A DNA stretch of 47,179 nt from a virus: IMG/VR virus record IMGVR_UViG_3300028794_000002, positions 1 through 47,179 of that record; one strand, given 5' to 3'. This document shows, in pieces, positions 1 through 47,179 of this stretch. A program made the translations under genes and the position numbers. The first letter of the stretch is position 1, and each line of letters opens with the position of its first letter. The notes beneath the pieces were generated by a model. The model worked only from the letters and a program-made list of their open reading frames with translations, was not told the DNA's origin and made no database searches.

Positions 1-127
1 TCGCGATCAGGTGACAAACAAGGAGTACGAAGACGCCATCGTCTATGCGCTGGCGCCGAACGATCTGATGAAGGTGGCCGGCGACTTCTCTGGCATCACG
101 GCTGGCACGCCGGGCACGTTGGCTGTC
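1..127. repeat. Terminal overlap, identical to 47053-47179
   Basis: The first 127 bases recur exactly as the last 127. The tailspike reading frame runs through the junction without a break, so this is the overlap left when a circular or circularly permuted genome is assembled, with a length typical of an assembler k-mer. The unique genome is 47,052 bp. The repeat is not evidence of a physical direct terminal repeat. Confidence 0.93.
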
Positions 128-616
128 GGTGGATCAACGCAGAATTCCAACAACGGTGCCGCAGCATCGGGGCCTTTCGGCTGGACTCAGGTCATCGCCG
201 GTGCAGTCTGGAATGCGGTTGTCGACGCCATCACCGGCAGCTGGGTCTGCTACACGCCGGGCAGCGGCGCCACGTTCAACCTCGCCACCTACACGCAGAC
301 GCTGACGCCTGTGGCGGTGACGCGGTACTTCGTGGTCGGCTTCACGACGAAGGGCTGGTCTTCACTGAAGCTGGCCGCTGCGTCGATCTACGACTCCGGC
401 GCCAGCATTACCTCGTACCACACCGAGGTCATCAAGTTCAGCGTGGCCCCCTCGGCGGCCAACTTCACGCTGACGCTTGCCACCAATGCGACGGCTTCGT
501 ACTGGGCTGAAATGCGCCTGTACGAGATCGGCAGCGCCGAGTTCAACGAGCCGGGCGCCCTCGGCACCGCGCTTACCAAAGCCGTCAAGCGACTCATGCG
601 TCGCGGCGCTTACTGA
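2..616 (+). CDS. Tailspike protein, C-terminal part (joins 45413-47179)
   Basis: This is the 3' end of the gene that starts at 45413. Removing the 127-base overlap joins the frames exactly and gives a 751-residue protein. There is no proper start here; the ATG-like positions inside are internal. The segment looks like a beta-rich C-terminal domain with many Ser, Thr, Gly and aromatic residues, as found behind beta-helix tailspikes for trimerisation or glycan binding. It ends in a basic tail (KRLMRRGAY). Lysis genes follow directly, which is common in temperate podoviruses. The C-terminal domain family is not recognised. Confidence 0.85.
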   Translation, partial: RDQVTNKEYEDAIVYALAPNDLMKVAGDFSGITAGTPGTLAVGGSTQNSNNGAAASGPFGWTQVIAGAVWNAVVDAITGSWVCYTPGSGATFNLATYTQTLTPVAVTRYFVVGFTTKGWSSLKLAAASIYDSGASITSYHTEVIKFSVAPSAANFTLTLATNATASYWAEMRLYEIGSAEFNEPGALGTALTKAVKRLMRRGAY

Positions 617-627
617 CTGGGGCCGCA

Positions 628-699
628 ATGACCGACTCCGAATTCGATCGGCTGCCTCAGCAGGCCGGCAAACGCAAGCTGGTGCGGAGACGGAAATGA
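628..699 (+). CDS. Very small ORF, 23 residues
   Basis: A 23-codon frame begins with ATG 11 bases after the tailspike stop, behind a G-rich stretch, and ends in TGA overlapping the next gene's start (ATGA). The product is polar then basic, ending KLVRRRK. The tight coupling suggests real translation, perhaps only as a leader for the holin candidate. No function can be assigned. Confidence 0.35.
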   Translation: MTDSEFDRLPQQAGKRKLVRRRK

Positions 700-1016
700 A
701 CTTTGACGACCTCCCGAATCAGCTCTCACAAAGCCCGGCAACAGCGGGCACCGTGGGAGCTCTGCTTTCCCTGCGATGGGTGCCAGGCAAGAACTGGGGC
801 ACCAAGGCATTCAGCTTCAGCGGGAGCATGGCTGTCGTCATCTTCGCCGTGCCGTGGGCGCTCGATGTCATGAGCGTCACCTCGAAGAACGCACCGCCAG
901 CGTTCGGGCTCATCGCGGGTTTGCTGGGCATGAACCTGCTGACGAAGGCCGTTGACTACGTTGCCCAGACACAGCTCGGCGACCTGATCGCCTCGTTCTG
1001 GAGGAAGCCCTCATGA
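696..1016 (+). CDS. Small membrane protein, holin candidate
   Basis: The 106-residue product has a polar N-terminus and two hydrophobic segments, about residues 35-58 and 66-90, followed by a short basic tail. ATG at 696 is preferred because GGAG lies at a good distance and the ATGA overlap couples it to the small ORF before it. It sits at the head of the lysis cassette before another membrane protein, endolysin and spanins, where a holin belongs. Holins are assigned here by size, topology and position; no family motif is visible. It and the next gene could form a holin/antiholin pair. Confidence 0.6.
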   Translation: MNFDDLPNQLSQSPATAGTVGALLSLRWVPGKNWGTKAFSFSGSMAVVIFAVPWALDVMSVTSKNAPPAFGLIAGLLGMNLLTKAVDYVAQTQLGDLIASFWRKPS

Positions 1017-1327
1017 GTCTCCTGACCATCCTGTTTTCTGTCGCCGCCGCACTGTTCAGCTTCTTCGTGTTCAGCAAGCGCTGGAAGCTGCCGATCCTGT
1101 TCGAGCTTGGCCTCGGGCTCACGGCCATGGGCGCCATGGGGTTTGCTTTCTCAACGCATGACGGCTGGCTCAATCCCAAGGCCTTCATCCTGATCGCCAT
1201 CGGTCTCTCCGTGATGCTTCTGTCCACATTGCGACAGGAGAAGAAGCGAGATCGCCTGCACCGGCATGGCGACCCGCAAGAGCTCGATGTCCAGTCTCTA
1301 CGTCATCCTTCAGGGGGTCAGAAGTGA
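1013..1327 (+). CDS. Three-segment membrane protein, second holin or antiholin candidate
   Basis: This 104-residue protein starts with a hydrophobic segment (residues 3-19), has two more (about 27-45 and 56-71), and ends in a charged tail rich in Arg, Lys and His. The start overlaps the stop of the preceding gene (ATGA). Topology and place match small lysis membrane proteins. Two adjacent membrane proteins before an endolysin often act as holin and modulator, but which is which cannot be told here. Confidence 0.5.
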   Translation: MSLLTILFSVAAALFSFFVFSKRWKLPILFELGLGLTAMGAMGFAFSTHDGWLNPKAFILIAIGLSVMLLSTLRQEKKRDRLHRHGDPQELDVQSLRHPSGGQK

Positions 1328-2586
1328 AGATTCTTTACGCGCTACTGTTCATCATCCTCGGCCCCTGCGTGCACGCGCAGACCTCGACCGTGGCACCTCC
1401 AATCGACCGAGGCTGCCAGCCCATGCGCGGCTCCGTCAACATCGGCGCACGGGTGTCCACGGAGTCCGCAGCAGCGAAAGTCATCACCGACTGGTCTGCA
1501 GCAGATGCGCGGAACTCGGCCGCCCCGGCTACTACGAACTTCTACACCGAATGCCGCAAGCAGTACGTGGCGAAGACCACGCCGAAGCTACCGGACGCGC
1601 CAGCATCAGGGCCGGTGCTGCCCGTCAAGGTCAACGCCGCGCTGATCCCGAAAGTGGCCGTCACGTCCGTGCAGAGTCCGATTGGCGGCTACCCATCGGA
1701 GCAACTGCGGGCGGCCACGACGAAGCCAACTGTCTCCGATAACCCGGCATTCCGCTCCGCCTGCCAGACGGCTAAATTCTCCTTCGACGACCCGATCATC
1801 TTTCCTGGCCAGCCTGGAAGATCACACCTGCACGTCTTCTTCGGCAACACCGGAACGGACGCATACACCACGGCCGAGAGCCTGCTCGCCACCGGCAACA
1901 CGACATGCCGTGGCGGCACGATCAACAAGTCGGCCTACTGGGCGCCGGCAATGATCGATACGCGCACGGGCGCGCCGATGCTCCCGCTGTTCGAGACGGC
2001 GGTGTATTACAAGGCGCTCTGGGTGCTGCCGCCGGAGATCATCAAGCCCTTCCCAAAGGGTCTGCGGTTCATCATGGGCAACCCGGGCGGCAACCCGACA
2101 TCGCCGAGCGGTGCAGCGATCTATGCGTGCACCTGGGAGGGCGGAGGCGGCGGGAATACGAACTGGTTCAATCACATCCCTGACTGCCCGATCAACGGCA
2201 CGTCGCGGCTCATCATGGCCGTAGACGCTGAGCAATGCTGGGATGGTGTAAATCTGGACTCACCGGACCATCGCAGTCACATGACAGGCGCCATCAGCGG
2301 TGGCGCCAACCAGACCGGCCACTGCCCCACGTCGCACCCAGTCGCGCTGCCGGCGATCTCGGTGCAGATCAGCTACCCAGTGAGAACGGCAGGCGAAACG
2401 AAGTTCTGGCGCCTCTCGAGCGACAACTATGACGTGACACAGCCAGCCGGCTACTCGGGGCACTTCGACTACTTCGCGGCCTGGGCGCCTGGCTTCGTTG
2501 AAGGCTTCGTCGCGAATTGCCTGAACAAGGGCCTTGACTGCGGATCATCTCTGCTCGGTGACGGACGCGAGATGTTGGTGCCATGA
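1324..2586 (+). CDS. Secreted DUF1996 domain protein
   Basis: The 420-residue product opens with a clear signal peptide (MKILYALLFIILGPCVHA, cleavage expected after HAQ). From about residue 140 it matches the DUF1996 pattern: a DPI..PG stretch, SHLHVFFGN, then NKSAYWAPAMID, a YYK motif and a C-terminal region with several His and Cys. DUF1996 is best known from secreted fungal and bacterial proteins; its activity is unknown. Paired cysteines suggest an exported, disulfide-bonded protein. Start and stop overlap both neighbours, so it is part of the lysis operon. A role in envelope modification or as a lysogeny-expressed cargo protein is possible but not shown. Confidence 0.75.
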   Translation: MKILYALLFIILGPCVHAQTSTVAPPIDRGCQPMRGSVNIGARVSTESAAAKVITDWSAADARNSAAPATTNFYTECRKQYVAKTTPKLPDAPASGPVLPVKVNAALIPKVAVTSVQSPIGGYPSEQLRAATTKPTVSDNPAFRSACQTAKFSFDDPIIFPGQPGRSHLHVFFGNTGTDAYTTAESLLATGNTTCRGGTINKSAYWAPAMIDTRTGAPMLPLFETAVYYKALWVLPPEIIKPFPKGLRFIMGNPGGNPTSPSGAAIYACTWEGGGGGNTNWFNHIPDCPINGTSRLIMAVDAEQCWDGVNLDSPDHRSHMTGAISGGANQTGHCPTSHPVALPAISVQISYPVRTAGETKFWRLSSDNYDVTQPAGYSGHFDYFAAWAPGFVEGFVANCLNKGLDCGSSLLGDGREMLVP

Positions 2587-3014
2587 ACCTGCAAAACCAA
2601 CTCATCGAGTTCGAAGGCTGGAAGCACGATGCCTACCCGGATCCGCTGACGCTCGGCGAGCCCTGGACCATTGGGGTTGGCCATTGCGGTCCCGAGGTCT
2701 ACCGCGGCTTGAAGTGGACCGACGAGCAGATCACCCTGGCGCTTGCCAAGGACATCGCCGAGAAAACCGCCCAGGTGAAGCAGCACATCCCGTGGTTCGA
2801 TCGACTCAACGAGCCTCGCCAAGCCGTGCTGATCGGCATGTGCTTTCAGCTGGGGATCAATGGCCTGCTGGGCTTCAATCGCACCCTTGGCTCCGTCAGG
2901 GATGAGCGCTGGGACGATGCGGCCAATGGGATGCTGATGAGCCGGTGGTGCAAGCAAACCCCGAACCGGGTGCGCAGGATGGCCCGTCAAATGGTTTCAG
3001 GCGAGTGGCAATAG
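2583..3014 (+). CDS. Endolysin, GH24 lysozyme (T4 lysozyme type)
   Basis: The 143-residue protein cuts peptidoglycan between MurNAc and GlcNAc. The catalytic stretch is near the N-terminus: Glu11 (FEGW), Asp20 (YPDP) and a following WTIGVGH, the spacing of T4-type lysozymes. No signal peptide or signal anchor is visible, so it should depend on a holin. The start overlaps the DUF1996 stop (ATGA). The last 18 bases overlap the 3' end of an antisense HNH gene. Length is normal for compact GH24 endolysins. Confidence 0.9.
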   Translation: MNLQNQLIEFEGWKHDAYPDPLTLGEPWTIGVGHCGPEVYRGLKWTDEQITLALAKDIAEKTAQVKQHIPWFDRLNEPRQAVLIGMCFQLGINGLLGFNRTLGSVRDERWDDAANGMLMSRWCKQTPNRVRRMARQMVSGEWQ

Positions 3015-3617
3015 ATGGGCGCCGCCATACTCACCAGTCTTGTAGAGCGCATTGCGCATCTCTTTGTAGGGGAGAAGATACTTGTCAGAGGCTTGGCGGA
3101 TCGTCAAAACTTCCCCCTGAATCCTGACATGGCGGTTGTTCTTCAAGTTCTGAGACTGTTCTTTCGGCGCCTTCCAGCAGCAGTTTCCTGGCTCATATCC
3201 AAGCCGCCCATTGATCCGCTCCAGCGTGGTCCCAGCTGGACGAGGACCCATGTAGGCAAGGAAGGCTGCGAAATCTATCCGCCACATCAAACAAACTTCA
3301 ATGCCGGAGCCGCCATAGTCTGCGTATCGGGTCGATTTGGGGTTGTGGCACCGCGTGATAGCCGCCCTCCACGAACTGTATTCCGGACTACCGCCGCTAT
3401 GGCCGTGTCTGGTGATCTTCCTGGAAACACGCTCCCCTCTCTTGCACCCACAGCTGCCAGTGCGGCCGCTCCGGAGGCGAGTGCCATCCACGACCGCCTC
3501 TTGACCGCACTGGCACTGGCAGCGCCAAAACGTGCCCGGGCTGTTTTGCTTCCTTGGCGCCCGCTCAATCACAGTCAAGTGCGAGAAGATTTTTCCAGTA
3601 AGGTCGAATTTCAGCAT
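2997..3617 (-). CDS. HNH/homing-type endonuclease, antisense in lysis cassette
   Basis: The start ATG at 3617 gives 206 residues. The N-terminus has a zinc-binding region (CQCQCGQ and later SCGCKRG), the middle has a SSWRAAITRCHNP segment, and the HNH core reads LERINGRLGYEPGNCCW. The last part (about 165-206) looks like a DNA-binding tail. The second HNH gene at 25528 shares this order (LTG start, C-rich region, YxSW, DYG, IDRIDN..YAP.NCRW). Such free-standing genes cut target DNA and spread by copying. It lies antisense between endolysin and spanins, and its end overlaps the endolysin gene by 18 bases. The Asp usual in IDRIDN is Glu here. Confidence 0.78.
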   Translation of the reverse strand: MLKFDLTGKIFSHLTVIERAPRKQNSPGTFWRCQCQCGQEAVVDGTRLRSGRTGSCGCKRGERVSRKITRHGHSGGSPEYSSWRAAITRCHNPKSTRYADYGGSGIEVCLMWRIDFAAFLAYMGPRPAGTTLERINGRLGYEPGNCCWKAPKEQSQNLKNNRHVRIQGEVLTIRQASDKYLLPYKEMRNALYKTGEYGGAHLLPLA

Positions 3618-3643
3618 CGCACAATCATAACCGGGGATTGGCA

Positions 3644-4009
3644 GTGAACCCATACACCAGCCTTGCCGGCTTCCTGCTCTGGGGCGCATCCATCGGTGCC
3701 ACCGGCTGGTGGTTCTACGGCGCCGGCCAGGACCACTGCAAGGCCGTCGAGGCGCGCGACGAAGAGGTGGCCCGCATTGCCACCGAGGCTGCCACCAGTG
3801 CAGCCGCATCCGCCATCGCCAAGATCGAAGTCAAGAACACCACCATCCGGCAGACGCTGGAGAAGGAAGTCCATGAGAAGACCGTCTTTCGTGACTGCCG
3901 CTCTGGCCCTGACGCTGTGCGGATGCTCAACAGTTCGCCCGCAATCGCCGCCTCCGGGCCCGAGCCCGTTGGTGGTGGCCAGCTGCCCGCCTCTGGCGCC
4001 GCTCGCTGA
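3644..4009 (+). CDS. Rz: Rz-like inner-membrane spanin
   Basis: The GTG at 3644 gives about 121 residues: an N-terminal signal anchor (LAGFLLWGASIGATGWWFYGA) followed by an Ala/Glu/Lys-rich helical region suited to a periplasmic coiled coil. The Rz1 gene lies overlapping in another frame from 3873, the classic spanin layout. Rz pairs with Rz1 to fuse inner and outer membranes after the endolysin acts. A TTG at 3638 in the same frame is an alternative start. Confidence 0.75.
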   Translation: MNPYTSLAGFLLWGASIGATGWWFYGAGQDHCKAVEARDEEVARIATEAATSAAASAIAKIEVKNTTIRQTLEKEVHEKTVFRDCRSGPDAVRMLNSSPAIAASGPEPVGGGQLPASGAAR

Positions 4010-4112
4010 CGACACGTTCGGGGCCTGGGTGCTCTGGGCGCAATACGCGGCCGGGCAGTACGGGAAGTGCAGCGCGGCAGCGCTGGCCGGCTCGCCCGGG
4101 TTGAAGCCGTGA
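3873..4112 (+). CDS. Rz1: Rz1-like outer-membrane spanin lipoprotein
   Basis: This 79-residue protein overlaps Rz in a different frame. It has a basic start (MRRPS), a hydrophobic stretch and a lipobox-like LTLCGC, with lipidation expected at the second Cys, then a proline-rich segment (RPQSPPPGPSP). These are the marks of Rz1-type o-spanins. It is somewhat longer than the lambda protein. The C-terminal half is not recognised. Confidence 0.75.
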   Translation: MRRPSFVTAALALTLCGCSTVRPQSPPPGPSPLVVASCPPLAPLADDTFGAWVLWAQYAAGQYGKCSAAALAGSPGLKP

Positions 4113-4308
4113 GGCGGTGAGCCTGTCTAAAACTAAACAGATCGATGTTGCTCTAGCCCGGCAGATGCACCGCGATGACGCGACATCAGAATTAGACAAC
4201 CAACAGCGCAAACCAAGCATTCATGCGGGTTGCAGCTTATACGCGCCGATAGTGCTGCATCATTGGAGTATGTGTTTCGATGCCGAAAATGCTCATTAAA
4301 TCAATAGC
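4113..4308. other. Non-coding gap between converging genes; possible attP region
   Basis: No convincing gene is seen in these 196 bases between the spanin genes and the leftward integrase cluster. The stretch is more AT-rich than its surroundings. It holds a CTAAAC half-site at 4133-4138 inside a short inverted repeat (CTGT...ACAG, 4123-4140). Position next to the integrase cluster makes it the best guess for attP, but no core sequence or tRNA-gene fragment is recognised. Confidence 0.35.
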
Positions 4309-4751
4309 TTAGCCGACGGGCCTGTCTACTGTCTCAACAACGTCCAACAGCCTTTCGGGTTTTCTGTCGAAAAGTCTCCAAATCACACTCTCGCCCCAGA
4401 CGTTCATTGCGTAGTTGACGGCGACGCAAACAATGCGTGTGTTGCCCGGCACGTAGCCGATTGCGCTGTTGATGCGATCAATGCTCGGGGCGTAGGGGCG
4501 CTTCCCGTTCAGCGGTTCAAGCGTGAATGGCTGCCCGGACACCGCGCACCTCCAACCAGCTTCGTTCAGCATGCGACGGACACACTCACGGGTGATGGTG
4601 AATTCGATCCCTTTGCCGCGGTGGCTCGATGGACATCTTCCAGCGTCTTTCCAAGATGCAGCCACCGGTTGTTTCGTACCAAGTAGAAAGAACCGTTCTT
4701 GAAGTACACGCATTGCGGCAGCGGCACGCCGTTGTGCAGCCTAATTCGCAT
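4309..4751 (-). CDS. Integrase-N-terminus/HNH-like fusion, split by a -1 frameshift
   Basis: Two overlapping frames make one sensible protein. The first frame (4751 to 4566) starts with ATG behind AAGGA and overlaps the integrase end by 11 bases. Its product (PQCVYFKNGSFYLV..RWLHLG) resembles the N-terminus of the neighbouring integrase (PPCFYQKHGAFYLV..KWTRLG). The second frame (open 4713 to 4309) has an HNH-like core: APSIDRINSAIGYVPGNTR, then VNYAMNVWGE. A -1 slip in the overlap joins them into 147 residues. The heptamer A AAG GGA lies there in phase with the first frame. It may be programmed frameshifting, a decayed gene, or a sequencing error. Function unknown; an HNH endonuclease using an integrase-type DNA-binding module is plausible. 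Confidence 0.6.
4608..4614 (-). promoter_or_regulatory. Candidate -1 ribosomal slippery heptamer
   Basis: Reading leftward, the zero-frame codons are GCA AAG GGA, giving A AAG GGA, which fits the X XXY YYZ rule for simultaneous -1 slippage. After slippage the ribosome reads AAA GGG ATC and enters the HNH-like frame. No strong downstream hairpin or upstream Shine-Dalgarno-like stimulator is obvious. Confidence 0.4.
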
Positions 4752-5727
4752 CCTGATCCTTTACAGAGAAGCGGGGCCCGTCGGCTTCGATGTGCTCTAG
4801 CCCGCGGGTGTACCGGTTTGTGTTTGCCTCGGTTGTGTGCCCAAGCAGCGCCTGGGCGCTCTTCCCTTGGCGCTTCGCGGCTGTGGCGGACATGGCCCGC
4901 GCGTCATTCAGGCGCGCATCCTCGACTTTGGCGGCCTCGCATGCGTTGTTCCATTGCAGCGCCACGCTGCGATAGTCGGGGGCCCCGCCATTGCGACCAC
5001 GCAACAGGGTCAGTGTCGGTCGATCCGCACTGAGCGCCTTGGCCCGCTCCACGGCGGCCCGCAAGTCTGGCGTCCACTTCACCACCAGACGGTTGCCGGT
5101 CTTCTCCTGCTCGAATTCAATGCCAGCCTCGGTCAGTTGGCTGCGTCGAATCGACAGCACATCGCTGATCCGCTGACCGGTCAAGAACTGCAATTCCATG
5201 ATGACCTGCAACCGCGGCCCGGCCTTTGAATGAATGGCCTCCCACTCGGCAGCGGAAATAAGGCGCTTGCGTTTCGCCTCCGGCAGCCGCTTGATGCCAA
5301 TGCATGGATTGCTGTCGACGAGCTGCCGCTCAACTAGATCGGAAAACACCTGGCGCAGGAACGACAAGACCCGATTTGCCATATTTGGGGTGTCAGACAT
5401 GGACTGCTTGATGCCTGCCACATGCTTGGGCTTCACGTCGTGTATGTCGAACGCGGACAACTTCCGCTTCAGCACCCCCGCCGCGTACTTGTACTGGGTC
5501 TTCGTGCTGTCCGCCAGGTCGGCCGGCAGGGCGTCATAGAAGTCTTGAATTGCCTTCGGCATTCCGCCCAGCTTGGCGCCTTCCATCAGTCGGCCGTACT
5601 CGCCCAGCGCAAGCGACAGGTCCGACCCTAGGCGCGTCCACTTCCCGCCCTTCACGAGATAGAACGCCCCGTGCTTCTGGTAGAAGCAAGGCGGGTATGG
5701 ACCTTTGGTCTTACGGGGGCGGTTCAT
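4741..5727 (-). CDS. int: Tyrosine-family site-specific integrase
   Basis: The 328-residue recombinase carries a short N-terminal module (PPCFYQKHGAFYLVKGGKW), a core-binding domain (about 60-150) and a C-terminal catalytic domain. Visible catalytic residues are Arg186 (TGQRISD), Lys209, Arg277, His297 (LLGH) and nucleophile Tyr306 (RYTRG). The usual His of the HxxR box is replaced by Asn274 (LNDAR). It cuts and joins attP and attB to make the prophage. The start overlaps the stop of the DUF4224 gene (ATGA), so the two are coupled. Leftward transcription from the early promoter near 14383 is expected. Confidence 0.93.
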   Translation of the reverse strand: MNRPRKTKGPYPPCFYQKHGAFYLVKGGKWTRLGSDLSLALGEYGRLMEGAKLGGMPKAIQDFYDALPADLADSTKTQYKYAAGVLKRKLSAFDIHDVKPKHVAGIKQSMSDTPNMANRVLSFLRQVFSDLVERQLVDSNPCIGIKRLPEAKRKRLISAAEWEAIHSKAGPRLQVIMELQFLTGQRISDVLSIRRSQLTEAGIEFEQEKTGNRLVVKWTPDLRAAVERAKALSADRPTLTLLRGRNGGAPDYRSVALQWNNACEAAKVEDARLNDARAMSATAAKRQGKSAQALLGHTTEANTNRYTRGLEHIEADGPRFSVKDQDAN

Positions 5728-5924
5728 GGCATCAGCTGCGGCTCTGGGCGCTCGATCCTACCGGTGCCACCCAGCGCCATCTCCGCGACCACCCGCAACA
5801 CCGCCAGCGTGCCATCCGGGCGTGTGCTGTAGCGCACACCCATGTGCTCGAGCACGCGCGCCTGAGCATCACTGCGGCGTTTGCCAGTGATCGCTCGCAG
5901 CTCGGCGGGGCTGAGCGTCAGCAT
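5724..5924 (-). CDS. DUF4224 protein next to integrase, possible excisionase
   Basis: The preferred ATG at 5924 gives 66 residues beginning MLTLSPAELRAITGKRR, the typical DUF4224 opening (L.S..EL..ITG.R....Q...L...G), followed by a segment reading a short helix-turn-helix-like region and a C-terminus ending in GRIERPEPQ. Members often sit directly before phage integrases. Small DNA-binding proteins in this place commonly control excision, but that is inference. A longer TTG-initiated reading frame from 5957 is less likely because the family pattern starts at MLTLS. Confidence 0.7.
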   Translation of the reverse strand: MLTLSPAELRAITGKRRSDAQARVLEHMGVRYSTRPDGTLAVLRVVAEMALGGTGRIERPEPQLMP

Positions 5925-5934
5925 GGGGTCAGCC

Positions 5935-6210
5935 CTATTCCCCGAGATGAATGGCAAACACCTTCACCTCGTCAGGACCGAAGTGCGGGTGAGTGATGGC
6001 GATGCGCTCGTAGCCGCGCCAGGCGCGCATCAGCCGGCGCTCGGCGTCATCCTTGGCTGGGTATCCGCAGGTGATCACGATGTCGTCGTATTCGCGGCCG
6101 GCAAGGCGCTTTTCCCAGTAGGGCGTGCACAGGCGGAATTCCTGGACCTTTGCGCCCGACTGGATGGCGTCGAAGTAAATCTTCTTTACGGCGAGGTGCA
6201 GCGTTCTCAT
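5935..6210 (-). CDS. ASCH domain protein
   Basis: The 91-residue sequence matches small phage ASCH proteins along its length: LHLAVKKIYFDAIQSG, EFRLCTPYWEKRL, then a GYPAKDDAERRL.R.WRGY stretch and ITHPHFG near the end. ASCH folds bind RNA or modified nucleotides; some family members have ribonuclease or deaminase-related roles. Nothing here proves catalysis. It lies in the leftward operon between accessory genes and DUF4224/integrase. Confidence 0.8.
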   Translation of the reverse strand: MRTLHLAVKKIYFDAIQSGAKVQEFRLCTPYWEKRLAGREYDDIVITCGYPAKDDAERRLMRAWRGYERIAITHPHFGPDEVKVFAIHLGE

Positions 6211-6211
6211 C

Positions 6212-6586
6212 TCACACCCCCTTCAAAGTATCAGACCCGACCTTCAGGGCACGGATGGTGGTGGCAGCGTCTTCGCAGGCGTACTTCGGTCTGCCACTAA
6301 ATCCCCACTCGTTTGCCTTGTTGTTGCAAACGGCTGCCGCCTCTTCCAGAGCTTGCGCACGTACCAGAGCGGCATCAGCCTTCAACATCTCCACTTCGTC
6401 TTGCAGTGCTGAGAGCTGTGCTGTTGCTTGGGCGTGGTCGGTGAGGAATTCCCAATCCAACTCAGGCCTGAACACGCGTGGTGCGCGCTCCGAGTACGCC
6501 CATGGGTAGTGTCCGATCATCCCCGGCTCGCTCAGGTGTCGGTAGCGCCACGCCACGATGGGCAGGGCTTCTGGCTTCGTGCTCAT
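6212..6586 (-). CDS. Phage accessory protein, Ead/Ea22-like style
   Basis: The 124-residue product has an N-terminal WRYR..EPG..GHYPWAY segment, a central helical region rich in Ala, Leu, Gln and Glu (probable coiled coil, 50-85) and a C-terminus with AAAVCNNKA and AATTIRALK. This order is common in variable accessory genes of lambdoid early operons. The start overlaps the stop of the gene at 6583 (ATGA). No function is known. Confidence 0.6.
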   Translation of the reverse strand: MSTKPEALPIVAWRYRHLSEPGMIGHYPWAYSERAPRVFRPELDWEFLTDHAQATAQLSALQDEVEMLKADAALVRAQALEEAAAVCNNKANEWGFSGRPKYACEDAATTIRALKVGSDTLKGV

Positions 6587-7035
6587 GGCTTGGGGCCTTC
6601 CAGTTTCGGCAGCATGCTGGCAATCTCAACCTGCTCCAGCACGGTCTTGCCATTGCCCAGCATGATCTGACCGAGGAACGCGCCTTCGAACGTCAGCACC
6701 CCGGTCTCGATCGCCATCACCTGGCCCTTGATCCAGTCGCGCAGCACGCTGCACACGCTGATCTCGGCCTGCTTCAGCGCCTTCTTCTCGTGGTCGACCT
6801 TCGAGCCGCGCGTGCGGTGGGTGTAGGGGTGCTCGCGCAGCCACGCCGCGGCGTAGCCTCGGTAGCTGGCCTTCGCTGAGACATCCCGGCCGCGGTGGCT
6901 GAACTGCACCAGCAGCTCGCCGTTCTCGGTGTCGGTCATCGTGCCGAAGCGCTGGCAGCCGTACTTCGTGAGCACCTTGCGGATTTCTTCGAGCGCAGCG
7001 CCGCCGCTGGTGGCGTTTTCGTACGGCAGGCTCAT
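6583..7035 (-). CDS. Conserved phage protein of unknown function
   Basis: ATG at 7035 gives 150 residues. It is chosen over an upstream start because it overlaps the previous gene by ATGA. The protein has a helix-rich N-terminus (ALEEIRKVLTKYGCQRFG), a central SHRGRDVSAKASYRGYAAAWLRE segment and a Lys-rich middle, ending in a hydrophobic helix (GNGKTVLEQVEIASMLP). It resembles small phage proteins seen beside recombination genes, but I cannot name a family or activity. Confidence 0.6.
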   Translation of the reverse strand: MSLPYENATSGGAALEEIRKVLTKYGCQRFGTMTDTENGELLVQFSHRGRDVSAKASYRGYAAAWLREHPYTHRTRGSKVDHEKKALKQAEISVCSVLRDWIKGQVMAIETGVLTFEGAFLGQIMLGNGKTVLEQVEIASMLPKLEGPKP

Positions 7036-7517
7036 GGCTTGGTGTCTCCTGGGGGATGGGGAGTGGCGCCCAACATTGCCGCGTAAAGCGACGATGTTTT
7101 GAGCGGCTTGTCGAGCATGTCGCACCCTTGGCGATAGATCGCCGCGGCCTCCAGCATCTCTTCGGTCGGCTCAACAGGCACCAGCACCCACACAGGTGGT
7201 GATGCTGGAGCAGCGTAGAGAGGTGTGATCCGGCTCGTATCAGGCTGATAGTGGGCCTCACGCGCCTCATCCGCGCCTGCCTTGGTGTAGAACAGGCCGC
7301 CCGACATCCAGTGTGTCTCGTTGGTGAGCATGCCGCGCACCATGAACTCGACCTGCCACGCCACCGCCTCTTGCACTTGAGGGGCTGGCTGGGCAAGAGC
7401 GGCAAGGCGGTCGATTGAGGCGCACAAGGCGACATCCCAAGGCTCTTCTGGCTCACCGTCCACAATGGCCGCCTTGATCTTGGCTGCCAGCTTCTGCACC
7501 TCGGTGTTCTCATTCAT
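7032..7517 (-). CDS. Accessory early protein, unknown function
   Basis: ATG at 7517 overlaps the end of the long modular gene (ATGA) and gives 161 residues. The middle carries a WQVEF segment, then a TPLYAAP linker and a C-terminal PVEPTEEMLEAAAIY region. The last part is a module seen repeatedly in variable phage early genes: a short Ala/Pro linker followed by a P.EPT.EM helix. Related linkers appear in the neighbouring 611-residue gene. Function is unknown. Confidence 0.6.
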   Translation of the reverse strand: MNENTEVQKLAAKIKAAIVDGEPEEPWDVALCASIDRLAALAQPAPQVQEAVAWQVEFMVRGMLTNETHWMSGGLFYTKAGADEAREAHYQPDTSRITPLYAAPASPPVWVLVPVEPTEEMLEAAAIYRQGCDMLDKPLKTSSLYAAMLGATPHPPGDTKP

Positions 7518-9349
7518 GGCATGGCCTTTCCGATTTGTGCCGCAGCCAGCACGATGGCACGGCGAGTTACCGCACATTCATCCTCACCTTCTTCGGCGTA
7601 CACCTCTGGTCCATCGAGCATCGGGCCAATGCCAATGCGCGGTAACTCCAGCAGCAACACAAGGCGCAGCTTCACTGCCAGCCGTAGCGCGTCGCCGTCG
7701 TGGTGCAGCGGATTCCACAACAAGCCCGTGAACTTGTCGCCCCAGAACGTCAGCCCAGATATCTCATCGAACTCGACGCCATGGCCTTCAGCCTTCGCGG
7801 CCAGCTCTAAAAGTTCTCGGTCATTCTTGGCAAGAACAGCGCTGCCACGAGTCCGCTCGACATCTGCCGCCGCGATCAGCAATGCAGCGGCGCGGATGTA
7901 GTTGCGATAGCGATCCTTTGGCTTCCAGGCGTCCCCATCCCATGGCCAGAATCGCAGGTAATCGCCGACATTGCCGACCGGCTCAGTGTGCAACGCATAG
8001 CAGGCGGCTGCTGCGGCAAGGTCACCGCTGTCGTGCATGTCTACGTCATGCTGACGCGCGTATCCCTCAACCTCGATCTGCCGTTGCCTCTCGGCCAGCA
8101 CGTCACGCTCCGCATCGCTCAGTGGGTCGGCTGGCGCACTTGTGGCGACGTGTTTCTTGTGGTCGTTCCAGCCCGCGGCGTGGCCCCACTTCCAGTACGC
8201 ATCTAGGCCTTGGCCTTTGTCGTCTCCGCGGTAGTCCAGATAGGCGTCACGCTCAGGGTCGCGCGGCTCGTTGTCAGCGCTTGCATAGCCATCTTTGAGC
8301 TTCCGCGTTTCCATCGGGCCTGTCGGCTCCGAGGCTGGCGCACTGGTGGCGAGCCATTGGTGCTCAGTAACGGCATAGAAAGTCACGTCAAGCACAGGCC
8401 GCGGCCGCTTCCAAAACAAATCATCCAGGGCAAACTGAGCCGCGGCCTTGGTGGGGTAACGAACAGCCCCGTTCGGGTCTTTCGTGAAGTCAGCGATTGC
8501 GTAATCCGGGCCGCGCTCGCTTTTGAGCAGCAGGCCCGTGAACCACCACGCCGCGCCGTCTGCGTTCGTAGTGCGCTCAACCATCCATGCAGTGATCAGC
8601 TCCGAGGCTGGCGCACTGGTGGCGACGTGGCGCACAAGTTCAAGCGCATCTCCGATGAGTCGGTTGCAGTCGGTGCGAGAGCCCTGGATTCTTGCCATGA
8701 CTAGGTACTCTTCGATTATCTTCAGCGCTTCGCCCGTCTCCGAGGCTGGCGCGCTGGGTGGTGCTGCGGATGGTGATGCAGCCCATCTACCATCGCTTCG
8801 CTTCAGGTACAACTCGCCAGCGACATGGGTCGCGTCGGGCGCCATCTGCTGACCTTCATATACGGTCAGCAACTGACCCTCCTGCATCCCACCGCTGCAA
8901 TCAGTAGGAGCTTCGACAACAGACCATGAACCGCTTCGGTCGTCGTACCAACTCCACTGCAAAACGAACTTGTCGTGCGCCGGCTCCGGTGGGGGACTGA
9001 CATCCTTGCGGGTGGCGGTGTCCACTGGTTGTTCAAATCCGAGGCCCCTAAGCCACATCTCAAGGTCTTCGAGCACATCGCAATCGGACAGGTGCATCGG
9101 CTGCAGTTTGTGGAACGTGTCCGCCCAACGGATCGCAGCAATTTGAATGCGCTGGAGGCGCACTTCGGGGCGCTGGTCATACGCCACTGGTGGCTCGGCT
9201 TGCTGTTGGGATGCGAGGGCAGTGAATGTTTCGAGGCCGACTTCAAGACACATGCCGCGCAGCACCTCGTTGCGAACCGAAGCCTCATCCAGCGCTCGTG
9301 TGATTGCGGCATGCACGGCGTCTGCCAGCGCCTTTGCGTGTTCACTCAT
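7514..9349 (-). CDS. Long modular accessory protein, chained phage modules
   Basis: At 611 residues this is far longer than its neighbours. It reads as a string of modules separated by a recurring linker, ATSAPASE or close variants, near residues 200, 244, 340 and 410. Modules include an N-terminal helix-rich part, a KFVLQWSWYDD domain, a short helical unit, an ITAWMVERTTNADG unit, a DAYLDYRG..GW.DH unit, and a C-terminal stretch (PLSDAERDVLAERQRQIEVEG..., WPWDGD..KPKDRYRN) that elsewhere occurs as a stand-alone phage protein. The linker DNA is nearly identical between copies. Function is unknown; fusion by recombination at the linkers is likely. Confidence 0.65.
   Translation of the reverse strand: MSEHAKALADAVHAAITRALDEASVRNEVLRGMCLEVGLETFTALASQQQAEPPVAYDQRPEVRLQRIQIAAIRWADTFHKLQPMHLSDCDVLEDLEMWLRGLGFEQPVDTATRKDVSPPPEPAHDKFVLQWSWYDDRSGSWSVVEAPTDCSGGMQEGQLLTVYEGQQMAPDATHVAGELYLKRSDGRWAASPSAAPPSAPASETGEALKIIEEYLVMARIQGSRTDCNRLIGDALELVRHVATSAPASELITAWMVERTTNADGAAWWFTGLLLKSERGPDYAIADFTKDPNGAVRYPTKAAAQFALDDLFWKRPRPVLDVTFYAVTEHQWLATSAPASEPTGPMETRKLKDGYASADNEPRDPERDAYLDYRGDDKGQGLDAYWKWGHAAGWNDHKKHVATSAPADPLSDAERDVLAERQRQIEVEGYARQHDVDMHDSGDLAAAAACYALHTEPVGNVGDYLRFWPWDGDAWKPKDRYRNYIRAAALLIAAADVERTRGSAVLAKNDRELLELAAKAEGHGVEFDEISGLTFWGDKFTGLLWNPLHHDGDALRLAVKLRLVLLLELPRIGIGPMLDGPEVYAEEGEDECAVTRRAIVLAAAQIGKAMP
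8126..8752. repeat. Repeated linker DNA inside the modular gene
   Basis: The 27 bases at 8326-8352 recur exactly at 8599-8625. A shorter exact copy (15 bases) is at 8738-8752, and a diverged copy at 8126-8151. All encode the linker ATSAPASE/D on the minus strand at module borders. Confidence 0.8.
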
Positions 9350-9488
9350 GGGTGCTCCGGTAGTTGTGCTTTATTTCAAAGGCCAGCCGCCGCAGGAATT
9401 CCCCAATGGCCCAGCGGTATGACCAGCCGCGATATTTCCGGTATGTGAACGCGGAACTCGCGCGCTCGAATGCTTCGCGGAGGCTCAT
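9342..9488 (-). CDS. Small basic protein, 48 residues
   Basis: The ATG at 9488 is chosen because it overlaps the stop of the Lar-like gene (ATGA); the end overlaps the start of the modular gene. The product is rich in Arg, Tyr and Trp (FTYRKYRGWSYRWAIGEFLRRLAFEI), suggesting an amphipathic or nucleic-acid-binding helix. It resembles no named family. Confidence 0.5.
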   Translation of the reverse strand: MSLREAFERASSAFTYRKYRGWSYRWAIGEFLRRLAFEIKHNYRSTHE

Positions 9489-10021
9489 GGCTGCTCCTTG
9501 GTGGGCTGTGATGGGGCACGCTTGTTCCATTGATCTGGTTCAGCCATGGCTGCGCAACTCTCGCACTCGATGTAGTGATAGGGCTTTCCGTCGCCGGTTT
9601 CGCCGACACTCGAACTGACAAGTTCGCTCCCGCAAAACGGGCACGGCAAGAATCCGTCTTCGTTCATCTCCTTGCTGACCTGTGATGGGGCTTGCTCAGT
9701 GGGGCGGAGGGCGGCTTCGAGCTGATCCATGGTTTCTGAAAATCCACTTTCAGGCCCGAATTCGTTCCAGTGCCTGCAGGCCATCTTCGCGGCTACCAGT
9801 GCCTTCGCCACTTCGATTGCAGGCGCTGGCGCTACCGTGGCAGACAGGCGGAGAGCTTCTTTGGCGTAGGCGTGCATCTGAGCGGCGCTGTAGCCGTCAA
9901 CCTCTTTCGTCTCATAGCCGACGACGTTTCCCTTGTCGTCGAGGAAGTCAGCCGTCTTCTGCTCAAACGCACCTTCAGGCTCTGGCAGCTCAGGCAGTGG
10001 TTCTTGATCTTGAGTGGTCAT
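9485..10021 (-). CDS. Lar-like zinc-ribbon protein
   Basis: Of 178 residues, the C-terminal third carries the Lar pattern: Cys127 and Cys130 (LPCPFCGSE), Cys153 and Cys156 (ECESC) and a WNKR at 165-168. Lar proteins reduce cutting by type I restriction enzymes in Rac-like prophages, although many zinc-ribbon relatives are untested. The N-terminal 110 residues are an accessory region with a GYSAAQMHAYAKEAL helix, common in variable early proteins. The gene is thus a fusion of an Ead-type front and Lar-type end. Anti-restriction would fit an early-expressed gene. Confidence 0.7.
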   Translation of the reverse strand: MTTQDQEPLPELPEPEGAFEQKTADFLDDKGNVVGYETKEVDGYSAAQMHAYAKEALRLSATVAPAPAIEVAKALVAAKMACRHWNEFGPESGFSETMDQLEAALRPTEQAPSQVSKEMNEDGFLPCPFCGSELVSSSVGETGDGKPYHYIECESCAAMAEPDQWNKRAPSQPTKEQP

Positions 10022-10090
10022 TGCTTTTCCATTTCAAATTCGTTTTGTTCACTCTGCTTTACCGATTTCTCGCCGCTTCCGCTCAAGTGC

Positions 10091-10690
10091 TCAGTTGTCA
10101 AACCAGAAGACGATGCGCAACTCGTGAGGCGCCCCTTCAATGCCGTCGAACGCCTTGATGATCTTGCTCAGGCTGTCGCCGATGCCGAACGATGCGGGCA
10201 CATCAAAGGTGAACGACTCGTAGTCGCCGCCCCATGCGCTTTGGGCGTATGGATAGATCAGATCCCAATCAGGCTTGCCGCTTGCGATCGACTCACGCAG
10301 CACGGCCAACTCTTTGCGATCTTTCACGCCAGAGATCGGCATGGTGTTCTTGTCCAGGTAGGCAGCAAGCTCGCGCAGCTCATGTAGGTAGAGGTAGCTG
10401 TGCGAATGGCCGTCTGCGCCCCAGCCATCGCTGCACTCGGCGGTCTCGGGTGCGCACTCTGTTGGCATGCCTCGTTCGCAGAAGGAGAATTCAAACTCCC
10501 TTCGCACACCGTTGCACAGGGCCCCAAACAGGTCATAGTTGCGCCCGCGAAATTCACGCTGTGATGCGTAGTCGACTGACGGACGGTCGCCTTCCTCATC
10601 TGGGTCGGCCGGGTCCCATTTTTCCAGCGACACCCAGGCGTCGCCGATCTTCTTCTCGCGATAAATGTGGATGTCGCATCCCATGCTCAT
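10091..10690 (-). CDS. Conserved phage protein starting MGCDIH
   Basis: The 199-residue protein begins SMGCDIHIYREKK and contains RNYDLFGALCNGVR and SHSYLYLHELRELAAY, a pattern I recognise from many phage and bacterial hypothetical proteins. Its activity is unknown. It is acidic overall and lacks a signal or membrane segment. A 69-base gap (10022-10090) with no visible feature separates it from the Lar-like gene; upstream its start overlaps the next gene's stop (ATGA). Confidence 0.7.
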   Translation of the reverse strand: MSMGCDIHIYREKKIGDAWVSLEKWDPADPDEEGDRPSVDYASQREFRGRNYDLFGALCNGVRREFEFSFCERGMPTECAPETAECSDGWGADGHSHSYLYLHELRELAAYLDKNTMPISGVKDRKELAVLRESIASGKPDWDLIYPYAQSAWGGDYESFTFDVPASFGIGDSLSKIIKAFDGIEGAPHELRIVFWFDN

Positions 10691-10869
10691 CTCTCCTTCG
10701 GTTGCGGTAACGGTTGTTTGACAGGATCCTTTTGCCCCTCGAAGTGATCGAATTCGACCGCTGGTTCCGGCTCATCGCTAGATGGAAGCTCGGTGCCGTG
10801 ACCGCAGAGGCGGGCAAGGTCGAGCGCCTGGGCGCGCTTGTCGAGCCTGGAGCGAGCCCTTCTAGACAT
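10687..10869 (-). CDS. Small protein, 60 residues, unknown
   Basis: The N-terminus is basic (MSRRARSRLDKRAQALDLARLCG) and the rest is acidic and Pro-rich. Both ends overlap neighbouring genes, which supports it as a member of the operon. A bare Arg-rich N-terminal helix may bind nucleic acid. No family is recognised. Confidence 0.5.
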   Translation of the reverse strand: MSRRARSRLDKRAQALDLARLCGHGTELPSSDEPEPAVEFDHFEGQKDPVKQPLPQPKER

Positions 10870-11056
10870 GGTCCGGCTCCATCGTCATCAGCTTGATCTC
10901 GTCCATGGCAAGGGCATCTTCCATGTTGTCGAACGACCTGTAGACCAGCTTCGAGTAGGCCCAGCACAGCAGGCGCATGTTCTCGGCTCGCTCGTCTTTG
11001 CGGCCCTCGGCGTAGGCGTTGATGAGCGCCTCCTCGGTGGCGTCAGGATTGTTCAT
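10862..11056 (-). CDS. Small helical protein, 64 residues, unknown
   Basis: It starts MNNPDATEEALINAYAEGRKDERAENMRLLCWAYSKL and appears all-helical and acidic. The start overlaps the exonuclease stop by ATGA, so it is translated with the recombination genes. A role as a small partner of the exonuclease cannot be excluded; nothing in the sequence shows one. Confidence 0.55.
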   Translation of the reverse strand: MNNPDATEEALINAYAEGRKDERAENMRLLCWAYSKLVYRSFDNMEDALAMDEIKLMTMEPDHV

Positions 11057-11676
11057 GCGGCCTCCTTGATCTTGAGCAACTCCGCCTCGTGCAAGCAGAC
11101 ACTCTTCTCGAAGCTCAAGAGGTCGTCTTCCAGCTTCTGGATGCTGTCGTCGTTGCGCGTGATGCGGATGGTTTTTAGCAGCTCGAAGTCAGGGCACCAC
11201 AGCGACAGGTCGACCCACTTGCGGCCGAGAATCCACATCGCGCCTTCGCATTGATCGGTGTACGCCGTGAGGTCGCCGTAGACCATCGCATTGAACAGCG
11301 TGTCGCTGCTCACCATGGTCTTGCACTCCCAGATGCCGTCATCGCCGATTAGCCCATCGACCGACACGCCGAACTTGCGATCATCGGTGCAGATGAAGCC
11401 GGCTTCGGTGACCAGGCGACCAGTCTCCATCTCATAGCGCAGGCGTGCCACCGGCTCCTCGACAGTGCCGGTACGCATGGCTGGGGTCTGGAACTTGGAT
11501 GGCACAGTGCCGCCTGCACGCTCACGCGCAACATCCAGCGCGTAGGCAACACACGCAGCGTTCGGGCCGCCGCCTTTGAGCTTTCCGCGGCAGTCTTTGA
11601 ACCGCGATGCGGTCACCACGCCGCGCCGCGCCTCCAGCCACTCGGGGCTGCCCTGTGGGTCGGTGTAGAGAATCAT
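11053..11676 (-). CDS. YqaJ/lambda-type alkaline exonuclease
   Basis: The 207-residue enzyme has the family signature GSPEWLEARRGVVTASRF at the start, and the PD-(D/E)xK core with Asp107 (SVDGLI), Glu117 and Lys119 (WECKT). It degrades the 5' strand of double-stranded ends and hands single strands to a RecT-type annealing protein, which is encoded next to it with an ATGA overlap. The pair drives phage recombination and possibly repair of genome ends. Length is normal for the family. Confidence 0.9.
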   Translation of the reverse strand: MILYTDPQGSPEWLEARRGVVTASRFKDCRGKLKGGGPNAACVAYALDVARERAGGTVPSKFQTPAMRTGTVEEPVARLRYEMETGRLVTEAGFICTDDRKFGVSVDGLIGDDGIWECKTMVSSDTLFNAMVYGDLTAYTDQCEGAMWILGRKWVDLSLWCPDFELLKTIRITRNDDSIQKLEDDLLSFEKSVCLHEAELLKIKEAA

Positions 11677-12428
11677 TTGGCCTCCTGATCGTCAGCGGTT
11701 GCGGTTGCGATGACTGCTCGCGGGTCCGGCACCTCTTCAACAGTGCGCTCCAGGTCAGCCTTCACGGCGTCTTCCTTGAGTTGCCCGTGATGCCCAGCCA
11801 GGAGCTTGCGATTCGCTGTGCCAGTTGCCACCCAAAATGCCTGATAGGCGGCAACCCCGCCAGCTGCGGCCTGCTCCGCTTGCTGAAGCAACGCGGCATC
11901 GGGCGCAGGCGCCTCGGTTGACGTGGCGGTCGGTGAGGTACGCGGCGCCCCACTGGCCGGCATGTCCTGCGCCTCCTCGGCCACCAGCATGCCGCCGATG
12001 GCTGCCGGGTACACGGCGCGCACACCTTCAGCGATGCAACGAGCCCGCAACATGGCGCGCGGGTAGTTCTTCCAGTTGTCCTTGCCGGTGAGGCCTGCCG
12101 CCTTGGCCTGGGCGATCGTCCACTCCATGCGGAGGGCGCCGCCTTGAGGGTGACTGAACGTCGCGTCAGCAATCATGCCGGTGAGGGCGTGCCACTCCAC
12201 TTTTCCGCCGGCCGCCTGGAAGCGCGCCAGCACGCTGTGAGTCTTGCGGGTGGCCTTGCCTTGAATGATGTCGTAATCCTGCGCGATGGTCGCTGGGTGC
12301 TGGCCTTCGGCCTGGGCCACCAGCATCAGCGCAATGGCTTGCTCGGGCGACTTCATGCCGAACAGACCGGACTTCGCCAAGGCGATGCCCATCTGCTGCA
12401 AGTCGTTGAATGGAACAATGGCGTTCAT
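11673..12428 (-). CDS. recT: RecT-family single-strand annealing protein
   Basis: The 251-residue protein shows the RecT-type core KDNWKNYPRAMLRARCIAEGVRAVYPAAIGGMLVAEEAQD (its middle, about residues 116-155), preceded by MKSPEQAIALMLVAQAEGQHP. The C-terminus is an Ala- and Pro-rich tail, about residues 160-200, followed by a helical end. It binds single-stranded DNA and promotes annealing, working with the YqaJ exonuclease encoded just downstream. It overlaps both neighbours, so translation is coupled. Confidence 0.88.
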   Translation of the reverse strand: MNAIVPFNDLQQMGIALAKSGLFGMKSPEQAIALMLVAQAEGQHPATIAQDYDIIQGKATRKTHSVLARFQAAGGKVEWHALTGMIADATFSHPQGGALRMEWTIAQAKAAGLTGKDNWKNYPRAMLRARCIAEGVRAVYPAAIGGMLVAEEAQDMPASGAPRTSPTATSTEAPAPDAALLQQAEQAAAGGVAAYQAFWVATGTANRKLLAGHHGQLKEDAVKADLERTVEEVPDPRAVIATATADDQEAK

Positions 12429-12580
12429 GATTTATCCAGTGATTTCTTGAGATCAGCTATGTGCTGCATGACGTTACAGAGGTACTGAGGCTGCACGTCG
12501 AAGCGGGACTGGAACGCTTCCAGCTCATCGCGGGCTACGCTCAGCTTCCAGCGGTTCCAGGCAATGCGGATGAAGTTCAT
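12425..12580 (-). CDS. Small protein, 51 residues, unknown
   Basis: ATG at 12580 overlaps the stop of the preceding gene (ATGA) and the product (MNFIRIAWNRWKLSVARDEL...) is helical and basic at the front, with a coiled-coil-like rear part (IADLKKSLDKS). It lies directly upstream of recT. No family is recognised. Confidence 0.55.
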   Translation of the reverse strand: MNFIRIAWNRWKLSVARDELEAFQSRFDVQPQYLCNVMQHIADLKKSLDKS

Positions 12581-12780
12581 GGCTGCTCCTTCAAGCTGCG
12601 CGCGATTCGTCCTAGCGCCACTTCGGGCGGAACTCGCGTGTTGATCTCGGCATGCACGCACTTGATCGGTGAGTCGCCGAAGAACTCGCGGCCGTCGGGG
12701 GCAATCAGGAGCCATGTCCCCTCCTGCGGCTTAGGCGTTGGCTGATCGGCGAACGGCAGGTATTTGTCGAGGTCGCTCAT
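12577..12780 (-). CDS. Small conserved phage protein, 67 residues
   Basis: Starting at ATG 12780, the protein has a Pro-rich front and a WLLIAPDGREFFGDSPIKCVHAE stretch, which I recognise from short proteins in early operons of related phages. The start overlaps the membrane protein gene by ATGA. No function is known. Confidence 0.58.
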   Translation of the reverse strand: MSDLDKYLPFADQPTPKPQEGTWLLIAPDGREFFGDSPIKCVHAEINTRVPPEVALGRIARSLKEQP

Positions 12781-12983
12781 GGGCCCGCCTGATCCGGTTG
12801 AAACACAGCCAGCAGCACAACAGCGACCACGATCCCGAAGCACAGAAGCTCCCACCAAGTCCACGGTGGTGATTCAGGTTCGGGGTCGTCCCAGTAGGGC
12901 CTCAGCTCTTCGGCATGGGCGAAGAAGTCGCCGGGTGTCTCTGCCCTCTGGCGCTGGTAGCGGGCTTCGGTGTCTTCGCCCAT
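12777..12983 (-). CDS. Small single-span membrane protein, 68 residues
   Basis: An acidic, charged N-terminal half (residues 1-40) is followed by one hydrophobic segment, WTWWELLCFGIVVAVVLLAVF, near the C-terminus. The orientation is probably N-terminus inside. It sits in the leftward operon with tight spacing. Small early membrane proteins sometimes act in superinfection exclusion, but this is a guess. Confidence 0.58.
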   Translation of the reverse strand: MGEDTEARYQRQRAETPGDFFAHAEELRPYWDDPEPESPPWTWWELLCFGIVVAVVLLAVFQPDQAGP

Positions 12984-12986
12984 GGC

Positions 12987-13190
12987 TCACTCCTTCACGG
13001 TGAGGGGCAACCACAAAACCCCGACATGCTTGATCGTTCGGTCGGCCGAAACGGTCACGAGGTGGGTCTCATTCAGCAGCGGCCACGCCTCGAGCCGTGA
13101 CTCGAAGCTGTCGGACTGCATGGCCTTCTTGATCACGCGCTTTGTGTGCAGCTCGGCGCGCTTCTGGAGGATTTGGTCGGAGATGGTCAT
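12987..13190 (-). CDS. Small basic protein, 67 residues, unknown
   Basis: The front is helical and basic (ISDQILQKRAELHTKRVIKKAMQS), the rear beta-like (ETHLVTVSADRTIKHVGVLWLPLTV). Its start overlaps the stop of the next upstream gene by ATGA. No family is recognised. Confidence 0.55.
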   Translation of the reverse strand: MTISDQILQKRAELHTKRVIKKAMQSDSFESRLEAWPLLNETHLVTVSADRTIKHVGVLWLPLTVKE

Positions 13191-13498
13191 GTGGTGCTCC
13201 TGTGAAAGCAGTACTCCAGCGCATGCATCGCCTCAGTGATCCCATCGCATACAGCGCCTGAGTTCTCATATCCGGCGTGCTCATGGAACGAAAGAGCGGC
13301 AGAGTTGACGGCTTTCAGTAGAGACGTGAGTTCCGCATGTGTCGGCACGCTCTTGTGAATCACGATCACTGCAGCTGCAAACGCCGCAGCCTCTTCAAAC
13401 ACACACGGCGTGACGTGATTCGCACGGGCCTCGCGGCGGTCTTCAGCGATCAGTGCAGGAGATGAGAACTGGCTGGCGATCTGTTGGGCGGCGCTCAT
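13187..13498 (-). CDS. Helical Ala-rich protein, 103 residues, unknown
   Basis: This protein has several Ala-rich helices (FEEAAAFAAAVIVIHKS, LLKAVNSAALSFHEHAG) and scattered His and Cys. It overlaps the repeat-protein gene and the next gene at both ends. No family or function is recognised. Confidence 0.5.
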   Translation of the reverse strand: MSAAQQIASQFSSPALIAEDRREARANHVTPCVFEEAAAFAAAVIVIHKSVPTHAELTSLLKAVNSAALSFHEHAGYENSGAVCDGITEAMHALEYCFHRSTT

Positions 13499-14304
13499 AC
13501 ACCCTCCGCAATCATTCGGCGCACAAGTGCGACAGCGCTGGTTTGCAGTTGCTCTGTCGTCGGCTTGAGAGCGGCCCAGGCAGCGTCCCCGGCAGCGTCC
13601 CCGGCAGCGGCCCAGGCAGCGGCCCAGGCAGCGGCCCCGGCAGCGGCCCCGGCGGCGGCCCCGGCAGCGTCCCCGGCAGCGGCCCCGGCAGCGTCCCCGG
13701 CAGCGGCCCAGGCAGCGTCCCCGGCAGCGGCCCCGGCAGCGGCCCCGGCAGCGGCCCAGGCAGCGTCCCCGGCAGCGGCCCAGGCAGCGGCCCAGGCAGC
13801 GGCCCCGGCAGCGGCCCAGGCAGCGTCCCCGGCAGCGGCCCAGGCAGCGGCCCAGGCAGCGGCCCCGGCAGCGTTGACGCGCTTGCCGGCTGCAGCGGCG
13901 CCAGCCATGTCCATGATCTCGTCCAGCTCGCGCAGCGCCTTGGCGTGCTCATGAAGAGACGGCACGAGGTCAAGCCATGCCGGCGTGAACGTGCGAATCA
14001 GCCAATCGAGCGCCATGTACGAGCGGCGTTCTTCAACCGCTGGAGTGGAGCGCGCGCCAACAAGCAACGGCACCATCGGCTTGAGCAGGCGATTGCGCGG
14101 CTCATCGTCGAGCGAGTCATTCCACGACACCATGAATGCAGTGATGACGGGGCACGCACATGCCGGTGCGTCGCTCCACGGCTCTCCGGCCACGTAGCTG
14201 ACCGCTTCCATCACGCACATGCCGCGCTCAAAGTCTTCGTGCGAGCCCGAGCTGAGAGCAAGCGCTTCGATCTGCGCCATGCGGTCCTGAAGAATGTTCG
14301 TCAT
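13495..14304 (-). CDS. Alanine/tryptophan repeat protein, first gene of the leftward operon
   Basis: ATG at 14304 is preferred over the one at 14313, because GGGAG then lies nine bases upstream; the product has 269 residues. Residues 1-140 are helical and acidic, with CACPVITAFMVSW in the middle. Then come 25 four-residue units of the form (W or G)(A or D)AA. A short tail (LKPTTEQLQTSAVALVRRMIAEGV) follows. Ten units are W-A, eight G-A and seven G-D; W-D is absent. As a helix, the W/G positions would follow one slowly turning face. The role is unknown. It is the first gene after the early promoter and operator at 14354-14383, so it should be made early and repressed in lysogens. Confidence 0.75.
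   Translation of the reverse strand: MTNILQDRMAQIEALALSSGSHEDFERGMCVMEAVSYVAGEPWSDAPACACPVITAFMVSWNDSLDDEPRNRLLKPMVPLLVGARSTPAVEERRSYMALDWLIRTFTPAWLDLVPSLHEHAKALRELDEIMDMAGAAAAGKRVNAAGAAAWAAAWAAAGDAAWAAAGAAAWAAAWAAAGDAAWAAAGAAAGAAAGDAAWAAAGDAAGAAAGDAAGAAAGAAAGAAAWAAAWAAAGDAAGDAAWAALKPTTEQLQTSAVALVRRMIAEGV
13570..13866. repeat. 12-base tandem repeat, about 25 units
   Basis: Units are 12 bases and differ at two positions only (C/A at one, G/T at the other), apart from one silent change near 13652. An exact 60-base block (five units) is tandemly duplicated at 13741-13800 and 13801-13860. All units keep the minus-strand reading frame, so unit gain or loss would change protein length but not frame. 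Confidence 0.93.
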
Positions 14305-14346
14305 CGCTTCCATCTCCCATCTGGCGGCCCCGGGGTGGGGCTGCGA

Positions 14347-14383
14347 TGAAAGAAGTTTAGTGCAGACTAAACCATGCGGTCAA
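14347..14383 (-). promoter_or_regulatory. Leftward early promoter (PL-like)
   Basis: Reading leftward, TTGACC (14383-14378) and TAAACT (14359-14354) are 18 bases apart; transcription should start near 14347, about 43 bases before the repeat-protein ATG. The operator at 14355-14372 covers the spacer and -10 box. The rightward promoter has the same -35/spacer/-10 layout. Confidence 0.7.
14355..14372. promoter_or_regulatory. Operator OL, GTTTAG-N6-CTAAAC
   Basis: A perfect inverted repeat with 6-base arms and 6-base centre, matching the operator at 15326-15343. A single half-site CTAAAC lies at 14391-14396. Likely bound by the phage repressor and/or Cro-like protein. Confidence 0.75.
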
Positions 14384-14412
14384 GCGAAAGCTAAACTATT
14401 TTTGCGAAGACG

Positions 14413-14436
14413 AAAAAAAGACCCGCACTTGGCGGG
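14413..14436 (-). terminator. Terminator of the repressor operon
   Basis: Reading leftward: a CCCGC/GCGGG hairpin with 5-base loop, then TCTTTTTTT. It follows the last gene of the repressor operon (ends 14453) and lies just before the leftward promoter, so it separates the two transcription units. Confidence 0.85.
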
Positions 14437-14452
14437 CCGATGTGGGTGGCGC

Positions 14453-14656
14453 TTACTTTGGCCTCAAGGAATCTTCCAGCTCCCGCTCTCGCCGCTTGAA
14501 GTCCTCGGCGTACTTGAGGGCTTTGCGCTCCCTGGCGGCATGGAACCACCGAGTGGGGCCGCGCCAAAGCCAGCCGGAGATGCGAAACAACACGAACGCA
14601 GCTACTGCAAGAATCGCCGCTGTGATGATCAGCGACAGGATTTGTCCTGGCGTCAT
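14453..14656 (-). CDS. Small membrane protein in the repressor operon
   Basis: The 67 residues include one N-terminal transmembrane segment (LSLIITAAILAVAAFVLF) and a basic, Arg- and Lys-rich cytoplasmic tail with an extended helix (ERKALKYAEDFKRRERELEDSL). It overlaps the preceding gene by ATGA and should be made together with the repressor in lysogens. Small membrane proteins of this kind can act in superinfection exclusion; that is a hypothesis. Confidence 0.62.
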   Translation of the reverse strand: MTPGQILSLIITAAILAVAAFVLFRISGWLWRGPTRWFHAARERKALKYAEDFKRRERELEDSLRPK

Positions 14657-14898
14657 AGGTTTTGCCCTGTCACGCGGGGAGAGAGCTTGTCGTCAAGCGC
14701 CAGCAGCATGCCGCGGGTGTTGTTCGGGTCGTTCAGCGCCTGGCCGGTCGCGTTGGCGATGAAGCCGTAGCCCTCGACGTAAGCCACAAAAGCGACGCCC
14801 ACCACCACGCCACGCTTGGCCTGGGTGTGCAGCTGGGCGAGGCATTTCACCGTCTCCTGCGAGAGGCTGTCAGGGCGCAAGGTGTAGATGTTACTCAT
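14653..14898 (-). CDS. Conserved protein in the repressor operon, unknown function
   Basis: The 81 residues begin MSNIYTLRPDSLSQETVKCLAQL and include a hydrophobic beta-like middle (GVVVGVAFVAYVEGYGF) and TRGMLLALDDKLS. It overlaps both the repressor gene and the membrane protein gene. Proteins with this pattern occur beside repressors in related prophages; role unknown. Confidence 0.6.
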   Translation of the reverse strand: MSNIYTLRPDSLSQETVKCLAQLHTQAKRGVVVGVAFVAYVEGYGFIANATGQALNDPNNTRGMLLALDDKLSPRVTGQNL

Positions 14899-15275
14899 CC
14901 GGCGCTCCTGTTCTGCTCATCCTCAAGATCCCCGAGCACCGAGGTTCCACGAACACCCTCATCCATGGCGGCATCCAGCAGTCGCCAAAACCTCGACTGC
15001 TCCGTTTCGTTGAGCTTGTCGAATGCGCGAGCCAGTTTGAGCGCGTGGCCGCTGATCCCGGTCGGCGAATCATCGCGCTCGAAGGCGTCTGCGGGCAGCC
15101 CCATCCTCTCAGCAACTCGCGCGGCGGCCAACTGGCCGAAGGCCTCCTTCTCATCGAACAGCTGGGTGACACGCCCCTTCGTGTACTTGGTCTTCGCCAT
15201 GAACTTCGCGCGATCGCCATTGAACGGCTTCGCGTTGAAGGCAGCGATGAATCGGCGACGGCGTTCGGCATCCAT
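14895..15275 (-). CDS. CI-like repressor, short form
   Basis: ATG at 15275 gives 126 residues. The N-terminal half has a basic helix (MDAERRRRFIAAFNAK) and a helix-turn-helix-like region (KYTKGRVTQLFDEKEAFGQLAAARVAERMGLP, about 45-76), followed by a helical dimer-type C-terminus. No LexA/CI self-cleavage Ala-Gly and Ser/Lys pair is evident, so release from lysogeny may not be by RecA-stimulated cleavage. It is divergent from the Cro-like gene, with operators in between. Upstream starts are less likely because the CTAAAC operator half-sites and promoter would then be inside the coding sequence. Confidence 0.75.
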   Translation of the reverse strand: MDAERRRRFIAAFNAKPFNGDRAKFMAKTKYTKGRVTQLFDEKEAFGQLAAARVAERMGLPADAFERDDSPTGISGHALKLARAFDKLNETEQSRFWRLLDAAMDEGVRGTSVLGDLEDEQNRSAG

Positions 15276-15285
15276 AGATAAGGCA

Positions 15286-15307
15286 ATGCTAAACACACTT
15301 GGTTTAG
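15286..15307 (-). promoter_or_regulatory. Repressor promoter region with two operator half-sites
   Basis: CTAAAC at 15289-15294 and GTTTAG at 15302-15307 face outward. A leftward -10-like TAGCAT (15291-15286) would start the transcript within a few bases of the repressor ATG; the -35 is poor (GACTTT), so activation by bound repressor, as at lambda PRM, would be needed. Tentative. Confidence 0.35.
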
Positions 15308-15314
15308 GAAAGTC

Positions 15315-15344
15315 TTGACGGATCGGTTTAGACAAGCCTAAACT
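15315..15344 (+). promoter_or_regulatory. Rightward early promoter (PR-like)
   Basis: TTGACG (15315-15320), 18-base spacer, TAAACT (15339-15344). The transcript should start about seven bases on, which is the ATG of the Cro-like gene at 15351, so that mRNA may be leaderless. The operator at 15326-15343 overlaps spacer and -10. Confidence 0.75.
15326..15343. promoter_or_regulatory. Operator OR, GTTTAG-N6-CTAAAC
   Basis: A perfect inverted repeat with the same arms and spacing as the operator at 14355-14372. Its position over the -10 box of the rightward promoter means bound protein would block transcription. Confidence 0.78.
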
Positions 15345-15350
15345 AGAGGC

Positions 15351-15551
15351 ATGAACCTCAAAGCATGGCTTGAAGCAGAGAAGGGCAGATCGGCCGCCCT
15401 GGCGTTCCACTTCCGGGTCACGCCCGCTGCTGTGTCTCAGTGGAAGAAGAACGGCGTCCCGCTCGCCAACATGAAGGCTGTTCGCGACTTCACTGATGGC
15501 GCCGTCTCTCTCGAAGAGATGGTCCCGCGCGCCGAAGCCGTCAAGGTCTGA
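15351..15551 (+). CDS. Cro-like helix-turn-helix regulator
   Basis: The 66-residue protein is the size of small Cro/YdaS-type regulators. The fold pattern is clear: MNLKAWLEAEKGRSAALAFHFRVTPAAVSQWKKNGVP, with the recognition helix at TPAAVSQWKKNG. It lies divergently opposite the repressor, and should bind the same GTTTAG-N6-CTAAAC sites to turn off repressor synthesis. The only Shine-Dalgarno-like bases are one base from the ATG, which fits leaderless translation. Confidence 0.85.
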   Translation: MNLKAWLEAEKGRSAALAFHFRVTPAAVSQWKKNGVPLANMKAVRDFTDGAVSLEEMVPRAEAVKV

Positions 15552-15918
15552 TTTCAGCCGCTGGCCGATATGAATCACATCTCCCATGCTTCCCCCGATT
15601 GCCCGGCAATTCCGGGCGGAAGCGAGCCACTCTACGCCGCTGCTACTCCGGCCGGCTCGAATGGTCTCTGTCGCTACCGCACAAAGGGGCGTGCTCATCG
15701 TGCCGCCTCGCGTAGCTCGACTGCAGCGCGCTCATGCGCCTCTGCGAGGTTCTTCATCAGCTTGCGGAGCATGGCTTTGACTGCCCGCTCGGCCCATTTC
15801 AAGTCTCGTTCGTTCACTGGTTTCTCCGTTGTTGCGATGAAGCCAGTCTCCTTTTTTTGCCCCCTCGCCGTCATTCCCAACGGTTCCCAAAGCCACTTTG
15901 AATTTAGGAACGTGCGCG
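15552..15918. other. Gap between Cro-like and CII-like genes
   Basis: These 367 bases hold no clear rightward gene. A perfect GCCCGG/CCGGGC hairpin is at 15601-15617, without a T-tract. One leftward short frame (15695-15817) is listed separately. A terminator or antitermination site could be here but is not identified. Confidence 0.5.
15695..15817 (-). CDS. Possible small antisense gene, 40 residues
   Basis: A leftward GTG at 15817 has GGAG seven bases before it. The product (VNERDLKWAERAVKAMLRKLMKNLAEAHERAAVELREAAR in two halves) is a balanced, amphipathic helix with coding-like composition. Its direction is opposite to the flanking genes, which lowers confidence. Confidence 0.3.
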   Translation of the reverse strand: MNERDLKWAERAVKAMLRKLMKNLAEAHERAAVELREAAR

Positions 15919-16311
15919 ATGCCCTCTGATTTCGAAACGATCAACGAGGCGCTCATCGCCTGCGTGAAAGCCTGCGGGGGAAGCAAGCAAGTTGGTCACA
16001 AGCTGTGGCCCGAGAAGACGATCGACGCAGCGCAGCGCCACCTTCTCGCTTGCCTCAACGAAGACAAGCCCGAGCGCCTGAGCCCCGAGCAGCTGACTCT
16101 TCTGATGCGCATGGGCCATGAGAAAGGCTTCCACGGCGTGATGGAGTTTTTCTCCGCTGACATCGGCTACACGGACCCGACACCAACTGACCCGCGCGAC
16201 GAAATCGCCGAGCTGCTGAAGCGCAATGAGGCATTGCGCGAAGAGTTGGTCGCACAGAACAAGCGCCTTGAGCGCTTGCTACCCAAGGCCGCCCTTCAGG
16301 TGGTCGTTTGA
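15919..16311 (+). CDS. CII-like regulator (Phage_CP76 type)
   Basis: ATG at 15919 gives 130 residues. The sequence follows the CP76/CII-type pattern of non-lambdoid phages: an N-terminal helical region (INEALIACVKACGGSKQVGHKLWP), an LSPEQLTLLMRMGHEKGFHGVMEFF centre and a coiled-coil end (AELLKRNEALREELVAQNKRLERLL). Such proteins probably activate lysogeny or control early transcription. AGGAA lies ten bases before the start. It is the second regulator of the rightward operon, as in lambda. Confidence 0.72.
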   Translation: MPSDFETINEALIACVKACGGSKQVGHKLWPEKTIDAAQRHLLACLNEDKPERLSPEQLTLLMRMGHEKGFHGVMEFFSADIGYTDPTPTDPRDEIAELLKRNEALREELVAQNKRLERLLPKAALQVVV

Positions 16312-16334
16312 CTTCAACCCACACAAGGAATGAC

Positions 16335-16586
16335 ATGGACAGCCTGTTCCCACCAAAAGAGTCACGCACCCACTGGGGCTTGTTCGGCTACGAAGGATCG
16401 ATGTGCGACAGCGCCATCAAAGGTGACAACCCCGCAATGATGGAAGAGTGCGTTCGTCGTGGCTGGATCAACGCCAAGAGCGAGATGCTGGACGGCAAAA
16501 CGATTCTGCAGGAGTGCGACGCGAAGGCTCCAAAGTGCGCCGCCAAGCTGCGCGAGATCGGCCCTCTGGCTGCGTCTGTCGTCTGA
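16335..16586 (+). CDS. Small acidic protein, 83 residues, unknown
   Basis: ATG at 16335 is placed behind AAGGA. The product (MDSLFPPKESRTHWGLFGYEGSMCDSA...) has four Cys spread through it and an ankyrin-like helix (NPAMMEECVRRGWINAKSEMLDGKTILQEC). One or two ankyrin-like turns are possible, but the match is short. Function unknown. Confidence 0.55.
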   Translation: MDSLFPPKESRTHWGLFGYEGSMCDSAIKGDNPAMMEECVRRGWINAKSEMLDGKTILQECDAKAPKCAAKLREIGPLAASVV

Positions 16587-16596
16587 GAGCTGCGCC

Positions 16597-16764
16597 ATGA
16601 ACTGGCCCATTGAAGTCCCTGCGGTCCCCGCCGACACCTACGAACCCCACTGCCTGATGGCCTGGGCCGAGCAGGTGGCAGGTGCTGACGACATGGCCTC
16701 CTATTGCGACCCAACGCGCCAGGCTGCGCCGGTTGAGCTTGCTTCTGCTGCGGAGGCTGCATGA
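16597..16764 (+). CDS. Small acidic protein, 55 residues, unknown
   Basis: Too short for most gene callers' thresholds. It begins MNWPIEVPAVPADTYEPHCLMAWAEQVAG and ends AAEAA, and its stop overlaps the methyltransferase start (ATGA). Acidic and Ala-rich; no family recognised. Confidence 0.5.
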   Translation: MNWPIEVPAVPADTYEPHCLMAWAEQVAGADDMASYCDPTRQAAPVELASAAEAA

Positions 16765-17750
16765 GCACCGCTTACTACAACGAGATCGACCCCTATGCAG
16801 CTCAGTGGCTCCGAAACCTCATCGCCGCCGGACACATCGCTGATGGGGTCGTCGACGAGCGAAGCATCGAAGACGTGCTCCCGAGCGACCTTGACGGCTT
16901 CACTCAATGCCACTTCTTCGCCGGCATCGGCGTCTGGAGCCTTGCGCTTCGTCGCGCCGGCTGGGCAGATGACCGACCTGTTTGGACCGGTTCCTGTCCT
17001 TGCCAACCTTTCAGCGCGGCAGGCAAAGGAGCTGGGTTTGCTGACGAGCGGCACCTCTGGCCGGCCTGGCACCACCTCATCAAAGAGTGCAAGCCTGCAG
17101 TCGTCTTTGGAGAGCAGGTTGCGAGCAAGGACGCAGAGCCTTGGCTCGACCTTGTTCAAGATGATCTGGAAGGCATGGGTTACCCCTTCGGGGAGATCCC
17201 GTTCCCGTCTGCGGGCGTCGGTGCTCCGCACATCAGAGACCGCCTGTACTTCGTGGCCGACGCCAAGTGGAACGATTGTGGACGCGAAGCCGCGGCCGCC
17301 AATCATGGTCAGACGCAAGCCAACGGACCCTCAGATTGGGCTGGCCGACGTGGCCGTACACCTGGCGTCTTGGCCGACACCCATGGCGGGCACGCCGGCG
17401 CAGAACGGCAACAACGCAGCGGGCAACAACGACAGCAGCCGCAAGACGGTGGCGCTATGCAGTGGATGGCCGACCCCGACTTCGCAAGACTCTGCGGGGA
17501 GCAGGGCCTACGGCTACGGGGGGCAGACCTTCATGACGCTGACGGACGCAGCCCAGTCGGCGGATTCTGGGCCGATGCTGACTGGATCCCCTGTCGCGAC
17601 GGCAAGTGGCGGCCAGTTGAACCCGGCACATTCCCGCTGGCTCATGGGGCTCCCGCCCGAGTGGGACGCCTGCGCGCCTACGGCAACGCGATCAACGCCG
17701 AAGCGGCGCGCGTCTTCATCGAATCCGTGATGGTGGCCACACATGCGTAA
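16761..17750 (+). CDS. DNA (cytosine-5) methyltransferase
   Basis: The 329-residue enzyme transfers methyl from S-adenosylmethionine to cytosine C5. Motifs in order: FAGIG (53-57), [25 protein letters not shown] (77-101) with catalytic Cys81, FGEQV (117-121) in place of the ENV motif, RDRLYFVA (159-167) and AYGNAI near the C-terminus. The target-recognition part (about 170-270) is variable, Gln- and Arg-rich. Methylation would protect phage DNA from host restriction. A second long frame overlaps its middle and end (16969-17730). The gene is coupled to the small gene before it and followed by a nuclease-like gene one small ORF later. Confidence 0.9.
16969..17730 (+). CDS. Second protein encoded in the +1 frame of the methyltransferase
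   Basis: A 253-codon frame starts [18 protein letters not shown] and lies wholly within the methyltransferase gene. The product is Ser/Thr/Pro-rich and contains [25 protein letters not shown], three WPTP motifs ([24 protein letters not shown]), and [23 protein letters not shown]. From memory, stand-alone or overlapping proteins of this pattern (MTDLFG start, LESRL, repeated WPTP) occur with phage methyltransferases. The two frames cannot be chosen between by composition, and both match family patterns, which argues for true dual coding. The start has only a weak Shine-Dalgarno. Function unknown. Confidence 0.55.
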
Positions 17751-17919
17751 CGCCAACAGAGGCACCGACCCCCCCCTCATCCCCTTCAAGCTGATCGAAG
17801 ACGAGCCCCTCGTCAGTGAGCTTCCGTGGGACGAATGGGATTTGGCATTGGCAAGGCTTGAGGCTGAGACAGCTGACGGCCGAGCCATGCGGCTGGCTCT
17901 CATGGAGATGCCAGCATGA
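17743..17919 (+). CDS. Small acidic protein between methyltransferase and nuclease, 58 residues
   Basis: ATG at 17743 lies in the methyltransferase end and the stop overlaps the next start (ATGA). The product, starting [24 protein letters not shown] and containing LPWDEWDLALARLEAE, is acidic and helical. The position between coupled genes supports it. No family is recognised. Confidence 0.55.
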   Translation: MRNANRGTDPPLIPFKLIEDEPLVSELPWDEWDLALARLEAETADGRAMRLALMEMPA

Positions 17920-18485
17920 CCGAACGGAAGATTGCTCCAAACGTGATGGAGTTCATCGGCCGTGCCGCCGATCTCATCGGTGCATGGGAGCGCGACAGCT
18001 TCTCTCAGGAGATGTTCTGCAACTCCCACGATGTTGGGCTCGAGTCACCACTTGAGGACCTTTTCTGGACGGCGCTACATGCCCTCTGCCGGGTCGCGTA
18101 TGAAGAAGTGAACGCCACTCCGGACTACGACAACATGACCAACACGGCCACGTGGCCATCTGGCGTCTACGTCACGCCGCAGGCGAAGTTCGGCGACTAC
18201 CGGGTTGATTTCCTTGTACAGCGTCGCTTCTATGGCGGCTCAGTGCAGCCGGTGATCGTGGAGCTGGATGGCCACGCTTTCCACGACAAGGACAAGAAGC
18301 AGCGCGCATACGAAAAGGCGCGCGACAGGGCTCTAGTCAAGGCCGGCTGTCGCGTTGTTCATTACACCGGCAGCGAGGTAGTCGCAGATCCGTTCCGCGT
18401 CGCTTGGGAGGTGCTTGACCTTCTGAATGCCATGGGCGGCTTCTCTGAATACAACCCGGCCGATCCGCTGCAGTCTGGCCAATGA
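17916..18485 (+). CDS. DUF559/Vsr-like PD-(D/E)xK nuclease
   Basis: Of 189 residues, 42-50 read LESPLEDLF, a helix typical before this fold; then GDYRVDF (Asp94/Asp98), VELDG (Glu116, Asp118) and HDKDKKQRAYEKARDRALVKAGCRVVHYTG with a C-terminal EV. This is the arrangement of DUF559-type restriction-fold proteins. It follows the C5 methyltransferase with one tiny gene between. It may be a mismatch or restriction-type nuclease, or it may process phage DNA; the sequence does not tell which. Confidence 0.72.
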   Translation: MTERKIAPNVMEFIGRAADLIGAWERDSFSQEMFCNSHDVGLESPLEDLFWTALHALCRVAYEEVNATPDYDNMTNTATWPSGVYVTPQAKFGDYRVDFLVQRRFYGGSVQPVIVELDGHAFHDKDKKQRAYEKARDRALVKAGCRVVHYTGSEVVADPFRVAWEVLDLLNAMGGFSEYNPADPLQSGQ

Positions 18486-19432
18486 GTCGCCCATCCTTCC
18501 AGTTCTACCCAGGCGACTGGTCGAAGAACGCCAACCTGCGCAGGTGCTCACCAGCAGCCCGCGGCATCTGGATGGACGTTCTTTGCCTGCTGCACGACTC
18601 CGAAGAGGAGTACGGGGTTCTGCGCTGGCCCCTAAAGGACATCGCCAATGCGGCAAGTGCTGCCATGCCCCTCGTTCGCGAGCTGGTCACGAAGGGTGTG
18701 CTGAAGGGCGCCGATAAGGATGCAGAGCCATACGTCTACCGGCCTAAGCACGCGGGCAAGATTGGTGAGCCGGTGATCCTCGTTGTCTCCTTGGGCGGCC
18801 CGGTTTGGTACTCCAGCCGTTTCGTTCGTGACGAATATGTGCGTCAGAAGCGAGGCGAGAGCACTCGATTCGATACGGCAAACCAACCTACCAGCCGTTC
18901 ACCAAAGGGGGGGATAGGTGATCGGCAAGGTGACGGCCCTTCAACTTCATCTTCCTCTTCCCCTTCGGGTAGTTCCGAAGCTAACGCTTCGGCGGCTGAG
19001 GCCGCTGAGGGCGAAGGACAAGCGATCGAGAAAACCGCCGAGGAGCTTGCGAAGGCTGAGCTTTGGCGCGCAGGCAAGTCACTTCTCCTCGAGGCCGATG
19101 TCCCGAAAGACCAGTGCGGCACGTTCCTCGGTGCGCTGGTCACGCAGTACGGCTCGCTGCTGGTCGTTGAGGCCGTGCGTTCTGCCGTGAAGGAGACGCC
19201 GGCCGATCCACGCGAATACCTCAAAGCCACCTGCATGCGCCTCAAGGGCGAGCGCGGCCAGGACCATGGCAAGCCCATCACCGTCCCAAGCAATGACGCA
19301 GCGAAGACGCAGGCGCTGCTTGCATCACGCGAGATGACGGCCGCCGAAGTGGAGGCCGCTCGCGTGGCGGCCGAAGAGTTTCGACGCAAAACCACCAAGC
19401 TGGCCGTTGTGTCGGCAGGAGTCCAGGCATGA
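18482..19432 (+). CDS. Phage replication protein (DUF1376-type N-terminus)
   Basis: The 316-residue protein starts SRPSFQFYPGDWSKNANLRRCSPAARGIWMDVLCLLHDSEE, the winged-helix type front of phage replication initiators. A long Ser/Gly/Glu-rich linker (about 140-180) leads to a DnaT-like C-terminal half with a helical core (KDQCGTFLGALVTQYGSLLVVEAVRSAV) and a charged tail. It probably binds the phage origin and recruits host helicase; no helicase or primase motif is present in it, so host proteins are needed. No obvious iterons were found inside the gene. Confidence 0.7.
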   Translation: MSRPSFQFYPGDWSKNANLRRCSPAARGIWMDVLCLLHDSEEEYGVLRWPLKDIANAASAAMPLVRELVTKGVLKGADKDAEPYVYRPKHAGKIGEPVILVVSLGGPVWYSSRFVRDEYVRQKRGESTRFDTANQPTSRSPKGGIGDRQGDGPSTSSSSSPSGSSEANASAAEAAEGEGQAIEKTAEELAKAELWRAGKSLLLEADVPKDQCGTFLGALVTQYGSLLVVEAVRSAVKETPADPREYLKATCMRLKGERGQDHGKPITVPSNDAAKTQALLASREMTAAEVEAARVAAEEFRRKTTKLAVVSAGVQA

Positions 19433-19620
19433 AGCGCGAACCCTCCGAAGTGGAAATCCAACTTCCGCCGCACGGCACACCGCCTAGGCCGCAAGCCGGA
19501 TCTGGCGCATGTCTGGTGTGCCGCAAGCCAACCTCTCGCGCTGCGCTATCGAAGTTCGGAGCCCGGTGTTTTGCCTGCTACCAGGCGTATTGCAACAAGC
19601 AGATTGGAGATGTCTCATGA
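19429..19620 (+). CDS. Small zinc-finger-like protein, 63 residues
   Basis: A Pro-rich front is followed by CLVCRKPTSR and CFACYQAYC, with Cys pairs able to bind one zinc. The start and stop overlap both neighbours. A helper of replication is possible; no family is named. Confidence 0.6.
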   Translation: MKREPSEVEIQLPPHGTPPRPQAGSGACLVCRKPTSRAALSKFGARCFACYQAYCNKQIGDVS

Positions 19621-19949
19621 GAGAAATGCCAGCACTCGACCGCATCTGCGGCCTGATCGTCCTGATCCGACAGAAGCCGCGCACGGTCATGGAGGTTGTC
19701 GACCTGTGGCGCTACGACTGCTGCGAGTCAACGGTCAAGGTTCATTTCAACGCCCTGCATGGCGCCGGCCTGATCTACATCAAGGACGCTATCCGCCGCC
19801 CTGGCTCGCGTGGGCGCCTCTCGCCTCTGTACGACTGGCAGCCGGTGCCAAACACGAAGGTCGACCTCTGGCCTGGTAGTTCGCTGGATGCATCGGGGCG
19901 TGGCTCAAGTCGCGTTGCCAGCGTGTTCGAACTTGCGGAGGCAGCATGA
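19617..19949 (+). CDS. Winged-helix-like small protein, 110 residues
   Basis: ATG at 19617 overlaps the previous stop. The first 60 residues (ICGLIVLIRQKPRTVMEVVDLWRYDCCESTVKVHFNALHGAGLIYIKD) look like a winged helix: three helices, then a wing. The rest is low-complexity. It could bind DNA near the replication genes. Regulatory role unproven. Confidence 0.6.
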   Translation: MREMPALDRICGLIVLIRQKPRTVMEVVDLWRYDCCESTVKVHFNALHGAGLIYIKDAIRRPGSRGRLSPLYDWQPVPNTKVDLWPGSSLDASGRGSSRVASVFELAEAA

Positions 19950-20521
19950 AAACAGAACGCCAACCCTGGACCGACGCAGAGATCGAGCTTCTCAAGGTCG
20001 AGTGGCCGAAGCAAGGCCGCGGCTGCGCATACCTCTTCCCCACAAGAACCGGGAATAGCCTAGAGAAGAAAGCCAGCCTCTGCGGCGTGCGCGTCGACAA
20101 GTTCGGCCCGGCTGATCAGGTGATGCAGCTCGTGAACCGCAAGGAAGGCATGCTGGCCCGCGAGTGGCTGGGCGGCAAGGCGCTGATCTACAGCATGGCC
20201 TACGCCGGCAAGATCTTCACCACGAAGAAGCGGCTGGGCACCGTGCCGGCGAGGTACTTCGCGACGCAAGAACTGGCAGACGAGTATTACGCCACGCACT
20301 TCGTGAAGCCTCCCGCCCCGATCACCCTGCTGCAGCCGAAACCAGTAAACCGTGAGAAGGCAGCGCGCGAACGCTGGGCCGAACAGGTGGCCATCCGCCC
20401 CGATGGCGTGAAGGTCACCAAGTGCCCAGGCTTCACTGGCGTGAGCCGCTTTGCTCCTGCACCTGACAGCCACGGCGCTGGGTTTTCCGAAGAGTGGAAG
20501 CAACTCAGGCGGTCGGCATGA
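19946..20521 (+). CDS. Phage protein with SANT/Myb-like front, unknown
   Basis: The 191-residue protein starts with a short SANT-like helix pair (QPWTDAEIELLKVEWPKQGRG), then a HTH-like segment around NSLEKKASLCGVRV. A middle region has SMAYAGKIFTTKKRLGTV; the end is Lys-, Pro- and Gly-rich. The front suggests DNA binding, similar in style to GcrA-type regulators, but the match is short. It overlaps both neighbours. Confidence 0.55.
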   Translation: MKTERQPWTDAEIELLKVEWPKQGRGCAYLFPTRTGNSLEKKASLCGVRVDKFGPADQVMQLVNRKEGMLAREWLGGKALIYSMAYAGKIFTTKKRLGTVPARYFATQELADEYYATHFVKPPAPITLLQPKPVNREKAARERWAEQVAIRPDGVKVTKCPGFTGVSRFAPAPDSHGAGFSEEWKQLRRSA

Positions 20522-20856
20522 GCGCACAGAAGCCAATCGACCCCCAGTCATCCATCCAGATGATGCTCGAGACCGCCCCTCGGCTCGCCCGGGCCAAAGG
20601 CGAGCGCGTCTACCTCGAGGAATACCGCAAGAGCCTCAAGGCCATCCTGATGAAGGCCAGCACGCAGAACACCGCGGCCATGCAGGAGCGAGAAGCCTAC
20701 GCCGACGCCCAGTACATCGAGCACCTCAAGGCCTTGCGCATTGCAGTCGAAGGTGAAGAGGCGCTGCGCTGGAGGATGGTTGCCATGCAAGCGGCTGTTG
20801 AGGTCTGGCGTTCGCAAGAAAGTTCGGCACGAATGATGGATCGGGCTACAGCATGA
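20518..20856 (+). CDS. Conserved helical phage protein, 112 residues
   Basis: ATG at 20518 overlaps the stop before it (ATGA). The product is a long helical protein (ETAPRLARAKGERVYLEEYRKSLKAILM...ALRIAVEGEEALRWRMVAMQAAVEVWRSQES), of a type common beside NinG in related phages. It has no membrane segment; a DNA-associated or scaffold role is possible. Function unknown. Confidence 0.6.
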   Translation: MSAQKPIDPQSSIQMMLETAPRLARAKGERVYLEEYRKSLKAILMKASTQNTAAMQEREAYADAQYIEHLKALRIAVEGEEALRWRMVAMQAAVEVWRSQESSARMMDRATA

Positions 20857-20984
20857 AATGGTGGCAGTTCTTCTTCCTTATGGCCGCCGCCTACATCGGG
20901 CCTCATGCTTCGCCATGGACAGCGATCGTCTTTGCGTCTGTGCTGACGGTCGTCGGCTTCTTTGCTTTGTGGCGCGGCGAATGA
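20853..20984 (+). CDS. Small membrane protein, 43 residues
   Basis: This frame is short: MKWWQFFFLMAAAYIGPHASP followed by TAIVFASVLTVVGFFALWRGE. Two hydrophobic segments fill most of it. ATGA overlaps on both sides (with 20518-20856 and NinG) strongly suggest it is translated. Function unknown. Confidence 0.6.
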   Translation: MKWWQFFFLMAAAYIGPHASPWTAIVFASVLTVVGFFALWRGE

Positions 20985-21583
20985 AACGCTCACCCCTTCG
21001 CCGCTCCGACCCCACCTCCCGGGCCAGCGTGCCCGTGTTCAAGCCGCGTGCTTGCCGGGTGTGCACATCCAAGTTCACGCCCACGCGCGGCTTCGTGAGC
21101 TGGTGCAGCCCTGAGTGCGGATTCGAGTTGTCCACCGAGAAAGTGCGCAAGGCAGCTGCCAAGCAAGCCCTGGCCGACAGGCGGGAGACGCGGGCCAAGC
21201 TCGAGAAGCTCAAGACCCGCAGCCAGTGGCTCAAGGAGGCACAAGTTGCATTCAATGCTTTTATCCGACTTAGAGACGCTGCACAGCCCTGCATTAGCTG
21301 CCGCAGGTTTCACCAAGGTGAATGGCACGCCGGGCACTACCTTTCAACTGGAGCCCGTCCGGAGCTCCGATTTGATGAGGACAACGTGCACAAGCAATGC
21401 GCGCCGTGCAACACCCACCTTCACGGGAACCTCGTCCTATACCGCGAGGGGCTCATCGAGCGCCGCGGAGCCGATGTGGTTGCAAGACTTGAGGGTCCGC
21501 ATGGGCCGCTCCACCAATCCATCGAAGACCTGAAGGCCATCAAGGCCAAGTACCGCGCCCTCACCAAGGAGCTGACGAAATGA
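20981..21583 (+). CDS. ninG: NinG/Rap recombination endonuclease
   Basis: ATG at 20981 gives 200 residues. The protein has two zinc-binding regions, CRVCTSKFTPTRGFVSWCSPEC and CISCRRFHQ, a Lys-rich helix between, then WHAGHYLS and CAPCNTHLHGN, the HNH-like pattern of NinG. Rap/NinG cuts recombination intermediates and helps the annealing pathway of phage recombination; here it may act with RecT and YqaJ of the leftward operon. Confidence 0.85.
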   Translation: MKRSPLRRSDPTSRASVPVFKPRACRVCTSKFTPTRGFVSWCSPECGFELSTEKVRKAAAKQALADRRETRAKLEKLKTRSQWLKEAQVAFNAFIRLRDAAQPCISCRRFHQGEWHAGHYLSTGARPELRFDEDNVHKQCAPCNTHLHGNLVLYREGLIERRGADVVARLEGPHGPLHQSIEDLKAIKAKYRALTKELTK

Positions 21584-21825
21584 AGATCTTCCGCGCACTG
21601 TTCTTTCAATGCCGCCTGTCGGGCTTCAGGTGGTATCGCCGCTGGTACGGCGGCCGATGGGAGCGGCACTTCATCGACATCTGCCTTGCGCGCGTCTGGC
21701 TCCCGATGTCGAGCAACCCAGCTCGACAGTGGCCCGCGTACCTACAGCCATGCTCAGTCGGCGTGCCGTTGATCGAAGACCACCCCTCGGCTCCTCCTCC
21801 CGCAGCTACTACCAAGAAGCCCTGA
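21580..21825 (+). CDS. Small aromatic, basic protein, 81 residues
   Basis: It starts MKIFRALFFQCRLSGFRWYRRWYGGRWERHFIDICLARVW and ends in a Pro-rich tail. The front is rich in Arg, Trp and Phe. The start overlaps NinG by ATGA. No family recognised. Confidence 0.5.
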   Translation: MKIFRALFFQCRLSGFRWYRRWYGGRWERHFIDICLARVWLPMSSNPARQWPAYLQPCSVGVPLIEDHPSAPPPAATTKKP

Positions 21826-21982
21826 GCTCACAAACAACTGAACACGATGGTAGCCAGGAGCCGCGTTCGGGACGCGCACTCCGTCCTTCGCCTGGCAAGA
21901 GTGAGAGCGGTGCTGCCAGTCCCCAGCGGGATGAATCCGATGGCAGCAACCAACAGCAGGGGCCTGATCTTGAGAACTTGGA

Positions 21983-22010
21983 TTGAACAATTTGCAACCC
22001 GGTGTAGAAT
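21983..22010 (+). promoter_or_regulatory. Candidate sigma70 promoter before the 22038 gene
   Basis: TTGAAC (21983-21988), 16-base spacer, TAGAAT (22005-22010), with the first ATG at 22038. It lies at the end of a 212-base gene-free gap (21826-22037) between NinG cluster and the pre-late genes, where a new transcription unit may begin. Nothing else is seen in the gap. Confidence 0.5.
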
Positions 22011-22037
22011 CCGCCGAACTCACCCGGCGGTGGCGAA

Positions 22038-22358
22038 ATGCGCTTAGTTGCGATCAGTGAGGCAGGCAAGCGAATGGGCGAGGACCACGGCCGGGCCAAG
22101 CTGTCGAATCACGACATCGATCTGATTCAAAGCCTGCTCGAATGCCGTGACGCCCTCATCGCCGAATACAGCAAGGTCGGCCTGCCACTCACCCAAATCC
22201 ATGTTGTTCTGCGAAAGGCCCAGCTTGGATACGGTGGCATCGCGTGGAAATTCGAGTGCTCAAAGCGCCTCGTGCGCGACATTCACAGTGGTAAGGTTCG
22301 TAGCTGCCACCCAGCCCGCTTCAAGCGGGTCCCAGACAAACAGGAGTGCATCGCGTGA
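22038..22358 (+). CDS. Helix-turn-helix protein, possible late regulator
   Basis: The 106-residue protein has a first part (ISEAGKRMGEDHGRAKLSNHDIDLIQSLLE) and a HTH-like second part (GLPLTQIHVVLRKAQLGYGGIAWKFECSKRLVRDIHSGKVRS). It resembles small phage and Mu-like HTH proteins with the start R.VAISEAGKR.GE.H..AKL. It is the first gene after a candidate promoter and lies just before the packaging genes, a usual place for a late-gene activator. The role is inferred from place. Confidence 0.6.
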   Translation: MRLVAISEAGKRMGEDHGRAKLSNHDIDLIQSLLECRDALIAEYSKVGLPLTQIHVVLRKAQLGYGGIAWKFECSKRLVRDIHSGKVRSCHPARFKRVPDKQECIA

Positions 22359-22591
22359 ACCTCGAATACACCAAGGAAAACAATTTTGGGTATGCGCATC
22401 TGCCTGGGCAGCCAATGCTGTTTGAGGGCACAAAACGCGAGGGTGCGAAATTTGTTGGCACCATCCCGGAGTGGGCCGGCAAGGTCGTGCAGATGACGAT
22501 CTTCAGCGAGCGCCTGCTCATCGCCTGTGAGCGCTGCGTCTTCGAGGTGGTCGGCGATCAGATCAAACCCCTGAGCTTTGCCCATGAATGA
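22355..22591 (+). CDS. Small protein, 78 residues, unknown
   Basis: GTG at 22355 overlaps the previous stop (GTGA). The product has a beta-rich pattern (EYTKENNFGYAHLPGQPMLFEGTKREGAKFVGTIPEWAGKVVQ...). No family recognised. Confidence 0.52.
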   Translation: MNLEYTKENNFGYAHLPGQPMLFEGTKREGAKFVGTIPEWAGKVVQMTIFSERLLIACERCVFEVVGDQIKPLSFAHE

Positions 22592-22868
22592 CGCCATCAC
22601 CTACGCCCGCTGGCGAGTCACCGCAGCAGGCTTCCAAGCCATCACCGACGTGATCCGCGAGGCAGCCGAGAGCAAGGCCCCGCCTGAGATCATGGAAGGC
22701 CTGCTCGCCATGCACCAGGGCCTGCAGATGAAGCTTGAGCTGATCCGCGCCGAGTTGGAAGAGGAAATGCCGGTTGTGGAAATCGACGCCCGCAACCTCA
22801 AAGGCAAGACCGAGGAGCAGATCCGGTCGGCCATTCTCAATGCCATGCCAAAGGGGATGACGCAGTGA
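22584..22868 (+). CDS. Helical protein, 94 residues, unknown
   Basis: ATG at 22584 lies in the end of the previous gene. The product has a long helix with coiled-coil character (LAMHQGLQMKLELIRAELEEEM) and a short C-terminal segment. Its position a few genes before terminase is usual for small packaging-associated genes. No family recognised. Confidence 0.52.
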   Translation: MNDAITYARWRVTAAGFQAITDVIREAAESKAPPEIMEGLLAMHQGLQMKLELIRAELEEEMPVVEIDARNLKGKTEEQIRSAILNAMPKGMTQ

Positions 22869-23077
22869 AGGTTCGCCGCATCCACGCCAGGCGACCACTG
22901 CCTAGCGTAGCCAAGCGCAAGCGGTTCACACTGCACTCAGCCAAGATGCTTCGCATGGCTAACGAAATCCTCTCCAGCATCACATGGAAGGAAAGCCGGA
23001 TCGAACTCGCGTGCTTCGGGCAAACGACAGTGCGCATCGGTCTGCCGCGCCCATACATCCACCGGGTCGCGCAGTGA
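22865..23077 (+). CDS. Small basic protein, 70 residues, unknown
   Basis: The start overlaps the previous stop (ATGA). The product is rich in Arg and Lys (MKVRRIHARRPLPSVAKRKRF) with a helix and a beta-like end. DNA binding is possible. No family recognised. Confidence 0.5.
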   Translation: MKVRRIHARRPLPSVAKRKRFTLHSAKMLRMANEILSSITWKESRIELACFGQTTVRIGLPRPYIHRVAQ

Positions 23078-23160
23078 GCAAGAGAATGGAACGCTGGTGC
23101 GTAGGCTTCTGCGTGGTTGTCTCGATCATCTGCGCCGTCATCGAAATCGTACGCTGGTGA
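23074..23160 (+). CDS. Tiny membrane protein, 28 residues
   Basis: GTG at 23074 overlaps the previous stop (GTGA). The protein is a basic, Trp-containing front (SKRMERWC) and one transmembrane segment (VGFCVVVSIICAVIEIV) ending RW. Coupled overlap supports it. Function unknown. Confidence 0.5.
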   Translation: MSKRMERWCVGFCVVVSIICAVIEIVRW

Positions 23161-23171
23161 CCGTGCGCATA

Positions 23172-23188
23172 GAGGCGCCTCACGCCTC
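23172..23188. other. Short perfect hairpin before terminase
   Basis: GAGGCG-CCTCA-CGCCTC in the gap between the tiny membrane gene and the small terminase gene. No T-tract follows, so it is not a terminator. It could be a packaging or translation-control site; this is only a place-based guess. Confidence 0.35.
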
Positions 23189-23201
23189 CAAACTCCCATG
23201 A

Positions 23202-23606
23202 ATGGGACGACCCACCACCTTCACGCCTGAAGTCGCGGCTCTGATCTGCGAGCGGCTGGAAGGGGGGAATAGTCTCAGGAAAATATGCAATAGCGAAGAC
23301 ATGCCCGACCGGACAACGGTCAATAGGTGGCTGTCCGTCTATGACGATTTCGCATCCAAGTACGCGCGCGCCCGCGTAATTCAGGCCGACCACCTCCAAG
23401 AGGACATGGCTGACATCGAGGACCGGACACTCTCCGGTGAGATCGATCCGGCCGCAGCTCGTGTGGTTCTTGGATCAAAGCAATGGCGTGCCTCAAAGCT
23501 AGCTCCCAAGATCTATGGCGACAAGCAGCAGGTAGAGCACTCCGTCTCAGACACCCTGGCCCAGACCATCCTGGCTGCCCGCAAGCGCAGTGGCAAAGAG
23601 TCCTGA
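23202..23606 (+). CDS. terS: Terminase small subunit
   Basis: The 134-residue protein starts GRPTTFTPEVAALICERLEGGNSLRKICNSEDMPDRTTVNRWLS, a helix-turn-helix that recognises the packaging site, followed by a helical oligomerisation part (QADHLQEDMADIEDRT...) and a basic tail. The end overlaps the large terminase gene. It forms a ring that presents the phage DNA to the motor. Confidence 0.88.
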   Translation: MGRPTTFTPEVAALICERLEGGNSLRKICNSEDMPDRTTVNRWLSVYDDFASKYARARVIQADHLQEDMADIEDRTLSGEIDPAAARVVLGSKQWRASKLAPKIYGDKQQVEHSVSDTLAQTILAARKRSGKES

Positions 23607-25149
23607 GGTTCAGCTCGCCGAGGACATCGCGGGCTTCTATGCGGACCCGCTCGGGTTCGTCATGTACACCTTCAACTGGGATGCAGACCCCAGCCTGCAG
23701 ATCGTCCCATTGGTTGAACCGTGGGCCAGTCGCTACGGGTGCAAGTTCGGGCCCGACCAGTGGGCCTGCGAGTTCCTCGAGTCAATCGGCCAAGAGGTAA
23801 GCGACCGCGGCTTCGATGGCGTGACGCCTGTTGAGCCCATCCAGTACGCAGTGAGTTCCGGCCACGGCATCGGTAAGTCCGCCATGGCTGCATGGCTCAC
23901 CCTGTGGATCATGAGCACGAGGCCTTACAGCAAGGGCGTGGTCACGGCCAACACCGGCGAACAGCTGGCCTCCAAGACATGGGCGGGTGTCAGTGCATGG
24001 CTGAACAAGGCCATCAACAAGCATTGGTTCACCATCACCACCGGCCGCGGGGCCATGCGCTTGGTACACAACGAGGCCCCTGACTCCTGGCGCGTCGATG
24101 CCCAGACAAGCCGGGAAGAGAACAGCGAGTCATTCGCTGGCCTGCACGCTGCGAGTTCAACTCCTTGGTATCTGTTCGACGAAGCATCAGCCATCCCGGC
24201 CAAGATCTGGGAGGTGGCAGAGGGCGGGAAGACCGACGGCGAGCCCATGCACTTCGTCTTCGGCAACCCGACTCGCAACACAGGCGCCTTCGCCGAGTGC
24301 TTCGGCGCTCAGCGCCACAGGTGGAAGACGCGGCAGATCGACAGCCGCAACGTCGCCATCACCAACAAGACGCTGATTGCCAAGTGGGTCAGCGACTACG
24401 GCGAGGACTCCGACTTCGTGCGCGTGCGCGTTCGTGGCGTGTTCCCGCGCGCCAGCTCGATGCAGTTCATTCCACGCGACCTGGTGGACGACGCCATGCG
24501 CCGGGACATGGACGACTACAAGCCGTACAGCCGCACCGCTCTCGTGGGTGTGGACGTGGCGCGCTTCGGTGGTGACCAGTCGGTGATCAGAACACGCCTG
24601 CAGCGCGATGCCCGCACATGGCCGCCCAAGCGCTACCGCGAGCTTGACACCATGCAGCTGGCCGCCCGGGTGGGTGAGCACATCAATGAGCTCAAACAGC
24701 TTGGACTCAAGGTGATCGTCTTTGTGGACGGCGGCGGCGTGGGTGGCGGGGTGATCGATCGTCTGCGCCAACTCGGGCATGACGTGATCGAGGTGAACTT
24801 CGGTGGCAAGCCAGACAACCCCAAGAAGTACGTCAACAAGTCGGCCGAGATGTGGGATCGCGTCAAGGCATGGCTTCCCACCGGCCACCTCGATCAGGAC
24901 GAACTGCTCGCCATGGACCTGACCGGCCGCGAGTACGGCTTCAACGGCGCAGACCAGATTGTGATGGAGAAGAAGGAAGACATGAAGCGCCGTGGCCTGG
25001 CCAGCCCAGACGATGCCGATGCGCTGGCCTTGACCTTCGCCTACCCCAGCATGGAGGTAGATGACGCACCCAAGACAGCCGACGGCATGAGTGCGCATAG
25101 CAGCCAACGCCGAACCTACGATCCATTCGACCGTTCGAGGATCAGATAA
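23590..25149 (+). CDS. terL: Terminase large subunit
   Basis: The 519-residue packaging motor has an ATPase front with Walker A-like SSGHGIGKSA (89-98) and Walker B WYLFDEAS (Asp197, Glu198). The nuclease half has the acidic cluster GVDVARFGGDQ, VFVDGGGVGGGVID and DDADALALT. It translocates DNA into the portal using ATP and cuts at the end. The start is a GTG inside the small-subunit gene. Similar to BPP-1-like large terminases. Confidence 0.92.
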   Translation: MAKSPEVQLAEDIAGFYADPLGFVMYTFNWDADPSLQIVPLVEPWASRYGCKFGPDQWACEFLESIGQEVSDRGFDGVTPVEPIQYAVSSGHGIGKSAMAAWLTLWIMSTRPYSKGVVTANTGEQLASKTWAGVSAWLNKAINKHWFTITTGRGAMRLVHNEAPDSWRVDAQTSREENSESFAGLHAASSTPWYLFDEASAIPAKIWEVAEGGKTDGEPMHFVFGNPTRNTGAFAECFGAQRHRWKTRQIDSRNVAITNKTLIAKWVSDYGEDSDFVRVRVRGVFPRASSMQFIPRDLVDDAMRRDMDDYKPYSRTALVGVDVARFGGDQSVIRTRLQRDARTWPPKRYRELDTMQLAARVGEHINELKQLGLKVIVFVDGGGVGGGVIDRLRQLGHDVIEVNFGGKPDNPKKYVNKSAEMWDRVKAWLPTGHLDQDELLAMDLTGREYGFNGADQIVMEKKEDMKRRGLASPDDADALALTFAYPSMEVDDAPKTADGMSAHSSQRRTYDPFDRSRIR

Positions 25150-25158
25150 GGGAAACGC

Positions 25159-25527
25159 ATGTGCCTGGGTAAGACCGTCGACAAAGCCTTTGGCGGCCTT
25201 GCCCAGCCTTACGCGCCAGGCAAGCTGAAGAACTACGTTCCTTCGCTTGGTGAGTCCATTGATCCTCACTACGCCCGCACCAGTGGGTATGAAGGCAAGG
25301 CCGAAGATCGCCACACGGAGCTTGGCGTTCACAAGCCTGAGATCCCTGATCCTCCGCCACCCATCGCTCCGCCCCAGCTCGCCAAGGAAGCTGACACCAG
25401 CCCGCTCAAGCGCCGCAACAACTCAGGCGGCTTCGCTACACCCGGCGGTTCCACGCTGCTCACCGGCCCATCGGGCATCACGCGCGCTCAACTGAACCTC
25501 GGCGGCGCTTCACTTTTGGGCTCGTAG
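25159..25527 (+). CDS. Pro/Gly-rich virion-region protein, unknown
   Basis: The 122-residue product begins MCLGKTVDKAFGGLAQPYAPGK and has a Pro-rich linker (EIPDPPPPIAPPQLAK) and a C-terminal Gly/Ser/Leu tail. AGGGA precedes the start. Short proteins of this type lie between terminase and portal in related podoviruses. Role unknown; perhaps a minor head component. Confidence 0.6.
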   Translation: MCLGKTVDKAFGGLAQPYAPGKLKNYVPSLGESIDPHYARTSGYEGKAEDRHTELGVHKPEIPDPPPPIAPPQLAKEADTSPLKRRNNSGGFATPGGSTLLTGPSGITRAQLNLGGASLLGS

Positions 25528-26073
25528 ATGCGAATCGTTGCTGTTATGCGGTCGGACGCTGTGGACCTCACAGGACAACGCTTCGGGAGACTTGTTGCCG
25601 AGAGCAGCATTCGCACCACGCGCGGACTCCACTGGATTTGCCGCTGCGACTGCGGCTCAGTGAAAAGAGTTCGCGGCGACGCCATCCGCAAAGAGAATGG
25701 CACGCGCTCATGCGGCTGTTTGCGCGCAAAGGCGGCGGCCGAGTTGGTCGGCGAAAGCTCGGCGTCATTCAAGCACGGCGGCAAGAAGAAGGCGGCGGCG
25801 GAGTACAGGTCTTGGATGCATCTGCGCCAGCGGTGCCTAAATCCACATGACAAGAAGTACAAAGACTACGGGGCTCGCGGCATCACAGTCTGCTTCGAGT
25901 GGCTGGCAAGCTTTGAGGCGTTCCTGGCCGACATGGGCCCCAAGCCGCCCGGCAATTACTCAATCGACCGGATCGACAACAACGGCCCATACGCGCCTTG
26001 GAATTGCCGATGGGCTGACCCTGTGACTCAGCGCCACAACCAGCGCCGCTGTCAACCTCAAGCGGCAGCGTGA
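25528..26073 (+). CDS. HNH endonuclease between terminase and portal
   Basis: Of 181 residues, the N-terminus has LTGQRFGRLVAESS and zinc-type CRCDCGS...SCGC, then a middle WMHLRQRCLNPHDKKYKDYG, and the HNH core SIDRIDNNGPYAPWNCRW near the C-terminus. The pattern is the free-standing HNH homing type, as in the antisense gene at 2997. It is in the same direction as the head genes and its stop overlaps the portal start. It probably spreads by cutting genomes lacking it. Confidence 0.85.
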   Translation: MRIVAVMRSDAVDLTGQRFGRLVAESSIRTTRGLHWICRCDCGSVKRVRGDAIRKENGTRSCGCLRAKAAAELVGESSASFKHGGKKKAAAEYRSWMHLRQRCLNPHDKKYKDYGARGITVCFEWLASFEAFLADMGPKPPGNYSIDRIDNNGPYAPWNCRWADPVTQRHNQRRCQPQAAA

Positions 26074-27815
26074 TGGAAGACACACGCACCCCACAGCAGC
26101 GCATCCTGCAGCGCAAGTCCGACCTCTGGAATGAGCGCTCCGACCTCGACCAGCACGCGCAGGAGATCAGCGACTTCCTGCTTCCACGTTCGGCACGCAT
26201 CTATTCGGATGACGGCAATGGTGGATCGAGTGGCGCCACCACCGACTCAGGCCGGCCAAGTGTTCGCCGCAGCTACAGCAAGATCATCGACGAGACTGGC
26301 ACCCAGGCCCACGGGGTTCTTGAGGCTGGCCTGATGGCCGGCATGACCAGCCCGGCGCGCCCATGGGTCAAGCTGGCAACCCCTGACCGCGACCTGATGG
26401 AGTTCGGCCCGGTGAAGATTTGGCTGTCCAAGGTGACGACCAAGATGCTCACCATCTTCGGCAAGTCCAACACCTACCGGGCATTCCGCACCACCTACGG
26501 TCAGCTGGGGGCCTACGGCACGGCGGCCAACATCGTGGTCGACAACTACGAGAACGTGCTGCACAACTACCCGGTGAGCTTCGGGCAGTACGGTATCGGA
26601 CTGGATCACCTGGGGGCGGCCGACACGCTGTATCGCACCATGAGCCAGCCCATCGGCGCACTGGTCGGCGAGTTCGGCATCGACAACTGCTCGACCACCG
26701 TCAAGAGCCTGTGGAGCAAGGGCCAGTACGACACGCATGTCCCTGTGCTGCATGCCATCGAGCCCCGCCGCAATCGAGACTACGGCAAGCGCGATGCGAA
26801 GAACATGCCGTTTCGCTCCTGCTACCTCGAACTCGGCCGCGAGAACGACAAGTTCTTGCGCGAGTCGGGCTATCACGAGTTCCCCGCTATCTGCCCGCGC
26901 TGGCTGGTGGATGGTGACGACACCTATGCCACCCGCTGGCCGGGCGCCATGGCCTTGGGCTCGATCAAGCAGTTGCAGCAGGAGCAGCTGCGCAAGTCAA
27001 CCGCCATCGATTACATGGTGGATCCGCCACTTCAGGTGCCCATCGCCTACAAGAACAGCGACATCGACCGCTTGCCAGGCGGTGTGATGTACGTCGACCA
27101 GGCCCAGCCAACAGGGGGCATTCGTGCGGCCTATGAGGTGAACCTCAACCTGCAGCACCTCTCCATGGACATCATGGACGTGCGGGAGCGCATCAACAAG
27201 AGCTTCTTCGTCGACCTCTTCAAGATGCTGGTGAACGACACCCGCAGCGGCACGACGGCCACCGAGATCGCCGAGCGGCACGAAGAGAAGCTGCTCATGC
27301 TCGGCCCGGTGCTGGAGAGTCTCTTCACCGAGATGTTGCAGCCCTACGTCGAGATCACCTTCGCCAAGATGGTCCGCGCCGGCTTGTTCGCGCAAGGCCA
27401 AGAGCTTGCGCCGCCTCCCGAGCTGAACGGCCAGGAGCTGGACATCGAGTTCATCAGCACGCTGGCCCAGGCCCAGCGCGCCGTCGGCGTGACATCCATC
27501 GACCGCATGATCGGCACGATCGCCAGCATGAGCCAGATCAAGCCCGAGGTGCTGGACAAGCTGGATGCGGACCAGACCATCGACCTCTATGCAGAGGCCT
27601 TGGGAGTTGATCCTTCGATGATCGTGGCTGACAAGGACGTGGCCATCATCCGCCAGGGCAGGGCGCAACAGCAGCAGGCAGCACAGATGGCCGCTGCAGC
27701 CCCCGCGGTCAAGGACTATGCAACCGCCATGCAGACGGCAGCGAACACCGATGTGGAGGGTCTGCAATCGGCCGCCTCTGCTTTCAGTGGCTACACGATC
27801 CCCGGCGCGCAATGA
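26073..27815 (+). CDS. Portal protein (head-tail connector)
   Basis: The 580-residue protein forms the dodecameric vertex ring through which DNA is packaged. It follows the podovirus-type portal pattern (front helical region with RILQRKSDLWNERSDLDQHAQEISDFLLP, later NTYRAFRTTYGQLGAYGTAA, INKSFFVDLFKMLVNDTRSGTTATEIAER) and length. ATG at 26073 overlaps the HNH stop. The C-terminal tail is Gln/Ala-rich. Placement directly after terminase supports the call. Confidence 0.9.
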   Translation: MEDTRTPQQRILQRKSDLWNERSDLDQHAQEISDFLLPRSARIYSDDGNGGSSGATTDSGRPSVRRSYSKIIDETGTQAHGVLEAGLMAGMTSPARPWVKLATPDRDLMEFGPVKIWLSKVTTKMLTIFGKSNTYRAFRTTYGQLGAYGTAANIVVDNYENVLHNYPVSFGQYGIGLDHLGAADTLYRTMSQPIGALVGEFGIDNCSTTVKSLWSKGQYDTHVPVLHAIEPRRNRDYGKRDAKNMPFRSCYLELGRENDKFLRESGYHEFPAICPRWLVDGDDTYATRWPGAMALGSIKQLQQEQLRKSTAIDYMVDPPLQVPIAYKNSDIDRLPGGVMYVDQAQPTGGIRAAYEVNLNLQHLSMDIMDVRERINKSFFVDLFKMLVNDTRSGTTATEIAERHEEKLLMLGPVLESLFTEMLQPYVEITFAKMVRAGLFAQGQELAPPPELNGQELDIEFISTLAQAQRAVGVTSIDRMIGTIASMSQIKPEVLDKLDADQTIDLYAEALGVDPSMIVADKDVAIIRQGRAQQQQAAQMAAAAPAVKDYATAMQTAANTDVEGLQSAASAFSGYTIPGAQ

Positions 27816-28150
27816 ACGACGACTACGACCCGTTCGAACCGTCCTCCGGCCGCGAGGACATCGCACGCGACAAGTTCATCGCACGAGTCCAGCAGAAGGA
27901 AGACATCAAGCGCCTGATGAGTCAGAAGTGGGGCCGTCGGCTGATGTGGTCCTGGCTGGAGTTCTGCGGTGTGCGACGCACTGCAATGACAGGCAACTCG
28001 CAGACCTTCTTCAACCTCGGCGTGCAGAACGTCGGGCTGATGCTCGAGGCCGGGATCATGGAGCACGCACCCGAGTCGTGGGTGAAGATGGTCAACGAAG
28101 CGCGTGAGGCGCGACTCACCAAGGACAGTGCGCATAGCGGGAGTGAATAG
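27812..28150 (+). CDS. Bbp19-like protein
   Basis: The 112-residue protein matches the Bbp19-type pattern of BPP-1 relatives: a helical front with ARVQQKEDIKRLMSQKWGRRLMWSWLEFCGVRRTAMTGNSQTFFNLGVQNVGLML. Genes of this family sit between portal and scaffold. The exact role is unknown; a small head-associated protein is likely. Confidence 0.8.
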   Translation: MNDDYDPFEPSSGREDIARDKFIARVQQKEDIKRLMSQKWGRRLMWSWLEFCGVRRTAMTGNSQTFFNLGVQNVGLMLEAGIMEHAPESWVKMVNEAREARLTKDSAHSGSE

Positions 28151-28167
28151 CCGAAAACTCCCGGCTC

Positions 28168-28857
28168 ATGAACGAAGAAACCCTGCTCACTGGCGACGCA
28201 CAACCTGACACTGCTGCCGCTGCGGGTGAGAAGACAGTCGACTCGACGAAAGTTGAGGGCGACGCGAAGACGACCACGGAAGTAGCCAAATCGGATGCAA
28301 CCACCGAAGGCGCTGCCAAGGTCGAAGAAGGCACGAAGACCCCCGACAAGACGGAAGCAAAGACCGAACAACCGGCCGGCGCTCCTGAAAAGTACGAGGC
28401 CTTCACGATGCCCGAGGGCTTTGCGCTCGACGAACAGCTGTTCAACGAGTTTGCCCCGGTACTCAAGGAACTGAACCTCCCTCAAGCGGCAGCGCAGAAG
28501 GTGATGGACTTCGCCCCGAAGTTGATCGAGCACACCCAGCAGGCAACTGTTGCGCAAGTGCTGGAGCAGACGGGCTTGAAGGACTTCCCGAGCTGGGCCA
28601 ACGCGGTCAAGACAGACAAGGAACTCGGCGGCGACAAGTACGCAGAGAACCTGGCTGTTGCGAAGAAGGCGATCGACACCTTTGGTACTCCTGAACTTCG
28701 CGCTGTCCTCAAGCAAACAGGCCTGGGGAACCACCCCGAGCTGGTGCGCGCTTTCTACCGGGCCGGCAAGCAGATCAGCGAAGACACCTTCGTCACCGGC
28801 TCCAAGGTCGCGCCGAAGAAGTCTGCCGCTCAAGTCCTCTACCCCAACTCCAAGTAA
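28168..28857 (+). CDS. Head scaffolding protein
   Basis: A 229-residue acidic, Lys/Glu/Thr/Ala-rich protein with a disordered front (about 1-80), a helical middle (LPQAAAQKVMDFAPKLIEHTQQATVAQVLEQ) and a basic tail (APKKSAAQVLYPNSK). Its position before the capsid gene and its composition are typical for scaffolding proteins of this phage group, which guide capsid assembly and leave before DNA fills it. Confidence 0.78.
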   Translation: MNEETLLTGDAQPDTAAAAGEKTVDSTKVEGDAKTTTEVAKSDATTEGAAKVEEGTKTPDKTEAKTEQPAGAPEKYEAFTMPEGFALDEQLFNEFAPVLKELNLPQAAAQKVMDFAPKLIEHTQQATVAQVLEQTGLKDFPSWANAVKTDKELGGDKYAENLAVAKKAIDTFGTPELRAVLKQTGLGNHPELVRAFYRAGKQISEDTFVTGSKVAPKKSAAQVLYPNSK

Positions 28858-28869
28858 AGGAAGCCCACC

Positions 28870-29886
28870 ATGGCAACCCTCGGCACCAACGGCAAAGTCA
28901 CCCTTCTCGACATTGCCAAGTCTCAAGACCCAGACGGCAGCGTCGCGAAAGTCGCGGAACTGCTCACCCAATCCAACGAGATCCTGCTCGACATGCCCTT
29001 CATGGAGGGCAACTTGCCGACAGGTCACAAGGGCACGGTTCGCACCGGCCTGCCGACCGCCATCTGGCGCTCGATGTACCAAGGCGTTCCACCTTCCAAG
29101 AGCGTGCGCGCTCAAGTGGAAGACGCGTGCGGCATGCTGGAGACGCGCAACGAAGTCGACATCGCTACCGCGGCGCTCAACGGCAACACTGCCGAGTTCC
29201 GTCTGAGTGAGGCCGTTTCGTTCGTCGAGACCATGAACCAGAACATGGCCCAGACGCTGATCTACGGCAACCAGGGCGTGACGCCCGAGCAGTTCAACGG
29301 CTTCGCCATCCGCTTCTCGGCCATCTCGGGAGCGGCCAACGCCGTGAACGTGATCGATGCTGGCGGCACCGGCTCAGACAACGCATCGATGTTCCTGGTT
29401 GTGTGGGGTCCAAACACCGTGACCGGCATCTACCCCAAGGGTTCAGTGGCTGGTCTGCAGCACAAAGACCTGGGCGAGATTGACGCGTTCGATTCCAACC
29501 AGAACCGCTTCCGCGCCTATGCGGACTGGTGGCAGTGGCAGTGCGGCCTGCACGTCAAGGACTGGCGTTATGTGGTCCGCATCTGCAACATCGATGTGTC
29601 TAACCTGGTGACCGAAACCGGCGCCGCTGACCTGGTGAAGCTGATGATTCGCGCACAGGCCCGCATCCCCAACCAGTCGATGGGCAAGGCGGTGTTCTAT
29701 GCCAACCGCACCATCAAGGAGATGCTGAGCATTCAGGCCCTGAACAAGAGCCAGAACGCGCTGAGCATCAAGGACGCCGTGTACCAGTTCGGCGACCTCG
29801 GCATGTCGATTCAAGAGCTGAACTTCCTGGGCACGCCGGTCCGCACCGTGGACCGCATGCTCACGACCGAAGCTCGTGTGGTCTAA
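28870..29886 (+). CDS. Major capsid protein (BPP-1 type)
   Basis: The 338-residue protein starts behind AAGGA. Its sequence (TLLDIAKSQDPDGSVAKVAELLTQSNEILLDMPFMEGN, GLPTAIWRSMYQGVPPSKS, and DLVKLMIRAQARIPNQSMGKAVFYANRTIKEML) is typical of BPP-1-like major capsid proteins, which have a rearranged HK97 fold. It forms the icosahedral shell. It lies between scaffold and the Bbp16-like protein, the normal order. Confidence 0.9.
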   Translation: MATLGTNGKVTLLDIAKSQDPDGSVAKVAELLTQSNEILLDMPFMEGNLPTGHKGTVRTGLPTAIWRSMYQGVPPSKSVRAQVEDACGMLETRNEVDIATAALNGNTAEFRLSEAVSFVETMNQNMAQTLIYGNQGVTPEQFNGFAIRFSAISGAANAVNVIDAGGTGSDNASMFLVVWGPNTVTGIYPKGSVAGLQHKDLGEIDAFDSNQNRFRAYADWWQWQCGLHVKDWRYVVRICNIDVSNLVTETGAADLVKLMIRAQARIPNQSMGKAVFYANRTIKEMLSIQALNKSQNALSIKDAVYQFGDLGMSIQELNFLGTPVRTVDRMLTTEARVV

Positions 29887-29898
29887 GGAGAACCCACC

Positions 29899-30381
29899 AT
29901 GATCCAAGATACCCAAACCATCTTCTCTGGCACCATCGCGGCGGACGGCACTCGCACCGGTCAAGCCATCACGGCCACGGCCATCTCGGCCAATGTGGTC
30001 GACCTGCGCAACGCGTCGACGCCGGCTCTGGTCGATGAAGGCCTGAGCGGTCCCGAGGTGTGGCTGGTGGTCGTCGCCATCTCGGCTGCTGCCGGTGGTG
30101 ACGCAGCGAAGACGCTGACCATCACGCTGGAGTCCGACGTGCTCGCCACCATGGCTTCGGCCCCGGTGGTGCACTTCAGCACGCCAGCCATCCTCGGCTC
30201 GGCCATCACGGCCGGCGCCACTCTGGTTCGTGTGCAGCTGCCCTCGGCGGACTACAAGCGCTTCCTCGGCGTCCGCTACACCGTGTCGGCAGGTTTCACG
30301 TCGTTCCCCGTCATGGCCTTCCTGGTCAACGACGTGCAGCGCAACGTGATCTACCCGTCCGGCTTCACCATCGACGTTTAA
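29899..30381 (+). CDS. Bbp16-like capsid cement protein
   Basis: The 160-residue protein is beta-rich, with several short Val/Ala/Thr strands, and fits the Bbp16-type family by length, position (directly after the capsid gene) and the pattern WLVVVAISAAAGGDAAKTLTITLES...RYTVSAGFTSFPVMAFLV. In BPP-1 the protein of this kind coats the capsid and holds the shell together. A good AAGGAG precedes the start. Confidence 0.8.
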   Translation: MIQDTQTIFSGTIAADGTRTGQAITATAISANVVDLRNASTPALVDEGLSGPEVWLVVVAISAAAGGDAAKTLTITLESDVLATMASAPVVHFSTPAILGSAITAGATLVRVQLPSADYKRFLGVRYTVSAGFTSFPVMAFLVNDVQRNVIYPSGFTIDV

Positions 30382-30390
30382 GGACTGACC

Positions 30391-30651
30391 ATGAAAGTTT
30401 TGGCGATCAAGGCGGGTTACGACGGCTTGTGTGTCCGCGATCCGGAAACCATGCCGCACGACATGCTCGTCTTCGACGTTCCGGAGGGCTCCACAGGCTC
30501 TTGGTTCGTCGAGTGCGATGAGGATGGCCGTCCACTGGAGGCTCTGCCGAAAGTGAAGAAGGACAAGACCATCCCCGGTGCCGGCCCTGCAAAGGGCTCG
30601 CAGATGAAGGGGCCCGATCGCCAATTCCCGAACGGTCAGCCCCGCGACTGA
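30391..30651 (+). CDS. Small acidic head-region protein, unknown
   Basis: The 86 residues start MKVLAIKAGYDGLCVRDPETMPHDMLVFDVPEGSTGSWFVE and end in a disordered, Pro/Gly/Lys-rich tail. This is the last gene before a terminator, so it closes the capsid module. No named family. Confidence 0.6.
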   Translation: MKVLAIKAGYDGLCVRDPETMPHDMLVFDVPEGSTGSWFVECDEDGRPLEALPKVKKDKTIPGAGPAKGSQMKGPDRQFPNGQPRD

Positions 30652-30674
30652 GCGGTAAGCCAACAGCAGACCAG

Positions 30675-30703
30675 ACAGGGGCTCATCGTGGCCCCTGTTT
30701 TTC
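30675..30703 (+). terminator. Rho-independent terminator after capsid genes
   Basis: ACAGGGGC and GCCCCTGT pair with an 8-base loop, followed by a T-run. It separates the capsid genes from the spike cassette and tail genes. Read-through, or a weak unseen promoter, must supply the following genes. Confidence 0.85.
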
Positions 30704-30715
30704 TAGGAGAACCCC

Positions 30716-31000
30716 ATGTTCATCAGTTCCAAACCGACGGTCAGCCGCAACGCGCCTGAACACGCGGAGTACCAGGCGCTAGCCGTCACCCCAAGTGATG
30801 CTGTCGACCTGCCCACCGCTCCCGATGGTGGCGACTGCCGTGGCCTCTACATCACGGGCGCTGGCAATGTGAACGTCAACCTTACGGGCGGCGGCACGGC
30901 GGTACTCACGACCTTGAGTGCCGGTCAGTACGTCGTGATCGGTGTCTCGCGCGTGCTGGCCACCAGCACCACGGCCACCGGCATCCTGGCCTTGTACTGA
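30716..31000 (+). CDS. Head-spike-base-like protein, copy 1
   Basis: The 94-residue protein has an N-terminal tail, then the pattern ALAVTPSDAVDLP..D..DCRGLYITGAGNVNVNL, a beta-strand, and VLATSTTATGILALY. This is the layout of spike-base proteins such as those under the head spikes of the Rhodobacter gene transfer agent. The next gene is a paralogue. AGGAGAACCCC precedes the ATG. The role on the head is inferred from similarity and from neighbouring genes. Confidence 0.68.
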   Translation: MFISSKPTVSRNAPEHAEYQALAVTPSDAVDLPTAPDGGDCRGLYITGAGNVNVNLTGGGTAVLTTLSAGQYVVIGVSRVLATSTTATGILALY

Positions 31001-31009
31001 GAGGCCGTC

Positions 31010-31270
31010 ATGCCAGCCATCTCGCAAGACCTTCGCAGTCCCGGCCCGGCCGTTGACGCGTTCGCGATCACGCCGAGCGACACGGTCAACTACACGCAGG
31101 GCATCGCGCGCGGCCTGTACATCGGCGGCGCCGGCAACGTGGTCCTGGTGACCCCACAAGACAACGTGGTCACCTTCACTGGCGTGCTTGTCGGGACGGT
31201 TCTGAACGTCTGCAGCAAGCGCATCAACGCCACGCTCACCACGGCGACCAACCTCGTCGGATTGATGTAA
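31010..31270 (+). CDS. Head-spike-base-like protein, copy 2
   Basis: The 86-residue protein repeats the copy-1 pattern: FAITPSDTVNYTQGIARGLYIGGAGNVVLVTPQ...VFTFTG-like strand, VLVGTVLNV and LTTATNLVGLM. The two are clear paralogues (GLYI.GAGNV, ITPSD/VTPSD). It overlaps nothing and is spaced by ten bases, so duplication with divergence is likely. May form a mixed ring under the esterase spike. Confidence 0.68.
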   Translation: MPAISQDLRSPGPAVDAFAITPSDTVNYTQGIARGLYIGGAGNVVLVTPQDNVVTFTGVLVGTVLNVCSKRINATLTTATNLVGLM

Positions 31271-31283
31271 CGAGGACTTCACC

Positions 31284-32597
31284 ATGCCCATCGGCGTTCC
31301 ATCCCCCGTCACAGCACTCTGGGACCAGCAATCGCAGACCGTCACAGACATGCAAGTGGCGGGCCGCTCGATCGGCTCGCCCAGTGGTTGGGACATCAAC
31401 GCCATCGCCACGGTGGGCGACAGCCGCCTGGCGCAGGCATGGGCGACACAGGGCTCGACCTTCGAGAGCCGCTACAACGCCGGGAACTTCATCCCCTGGG
31501 CGATGGCCATGATGGGCCAGCGTATCCAGTTCCCAAGCAACTTCGGGTTCGCGGTGTCAGGTCAGCGTTCCGATGAGTACGTGAAACAGATCGATGGCGC
31601 GCTCCAGACGAATGCCTACTGGCTCATCACAGGCGGCGTGTTGAACGACATCGCCGCGTTCACCAACACCGTGGACTACTGGAACGTGTACATCAAGCCG
31701 ATGGTGCTCAAGTGGCTGGCCTCTGGGCGCAGCGCCATCATCCAGACGGAAACTGGCTCCGGCACCATCAGCGGCGCAGGGGCTGCATCGATCGGCGCGG
31801 TGCACAAGTACAACCGCCAGGTGATGCAGTTCTGTCGCGAGAACTCGCGCGCCATCTGTTTCGACGTGGCCGGAACTGTCATCAACCCAGGCTCCAGCAT
31901 GGCGTTCCGCGCTGGCTACTCGTCGGACACCACGCACATCAACATGATTCCAGGCGCCCAGGCGCTGGCCGCAGCGTTCGTGACGCTGATGCAGAACTTC
32001 ATCCCGACGAACCCACGTCTGGTGGTGTTCAACAGCGAGAACCCATCCAACGGCGGTCTGCAGTTCTTCTCCAATCCGCTGTTCCAGACCACGACCGGCG
32101 GCACAGGTGGCACAGGCATCACCGGCACAGTTCCCGCCGGCATCACCAGCGTGAGCGGCGGCGCGACGATCCCGACCGTGGTCAGCACCGCCGCGGGCCC
32201 CTACGGAAATGACCTCGTGCTGACCATGACCGCCAATGCGGCCGGCACCCTTCGTGCGGTGCTGGACTTGGGCGCGCTGGAGAACCCCGGGGACATCCTC
32301 TACGCCAATTGCGAGATCTCGCTGGATGCAGGTTCGTCCAACGTGTCGGGCTTGAGTATTCACATCGAGAGCAACCGGGCCGGCGCGACCGCCTACTCCG
32401 AGAGCCCGATCGCCTCGACCACGCAAGGCAACCTGCCCACCACGCTGCAGACGTACACGCTGGAGAGCGGTGATCTGACCGTTCAGTCAGGAACCCGAGG
32501 CTGGCTCACTCCTGACGTGCGCATTGCATTCAGCGCAGCCGGCTCAGCGGTGGTTCGCATTCGCCGCCTGGGCGTCTGGCGCCGTCAAGTGAGCTGA
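31284..32597 (+). CDS. SGNH-type hydrolase, probable head or tail spike
   Basis: The 437-residue protein holds a SGNH/GDSL-type hydrolase: block I VGDSR (Ser47), Gly93 (VSGQR), block III GGVLND (Asn121) and block V DTTH (Asp215, His218). The C-terminal half is beta-sandwich-like with a Gly/Thr-rich linker near residues 270-280. Such enzymes remove acetyl groups from polysaccharide. Its place, directly after two spike-base-like genes, suggests the enzyme is the spike of that base. Substrate and location are inferred. Confidence 0.7.
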   Translation: MPIGVPSPVTALWDQQSQTVTDMQVAGRSIGSPSGWDINAIATVGDSRLAQAWATQGSTFESRYNAGNFIPWAMAMMGQRIQFPSNFGFAVSGQRSDEYVKQIDGALQTNAYWLITGGVLNDIAAFTNTVDYWNVYIKPMVLKWLASGRSAIIQTETGSGTISGAGAASIGAVHKYNRQVMQFCRENSRAICFDVAGTVINPGSSMAFRAGYSSDTTHINMIPGAQALAAAFVTLMQNFIPTNPRLVVFNSENPSNGGLQFFSNPLFQTTTGGTGGTGITGTVPAGITSVSGGATIPTVVSTAAGPYGNDLVLTMTANAAGTLRAVLDLGALENPGDILYANCEISLDAGSSNVSGLSIHIESNRAGATAYSESPIASTTQGNLPTTLQTYTLESGDLTVQSGTRGWLTPDVRIAFSAAGSAVVRIRRLGVWRRQVS

Positions 32598-32599
32598 CG

Positions 32600-33229
32600 A
32601 TGGCCTCACAGGTCGACATCTTCAACCTTGCGCTGGCCCACCTTGGCCAGGCCGCTGACGTGTCCTCTCCGACCGAGCAGAGCACTGACGCACAGCACTG
32701 CTACCGCTTCTACCCGATCGCGCTCAACGAGATGCTGGAGGGCTTCGACTGGACCTTTGCTCGCAAGCGCGCCACCTTGGCCGAACTCACGACGGATCGG
32801 CCGGACTTTTTCTACAAGTACCAGCGCCCGAGTGACTGCCTGAAGGAGCGCCGGCTCCTGCGCGACGGGTACTGCAGCGACACCAACGACATCCTGCGCT
32901 GGCAGCGCGACACGGACTTCATCTACGTCAACGAGCCGCTGTCGGTGCTGGTCTACACCATGCTGCTGGAGGACACGACCAAGTTCTCTTCCGAGTTCAC
33001 GATCGGCCTGAGCTGGAAGCTGGCCGGCTACATCTCGGGGCCGATCATCAAGGATGCGACTGGGGGCACCCAGATTCGGCTGATGCAGGTTGCCGACAAG
33101 GTGATTGGCCAGGCGCAGGTTCGCGACGCCAACCTCGACCGTGACCGCGCCGTCCACATCTCGACGGCCCAGCGCGCGCACGGCGACTACGAGCTCCGAA
33201 TCGATCAGGTGGACCGGGAGTTCGACTGA
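32600..33229 (+). CDS. Tail tubular protein A-like / head-tail adaptor
   Basis: The 209-residue protein starts SQVDIFNLALAHLGQAADVSSPTEQSTDAQHCYRFYPIALNEMLEGFDWTFARKRATLAEL, the pattern of the podovirus tubular A/adaptor family. The end overlaps the next gene's start (TGATGG). It probably forms the ring joining portal and nozzle. Confidence 0.82.
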   Translation: MASQVDIFNLALAHLGQAADVSSPTEQSTDAQHCYRFYPIALNEMLEGFDWTFARKRATLAELTTDRPDFFYKYQRPSDCLKERRLLRDGYCSDTNDILRWQRDTDFIYVNEPLSVLVYTMLLEDTTKFSSEFTIGLSWKLAGYISGPIIKDATGGTQIRLMQVADKVIGQAQVRDANLDRDRAVHISTAQRAHGDYELRIDQVDREFD

Positions 33230-35538
33230 TGGTCGGGCAGGTCAAACCACTGCTGCGCTCGTTCGCCGGCGGCGAGATCACGCCGGAGCTGTTCGGGCGA
33301 ATCGATCTCGACCGCATGCAGAACGGGCTGCAGAAGGCACTGAACATGCGCGTGCTGCCTACCGGGCCGGCGCAGAACCGGGCCGGCTTCCAGTACGTGC
33401 TGCAGGCGCGCAACTCGCTCACCTCCAAGTGCCGCATGATCCCATTCGCCTGGTCGGCCGAGCAGACCATGGCGCTCGAGTTCACCGAGCTGAAGGTGCG
33501 CTTCCACACCAACGGGCAGACCTTGCTGGAGACGGCTCAGGCGCTGACCGCTCCTTTCATGACCCAGGCCAACCCGGGTGTGTGGACGATCGCCGGCCAT
33601 GGGTTCTCCAATGGGCAGTGGGTCTATGGCGATTCGGTCTTCGCTGGGTTCCCTGCGGTTGGCCGCTTCTTCATCGTCCAGAACGTCACCGCCACCACCT
33701 TCACGCTGACCGACCTGCGTGGCAACGCCATCGACACCACGGCCTACCCGGCTGTTGCGTTCTTGGTGACATTCGCTCGGGTGTACGAGGTGGCAACGCC
33801 CTACAGTTCGGCAACGCTGATGGACCTGCACTACACGCAGTCGGCCGACGTGCTCACCATCACGCACCCCAGCTTCCCGGTGATGGAGCTGCGCCGCATT
33901 GCCGCCACCAACTGGACCTTCACGGCATCTAGCTTCGCGCCGGTCATCACGACTCCGGCGGCTCCTGGGTTGGTCGGTACCGGGCCCGGCGGCGGCACAC
34001 CCATTGCGCTCTTCTACAAGACGACAGCGGTTTCCGGTGACACCTTCGAAGAATCGCTGGCCTCGCCGTCTGCCACCATCAATCGCGACCTGACCGTAGC
34101 TGGCAATGCGGTGTCGGTCACGCCGGCTGCCGTGGCGGGAGCCATCCGCTACAACATCTACAAGCTCGGCAACGGTGGTCTCTACGGCTACATCGGGCAG
34201 AGCGATGGCACGCTGCTCAGCGACAACAACATCCTCCCGGACCTGAGCACGTCGCCGCCCGAAGCATCCACACCGTTCACCAGCGCCGGCAACTACCCGT
34301 CAACCTGCACCTACATGGAGCAGCGCAAGTGCTTCGCCGCGACCGACAACAAGCCGCAGAATGTGTGGATGACGCACTCCGCGACCGAGGGCAACCTGTC
34401 GCAGTCGGTGCCCGTGCGGGACAGTGATGCCATCGTCTTCAAGATTGCTGCGGCACAGCAGAACCGCATTCGCCACCTGGTTCCGCTGGTCGACCTGATC
34501 GCCCTGACGGTGGGTAGCGAGTTCCGCATCTACGCCGCCAATGGCGATGTGCTGACCCCCGCCAACGTGACCCCGAAGCCACAGAGCTACGTCGGAGCGA
34601 ACAACGTTCAGCCGTGTGTCGCCGAGTCGTCGATCCTCTACGCACAAGGGCAGGGCGGCCATGTGCGTGAGTTCGCCTACGCTGGCACGGGCATCAACGG
34701 GGCGACCTACAGCACCAACGATGTCAGCGTGCTGGCTCCGCACCTGTTCGACAACTACACCATCGTCGACATGGCCTACAGCCGCACGGCGTCGTGCCCG
34801 ACCCTGTGGGCGGTGCGAAGTGATGGTTACCTGCTGGGCATGACCTACGTGCCTGGCCAGAACGTGCGCGCCTGGGATCAGAACAACACCGACGGGCGTT
34901 TCGAGTCCGTGTGCTGCGTGGCCGAGGGAAATGAAGACGTGCTGTACGCCGCGGTCGTGCGCACTGTCGCGGGGGTGGAGTACCGCTACGTCGAACGGCT
35001 GCACACCCGCCAGTTCACCGCCAAGGAAGACGCCTTCTTCGTCGACTCGGGATTGACCTACTCCGGAACAGCCACCGCTTCCATGCGTGGCTTGTGGCAC
35101 CTCGAGGGCCGCACGGTGAATGCGCTCGCCGACGGCGCCGTGGTGCGCAACCTCACGGTCACCAATGGGGCGATCACTCTCCCGGCTGCCGTCACGAAGG
35201 CGCACATCGGCCTGGCCTACCTGAGCGACATGCGGACCCTGCCGGTCTCGTGGCAGGTCGATGGCTTCGGTCAGGGTGTCATCAAGAACGTGGGCAAGGT
35301 CCACCTTCGGCTGTCGCAGTCCAGCGGCATCCACCTGGGCCCGGACGACGAGCACCTGGTGGAGGTGAAGCAGCGCACGAATGAGCCGTACGGAACAGCC
35401 CCCAGCCTCATCAACGGCTGGAAGCACACCAACATCTCGCCTCAGTGGCAGGACGACGGTGCCATCGTGGTGCAGCAGCCCGACCCGCTGCCGGTCACGA
35501 TCCTCTGCATGGTGCTTGATACCAGCGTGGGCGGCTGA
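33229..35538 (+). CDS. Tail tubular protein B-like / tail nozzle
   Basis: The 769-residue protein starts with KPLLRSFAGGEITPELFGRIDLDRMQNGLQKALNMRVLPTGPAQNRAGFQYV, a pattern typical of the large nozzle proteins of BPP-1/BcepC6B-like phages. The middle has a beta-rich insertion (about 260-290 Gly-rich) and conserved C-terminal part. It forms the tail tube tip under the adaptor. Length and neighbours agree. Confidence 0.85.
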   Translation: MVGQVKPLLRSFAGGEITPELFGRIDLDRMQNGLQKALNMRVLPTGPAQNRAGFQYVLQARNSLTSKCRMIPFAWSAEQTMALEFTELKVRFHTNGQTLLETAQALTAPFMTQANPGVWTIAGHGFSNGQWVYGDSVFAGFPAVGRFFIVQNVTATTFTLTDLRGNAIDTTAYPAVAFLVTFARVYEVATPYSSATLMDLHYTQSADVLTITHPSFPVMELRRIAATNWTFTASSFAPVITTPAAPGLVGTGPGGGTPIALFYKTTAVSGDTFEESLASPSATINRDLTVAGNAVSVTPAAVAGAIRYNIYKLGNGGLYGYIGQSDGTLLSDNNILPDLSTSPPEASTPFTSAGNYPSTCTYMEQRKCFAATDNKPQNVWMTHSATEGNLSQSVPVRDSDAIVFKIAAAQQNRIRHLVPLVDLIALTVGSEFRIYAANGDVLTPANVTPKPQSYVGANNVQPCVAESSILYAQGQGGHVREFAYAGTGINGATYSTNDVSVLAPHLFDNYTIVDMAYSRTASCPTLWAVRSDGYLLGMTYVPGQNVRAWDQNNTDGRFESVCCVAEGNEDVLYAAVVRTVAGVEYRYVERLHTRQFTAKEDAFFVDSGLTYSGTATASMRGLWHLEGRTVNALADGAVVRNLTVTNGAITLPAAVTKAHIGLAYLSDMRTLPVSWQVDGFGQGVIKNVGKVHLRLSQSSGIHLGPDDEHLVEVKQRTNEPYGTAPSLINGWKHTNISPQWQDDGAIVVQQPDPLPVTILCMVLDTSVGG

Positions 35539-36005
35539 TGGCGGAGCTGCTCATTCGCGACGTTCGAGAGGGCGACGTGGAAGCCCTGCTCGCCAACCTC
35601 CGACCTGCCGACCGAGCCGAAGCGGACGCACTGGTGGGGCCCGACAAGACCGAATCGGCCGTTCGCGAGAGCGTCAGCTCATCTGTCATGGCCTGGACCG
35701 GCCACGTCGGCGATGAGGTGGCCTTCATCTTCGGCTGCTCGCCGGTTTCCTTGCTGGGGGAAGAGGGTGTCCCCTGGCTCATCGGCACGCCGCTGATCGA
35801 CTGCCACCGCCGTGCGTTTATCCGGTTCAGCCGCGTTTATCTTCCCTCAATGCTGGCCATCTACCCGACCCTGGTGAACCTCGTGGACGTGCGCAACGTG
35901 AAATCGATCGCCTGGCTAAAGAAGATGGGCTTCACGCTCCTGCCTGCCCAGCCGGCAGGCGTGGCTGGCCTGCCGTTCCACCCGTTTTTCATGACCAACA
36001 CCTAA
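35538..36005 (+). CDS. GNAT-like virion protein (T7 gp13-type position)
   Basis: The 155-residue protein has a GNAT-like order: a strand/helix front (LLIRDVREGDVEALLANL), a hydrophobic middle strand, a WLIGTPL segment, and a NVKSIAWLKKMGFTLLP end, the helix/strand pair usual in acetyltransferases. In T7-like and related podoviruses such a protein sits before internal virion proteins. Acetyl-CoA binding residues are not obvious, so enzyme activity is doubtful. Confidence 0.7.
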   Translation: MAELLIRDVREGDVEALLANLRPADRAEADALVGPDKTESAVRESVSSSVMAWTGHVGDEVAFIFGCSPVSLLGEEGVPWLIGTPLIDCHRRAFIRFSRVYLPSMLAIYPTLVNLVDVRNVKSIAWLKKMGFTLLPAQPAGVAGLPFHPFFMTNT

Positions 36006-36026
36006 GGGAGGCGGCCTATTTGCTAC

Positions 36027-36617
36027 ATGGCGCTCATTCCCGTTGCGATGGCCGCGTTCTCGGCCTATCAGCAGTCGCAGTCTGCCAAGCAGCAGGGCCA
36101 GTACCAAGCCAAGGTTGCGCAGAACAACGCCCAGGTCGCCGAGTGGCAAGTCGCTGACGCCAAGGAGCGCGGCGATGTCGCCGTCGCCAACGTGCGCCGC
36201 AAGTACGCCGCCCTGGAGGGCACGCAGACCGCATCTCTCGCGGCGCGCGGCATCGACATCAGCGAAGGCTCGGCCAATGCGCTGCTGACGGACACCAGCT
36301 TCTTCAGCGATGTGGATCAGCGCACCACGCGCGCCAACGCGGCCCGAGAAGCATGGGGATACCAGACGCAGGCCAACAACTTCGCAGCCAACGCCAACGC
36401 CTATCAGGCGGGCGCTGATGCGCAGAACCCGCTGATGTCGGGCGCGCTGGCTGGCACCGCGGCCTACTTCGGCGGCGGTGGATCGACGGGCATGTCGGGT
36501 TCCGGCTTTGCGAGTTCCGGCAACAGCCTGTTGTCCAGCAGCACGTCAGTGAGCCCGAAGTGGTACGGCGGCGTGAACGGCTCGGCCGGCGGCGGCTCCA
36601 TGGGTGCATACGGCTGA
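36027..36617 (+). CDS. Internal virion (ejection) protein, gp14-like
   Basis: The 196-residue protein has a short hydrophobic front (MALIPVAMAAFSAY), a long Gln/Ala-rich helix (AYQQSQSAKQQGQYQAKVAQNNAQVAEWQVADAKERGD) and a C-terminal Gly/Ser-rich end. The pattern matches the first ejection protein of podoviruses (T7 gp14-type), which forms an outer-membrane channel during DNA delivery. Confidence 0.78.
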   Translation: MALIPVAMAAFSAYQQSQSAKQQGQYQAKVAQNNAQVAEWQVADAKERGDVAVANVRRKYAALEGTQTASLAARGIDISEGSANALLTDTSFFSDVDQRTTRANAAREAWGYQTQANNFAANANAYQAGADAQNPLMSGALAGTAAYFGGGGSTGMSGSGFASSGNSLLSSSTSVSPKWYGGVNGSAGGGSMGAYG

Positions 36618-38800
36618 TGGCTACCGTCCCCACCGTCGACGGACCCAGCGTCACCGCGACGCCGGCACCCAACGCCTACCAGGAGACGCCTCGCGCGCTG
36701 GGTGCGGCGGGCGCTGCCGTGCAACAGCAATTCGGCATGGCCCAGCAGGCGGCCGGGGCTTTCGCGGCGCAGTACAAGCAAGAGCAGGAGCTGGCCGACC
36801 AGGTGCGCGTTGATGATGCGATCAACCAGGCCAAGGAACGCCAGATCGACCTGACCTTCAACAAGGACACGGGCTTCACCAACGTCAAGGGCATCAACGC
36901 CCTGCAGCGCTCGTCCGGCCAGCCTCTTGCCGAGGAATACACCGAGCAGTACAAGAATTCGATCAACGAGATCACCGGCACGCTGGGCAACGACCGCCAG
37001 AAGCGAGCGTTCCAGCTCCGTGCCAACGACATGGTCACCGGCTTCCGTGGCCAGGTCATGGCGCACGAGGGCCAGGAATTCCACGACTACACCGTCAGCG
37101 TGCGCGAAGGGACGATCGCCAACCGCCGACAGGAAATCGGCCTTTTCTACAACGACCCCACGAAGATCGACAACGCACTGGCCTCCATCAATGCCGCGGT
37201 GACCGACCTCGGCCGCAACCTGGGCGGCAAGTCCGCCGAATGGATCGAGGCCCGCTCCCGCAAGGAGCAATCCGACGCGCTCGTTGGGGCCGTGGGTGCT
37301 GCGCTCGAGAAGAACGACCTGATGTACGCGGACGGCCTCATCAAGGCCTACTCCAACCGCATGGATGCCAACGACCTGCTGCGCGTGCGCGGGGCTGTGG
37401 ACAAGCAGATGGATGCCGCGGTCGCAACCAAGGTGGCCACCGATGCCGTGAAGTCGGTTCAGCCTCGCGTGCAGCCCTCTGACTTCGACCGCATCCTCAA
37501 CATCACCATGAACACCGAGAGCGGCGGCAAGCGCTACGGTGCCGATGGCCAGCTGCTGACGAGTTCGGCCGGCGCCAAGGGTGAGATGCAGGTCATGGAT
37601 GGCACCAACCTGGACCCAGGGTTCGGGGTCAAGCCGGCCGACATGAGCGGCACGCCGGAGCAGCAAGCCGGCGAACGTGCTCGTGTGGGGCGTGACTACC
37701 TGTCGGCCATGATCCAGAAGTACGACGGCAACGTGGCGCAGGCCTGGGCGGCATACAACGCAGGTCCTGGCGCGGTCGACAAGGCCAAGGCCGAAGCGGC
37801 TGCCGACGTGAAGGAGATGGCCAAGCGCGGCGAGCGCCCCAGCCCCGATGCGTGGCTGAAGAAGCTGCCCGCCGAGACGCAGGACTACGTTGCCAAGAAC
37901 ACCGCGGCCTACCAGCAGGGTGAAGGCCGTCCTCAGATCCCAACACTGGAGGACGTGCACAACAACGTGCGCGCCCAGCTCGCAGGCACCATGAGCCCGT
38001 CGCGCGTGAAGCTCGCGATCGACGAATCGACCCGCCAGTGGGAAGACCTGCAGAAGGGCATCAAGGCCACGGATGAGGCAGCGACTTCGGCGGCTCAGCA
38101 ATGGCTCGCCAACAACGGCGGCCGGTTCTCCCTGCTGCCCGCAGCCTTGCGCCAGGGCGTTCCGCCGAAGGAACTCGACAACCTCATCAGCTACAGCCAG
38201 AAAGTGGCCAAGGGCGAAGACCGCACCGAGCCCGACTGGTATCAGAAATTCAGCGACCAGAACTACCTCCGTGGTTTGAGCGAAGACCAGTTCTCCGTGC
38301 TCAGCCAGCGCTACCTGAGCGAGCAGGACCGCAAGCACTTCGCCAGCGAGCGCGGCCGGCTGCTGACCGGCGGCCAATCGGACAAGGCGGGCGACCTCAA
38401 CACCGGAGCCGTGAAGTCGGTGCTCGACACCCGCCTGCGCGAACTCCAGATCGACCCGTCCCCGAAGGACGACGGCGGCGCCGACGCAGCGCGCATCGGT
38501 GCGATCCGCCAGTACGTCGACCGCTCCCTGCTGGCGGCCCAGCAGTCGGCCGGCAAGAAGTTCAGCGACGCCGAGATCGCCAAGCACGTCGACGGCATCT
38601 TCGCGCAGACCGACACCGTTCGTACATGGATGGGCTTCTCCAGCGAGAACAAGCCGCTGGTGTCGATGACCGCAAGTGACATCCCATCAGCCATCAAGTC
38701 CCGCCTGAAGGATGACTTCAAGGCCAACGGGATCGACAGCCCGACCGATGCGCAGATCCTTGGCGCCTACCTGCAGGCCAAGGGCCGCAAGAAGAAATGA
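36617..38800 (+). CDS. Internal virion protein with lytic transglycosylase domain
   Basis: The 727-residue protein has a helical front (Ala/Gln-rich, 1-290), a transglycosylase domain (SLT type) at about 295-390 with TESGGKRYG (catalytic Glu301), AGAKGEMQV and AYNAGPG (Tyr380), and a helical C-terminus with a basic end. ATG at 36617 overlaps the previous stop. It probably opens a hole in peptidoglycan during DNA ejection, as gp16 does in T7; here the transglycosylase is in the second ejection protein. Confidence 0.82.
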   Translation: MATVPTVDGPSVTATPAPNAYQETPRALGAAGAAVQQQFGMAQQAAGAFAAQYKQEQELADQVRVDDAINQAKERQIDLTFNKDTGFTNVKGINALQRSSGQPLAEEYTEQYKNSINEITGTLGNDRQKRAFQLRANDMVTGFRGQVMAHEGQEFHDYTVSVREGTIANRRQEIGLFYNDPTKIDNALASINAAVTDLGRNLGGKSAEWIEARSRKEQSDALVGAVGAALEKNDLMYADGLIKAYSNRMDANDLLRVRGAVDKQMDAAVATKVATDAVKSVQPRVQPSDFDRILNITMNTESGGKRYGADGQLLTSSAGAKGEMQVMDGTNLDPGFGVKPADMSGTPEQQAGERARVGRDYLSAMIQKYDGNVAQAWAAYNAGPGAVDKAKAEAAADVKEMAKRGERPSPDAWLKKLPAETQDYVAKNTAAYQQGEGRPQIPTLEDVHNNVRAQLAGTMSPSRVKLAIDESTRQWEDLQKGIKATDEAATSAAQQWLANNGGRFSLLPAALRQGVPPKELDNLISYSQKVAKGEDRTEPDWYQKFSDQNYLRGLSEDQFSVLSQRYLSEQDRKHFASERGRLLTGGQSDKAGDLNTGAVKSVLDTRLRELQIDPSPKDDGGADAARIGAIRQYVDRSLLAAQQSAGKKFSDAEIAKHVDGIFAQTDTVRTWMGFSSENKPLVSMTASDIPSAIKSRLKDDFKANGIDSPTDAQILGAYLQAKGRKKK

Positions 38801-41800
38801 GCGACGAACAACTCGACACGACTGGCGCGGTCGCTGACTTCCTGGGTGGAAGCCTGCCCGACCGCGCACGCGCCAGCATCGCCGGGGCGGTGAACTCCAA
38901 GCCCGACTTCGAGGCCCGCATCCGCAAGATGTCGACCGAGGCCGGCGTTCCGATCTCGACCGCTCGGGAGCTGCCTGACGAGGTGAACCGCAAGGCGAAG
39001 ATGGAGAGCATGGACTTCGACGACCTGTCGAAGAAGTTCCCGTCCACCATGCAGTTCCTGACGCAACAGGACAACGCCAAGATCGCCCACGACGACGTGA
39101 ACAACATGGGGCTGATCGAGGCCTCCGTGAACTCGTTCAAGCGGGGCATCCCGGGGCTGAAGCAGAACCTATCTGCCACGTCACTGCGCGCCAACGCCAA
39201 CATCCTCGGCAACGTTGATGCTATCGAGAAGAAGATGGCGGCCGGCGAGAACGTGCTCGACAGCGAAGACCCGTTCGCCCTCCGTTTCATGACGCCCGAG
39301 CAGCGCAGCGATTTCCGCGCGCAGGCAATCCGTGCGGCCGGTGGTAACGCGACCAGCATCGCCGAGAACCAGGCCATCAAGGACGCCATTCCTCAGCCCG
39401 GGGTGGTCAACCAGGTGATGAGCGCCAAGGGCTGGGGCGAGGCGATCAACGCCTTCATGTCCGACCCCGTGACCTTCGTCGCGTCGATCGGCCCCGAAAG
39501 CCTGGTGCAGAACGCCCCCGGCATGGTGGCTGGTGCCGTCATTCCCGGCGGGGTTGCCGTCAAGGCCGCCACGATGGGTGTGGGGTCTGGTGTCACGGAC
39601 TACGGCAGTAGCCTCCTCGAGGGACTGAGCAAGGCCGGCGTCGACATCAAGGACACCGAAGCCCTGAAGAAGGCTGCGCAGAACCCCAAGCTGATGCAGC
39701 AGGTCGCCGCTCAAGCCATGGCGCATGCGATGGTGGTGGGTACGGTGGACGGTGCCAGCGGCGGCATCGCGGGCAAGCTCGCCATCCCGACCAAGGTCAT
39801 CAAGGGCCCGGTGGCGCGCGAGGCCGCCAACATCGTCACCCAGATGCCAATCCAGGGCGCGATGGGCGCAGCCGGCGAGGCGGGCGGTGAACTGGCTGCA
39901 GGACAACAACTCGACCCCGGCAACATCCTGGCCGAGTTCGTCGGCGAGTCCTTCACGGCACCCGCTGAAGTCGCATCGATGGTGTCGGGCCAGGTGCGCG
40001 AACGGGTCGCCCAGGCGCGCGAGGCCGAGGCGCACGCCAAGTCGCTGGAGGAGCTGTCCAAGTTCTCCGAAGCCAGCAAGGTCAAGGCGCGCGATGCGGA
40101 CACGTTCAAGGCCTTCGTTGAACAGGCCGCCCAGAACGGCGAGACTCCCACAGAGCTTTTCATCGATCCGACCCTCCTGGCCAACAGCCTGAACCAGTCC
40201 GGCATGACCGTGCAGGAGATGCAGGCCCTAGTGCCCGTGGCAATGGGGCAGATTCAGGAGGCGATGGCCAATGGCGTCGACGTGCGCGTGCCGGTGGGCG
40301 AGTTCGCCGCCGTCGGCGAGAAGGTCACGGCTCCGCTGATCGATCACTTCCGCACCAGCGAAGACGCGATGACGCGCGCAGAAGCCACCCTGTACCTGGA
40401 CGAGAAGGGCGCCGAGATCAAGGCGCAAGTCGAAAAGGCGCTCTCGGAGCACGAGGAATCCAGCGCTCACCAGCAGTCGATCAACAACGTGCAGGCCAAT
40501 TTCGAGGCCCAGCTCAACACCGCCAACCGCTTCACGTCGGCCGCGAACAAGGCCTATGCCTCCCTGCTGGCCAACTTCTACGGCGCGCAGGCGCAGCGTC
40601 TCGGCATCACGCCCGAGGAACTGGCGCAGAAGTACGGGCTCAAGGTGCAGGCGCAGAGCGTGGCCGGCGAGCGCACGCTGAATCAGGGATCGCTGGGGGC
40701 TGAGCTTTCGTCGCGCATCGCGGGGGATTTTGACGGCGCTGTCAGGGAATATGACGCCATCCCGGGAACCGATGGCGGCCGAATCCTCAACACTGACGAG
40801 GCGCGCGAACTGTCCGAGGGGTACAGGGCTGACCGAACAAAGTCGGCGGACGTTCACGAAGCCTCGAGCCAGTTCGTTAAAGACCTGTATGCGTCCAAGC
40901 TGGCTCAGCCAACGCCAGTAGGTCGGCAGCCGCTGGTCCTTTTCACGGCCGGCGGCACGGGTGCTGGCAAGTCGACCTCCTTGCAGACAGATCAGGGTAA
41001 GGCTATGTACGAGGCCGCTGAGATGGTCTACGACACCAACATGAACAGCCTGGACTCGGCAGTCAAGAAGATCGATCAGGCGCTGGACGCGGGGCGTTCG
41101 GTCGCCATCCTCTACACCTTCCGCGATCCAGTTGATGCACTGGTCAAGGGCGCCCTTCCGCGTGCAATGCGGATGGGGCGCACCGTTCCGCTGGCTGAGC
41201 ACGCCAAAACCCATGCTGGCGCGTACAAAACGGTTGCCGCGTTACGCGAGAAGTACGCCGATGACCCGCGAGTGGCGGTCCAAGTTGTGGACAATTCACG
41301 AGGGGCCGGCAACGCGCAAGTAACAGAGTTTGACGCTCTGCCAGGGATCGCCGATACTGACCTAGAGGAAACCCTATATGCAAACCTCCAGCAAGAACTC
41401 CAAGCCGGCCGGATCAGCCAACAAGTCTTTGCCGGTACAGCCGGCCTTCGACGTGAAGGCGTGGAGCAAGCAGGCGGCGGAACTGGCAGCAGCGAACCTT
41501 CGCGCGCAGACCAAAAGCAGCTAAACCAGGGCGAAACAGCGCCCCGGGCGCAGATCGCCTTTGCCGACGACATCGCCGGCAGCCCCAGCGTCATCAGCCT
41601 ACTGGCCGGCGCAGACCTCTCCAGCTTCATCCACGAATCGGGCCACTTCTTCCTTGAAGTGCAAACCGACCTCGCCACCAAGATTCAGCAGCAAGCCTCT
41701 GAGGGCGGCAGCCTGAGCCCCGGCGAGCAGGCCGTGGTCGATGACATGAACACGCTGCTGTCGTGGTTCGGCGTCAAGGGCAGCGAGAACCAGACCCCGC

Positions 41801-44800
41801 TCGAAGCCTGGGGCGCCATGTCGCTGGACGAAAAGCGCCAGTACCACGAGCAGTTCGCGCGCGGCTTCGAGGCCTACACCATGGAAGGCAAGGCCCCGAG
41901 CCTCGCGCTTCAAGAGGTGTTCGGCCGCTTCCGCTCCTGGCTGATCCACGTCTACACCACGCTGCGCAATCTCAACGTCACGCTGACCGACGACGTGCGC
42001 CAGGTGATGGGCCGCATGTTGGCCACCGACTTCGCCATTGAAGAGGCCGAGGCCGCACGCAACATGGGCCCGCTGTTCGTCGACGCCAAGAGCGCCGGCA
42101 TGACCATGGAGCAGTTCGACGCCTACCAGGCTACCGCACGCGCTGCGACCGATAAGGCCGCAGCAGAGCTTCAGGTCCGCGGTATGAGGGACATGCAGTG
42201 GGTCAGCCGCGCCAAGGACAAGGCGATCAAGGCTCGCCAGACTGAAGTCGAAGGGCTGCGCCGCGAGGTTCGCCGCGAAGTCACCAGCGAGGTTCTGAGC
42301 CAGGCCGTCTACCGCGCGTGGCAGTTCCTGGCCGGCAAGGGTGAAGCGGTCGACGTCGTGGAGCCCGGCTCCCTGCCCATCGGCGAGATCGACACCATCA
42401 CCCAGAAGGGCAAGCTGCGCACCAGCGCCGTGAAGGAACTCAGCCGCGAACAGTGGGAGGTGCTGTCCAAGCGCCGCATGACCTCGGAAGACAACGGCAT
42501 GCACCCGGAGATCGTGGCCGAGCTGTTCGGCTTCGACAGCGGGGATGCGCTGGTGCAGGCGCTGCTGGAGGCCAAGCCGCCGCGCGAGCAGATCGCCGAT
42601 CTCACCGACATCCGCATGATGGAGAAGTACGGCGACATCGCAAGCCAGGAGGCCCTGAACCGCGCCGCCGACGAAGCCGTGCACAACGAAGCCCGGGCGC
42701 GTTTCATCGCCTCCGAACTGAAAGCCCTGCAGGACGCCAACACAGTCCGCGAAAAGCGCGGCAAGAAGGGCAGCATCGACGTGATGGCCCAGGCCGCCAA
42801 GCAGTACGCCGCCGACATCATCAACCGGCTGAAGGTGCGCGACCTGCGTCCGGCTCAGTACGCCTCTGCCGAGGTGCGCAGTTCCCGCCTCGCCGAGCAG
42901 GCGCTGAAGAAGGGCGAGCTGCCCGAAGCGGCGATGCACAAGCGCAACCAGCTGGTCAACAACTACGCGACGAAGGCGGCCTACAACGCGCAGGACGAGA
43001 TCAAGGCCACGATCAAGTACTTCAAGCGGTTCGACAAGCGCTCGAAGTCGATCGACCCAGCCTACATGGATCAGATTGAGGCCCTGCTCGAGCGCTTCGA
43101 CCTGCGCAACACCTCACTGCGAGCGGTCGACAAACGCAAGTCGCTGGTGGAGTGGGTGGAGTCGCAGCGCGAACAAGGGCTGGAGCCCGACATTCCTCCC
43201 GAGCTGCTGAATGAGGCGATCCGCCAGTCGTACAAAGACATGACGGTTGACGAGCTGCGTGGTCTGCGCGACACCGTGCAGCAGATCGAGCACCTGGGGC
43301 GCCTCAAGAACCAGCTGCTGACGGCCAAGGCCAACAAGGATTTCGAGGCCGTGCGATCGGAGCTCGTGAAGAGCATCGACGAGCATGCCGGATACCGGCA
43401 GGCCGACACGCGCACGCCCACCACGGTGCTTGGCGAGAAGCTGCTCGCGCTGAAGAAGTTCTGGGCCAGCCACATCAAGGCAGCCACCTGGGCGCGCATC
43501 CTCGACGGCGGCAAAGATGGTGGCCCCGTGTGGGAATACCTGATCCGCACCGCCAACGAAGCCGGCGACAACGAAACCGTGGCGCGCGAGAAGGCAACCA
43601 AGGATCTATCCGCCCTCGTGGCGCCGGTCCTGAAGGAAGGCAAGCTCGGCGGCAAGGGCGAGTTCTTCCCGTCGGTGAACCGCAGCATCAACCGCGAAGG
43701 CAAGCTCGCGATCGCACTCAACCTCGGCAACGAGAGCAACATGCAGCGCCTGCTGGGTGGCGAGGGCTGGACCCTGCAGCAGCTGCAGCCGGTGCTGGAC
43801 ACACTCACCGCAGAAGACTGGAAATTCGTGCAGGGCGTCTGGGACTACTTCGAGTCGTTCCGCCCGCAGATCGCCGCCAAGGAGCGCCGTGTTTACGGAG
43901 TCGAGCCGGACTGGATCAAGCCGACCCCGGTGGTCACCAAGTTCGGCACATTGAAGGGCGGCTACTACCCGGTCAAGTACGATCCCCGCGCCAGCGAGCG
44001 CGCCGAGTCGCACGCCGATGCGGAAGAGGCCAAGCGCCAGATGCAAGGTGCCTACACCTCGTCGACCACCCGCCGCTCGTTCACCAAGAGCCGCGCGGAA
44101 GAAGTGAAGGGCCGCCCCCTGCTGTATTCGCTCGACGGCATCTACGGTGGCATCCAGGAGGTGATCCATGACCTGAGCTGGCACGAGTGGCTGATCGACG
44201 CGAACAAGATCCTGCGCAACCAGACGATTTCTACCGCGATCCGAGAGCACTACGGCCCCGAGGTGCACCAGCAGTTCAAGACCTGGACAGAAGACATTGC
44301 GGGCGGCGAGCAAGCAACCCGCGCGGCCGGCGAGAAGGCGCTCGCCTGGGTGCGCCAGGGTGTCAGCATCTCCGGGCTTGGCCTGAACGTCATGAGCGCC
44401 ATGATGCAGCCGCTGGGCATCACGCAGTCGATGGTGCGCATCGGTCCCAAGTGGGTGGGCCGTGGCATCGCCAAGGCCATGGGCTCTCCTGCCGAGACCT
44501 ACCGCGAGATCAACAGCAAGAGCGACTTCATGCGCACCCGCGCGCTGACCCGCATGCGAGAACTCAACGAGTTGCGCAACCAAGTGAAGGGCCAGACCGA
44601 GACGCGCGCCAAGATCGATGCTGCGGCCTACGCGCTGATGCTCCGTGCCCAGCAGCTGGTCGACATCCCGACTTGGTGGGGCGCCTACGAGAAGGCCATC
44701 GCCGAGGGCAACAACGACGCTCGAGCCACGGACCTCGCCGACCAGGCGGTGATCGACGCGCAGGGTTCCGGTGGCACGAAGGACCAGGCCGCGATCGAGC

Positions 44801-45357
44801 GCGGCGGCCCGGCGTTGAAGCTGTTCACGGTTTTCTACAGCTTCATGAACACCGCCTTGAACCTCGGGGCTCAGTCGACCATGACCGAGGCGAGCCGCGC
44901 CAAGCTGGCGGCCAACTACCTCATGCTGTACGTGATCCCGCCGATCCTGGGCTTCATGCTCAAGAACGCGCTAACACCGGGGGATTCTGGTGACGATGAC
45001 GACTGGGGTAAGTTTGCCAACAAGGTTGTGAAGGAAGAACTCGGCTTCCTGTTGGGCCTCTTCTTCGGGCTGCGCGAACTGCAAGGCGCCTGGGATGCGT
45101 TTCAAGGCAAGCCGGGAGGCGACTACTCCGGGCCGGCGGGTGGGCGTCTGATTGGCGACACGCTCAAGCTGACCAAGCAGGTAGGGCAGGGTGAGGCAGA
45201 CGACGGACTGCGTAAGGCCATCATCAACGTGGCCGGCGAGTTGTTCCGCCTTCCATCGGCGCAGATCAACCGAACCATCACAGGCGCAGAGGCCTTGGGC
45301 GAGGGGAAAACACAGAACCCGTCCGCCCTCCTGTTCGGGTTCCAGGAGAAGCGCTGA
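38797..45357 (+). CDS. Giant polyvalent ejection protein with Zeta-toxin-like and zincin domains
   Basis: The 2186-residue protein follows the T7 gp15/gp16-like ejection genes. It is largely helical. Residues about 630-895 are a P-loop domain with GGTGAGKST (719-727), in the style of Zeta-toxin kinases. Residues 930-960 hold a metallopeptidase-type HESGH (946-950). The C-terminal third has a hydrophobic segment (YLMLYVIPPILGFMLKNAL near 2040). Large multi-domain phage proteins combining toxin, protease and other domains are called polyvalent proteins. Codon use in 40680-41520 is less GC-biased than the rest, suggesting an inserted domain. It should enter the host with the DNA. Confidence 0.8.
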   Translation: MSDEQLDTTGAVADFLGGSLPDRARASIAGAVNSKPDFEARIRKMSTEAGVPISTARELPDEVNRKAKMESMDFDDLSKKFPSTMQFLTQQDNAKIAHDDVNNMGLIEASVNSFKRGIPGLKQNLSATSLRANANILGNVDAIEKKMAAGENVLDSEDPFALRFMTPEQRSDFRAQAIRAAGGNATSIAENQAIKDAIPQPGVVNQVMSAKGWGEAINAFMSDPVTFVASIGPESLVQNAPGMVAGAVIPGGVAVKAATMGVGSGVTDYGSSLLEGLSKAGVDIKDTEALKKAAQNPKLMQQVAAQAMAHAMVVGTVDGASGGIAGKLAIPTKVIKGPVAREAANIVTQMPIQGAMGAAGEAGGELAAGQQLDPGNILAEFVGESFTAPAEVASMVSGQVRERVAQAREAEAHAKSLEELSKFSEASKVKARDADTFKAFVEQAAQNGETPTELFIDPTLLANSLNQSGMTVQEMQALVPVAMGQIQEAMANGVDVRVPVGEFAAVGEKVTAPLIDHFRTSEDAMTRAEATLYLDEKGAEIKAQVEKALSEHEESSAHQQSINNVQANFEAQLNTANRFTSAANKAYASLLANFYGAQAQRLGITPEELAQKYGLKVQAQSVAGERTLNQGSLGAELSSRIAGDFDGAVREYDAIPGTDGGRILNTDEARELSEGYRADRTKSADVHEASSQFVKDLYASKLAQPTPVGRQPLVLFTAGGTGAGKSTSLQTDQGKAMYEAAEMVYDTNMNSLDSAVKKIDQALDAGRSVAILYTFRDPVDALVKGALPRAMRMGRTVPLAEHAKTHAGAYKTVAALREKYADDPRVAVQVVDNSRGAGNAQVTEFDALPGIADTDLEETLYANLQQELQAGRISQQVFAGTAGLRREGVEQAGGGTGSSEPSRADQKQLNQGETAPRAQIAFADDIAGSPSVISLLAGADLSSFIHESGHFFLEVQTDLATKIQQQASEGGSLSPGEQAVVDDMNTLLSWFGVKGSENQTPLEAWGAMSLDEKRQYHEQFARGFEAYTMEGKAPSLALQEVFGRFRSWLIHVYTTLRNLNVTLTDDVRQVMGRMLATDFAIEEAEAARNMGPLFVDAKSAGMTMEQFDAYQATARAATDKAAAELQVRGMRDMQWVSRAKDKAIKARQTEVEGLRREVRREVTSEVLSQAVYRAWQFLAGKGEAVDVVEPGSLPIGEIDTITQKGKLRTSAVKELSREQWEVLSKRRMTSEDNGMHPEIVAELFGFDSGDALVQALLEAKPPREQIADLTDIRMMEKYGDIASQEALNRAADEAVHNEARARFIASELKALQDANTVREKRGKKGSIDVMAQAAKQYAADIINRLKVRDLRPAQYASAEVRSSRLAEQALKKGELPEAAMHKRNQLVNNYATKAAYNAQDEIKATIKYFKRFDKRSKSIDPAYMDQIEALLERFDLRNTSLRAVDKRKSLVEWVESQREQGLEPDIPPELLNEAIRQSYKDMTVDELRGLRDTVQQIEHLGRLKNQLLTAKANKDFEAVRSELVKSIDEHAGYRQADTRTPTTVLGEKLLALKKFWASHIKAATWARILDGGKDGGPVWEYLIRTANEAGDNETVAREKATKDLSALVAPVLKEGKLGGKGEFFPSVNRSINREGKLAIALNLGNESNMQRLLGGEGWTLQQLQPVLDTLTAEDWKFVQGVWDYFESFRPQIAAKERRVYGVEPDWIKPTPVVTKFGTLKGGYYPVKYDPRASERAESHADAEEAKRQMQGAYTSSTTRRSFTKSRAEEVKGRPLLYSLDGIYGGIQEVIHDLSWHEWLIDANKILRNQTISTAIREHYGPEVHQQFKTWTEDIAGGEQATRAAGEKALAWVRQGVSISGLGLNVMSAMMQPLGITQSMVRIGPKWVGRGIAKAMGSPAETYREINSKSDFMRTRALTRMRELNELRNQVKGQTETRAKIDAAAYALMLRAQQLVDIPTWWGAYEKAIAEGNNDARATDLADQAVIDAQGSGGTKDQAAIERGGPALKLFTVFYSFMNTALNLGAQSTMTEASRAKLAANYLMLYVIPPILGFMLKNALTPGDSGDDDDWGKFANKVVKEELGFLLGLFFGLRELQGAWDAFQGKPGGDYSGPAGGRLIGDTLKLTKQVGQGEADDGLRKAIINVAGELFRLPSAQINRTITGAEALGEGKTQNPSALLFGFQEKR

Positions 45358-45380
45358 GTGCGCTTAGTGGCGAGGCACCC

Positions 45381-45398
45381 TCCCAGAATCGTCTGGGA
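45381..45398 (+). promoter_or_regulatory. Hairpin in the tailspike leader
   Basis: TCCCAGA-ATCG-TCTGGGA, a 7-base stem with tetraloop, ends immediately before the tailspike Shine-Dalgarno (AAGGA). It lacks a T-tract, so it is not a typical terminator. It might cover the ribosome-binding site or protect the 5' end. Confidence 0.4.
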
Positions 45399-45412
45399 AG
45401 GAACGCCCACCC

Positions 45413-47179
45413 ATGACCATTTCGTCCAATGCCGCGCCCAAGGCTGGCCCTTTCAACGGCAACGGGGTGCAGACCGTCTTCCCGTTCACTTTCCATGCGT
45501 TCGCCAAAGCAGACCTGCTGGTCGTCATGGCGGTCACGATCACTGGGGTGGAAACGACACTGGTGCTGGACAGCGCCTATAGCGTCACGCTGAACGCGGA
45601 CCAGAGCGCGAACCCCGGCGGCACTGTCACCTACCCGATCAGCGGCACGCCGCTACCAGCGGGCTCCACGCTGACCATCGTTAGTGACATCGAATACACC
45701 CAGAACACAGACCTGATCAACATGGGCGGGTTCTACCCGGATGTGATTGAGGACACGCTCGACCGCGGGGTGATGCAGAGCAAGCAGGTCCTGGAGATCG
45801 TCAGCCGCACGCTTCAGGTGGCTGTGTCGACGCCGGCCAACGTCAACGTCACACTGCCCGCCCCATCAGCCTCGCAGCTCATCGGTTGGAATGGCACCGC
45901 GACCGGCCTCGTCAACTACGTGCCGGACGTGAGCAGCGCGGCCGGCCTGCAAATTCGACTCGCTGACACCGCTAGCGCATCCAACGGCGATGCCCTGATG
46001 GGCGTTTTGCAGCCACTGACCGGAGCCCAGGCCACCACCCAGCACGACAAGAACGCAGAGCGCATCAGCCTGCTCGACTTCATTCCGCAGTCTCAGCGGG
46101 CAGCAATCCTGAACTTCACATCAGTCACTGACTGCTCGGCCTACATCCTGGCGTGCTTTGCTGCCGCGAACGGCCGCGAAATCTACGTACCTGCCGGCAA
46201 GTACAACCACGCCACGGCACTGACCTACGCCAAGACCCTGCGCTTTCATCTGCGCGGCGAGTTTGCTGGGTACGACGCGGGGCTTGGTGCGGTGTTCAAC
46301 TACACCGGGGCCGGGATTGGCCTGCAAGTAGGCGTCGATGACGGCAACCCAGACTCCACCGGCCCCATCCGTGACGTGACCATCACAGGTATCACGTTCA
46401 GCACCTCCACTGGCTCGTCAAGCCTGCGCATCCAGAACACCGCGCTGACGTTGATCGAACGTAACCGCTTCTACGGCGCCAGCGGAAAGTGTGTTGACGC
46501 CCGTGCCAATGTCCTGCTGAAGATTCGCCACAACGACATTCGAGGATCACAACCAGCATCTGGTAACTACGGCATCTATCTGGACGAGGAGTATTTCGGC
46601 AACTTTGTCACCGAGATTGAAGGCAACCACATCTACCAGGTGAACCACGCCGGCCGCTTCTGCGAGGGGCGCAACCTGCGTGTGCAGAACAACACGGTGG
46701 AGAACATCCGCCCAGGCGCTACCGGCGGTGTGTGGAAGTTCGAGACGAGCGGCTACATCTCGACCATGGCCTTCCTCTACAACTACTACGAGAACCACCG
46801 CGGCTACGTTTACGAGGGCGCCAGCTTCACCGGCGCTATCCTGAGCCTGATCATTAAAGGTGAGGATGCGTGGGGATCGGGTGATGCTGGCAATGTCAAC
46901 CCAGGCGTCGGCAATCTGCCGAAGACAAAGGTCTTCGCCCATGACATCCGCGACAACTTCTTCGTCGACAGCAGCTGGAACACGCAAGCCGCGCTTGCTT
47001 TGACGGCGGTCTACCCGACCACCTCAGTCTTTGACACCACCACCACGATCGTTCGCGATCAGGTGACAAACAAGGAGTACGAAGACGCCATCGTCTATGC
47101 GCTGGCGCCGAACGATCTGATGAAGGTGGCCGGCGACTTCTCTGGCATCACGGCTGGCACGCCGGGCACGTTGGCTGTC
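45413..47179 (+). CDS. Tailspike protein, N-terminal part (continues at 2-616)
   Basis: The N-terminus (ISSNAAPKAGPFNGNGVQTVFPFTFHAFAKADLLVV) matches the T7-tail-fibre type virion-attachment domain, about residues 1-150. The rest, from about residue 200, is a right-handed beta-helix, recognised by short repeated strands, with ..NNTVENI.. and ..IEGNHIYQV.. turns. Such spikes bind and usually cut surface polysaccharide. ATG at 45413 has AAGGA nine bases before it. The gene crosses the artificial end of the window; the full protein is 751 residues. Catalytic residues cannot be named by eye. Confidence 0.88.
   Translation, partial: MTISSNAAPKAGPFNGNGVQTVFPFTFHAFAKADLLVVMAVTITGVETTLVLDSAYSVTLNADQSANPGGTVTYPISGTPLPAGSTLTIVSDIEYTQNTDLINMGGFYPDVIEDTLDRGVMQSKQVLEIVSRTLQVAVSTPANVNVTLPAPSASQLIGWNGTATGLVNYVPDVSSAAGLQIRLADTASASNGDALMGVLQPLTGAQATTQHDKNAERISLLDFIPQSQRAAILNFTSVTDCSAYILACFAAANGREIYVPAGKYNHATALTYAKTLRFHLRGEFAGYDAGLGAVFNYTGAGIGLQVGVDDGNPDSTGPIRDVTITGITFSTSTGSSSLRIQNTALTLIERNRFYGASGKCVDARANVLLKIRHNDIRGSQPASGNYGIYLDEEYFGNFVTEIEGNHIYQVNHAGRFCEGRNLRVQNNTVENIRPGATGGVWKFETSGYISTMAFLYNYYENHRGYVYEGASFTGAILSLIIKGEDAWGSGDAGNVNPGVGNLPKTKVFAHDIRDNFFVDSSWNTQAALALTAVYPTTSVFDTTTTIVRDQVTNKEYEDAIVYALAPNDLMKVAGDFSGITAGTPGTLAV
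47053..47179. repeat. Terminal overlap, copy of 1-127
   Basis: Exact copy of the first 127 bases. See the entry at position 1: it is the assembly overlap of a circular map. Confidence 0.93.

Follow-up and report, generated by a model that had tools for sequence, protein, structure and literature searches.

A methyltransferase gene of phages with a second coding frame: evidence for a conserved overlap and a putative two-polypeptide C5 enzyme

Two reading frames at one methyltransferase locus

The window, meaning the whole stretch of DNA that was analysed, is the viral contig IMGVR_UViG_3300028794_000002 with a length of 47,179 bases, and its gene content, which includes integrase, NinG and RecT-like genes, is consistent with a temperate phage. 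The outer frame of the locus under study (16761-17750, + strand), here named M, encodes a C5-cytosine methyltransferase (MTase) of 329 amino acids with motifs I-VIII and X, and its ATG at 16761 is preceded by a strong Shine-Dalgarno sequence. M matches phrog_363 over nearly its full length (E 2e-89) and PF00145 over residues 76-168 only (E 3.2e-13), while residues 71-166, which cover motifs IV-VIII, align to M.HhaI. The assignment as a C5-cytosine MTase follows from the PF00145 match, the catalytic PC motif and motif VIII.

The inner protein, here named X, is read in the +1 frame relative to M and lies fully within the M open reading frame (ORF): from the ATG of MTDLFG it has 253 codons plus the stop (16969-17730, + strand), and it carries WPTP cassettes and motif IX. 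It matches the phrog_1008 profile (E 2.7e-32), so that the two frames belong to conserved families, as the first-pass annotation had supposed; the frame, its ATG and its length are as described there, and the patterned protein segments named there are present in X. The frame is open further upstream than this ATG, giving a longest ATG-started ORF of 311 amino acids (16795-17730, + strand), in which constraint is slight up to about 16974. Within X, structure prediction is best for residues 38-85 (17080-17223, + strand), a helix and a β-hairpin with AF2 pLDDT values of about 66-82 in ten-residue blocks, which overlap M between the end of the motif IV segment and motif VIII. The cassettes of X (17254-17550, + strand, with starts at 17254, 17371 and 17467) lie over the recognition region of M. 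A gene for a DUF559/REase_MTES_1575-like nuclease (17916-18485, + strand) is located 165 bases 3' of the MTase ORF.

Both frames are under protein-level selection

For the analysis of coding capacity, 80 viral loci were fetched with M as the query, X playing no part in their selection, and at 80/80 of them X has a tblastn match in the +1 frame. The first-pass annotation had named an X frame broken beside an intact MTase as the case that would speak against its claim of a truly coding frame; among these 80 loci no such case was found. The claim is borne out by the stop codons, which were counted between motif I and a point 30 codons short of the M stop and compared with synonymous-codon shuffles within each gene: the +1 frame contains 5 stops in 67 nonredundant genes selected by their MTase, where 132 are expected, and 64/67 genes are free of any +1 stop compared with 8.7 expected (the loci were collected by similarity and are thus a non-random sample, and the kinship among sequences means that the shuffle z-scores overstate independence). 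The +2 frame of the same genes has 789 stops against 702 expected, and the antisense frames are near expectation. All five +1 stops are confined to three loci (L027, L048 and L072) in which M extends well beyond the end of X, and they appear to be natural ends of X.

The translation of the +1 frame is conserved with an identity of 0.63-0.82 in the catalytic and C-terminal parts, compared with 0.30-0.40 for the shuffle null, and 5' of about 17000 it exceeds the null only slightly, to a degree resembling that of the +2 frame. In the recognition region, the identity of X exceeds that of M over most of its length, and the M frame reaches 0.84-0.88 in its last quarter. Synonymous constraint on M, one of the checks proposed at the outset, is in excess between 17007 and about 17680 (+ strand), as expected of dual coding; it rises abruptly at 17007, is weaker in the variable recognition part and fades near 17680. 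The bases CCT TTC at 17007 are invariant in 71/71 genes, as the invariant Leu-Ser of X requires.

For the three codon positions of M, 73 non-overlapping pairs of relatives give substitution rates of.072/.052/.275 ahead of the overlap,.104/.058/.120 in the catalytic part of the overlap,.387/.267/.301 in its recognition part and.103/.051/.097 in its C-terminal part. The excess at third positions is thus lost within the overlap, where in the recognition part the third position of M is even slower than the first, and this matches the prediction of dual coding. Both frames are therefore under protein-level selection across the family.

Distribution of the overlap

A tblastn search with X matches 184 phage records, most of them in features annotated as methyltransferase or hypothetical protein, in line with the statement of the first-pass annotation that segments of this kind recur in phage proteins near MTases. 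The nested arrangement is present in hundreds of phages and prophages and is usually annotated as one protein. It occurs in phage, prophage and plasmid records with hosts of several phyla and GC contents of 42-70%, and relatives are found in the E. coli Bas-series phages Bas70, Bas73 and Bas74. The overlap has already been annotated in K1ind3, K1G, PhiXhv-5, fKuEco01 and Sitara, the inner ORF being labelled 'Mte8-like' in K1ind3 and 'g59 internal gene' in Sitara. PHROG 1008 and the proteins with these two labels are the same protein family as X, with existing labels giving only 'DNA methyltransferase' or 'Mte8-like' as its function. No study of the overlap was found in the literature searched, which mostly leaves aside subscription papers and is thus weak evidence of novelty. 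Among double-stranded DNA phages and bacteria there are, to our knowledge, few documented cases of long out-of-frame overlaps with demonstrable selection.

A scan of a genome collection with the X alignment yielded 80 bacterial loci, of which 80/80 also match M one frame back; both frames are broken at two of them (L221, L224) and two are truncated by contig ends (L194, L242). The locus from a Consotaella genome (L228) has one in-frame stop in the MTase at about 2878-2880 with X intact, the sole case in the 80 bacterial loci. In a draw of 398 genomes from one phylum, phrog_1008 matches occur in 27, and wherever both profiles match at loci in those 27 genomes, X is +1 to M. This relation holds for distant MTases that score only about 46-100 bits with the M profile. 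X without M was not found among the 80 bacterial loci or the phrog_1008 loci of the 398-genome draw.

Two subfamilies of such distant MTases, B and C, were analysed separately. In subfamily B, motif IV lies in the frame preceding that of X at 66/68 loci and a single +1 stop is observed against 140 expected; in subfamily C, motif IV lies in the preceding frame at 80/80 loci, with an identity in the cassette region of 0.88-0.98 for X compared with 0.65-0.82 for M. A search with one distant X gave matches in 642 phage records, 403 of them from Mycobacterium phages, counted at E values up to 1 with the weakest matches included unvetted. For a distant X (L269), only two viral loci were found.

How the inner protein is translated

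In the relatives of the window locus, an X-frame ATG is situated 44 codons upstream of the X core in 58/71 cases, where synonymous redraw gives an expectation of 25 +/- 4, and 29 of the 71 combine an ATG with a strong Shine-Dalgarno sequence at the X start, compared with 0.5 +/- 0.8 expected. The Shine-Dalgarno sequence of X is written with AGG arginine codons of M, present at that codon in 24/71 genes, while AGG makes up 1% of the arginine codons elsewhere in the N-terminal part of M. At the usual site or four codons on, a start is present in 172/187 genes.

The window is an exception to this pattern. Its copy of the internal Shine-Dalgarno sequence and start ATG of the family (16857-16875, + strand; GAGCGAAGC ... 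ACG at 16873-16875) is degenerate, with GCG four codons on and a Shine-Dalgarno energy of -2.2. Among the remaining X starts of the window, the ATG at 16969 ranks first by Shine-Dalgarno energy (-4.0, with short spacing), although this value is still weak. The same position retains its ATG in four other members that lack both usual starts, and in another (L009) an X-frame stop upstream leaves late starts only. The MTDLFG ATG at 16969 is thus probably the start of X in the window; the first-pass annotation proposed a plausible fallback here, but the usual start of the family is 32 codons upstream. For the phage of the window, in which the canonical start has been lost, we infer that X is translated.

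Whether X is made at all, and in which form, can be read in other ways. High GC lengthens chance frames, and the expectation for subfamily C is only 13.9 stops even under shuffling, so that the open +1 frame might be a by-product of base composition and of the amino-acid constraint on the MTase, with X never translated. This is extremely improbable: for the family it is contradicted by the stop counts (5 against 132, and 1 against 140 in subfamily B), the synonymous constraint, the codon-position rates and the subfamilies. The +1 frame is open even in genomes of 42-47% GC, the internal start signal is conserved in relatives, and in much of the recognition region the identity of X exceeds that of M, reaching 0.98 against 0.69 in subfamily C. 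A narrower possibility is that X is losing its function in the phage of the window alone, as the ACG and GCG at the conserved and alternative starts and the weak signal at 16969 would allow. We regard this as unlikely, since X is intact to its stop, including the cassettes and motif IX, and since other members without the usual starts keep the 16969-position ATG or, as in L009, have late starts only. The missing start could also mean that ribosomes shift by +1 out of the M frame, producing a chimaera of the catalytic half with X, and single-frame enzymes with the same order of parts do exist. Programmed frameshifting is nevertheless disfavoured because the internal start is conserved, relatives carrying a dedicated Shine-Dalgarno sequence and ATG upstream of the X core, and the invariant CCT TTC at 17007 is accounted for by the Leu-Ser of X alone, with no slippery site turning up in unsystematic searching; this makes a fusion by frameshift very unlikely.

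Motifs IX and X and the relation to single-chain enzymes

A profile with a motif IX part and a motif X part was built from the C-terminal 93 residues of a fused, single-frame protein (L454). The motif IX part matches the X of the window at 17611-17664 (+ strand) with 10.5 bits, where the best of 300 shuffles reaches 5.7, and it matches 99% of 92 X proteins. Of 180 M proteins with a C-terminal best hit, 166 match the motif X part, at low bits, and the match of the window M (17661-17708, + strand) is at noise level. Taken over the family, these profile matches place motif IX on X and motif X on M.

In the fused protein itself, the PF00145 match spans residues 1-347, so that Pfam takes the two halves together as a complete C5-MTase, and the phrog_1008 match spans residues 177-361 (E 6e-65). 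This shows that single-chain C5-MTases have a homologue of X as their C-terminal half. The AF2 model of the fused protein (pTM 0.77, with high confidence over the motif IX-X end) matches M.HhaI with an E value of 1e-14. The AF2 model of X alone is of low confidence; Foldseek of this model against the PDB gave no match (best E 0.25), an X-profile sequence search of the PDB gave no hits, and nothing convincing was found for X in Pfam, NCBIfam and PADLOC. The first-pass annotation had the same DNA coding for two proteins, one of unknown role, on the condition that both frames are conserved families; the dual coding stands, and the role is not wholly unknown given motif IX and the homology to fused C5-MTases.

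WPTP cassettes

Units resembling [WLFYM]xTP are carried by 410 X-type ORFs in numbers of 1-7, these counts being approximate as the pattern also catches a TPSGR hairpin in the N-terminal region of X. Clustering at 60% identity yields 105 cassette types (at 45%, almost everything was merged). One unit of the window, 29 residues long, is found at six array positions and is followed by six different types, and one cassette type is common to distant MTase subfamilies. This suggests that the cassettes are exchangeable modules which, at the position of the target-recognition domain, may serve sequence recognition.

Nested, split and fused layouts

Three layouts were seen; a regex classifier of them misses many loci and mislabels some. 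The nested layout is found in the window, epsilon15, BcepC6B, Paenibacillus phage Sitara, Lacticaseibacillus phage R9.1 and Acinetobacter phage ABMM1. In the split layout of Noelle, Lilbooboo and Mori, the catalytic ORF extends only a little past motif VIII, and the +1 frame then encodes the cassettes together with motifs IX and X. The fused layout, exemplified by DillTech15 gp66 and its relatives, has a single frame: these actinophage C5-MTases consist of a catalytic half, xTP cassettes, motif IX and motif X in the same order as in the window, but as one protein in one frame where the window uses two.

Two further loci deserve mention. In Mycobacterium phage Jarcob (L443, 1311-2481), gp69/gp70 resemble a fused-type MTase with a frame change before motif VIII, an arrangement different from the true split layout of Noelle. 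In Komagataeibacter phage phiKX1 (L172, 2245-2763), a zinc-finger/HNH-like ORF lies between the end of X and the part coding for motif X; flanked by both MTase parts, it resembles a homing-endonuclease insertion.

Comparison with known two-chain and overlapping systems

The small chain of M.EcoHK31I (YGGCCR) is read from another frame within the large gene. Motifs I-VIII and X lie on the large chain of this enzyme and motif IX alone on the small one (PMC3404938), a distribution like that of M and X, the two being likened by published motif layout. In the window, too, a small gene lies within a large gene in another frame, motif IX is on the smaller chain X, and motifs I-VIII and X are on the large chain, although motif X is weak in the window M. 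By contrast, the predicted recognition domain of M.EcoHK31I is placed on its large chain (review PMC3404938), whereas selection and the split layouts in the window family point to the small-chain frame. X is also set apart from M.EcoHK31I by its exchangeable cassette array, and M.EcoHK31I belongs to a restriction-modification system, while the window locus has no established partner restriction enzyme.

M.AquI (CYCGRG) likewise has two chains, divided between motifs VIII and IX (PMC3404938), which resembles the split actinophage layout. Its small chain carries motifs IX and X together, as does the +1 ORF of Noelle, Lilbooboo and Mori; in the window, motif IX is the last motif of X, and motif X is kept on M. 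ShiLan-type phage methylase genes likewise harbour a second, out-of-frame protein, the HNH of some members, which is an inserted homing endonuclease (PMC11855218). X differs in being present throughout its family, and its interpretation as an HNH insertion was rejected as 0/92 X proteins have a Pfam HNH match.

A proposed two-polypeptide methyltransferase

We consider it likely that the locus encodes a two-polypeptide C5-MTase in overlapping frames, similar to M.EcoHK31I. M would contribute motif X as well as the catalytic domain with its motifs I-VIII, while X would supply motif IX, preceded by the array of WPTP cassettes, about 30-40 residues each, in place of a target-recognition domain. 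Translation of X would begin at an internal start of its own on the mRNA of M, and the two chains would assemble into an enzyme whose methylation of DNA presumably shields the phage against restriction by the host. The physical assembly of M and X, the need for both chains and target recognition by the cassettes are what we infer from motif order, homology and layout.

As the last quarter of M is well conserved, M might be complete by itself. X could then be a real but separate protein, an overprinted regulator, DNA-binding or anti-restriction protein beside a monomeric MTase, and the independent start of X in relatives would suit such a role. Against this, motif IX and the family profile of X recur in the C-terminal half of fused C5-MTases, and X and M keep consistent company at the loci examined. 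In the split actinophages, moreover, little follows motif VIII in the catalytic ORF, so that the half in the X frame must complete the enzyme. A separate X is for these reasons improbable, if less so than a frameshift product, and the two-polypeptide enzyme is preferred.

A broader reading, which we favour by a small measure, extends the two-polypeptide enzyme to a very widespread family of phage MTases with the recognition half in the +1 frame. The exchangeable WPTP cassettes would be target-recognition modules, each swap rewriting two proteins, and many annotated phage cytosine MTases would be half-enzymes lacking their specificity subunit. The overlap would be older than the divergence of the subfamilies and related to the split and fused forms. 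If X is the specificity subunit, annotation as a single ORF hides half of the enzyme, a protein made from the annotated ORF without its partner would be inactive or mis-specific, and claims on methylation and anti-restriction in such phages need revisiting. It would also make a general question testable, namely how two proteins evolve on one stretch of DNA if one is a catalytic enzyme and the other a specificity array that shuffles.

Elsewhere in the window, a protein of 2186 residues (38797-45357, + strand) matches phrog_9880, a family of unknown function, over nearly its full length.
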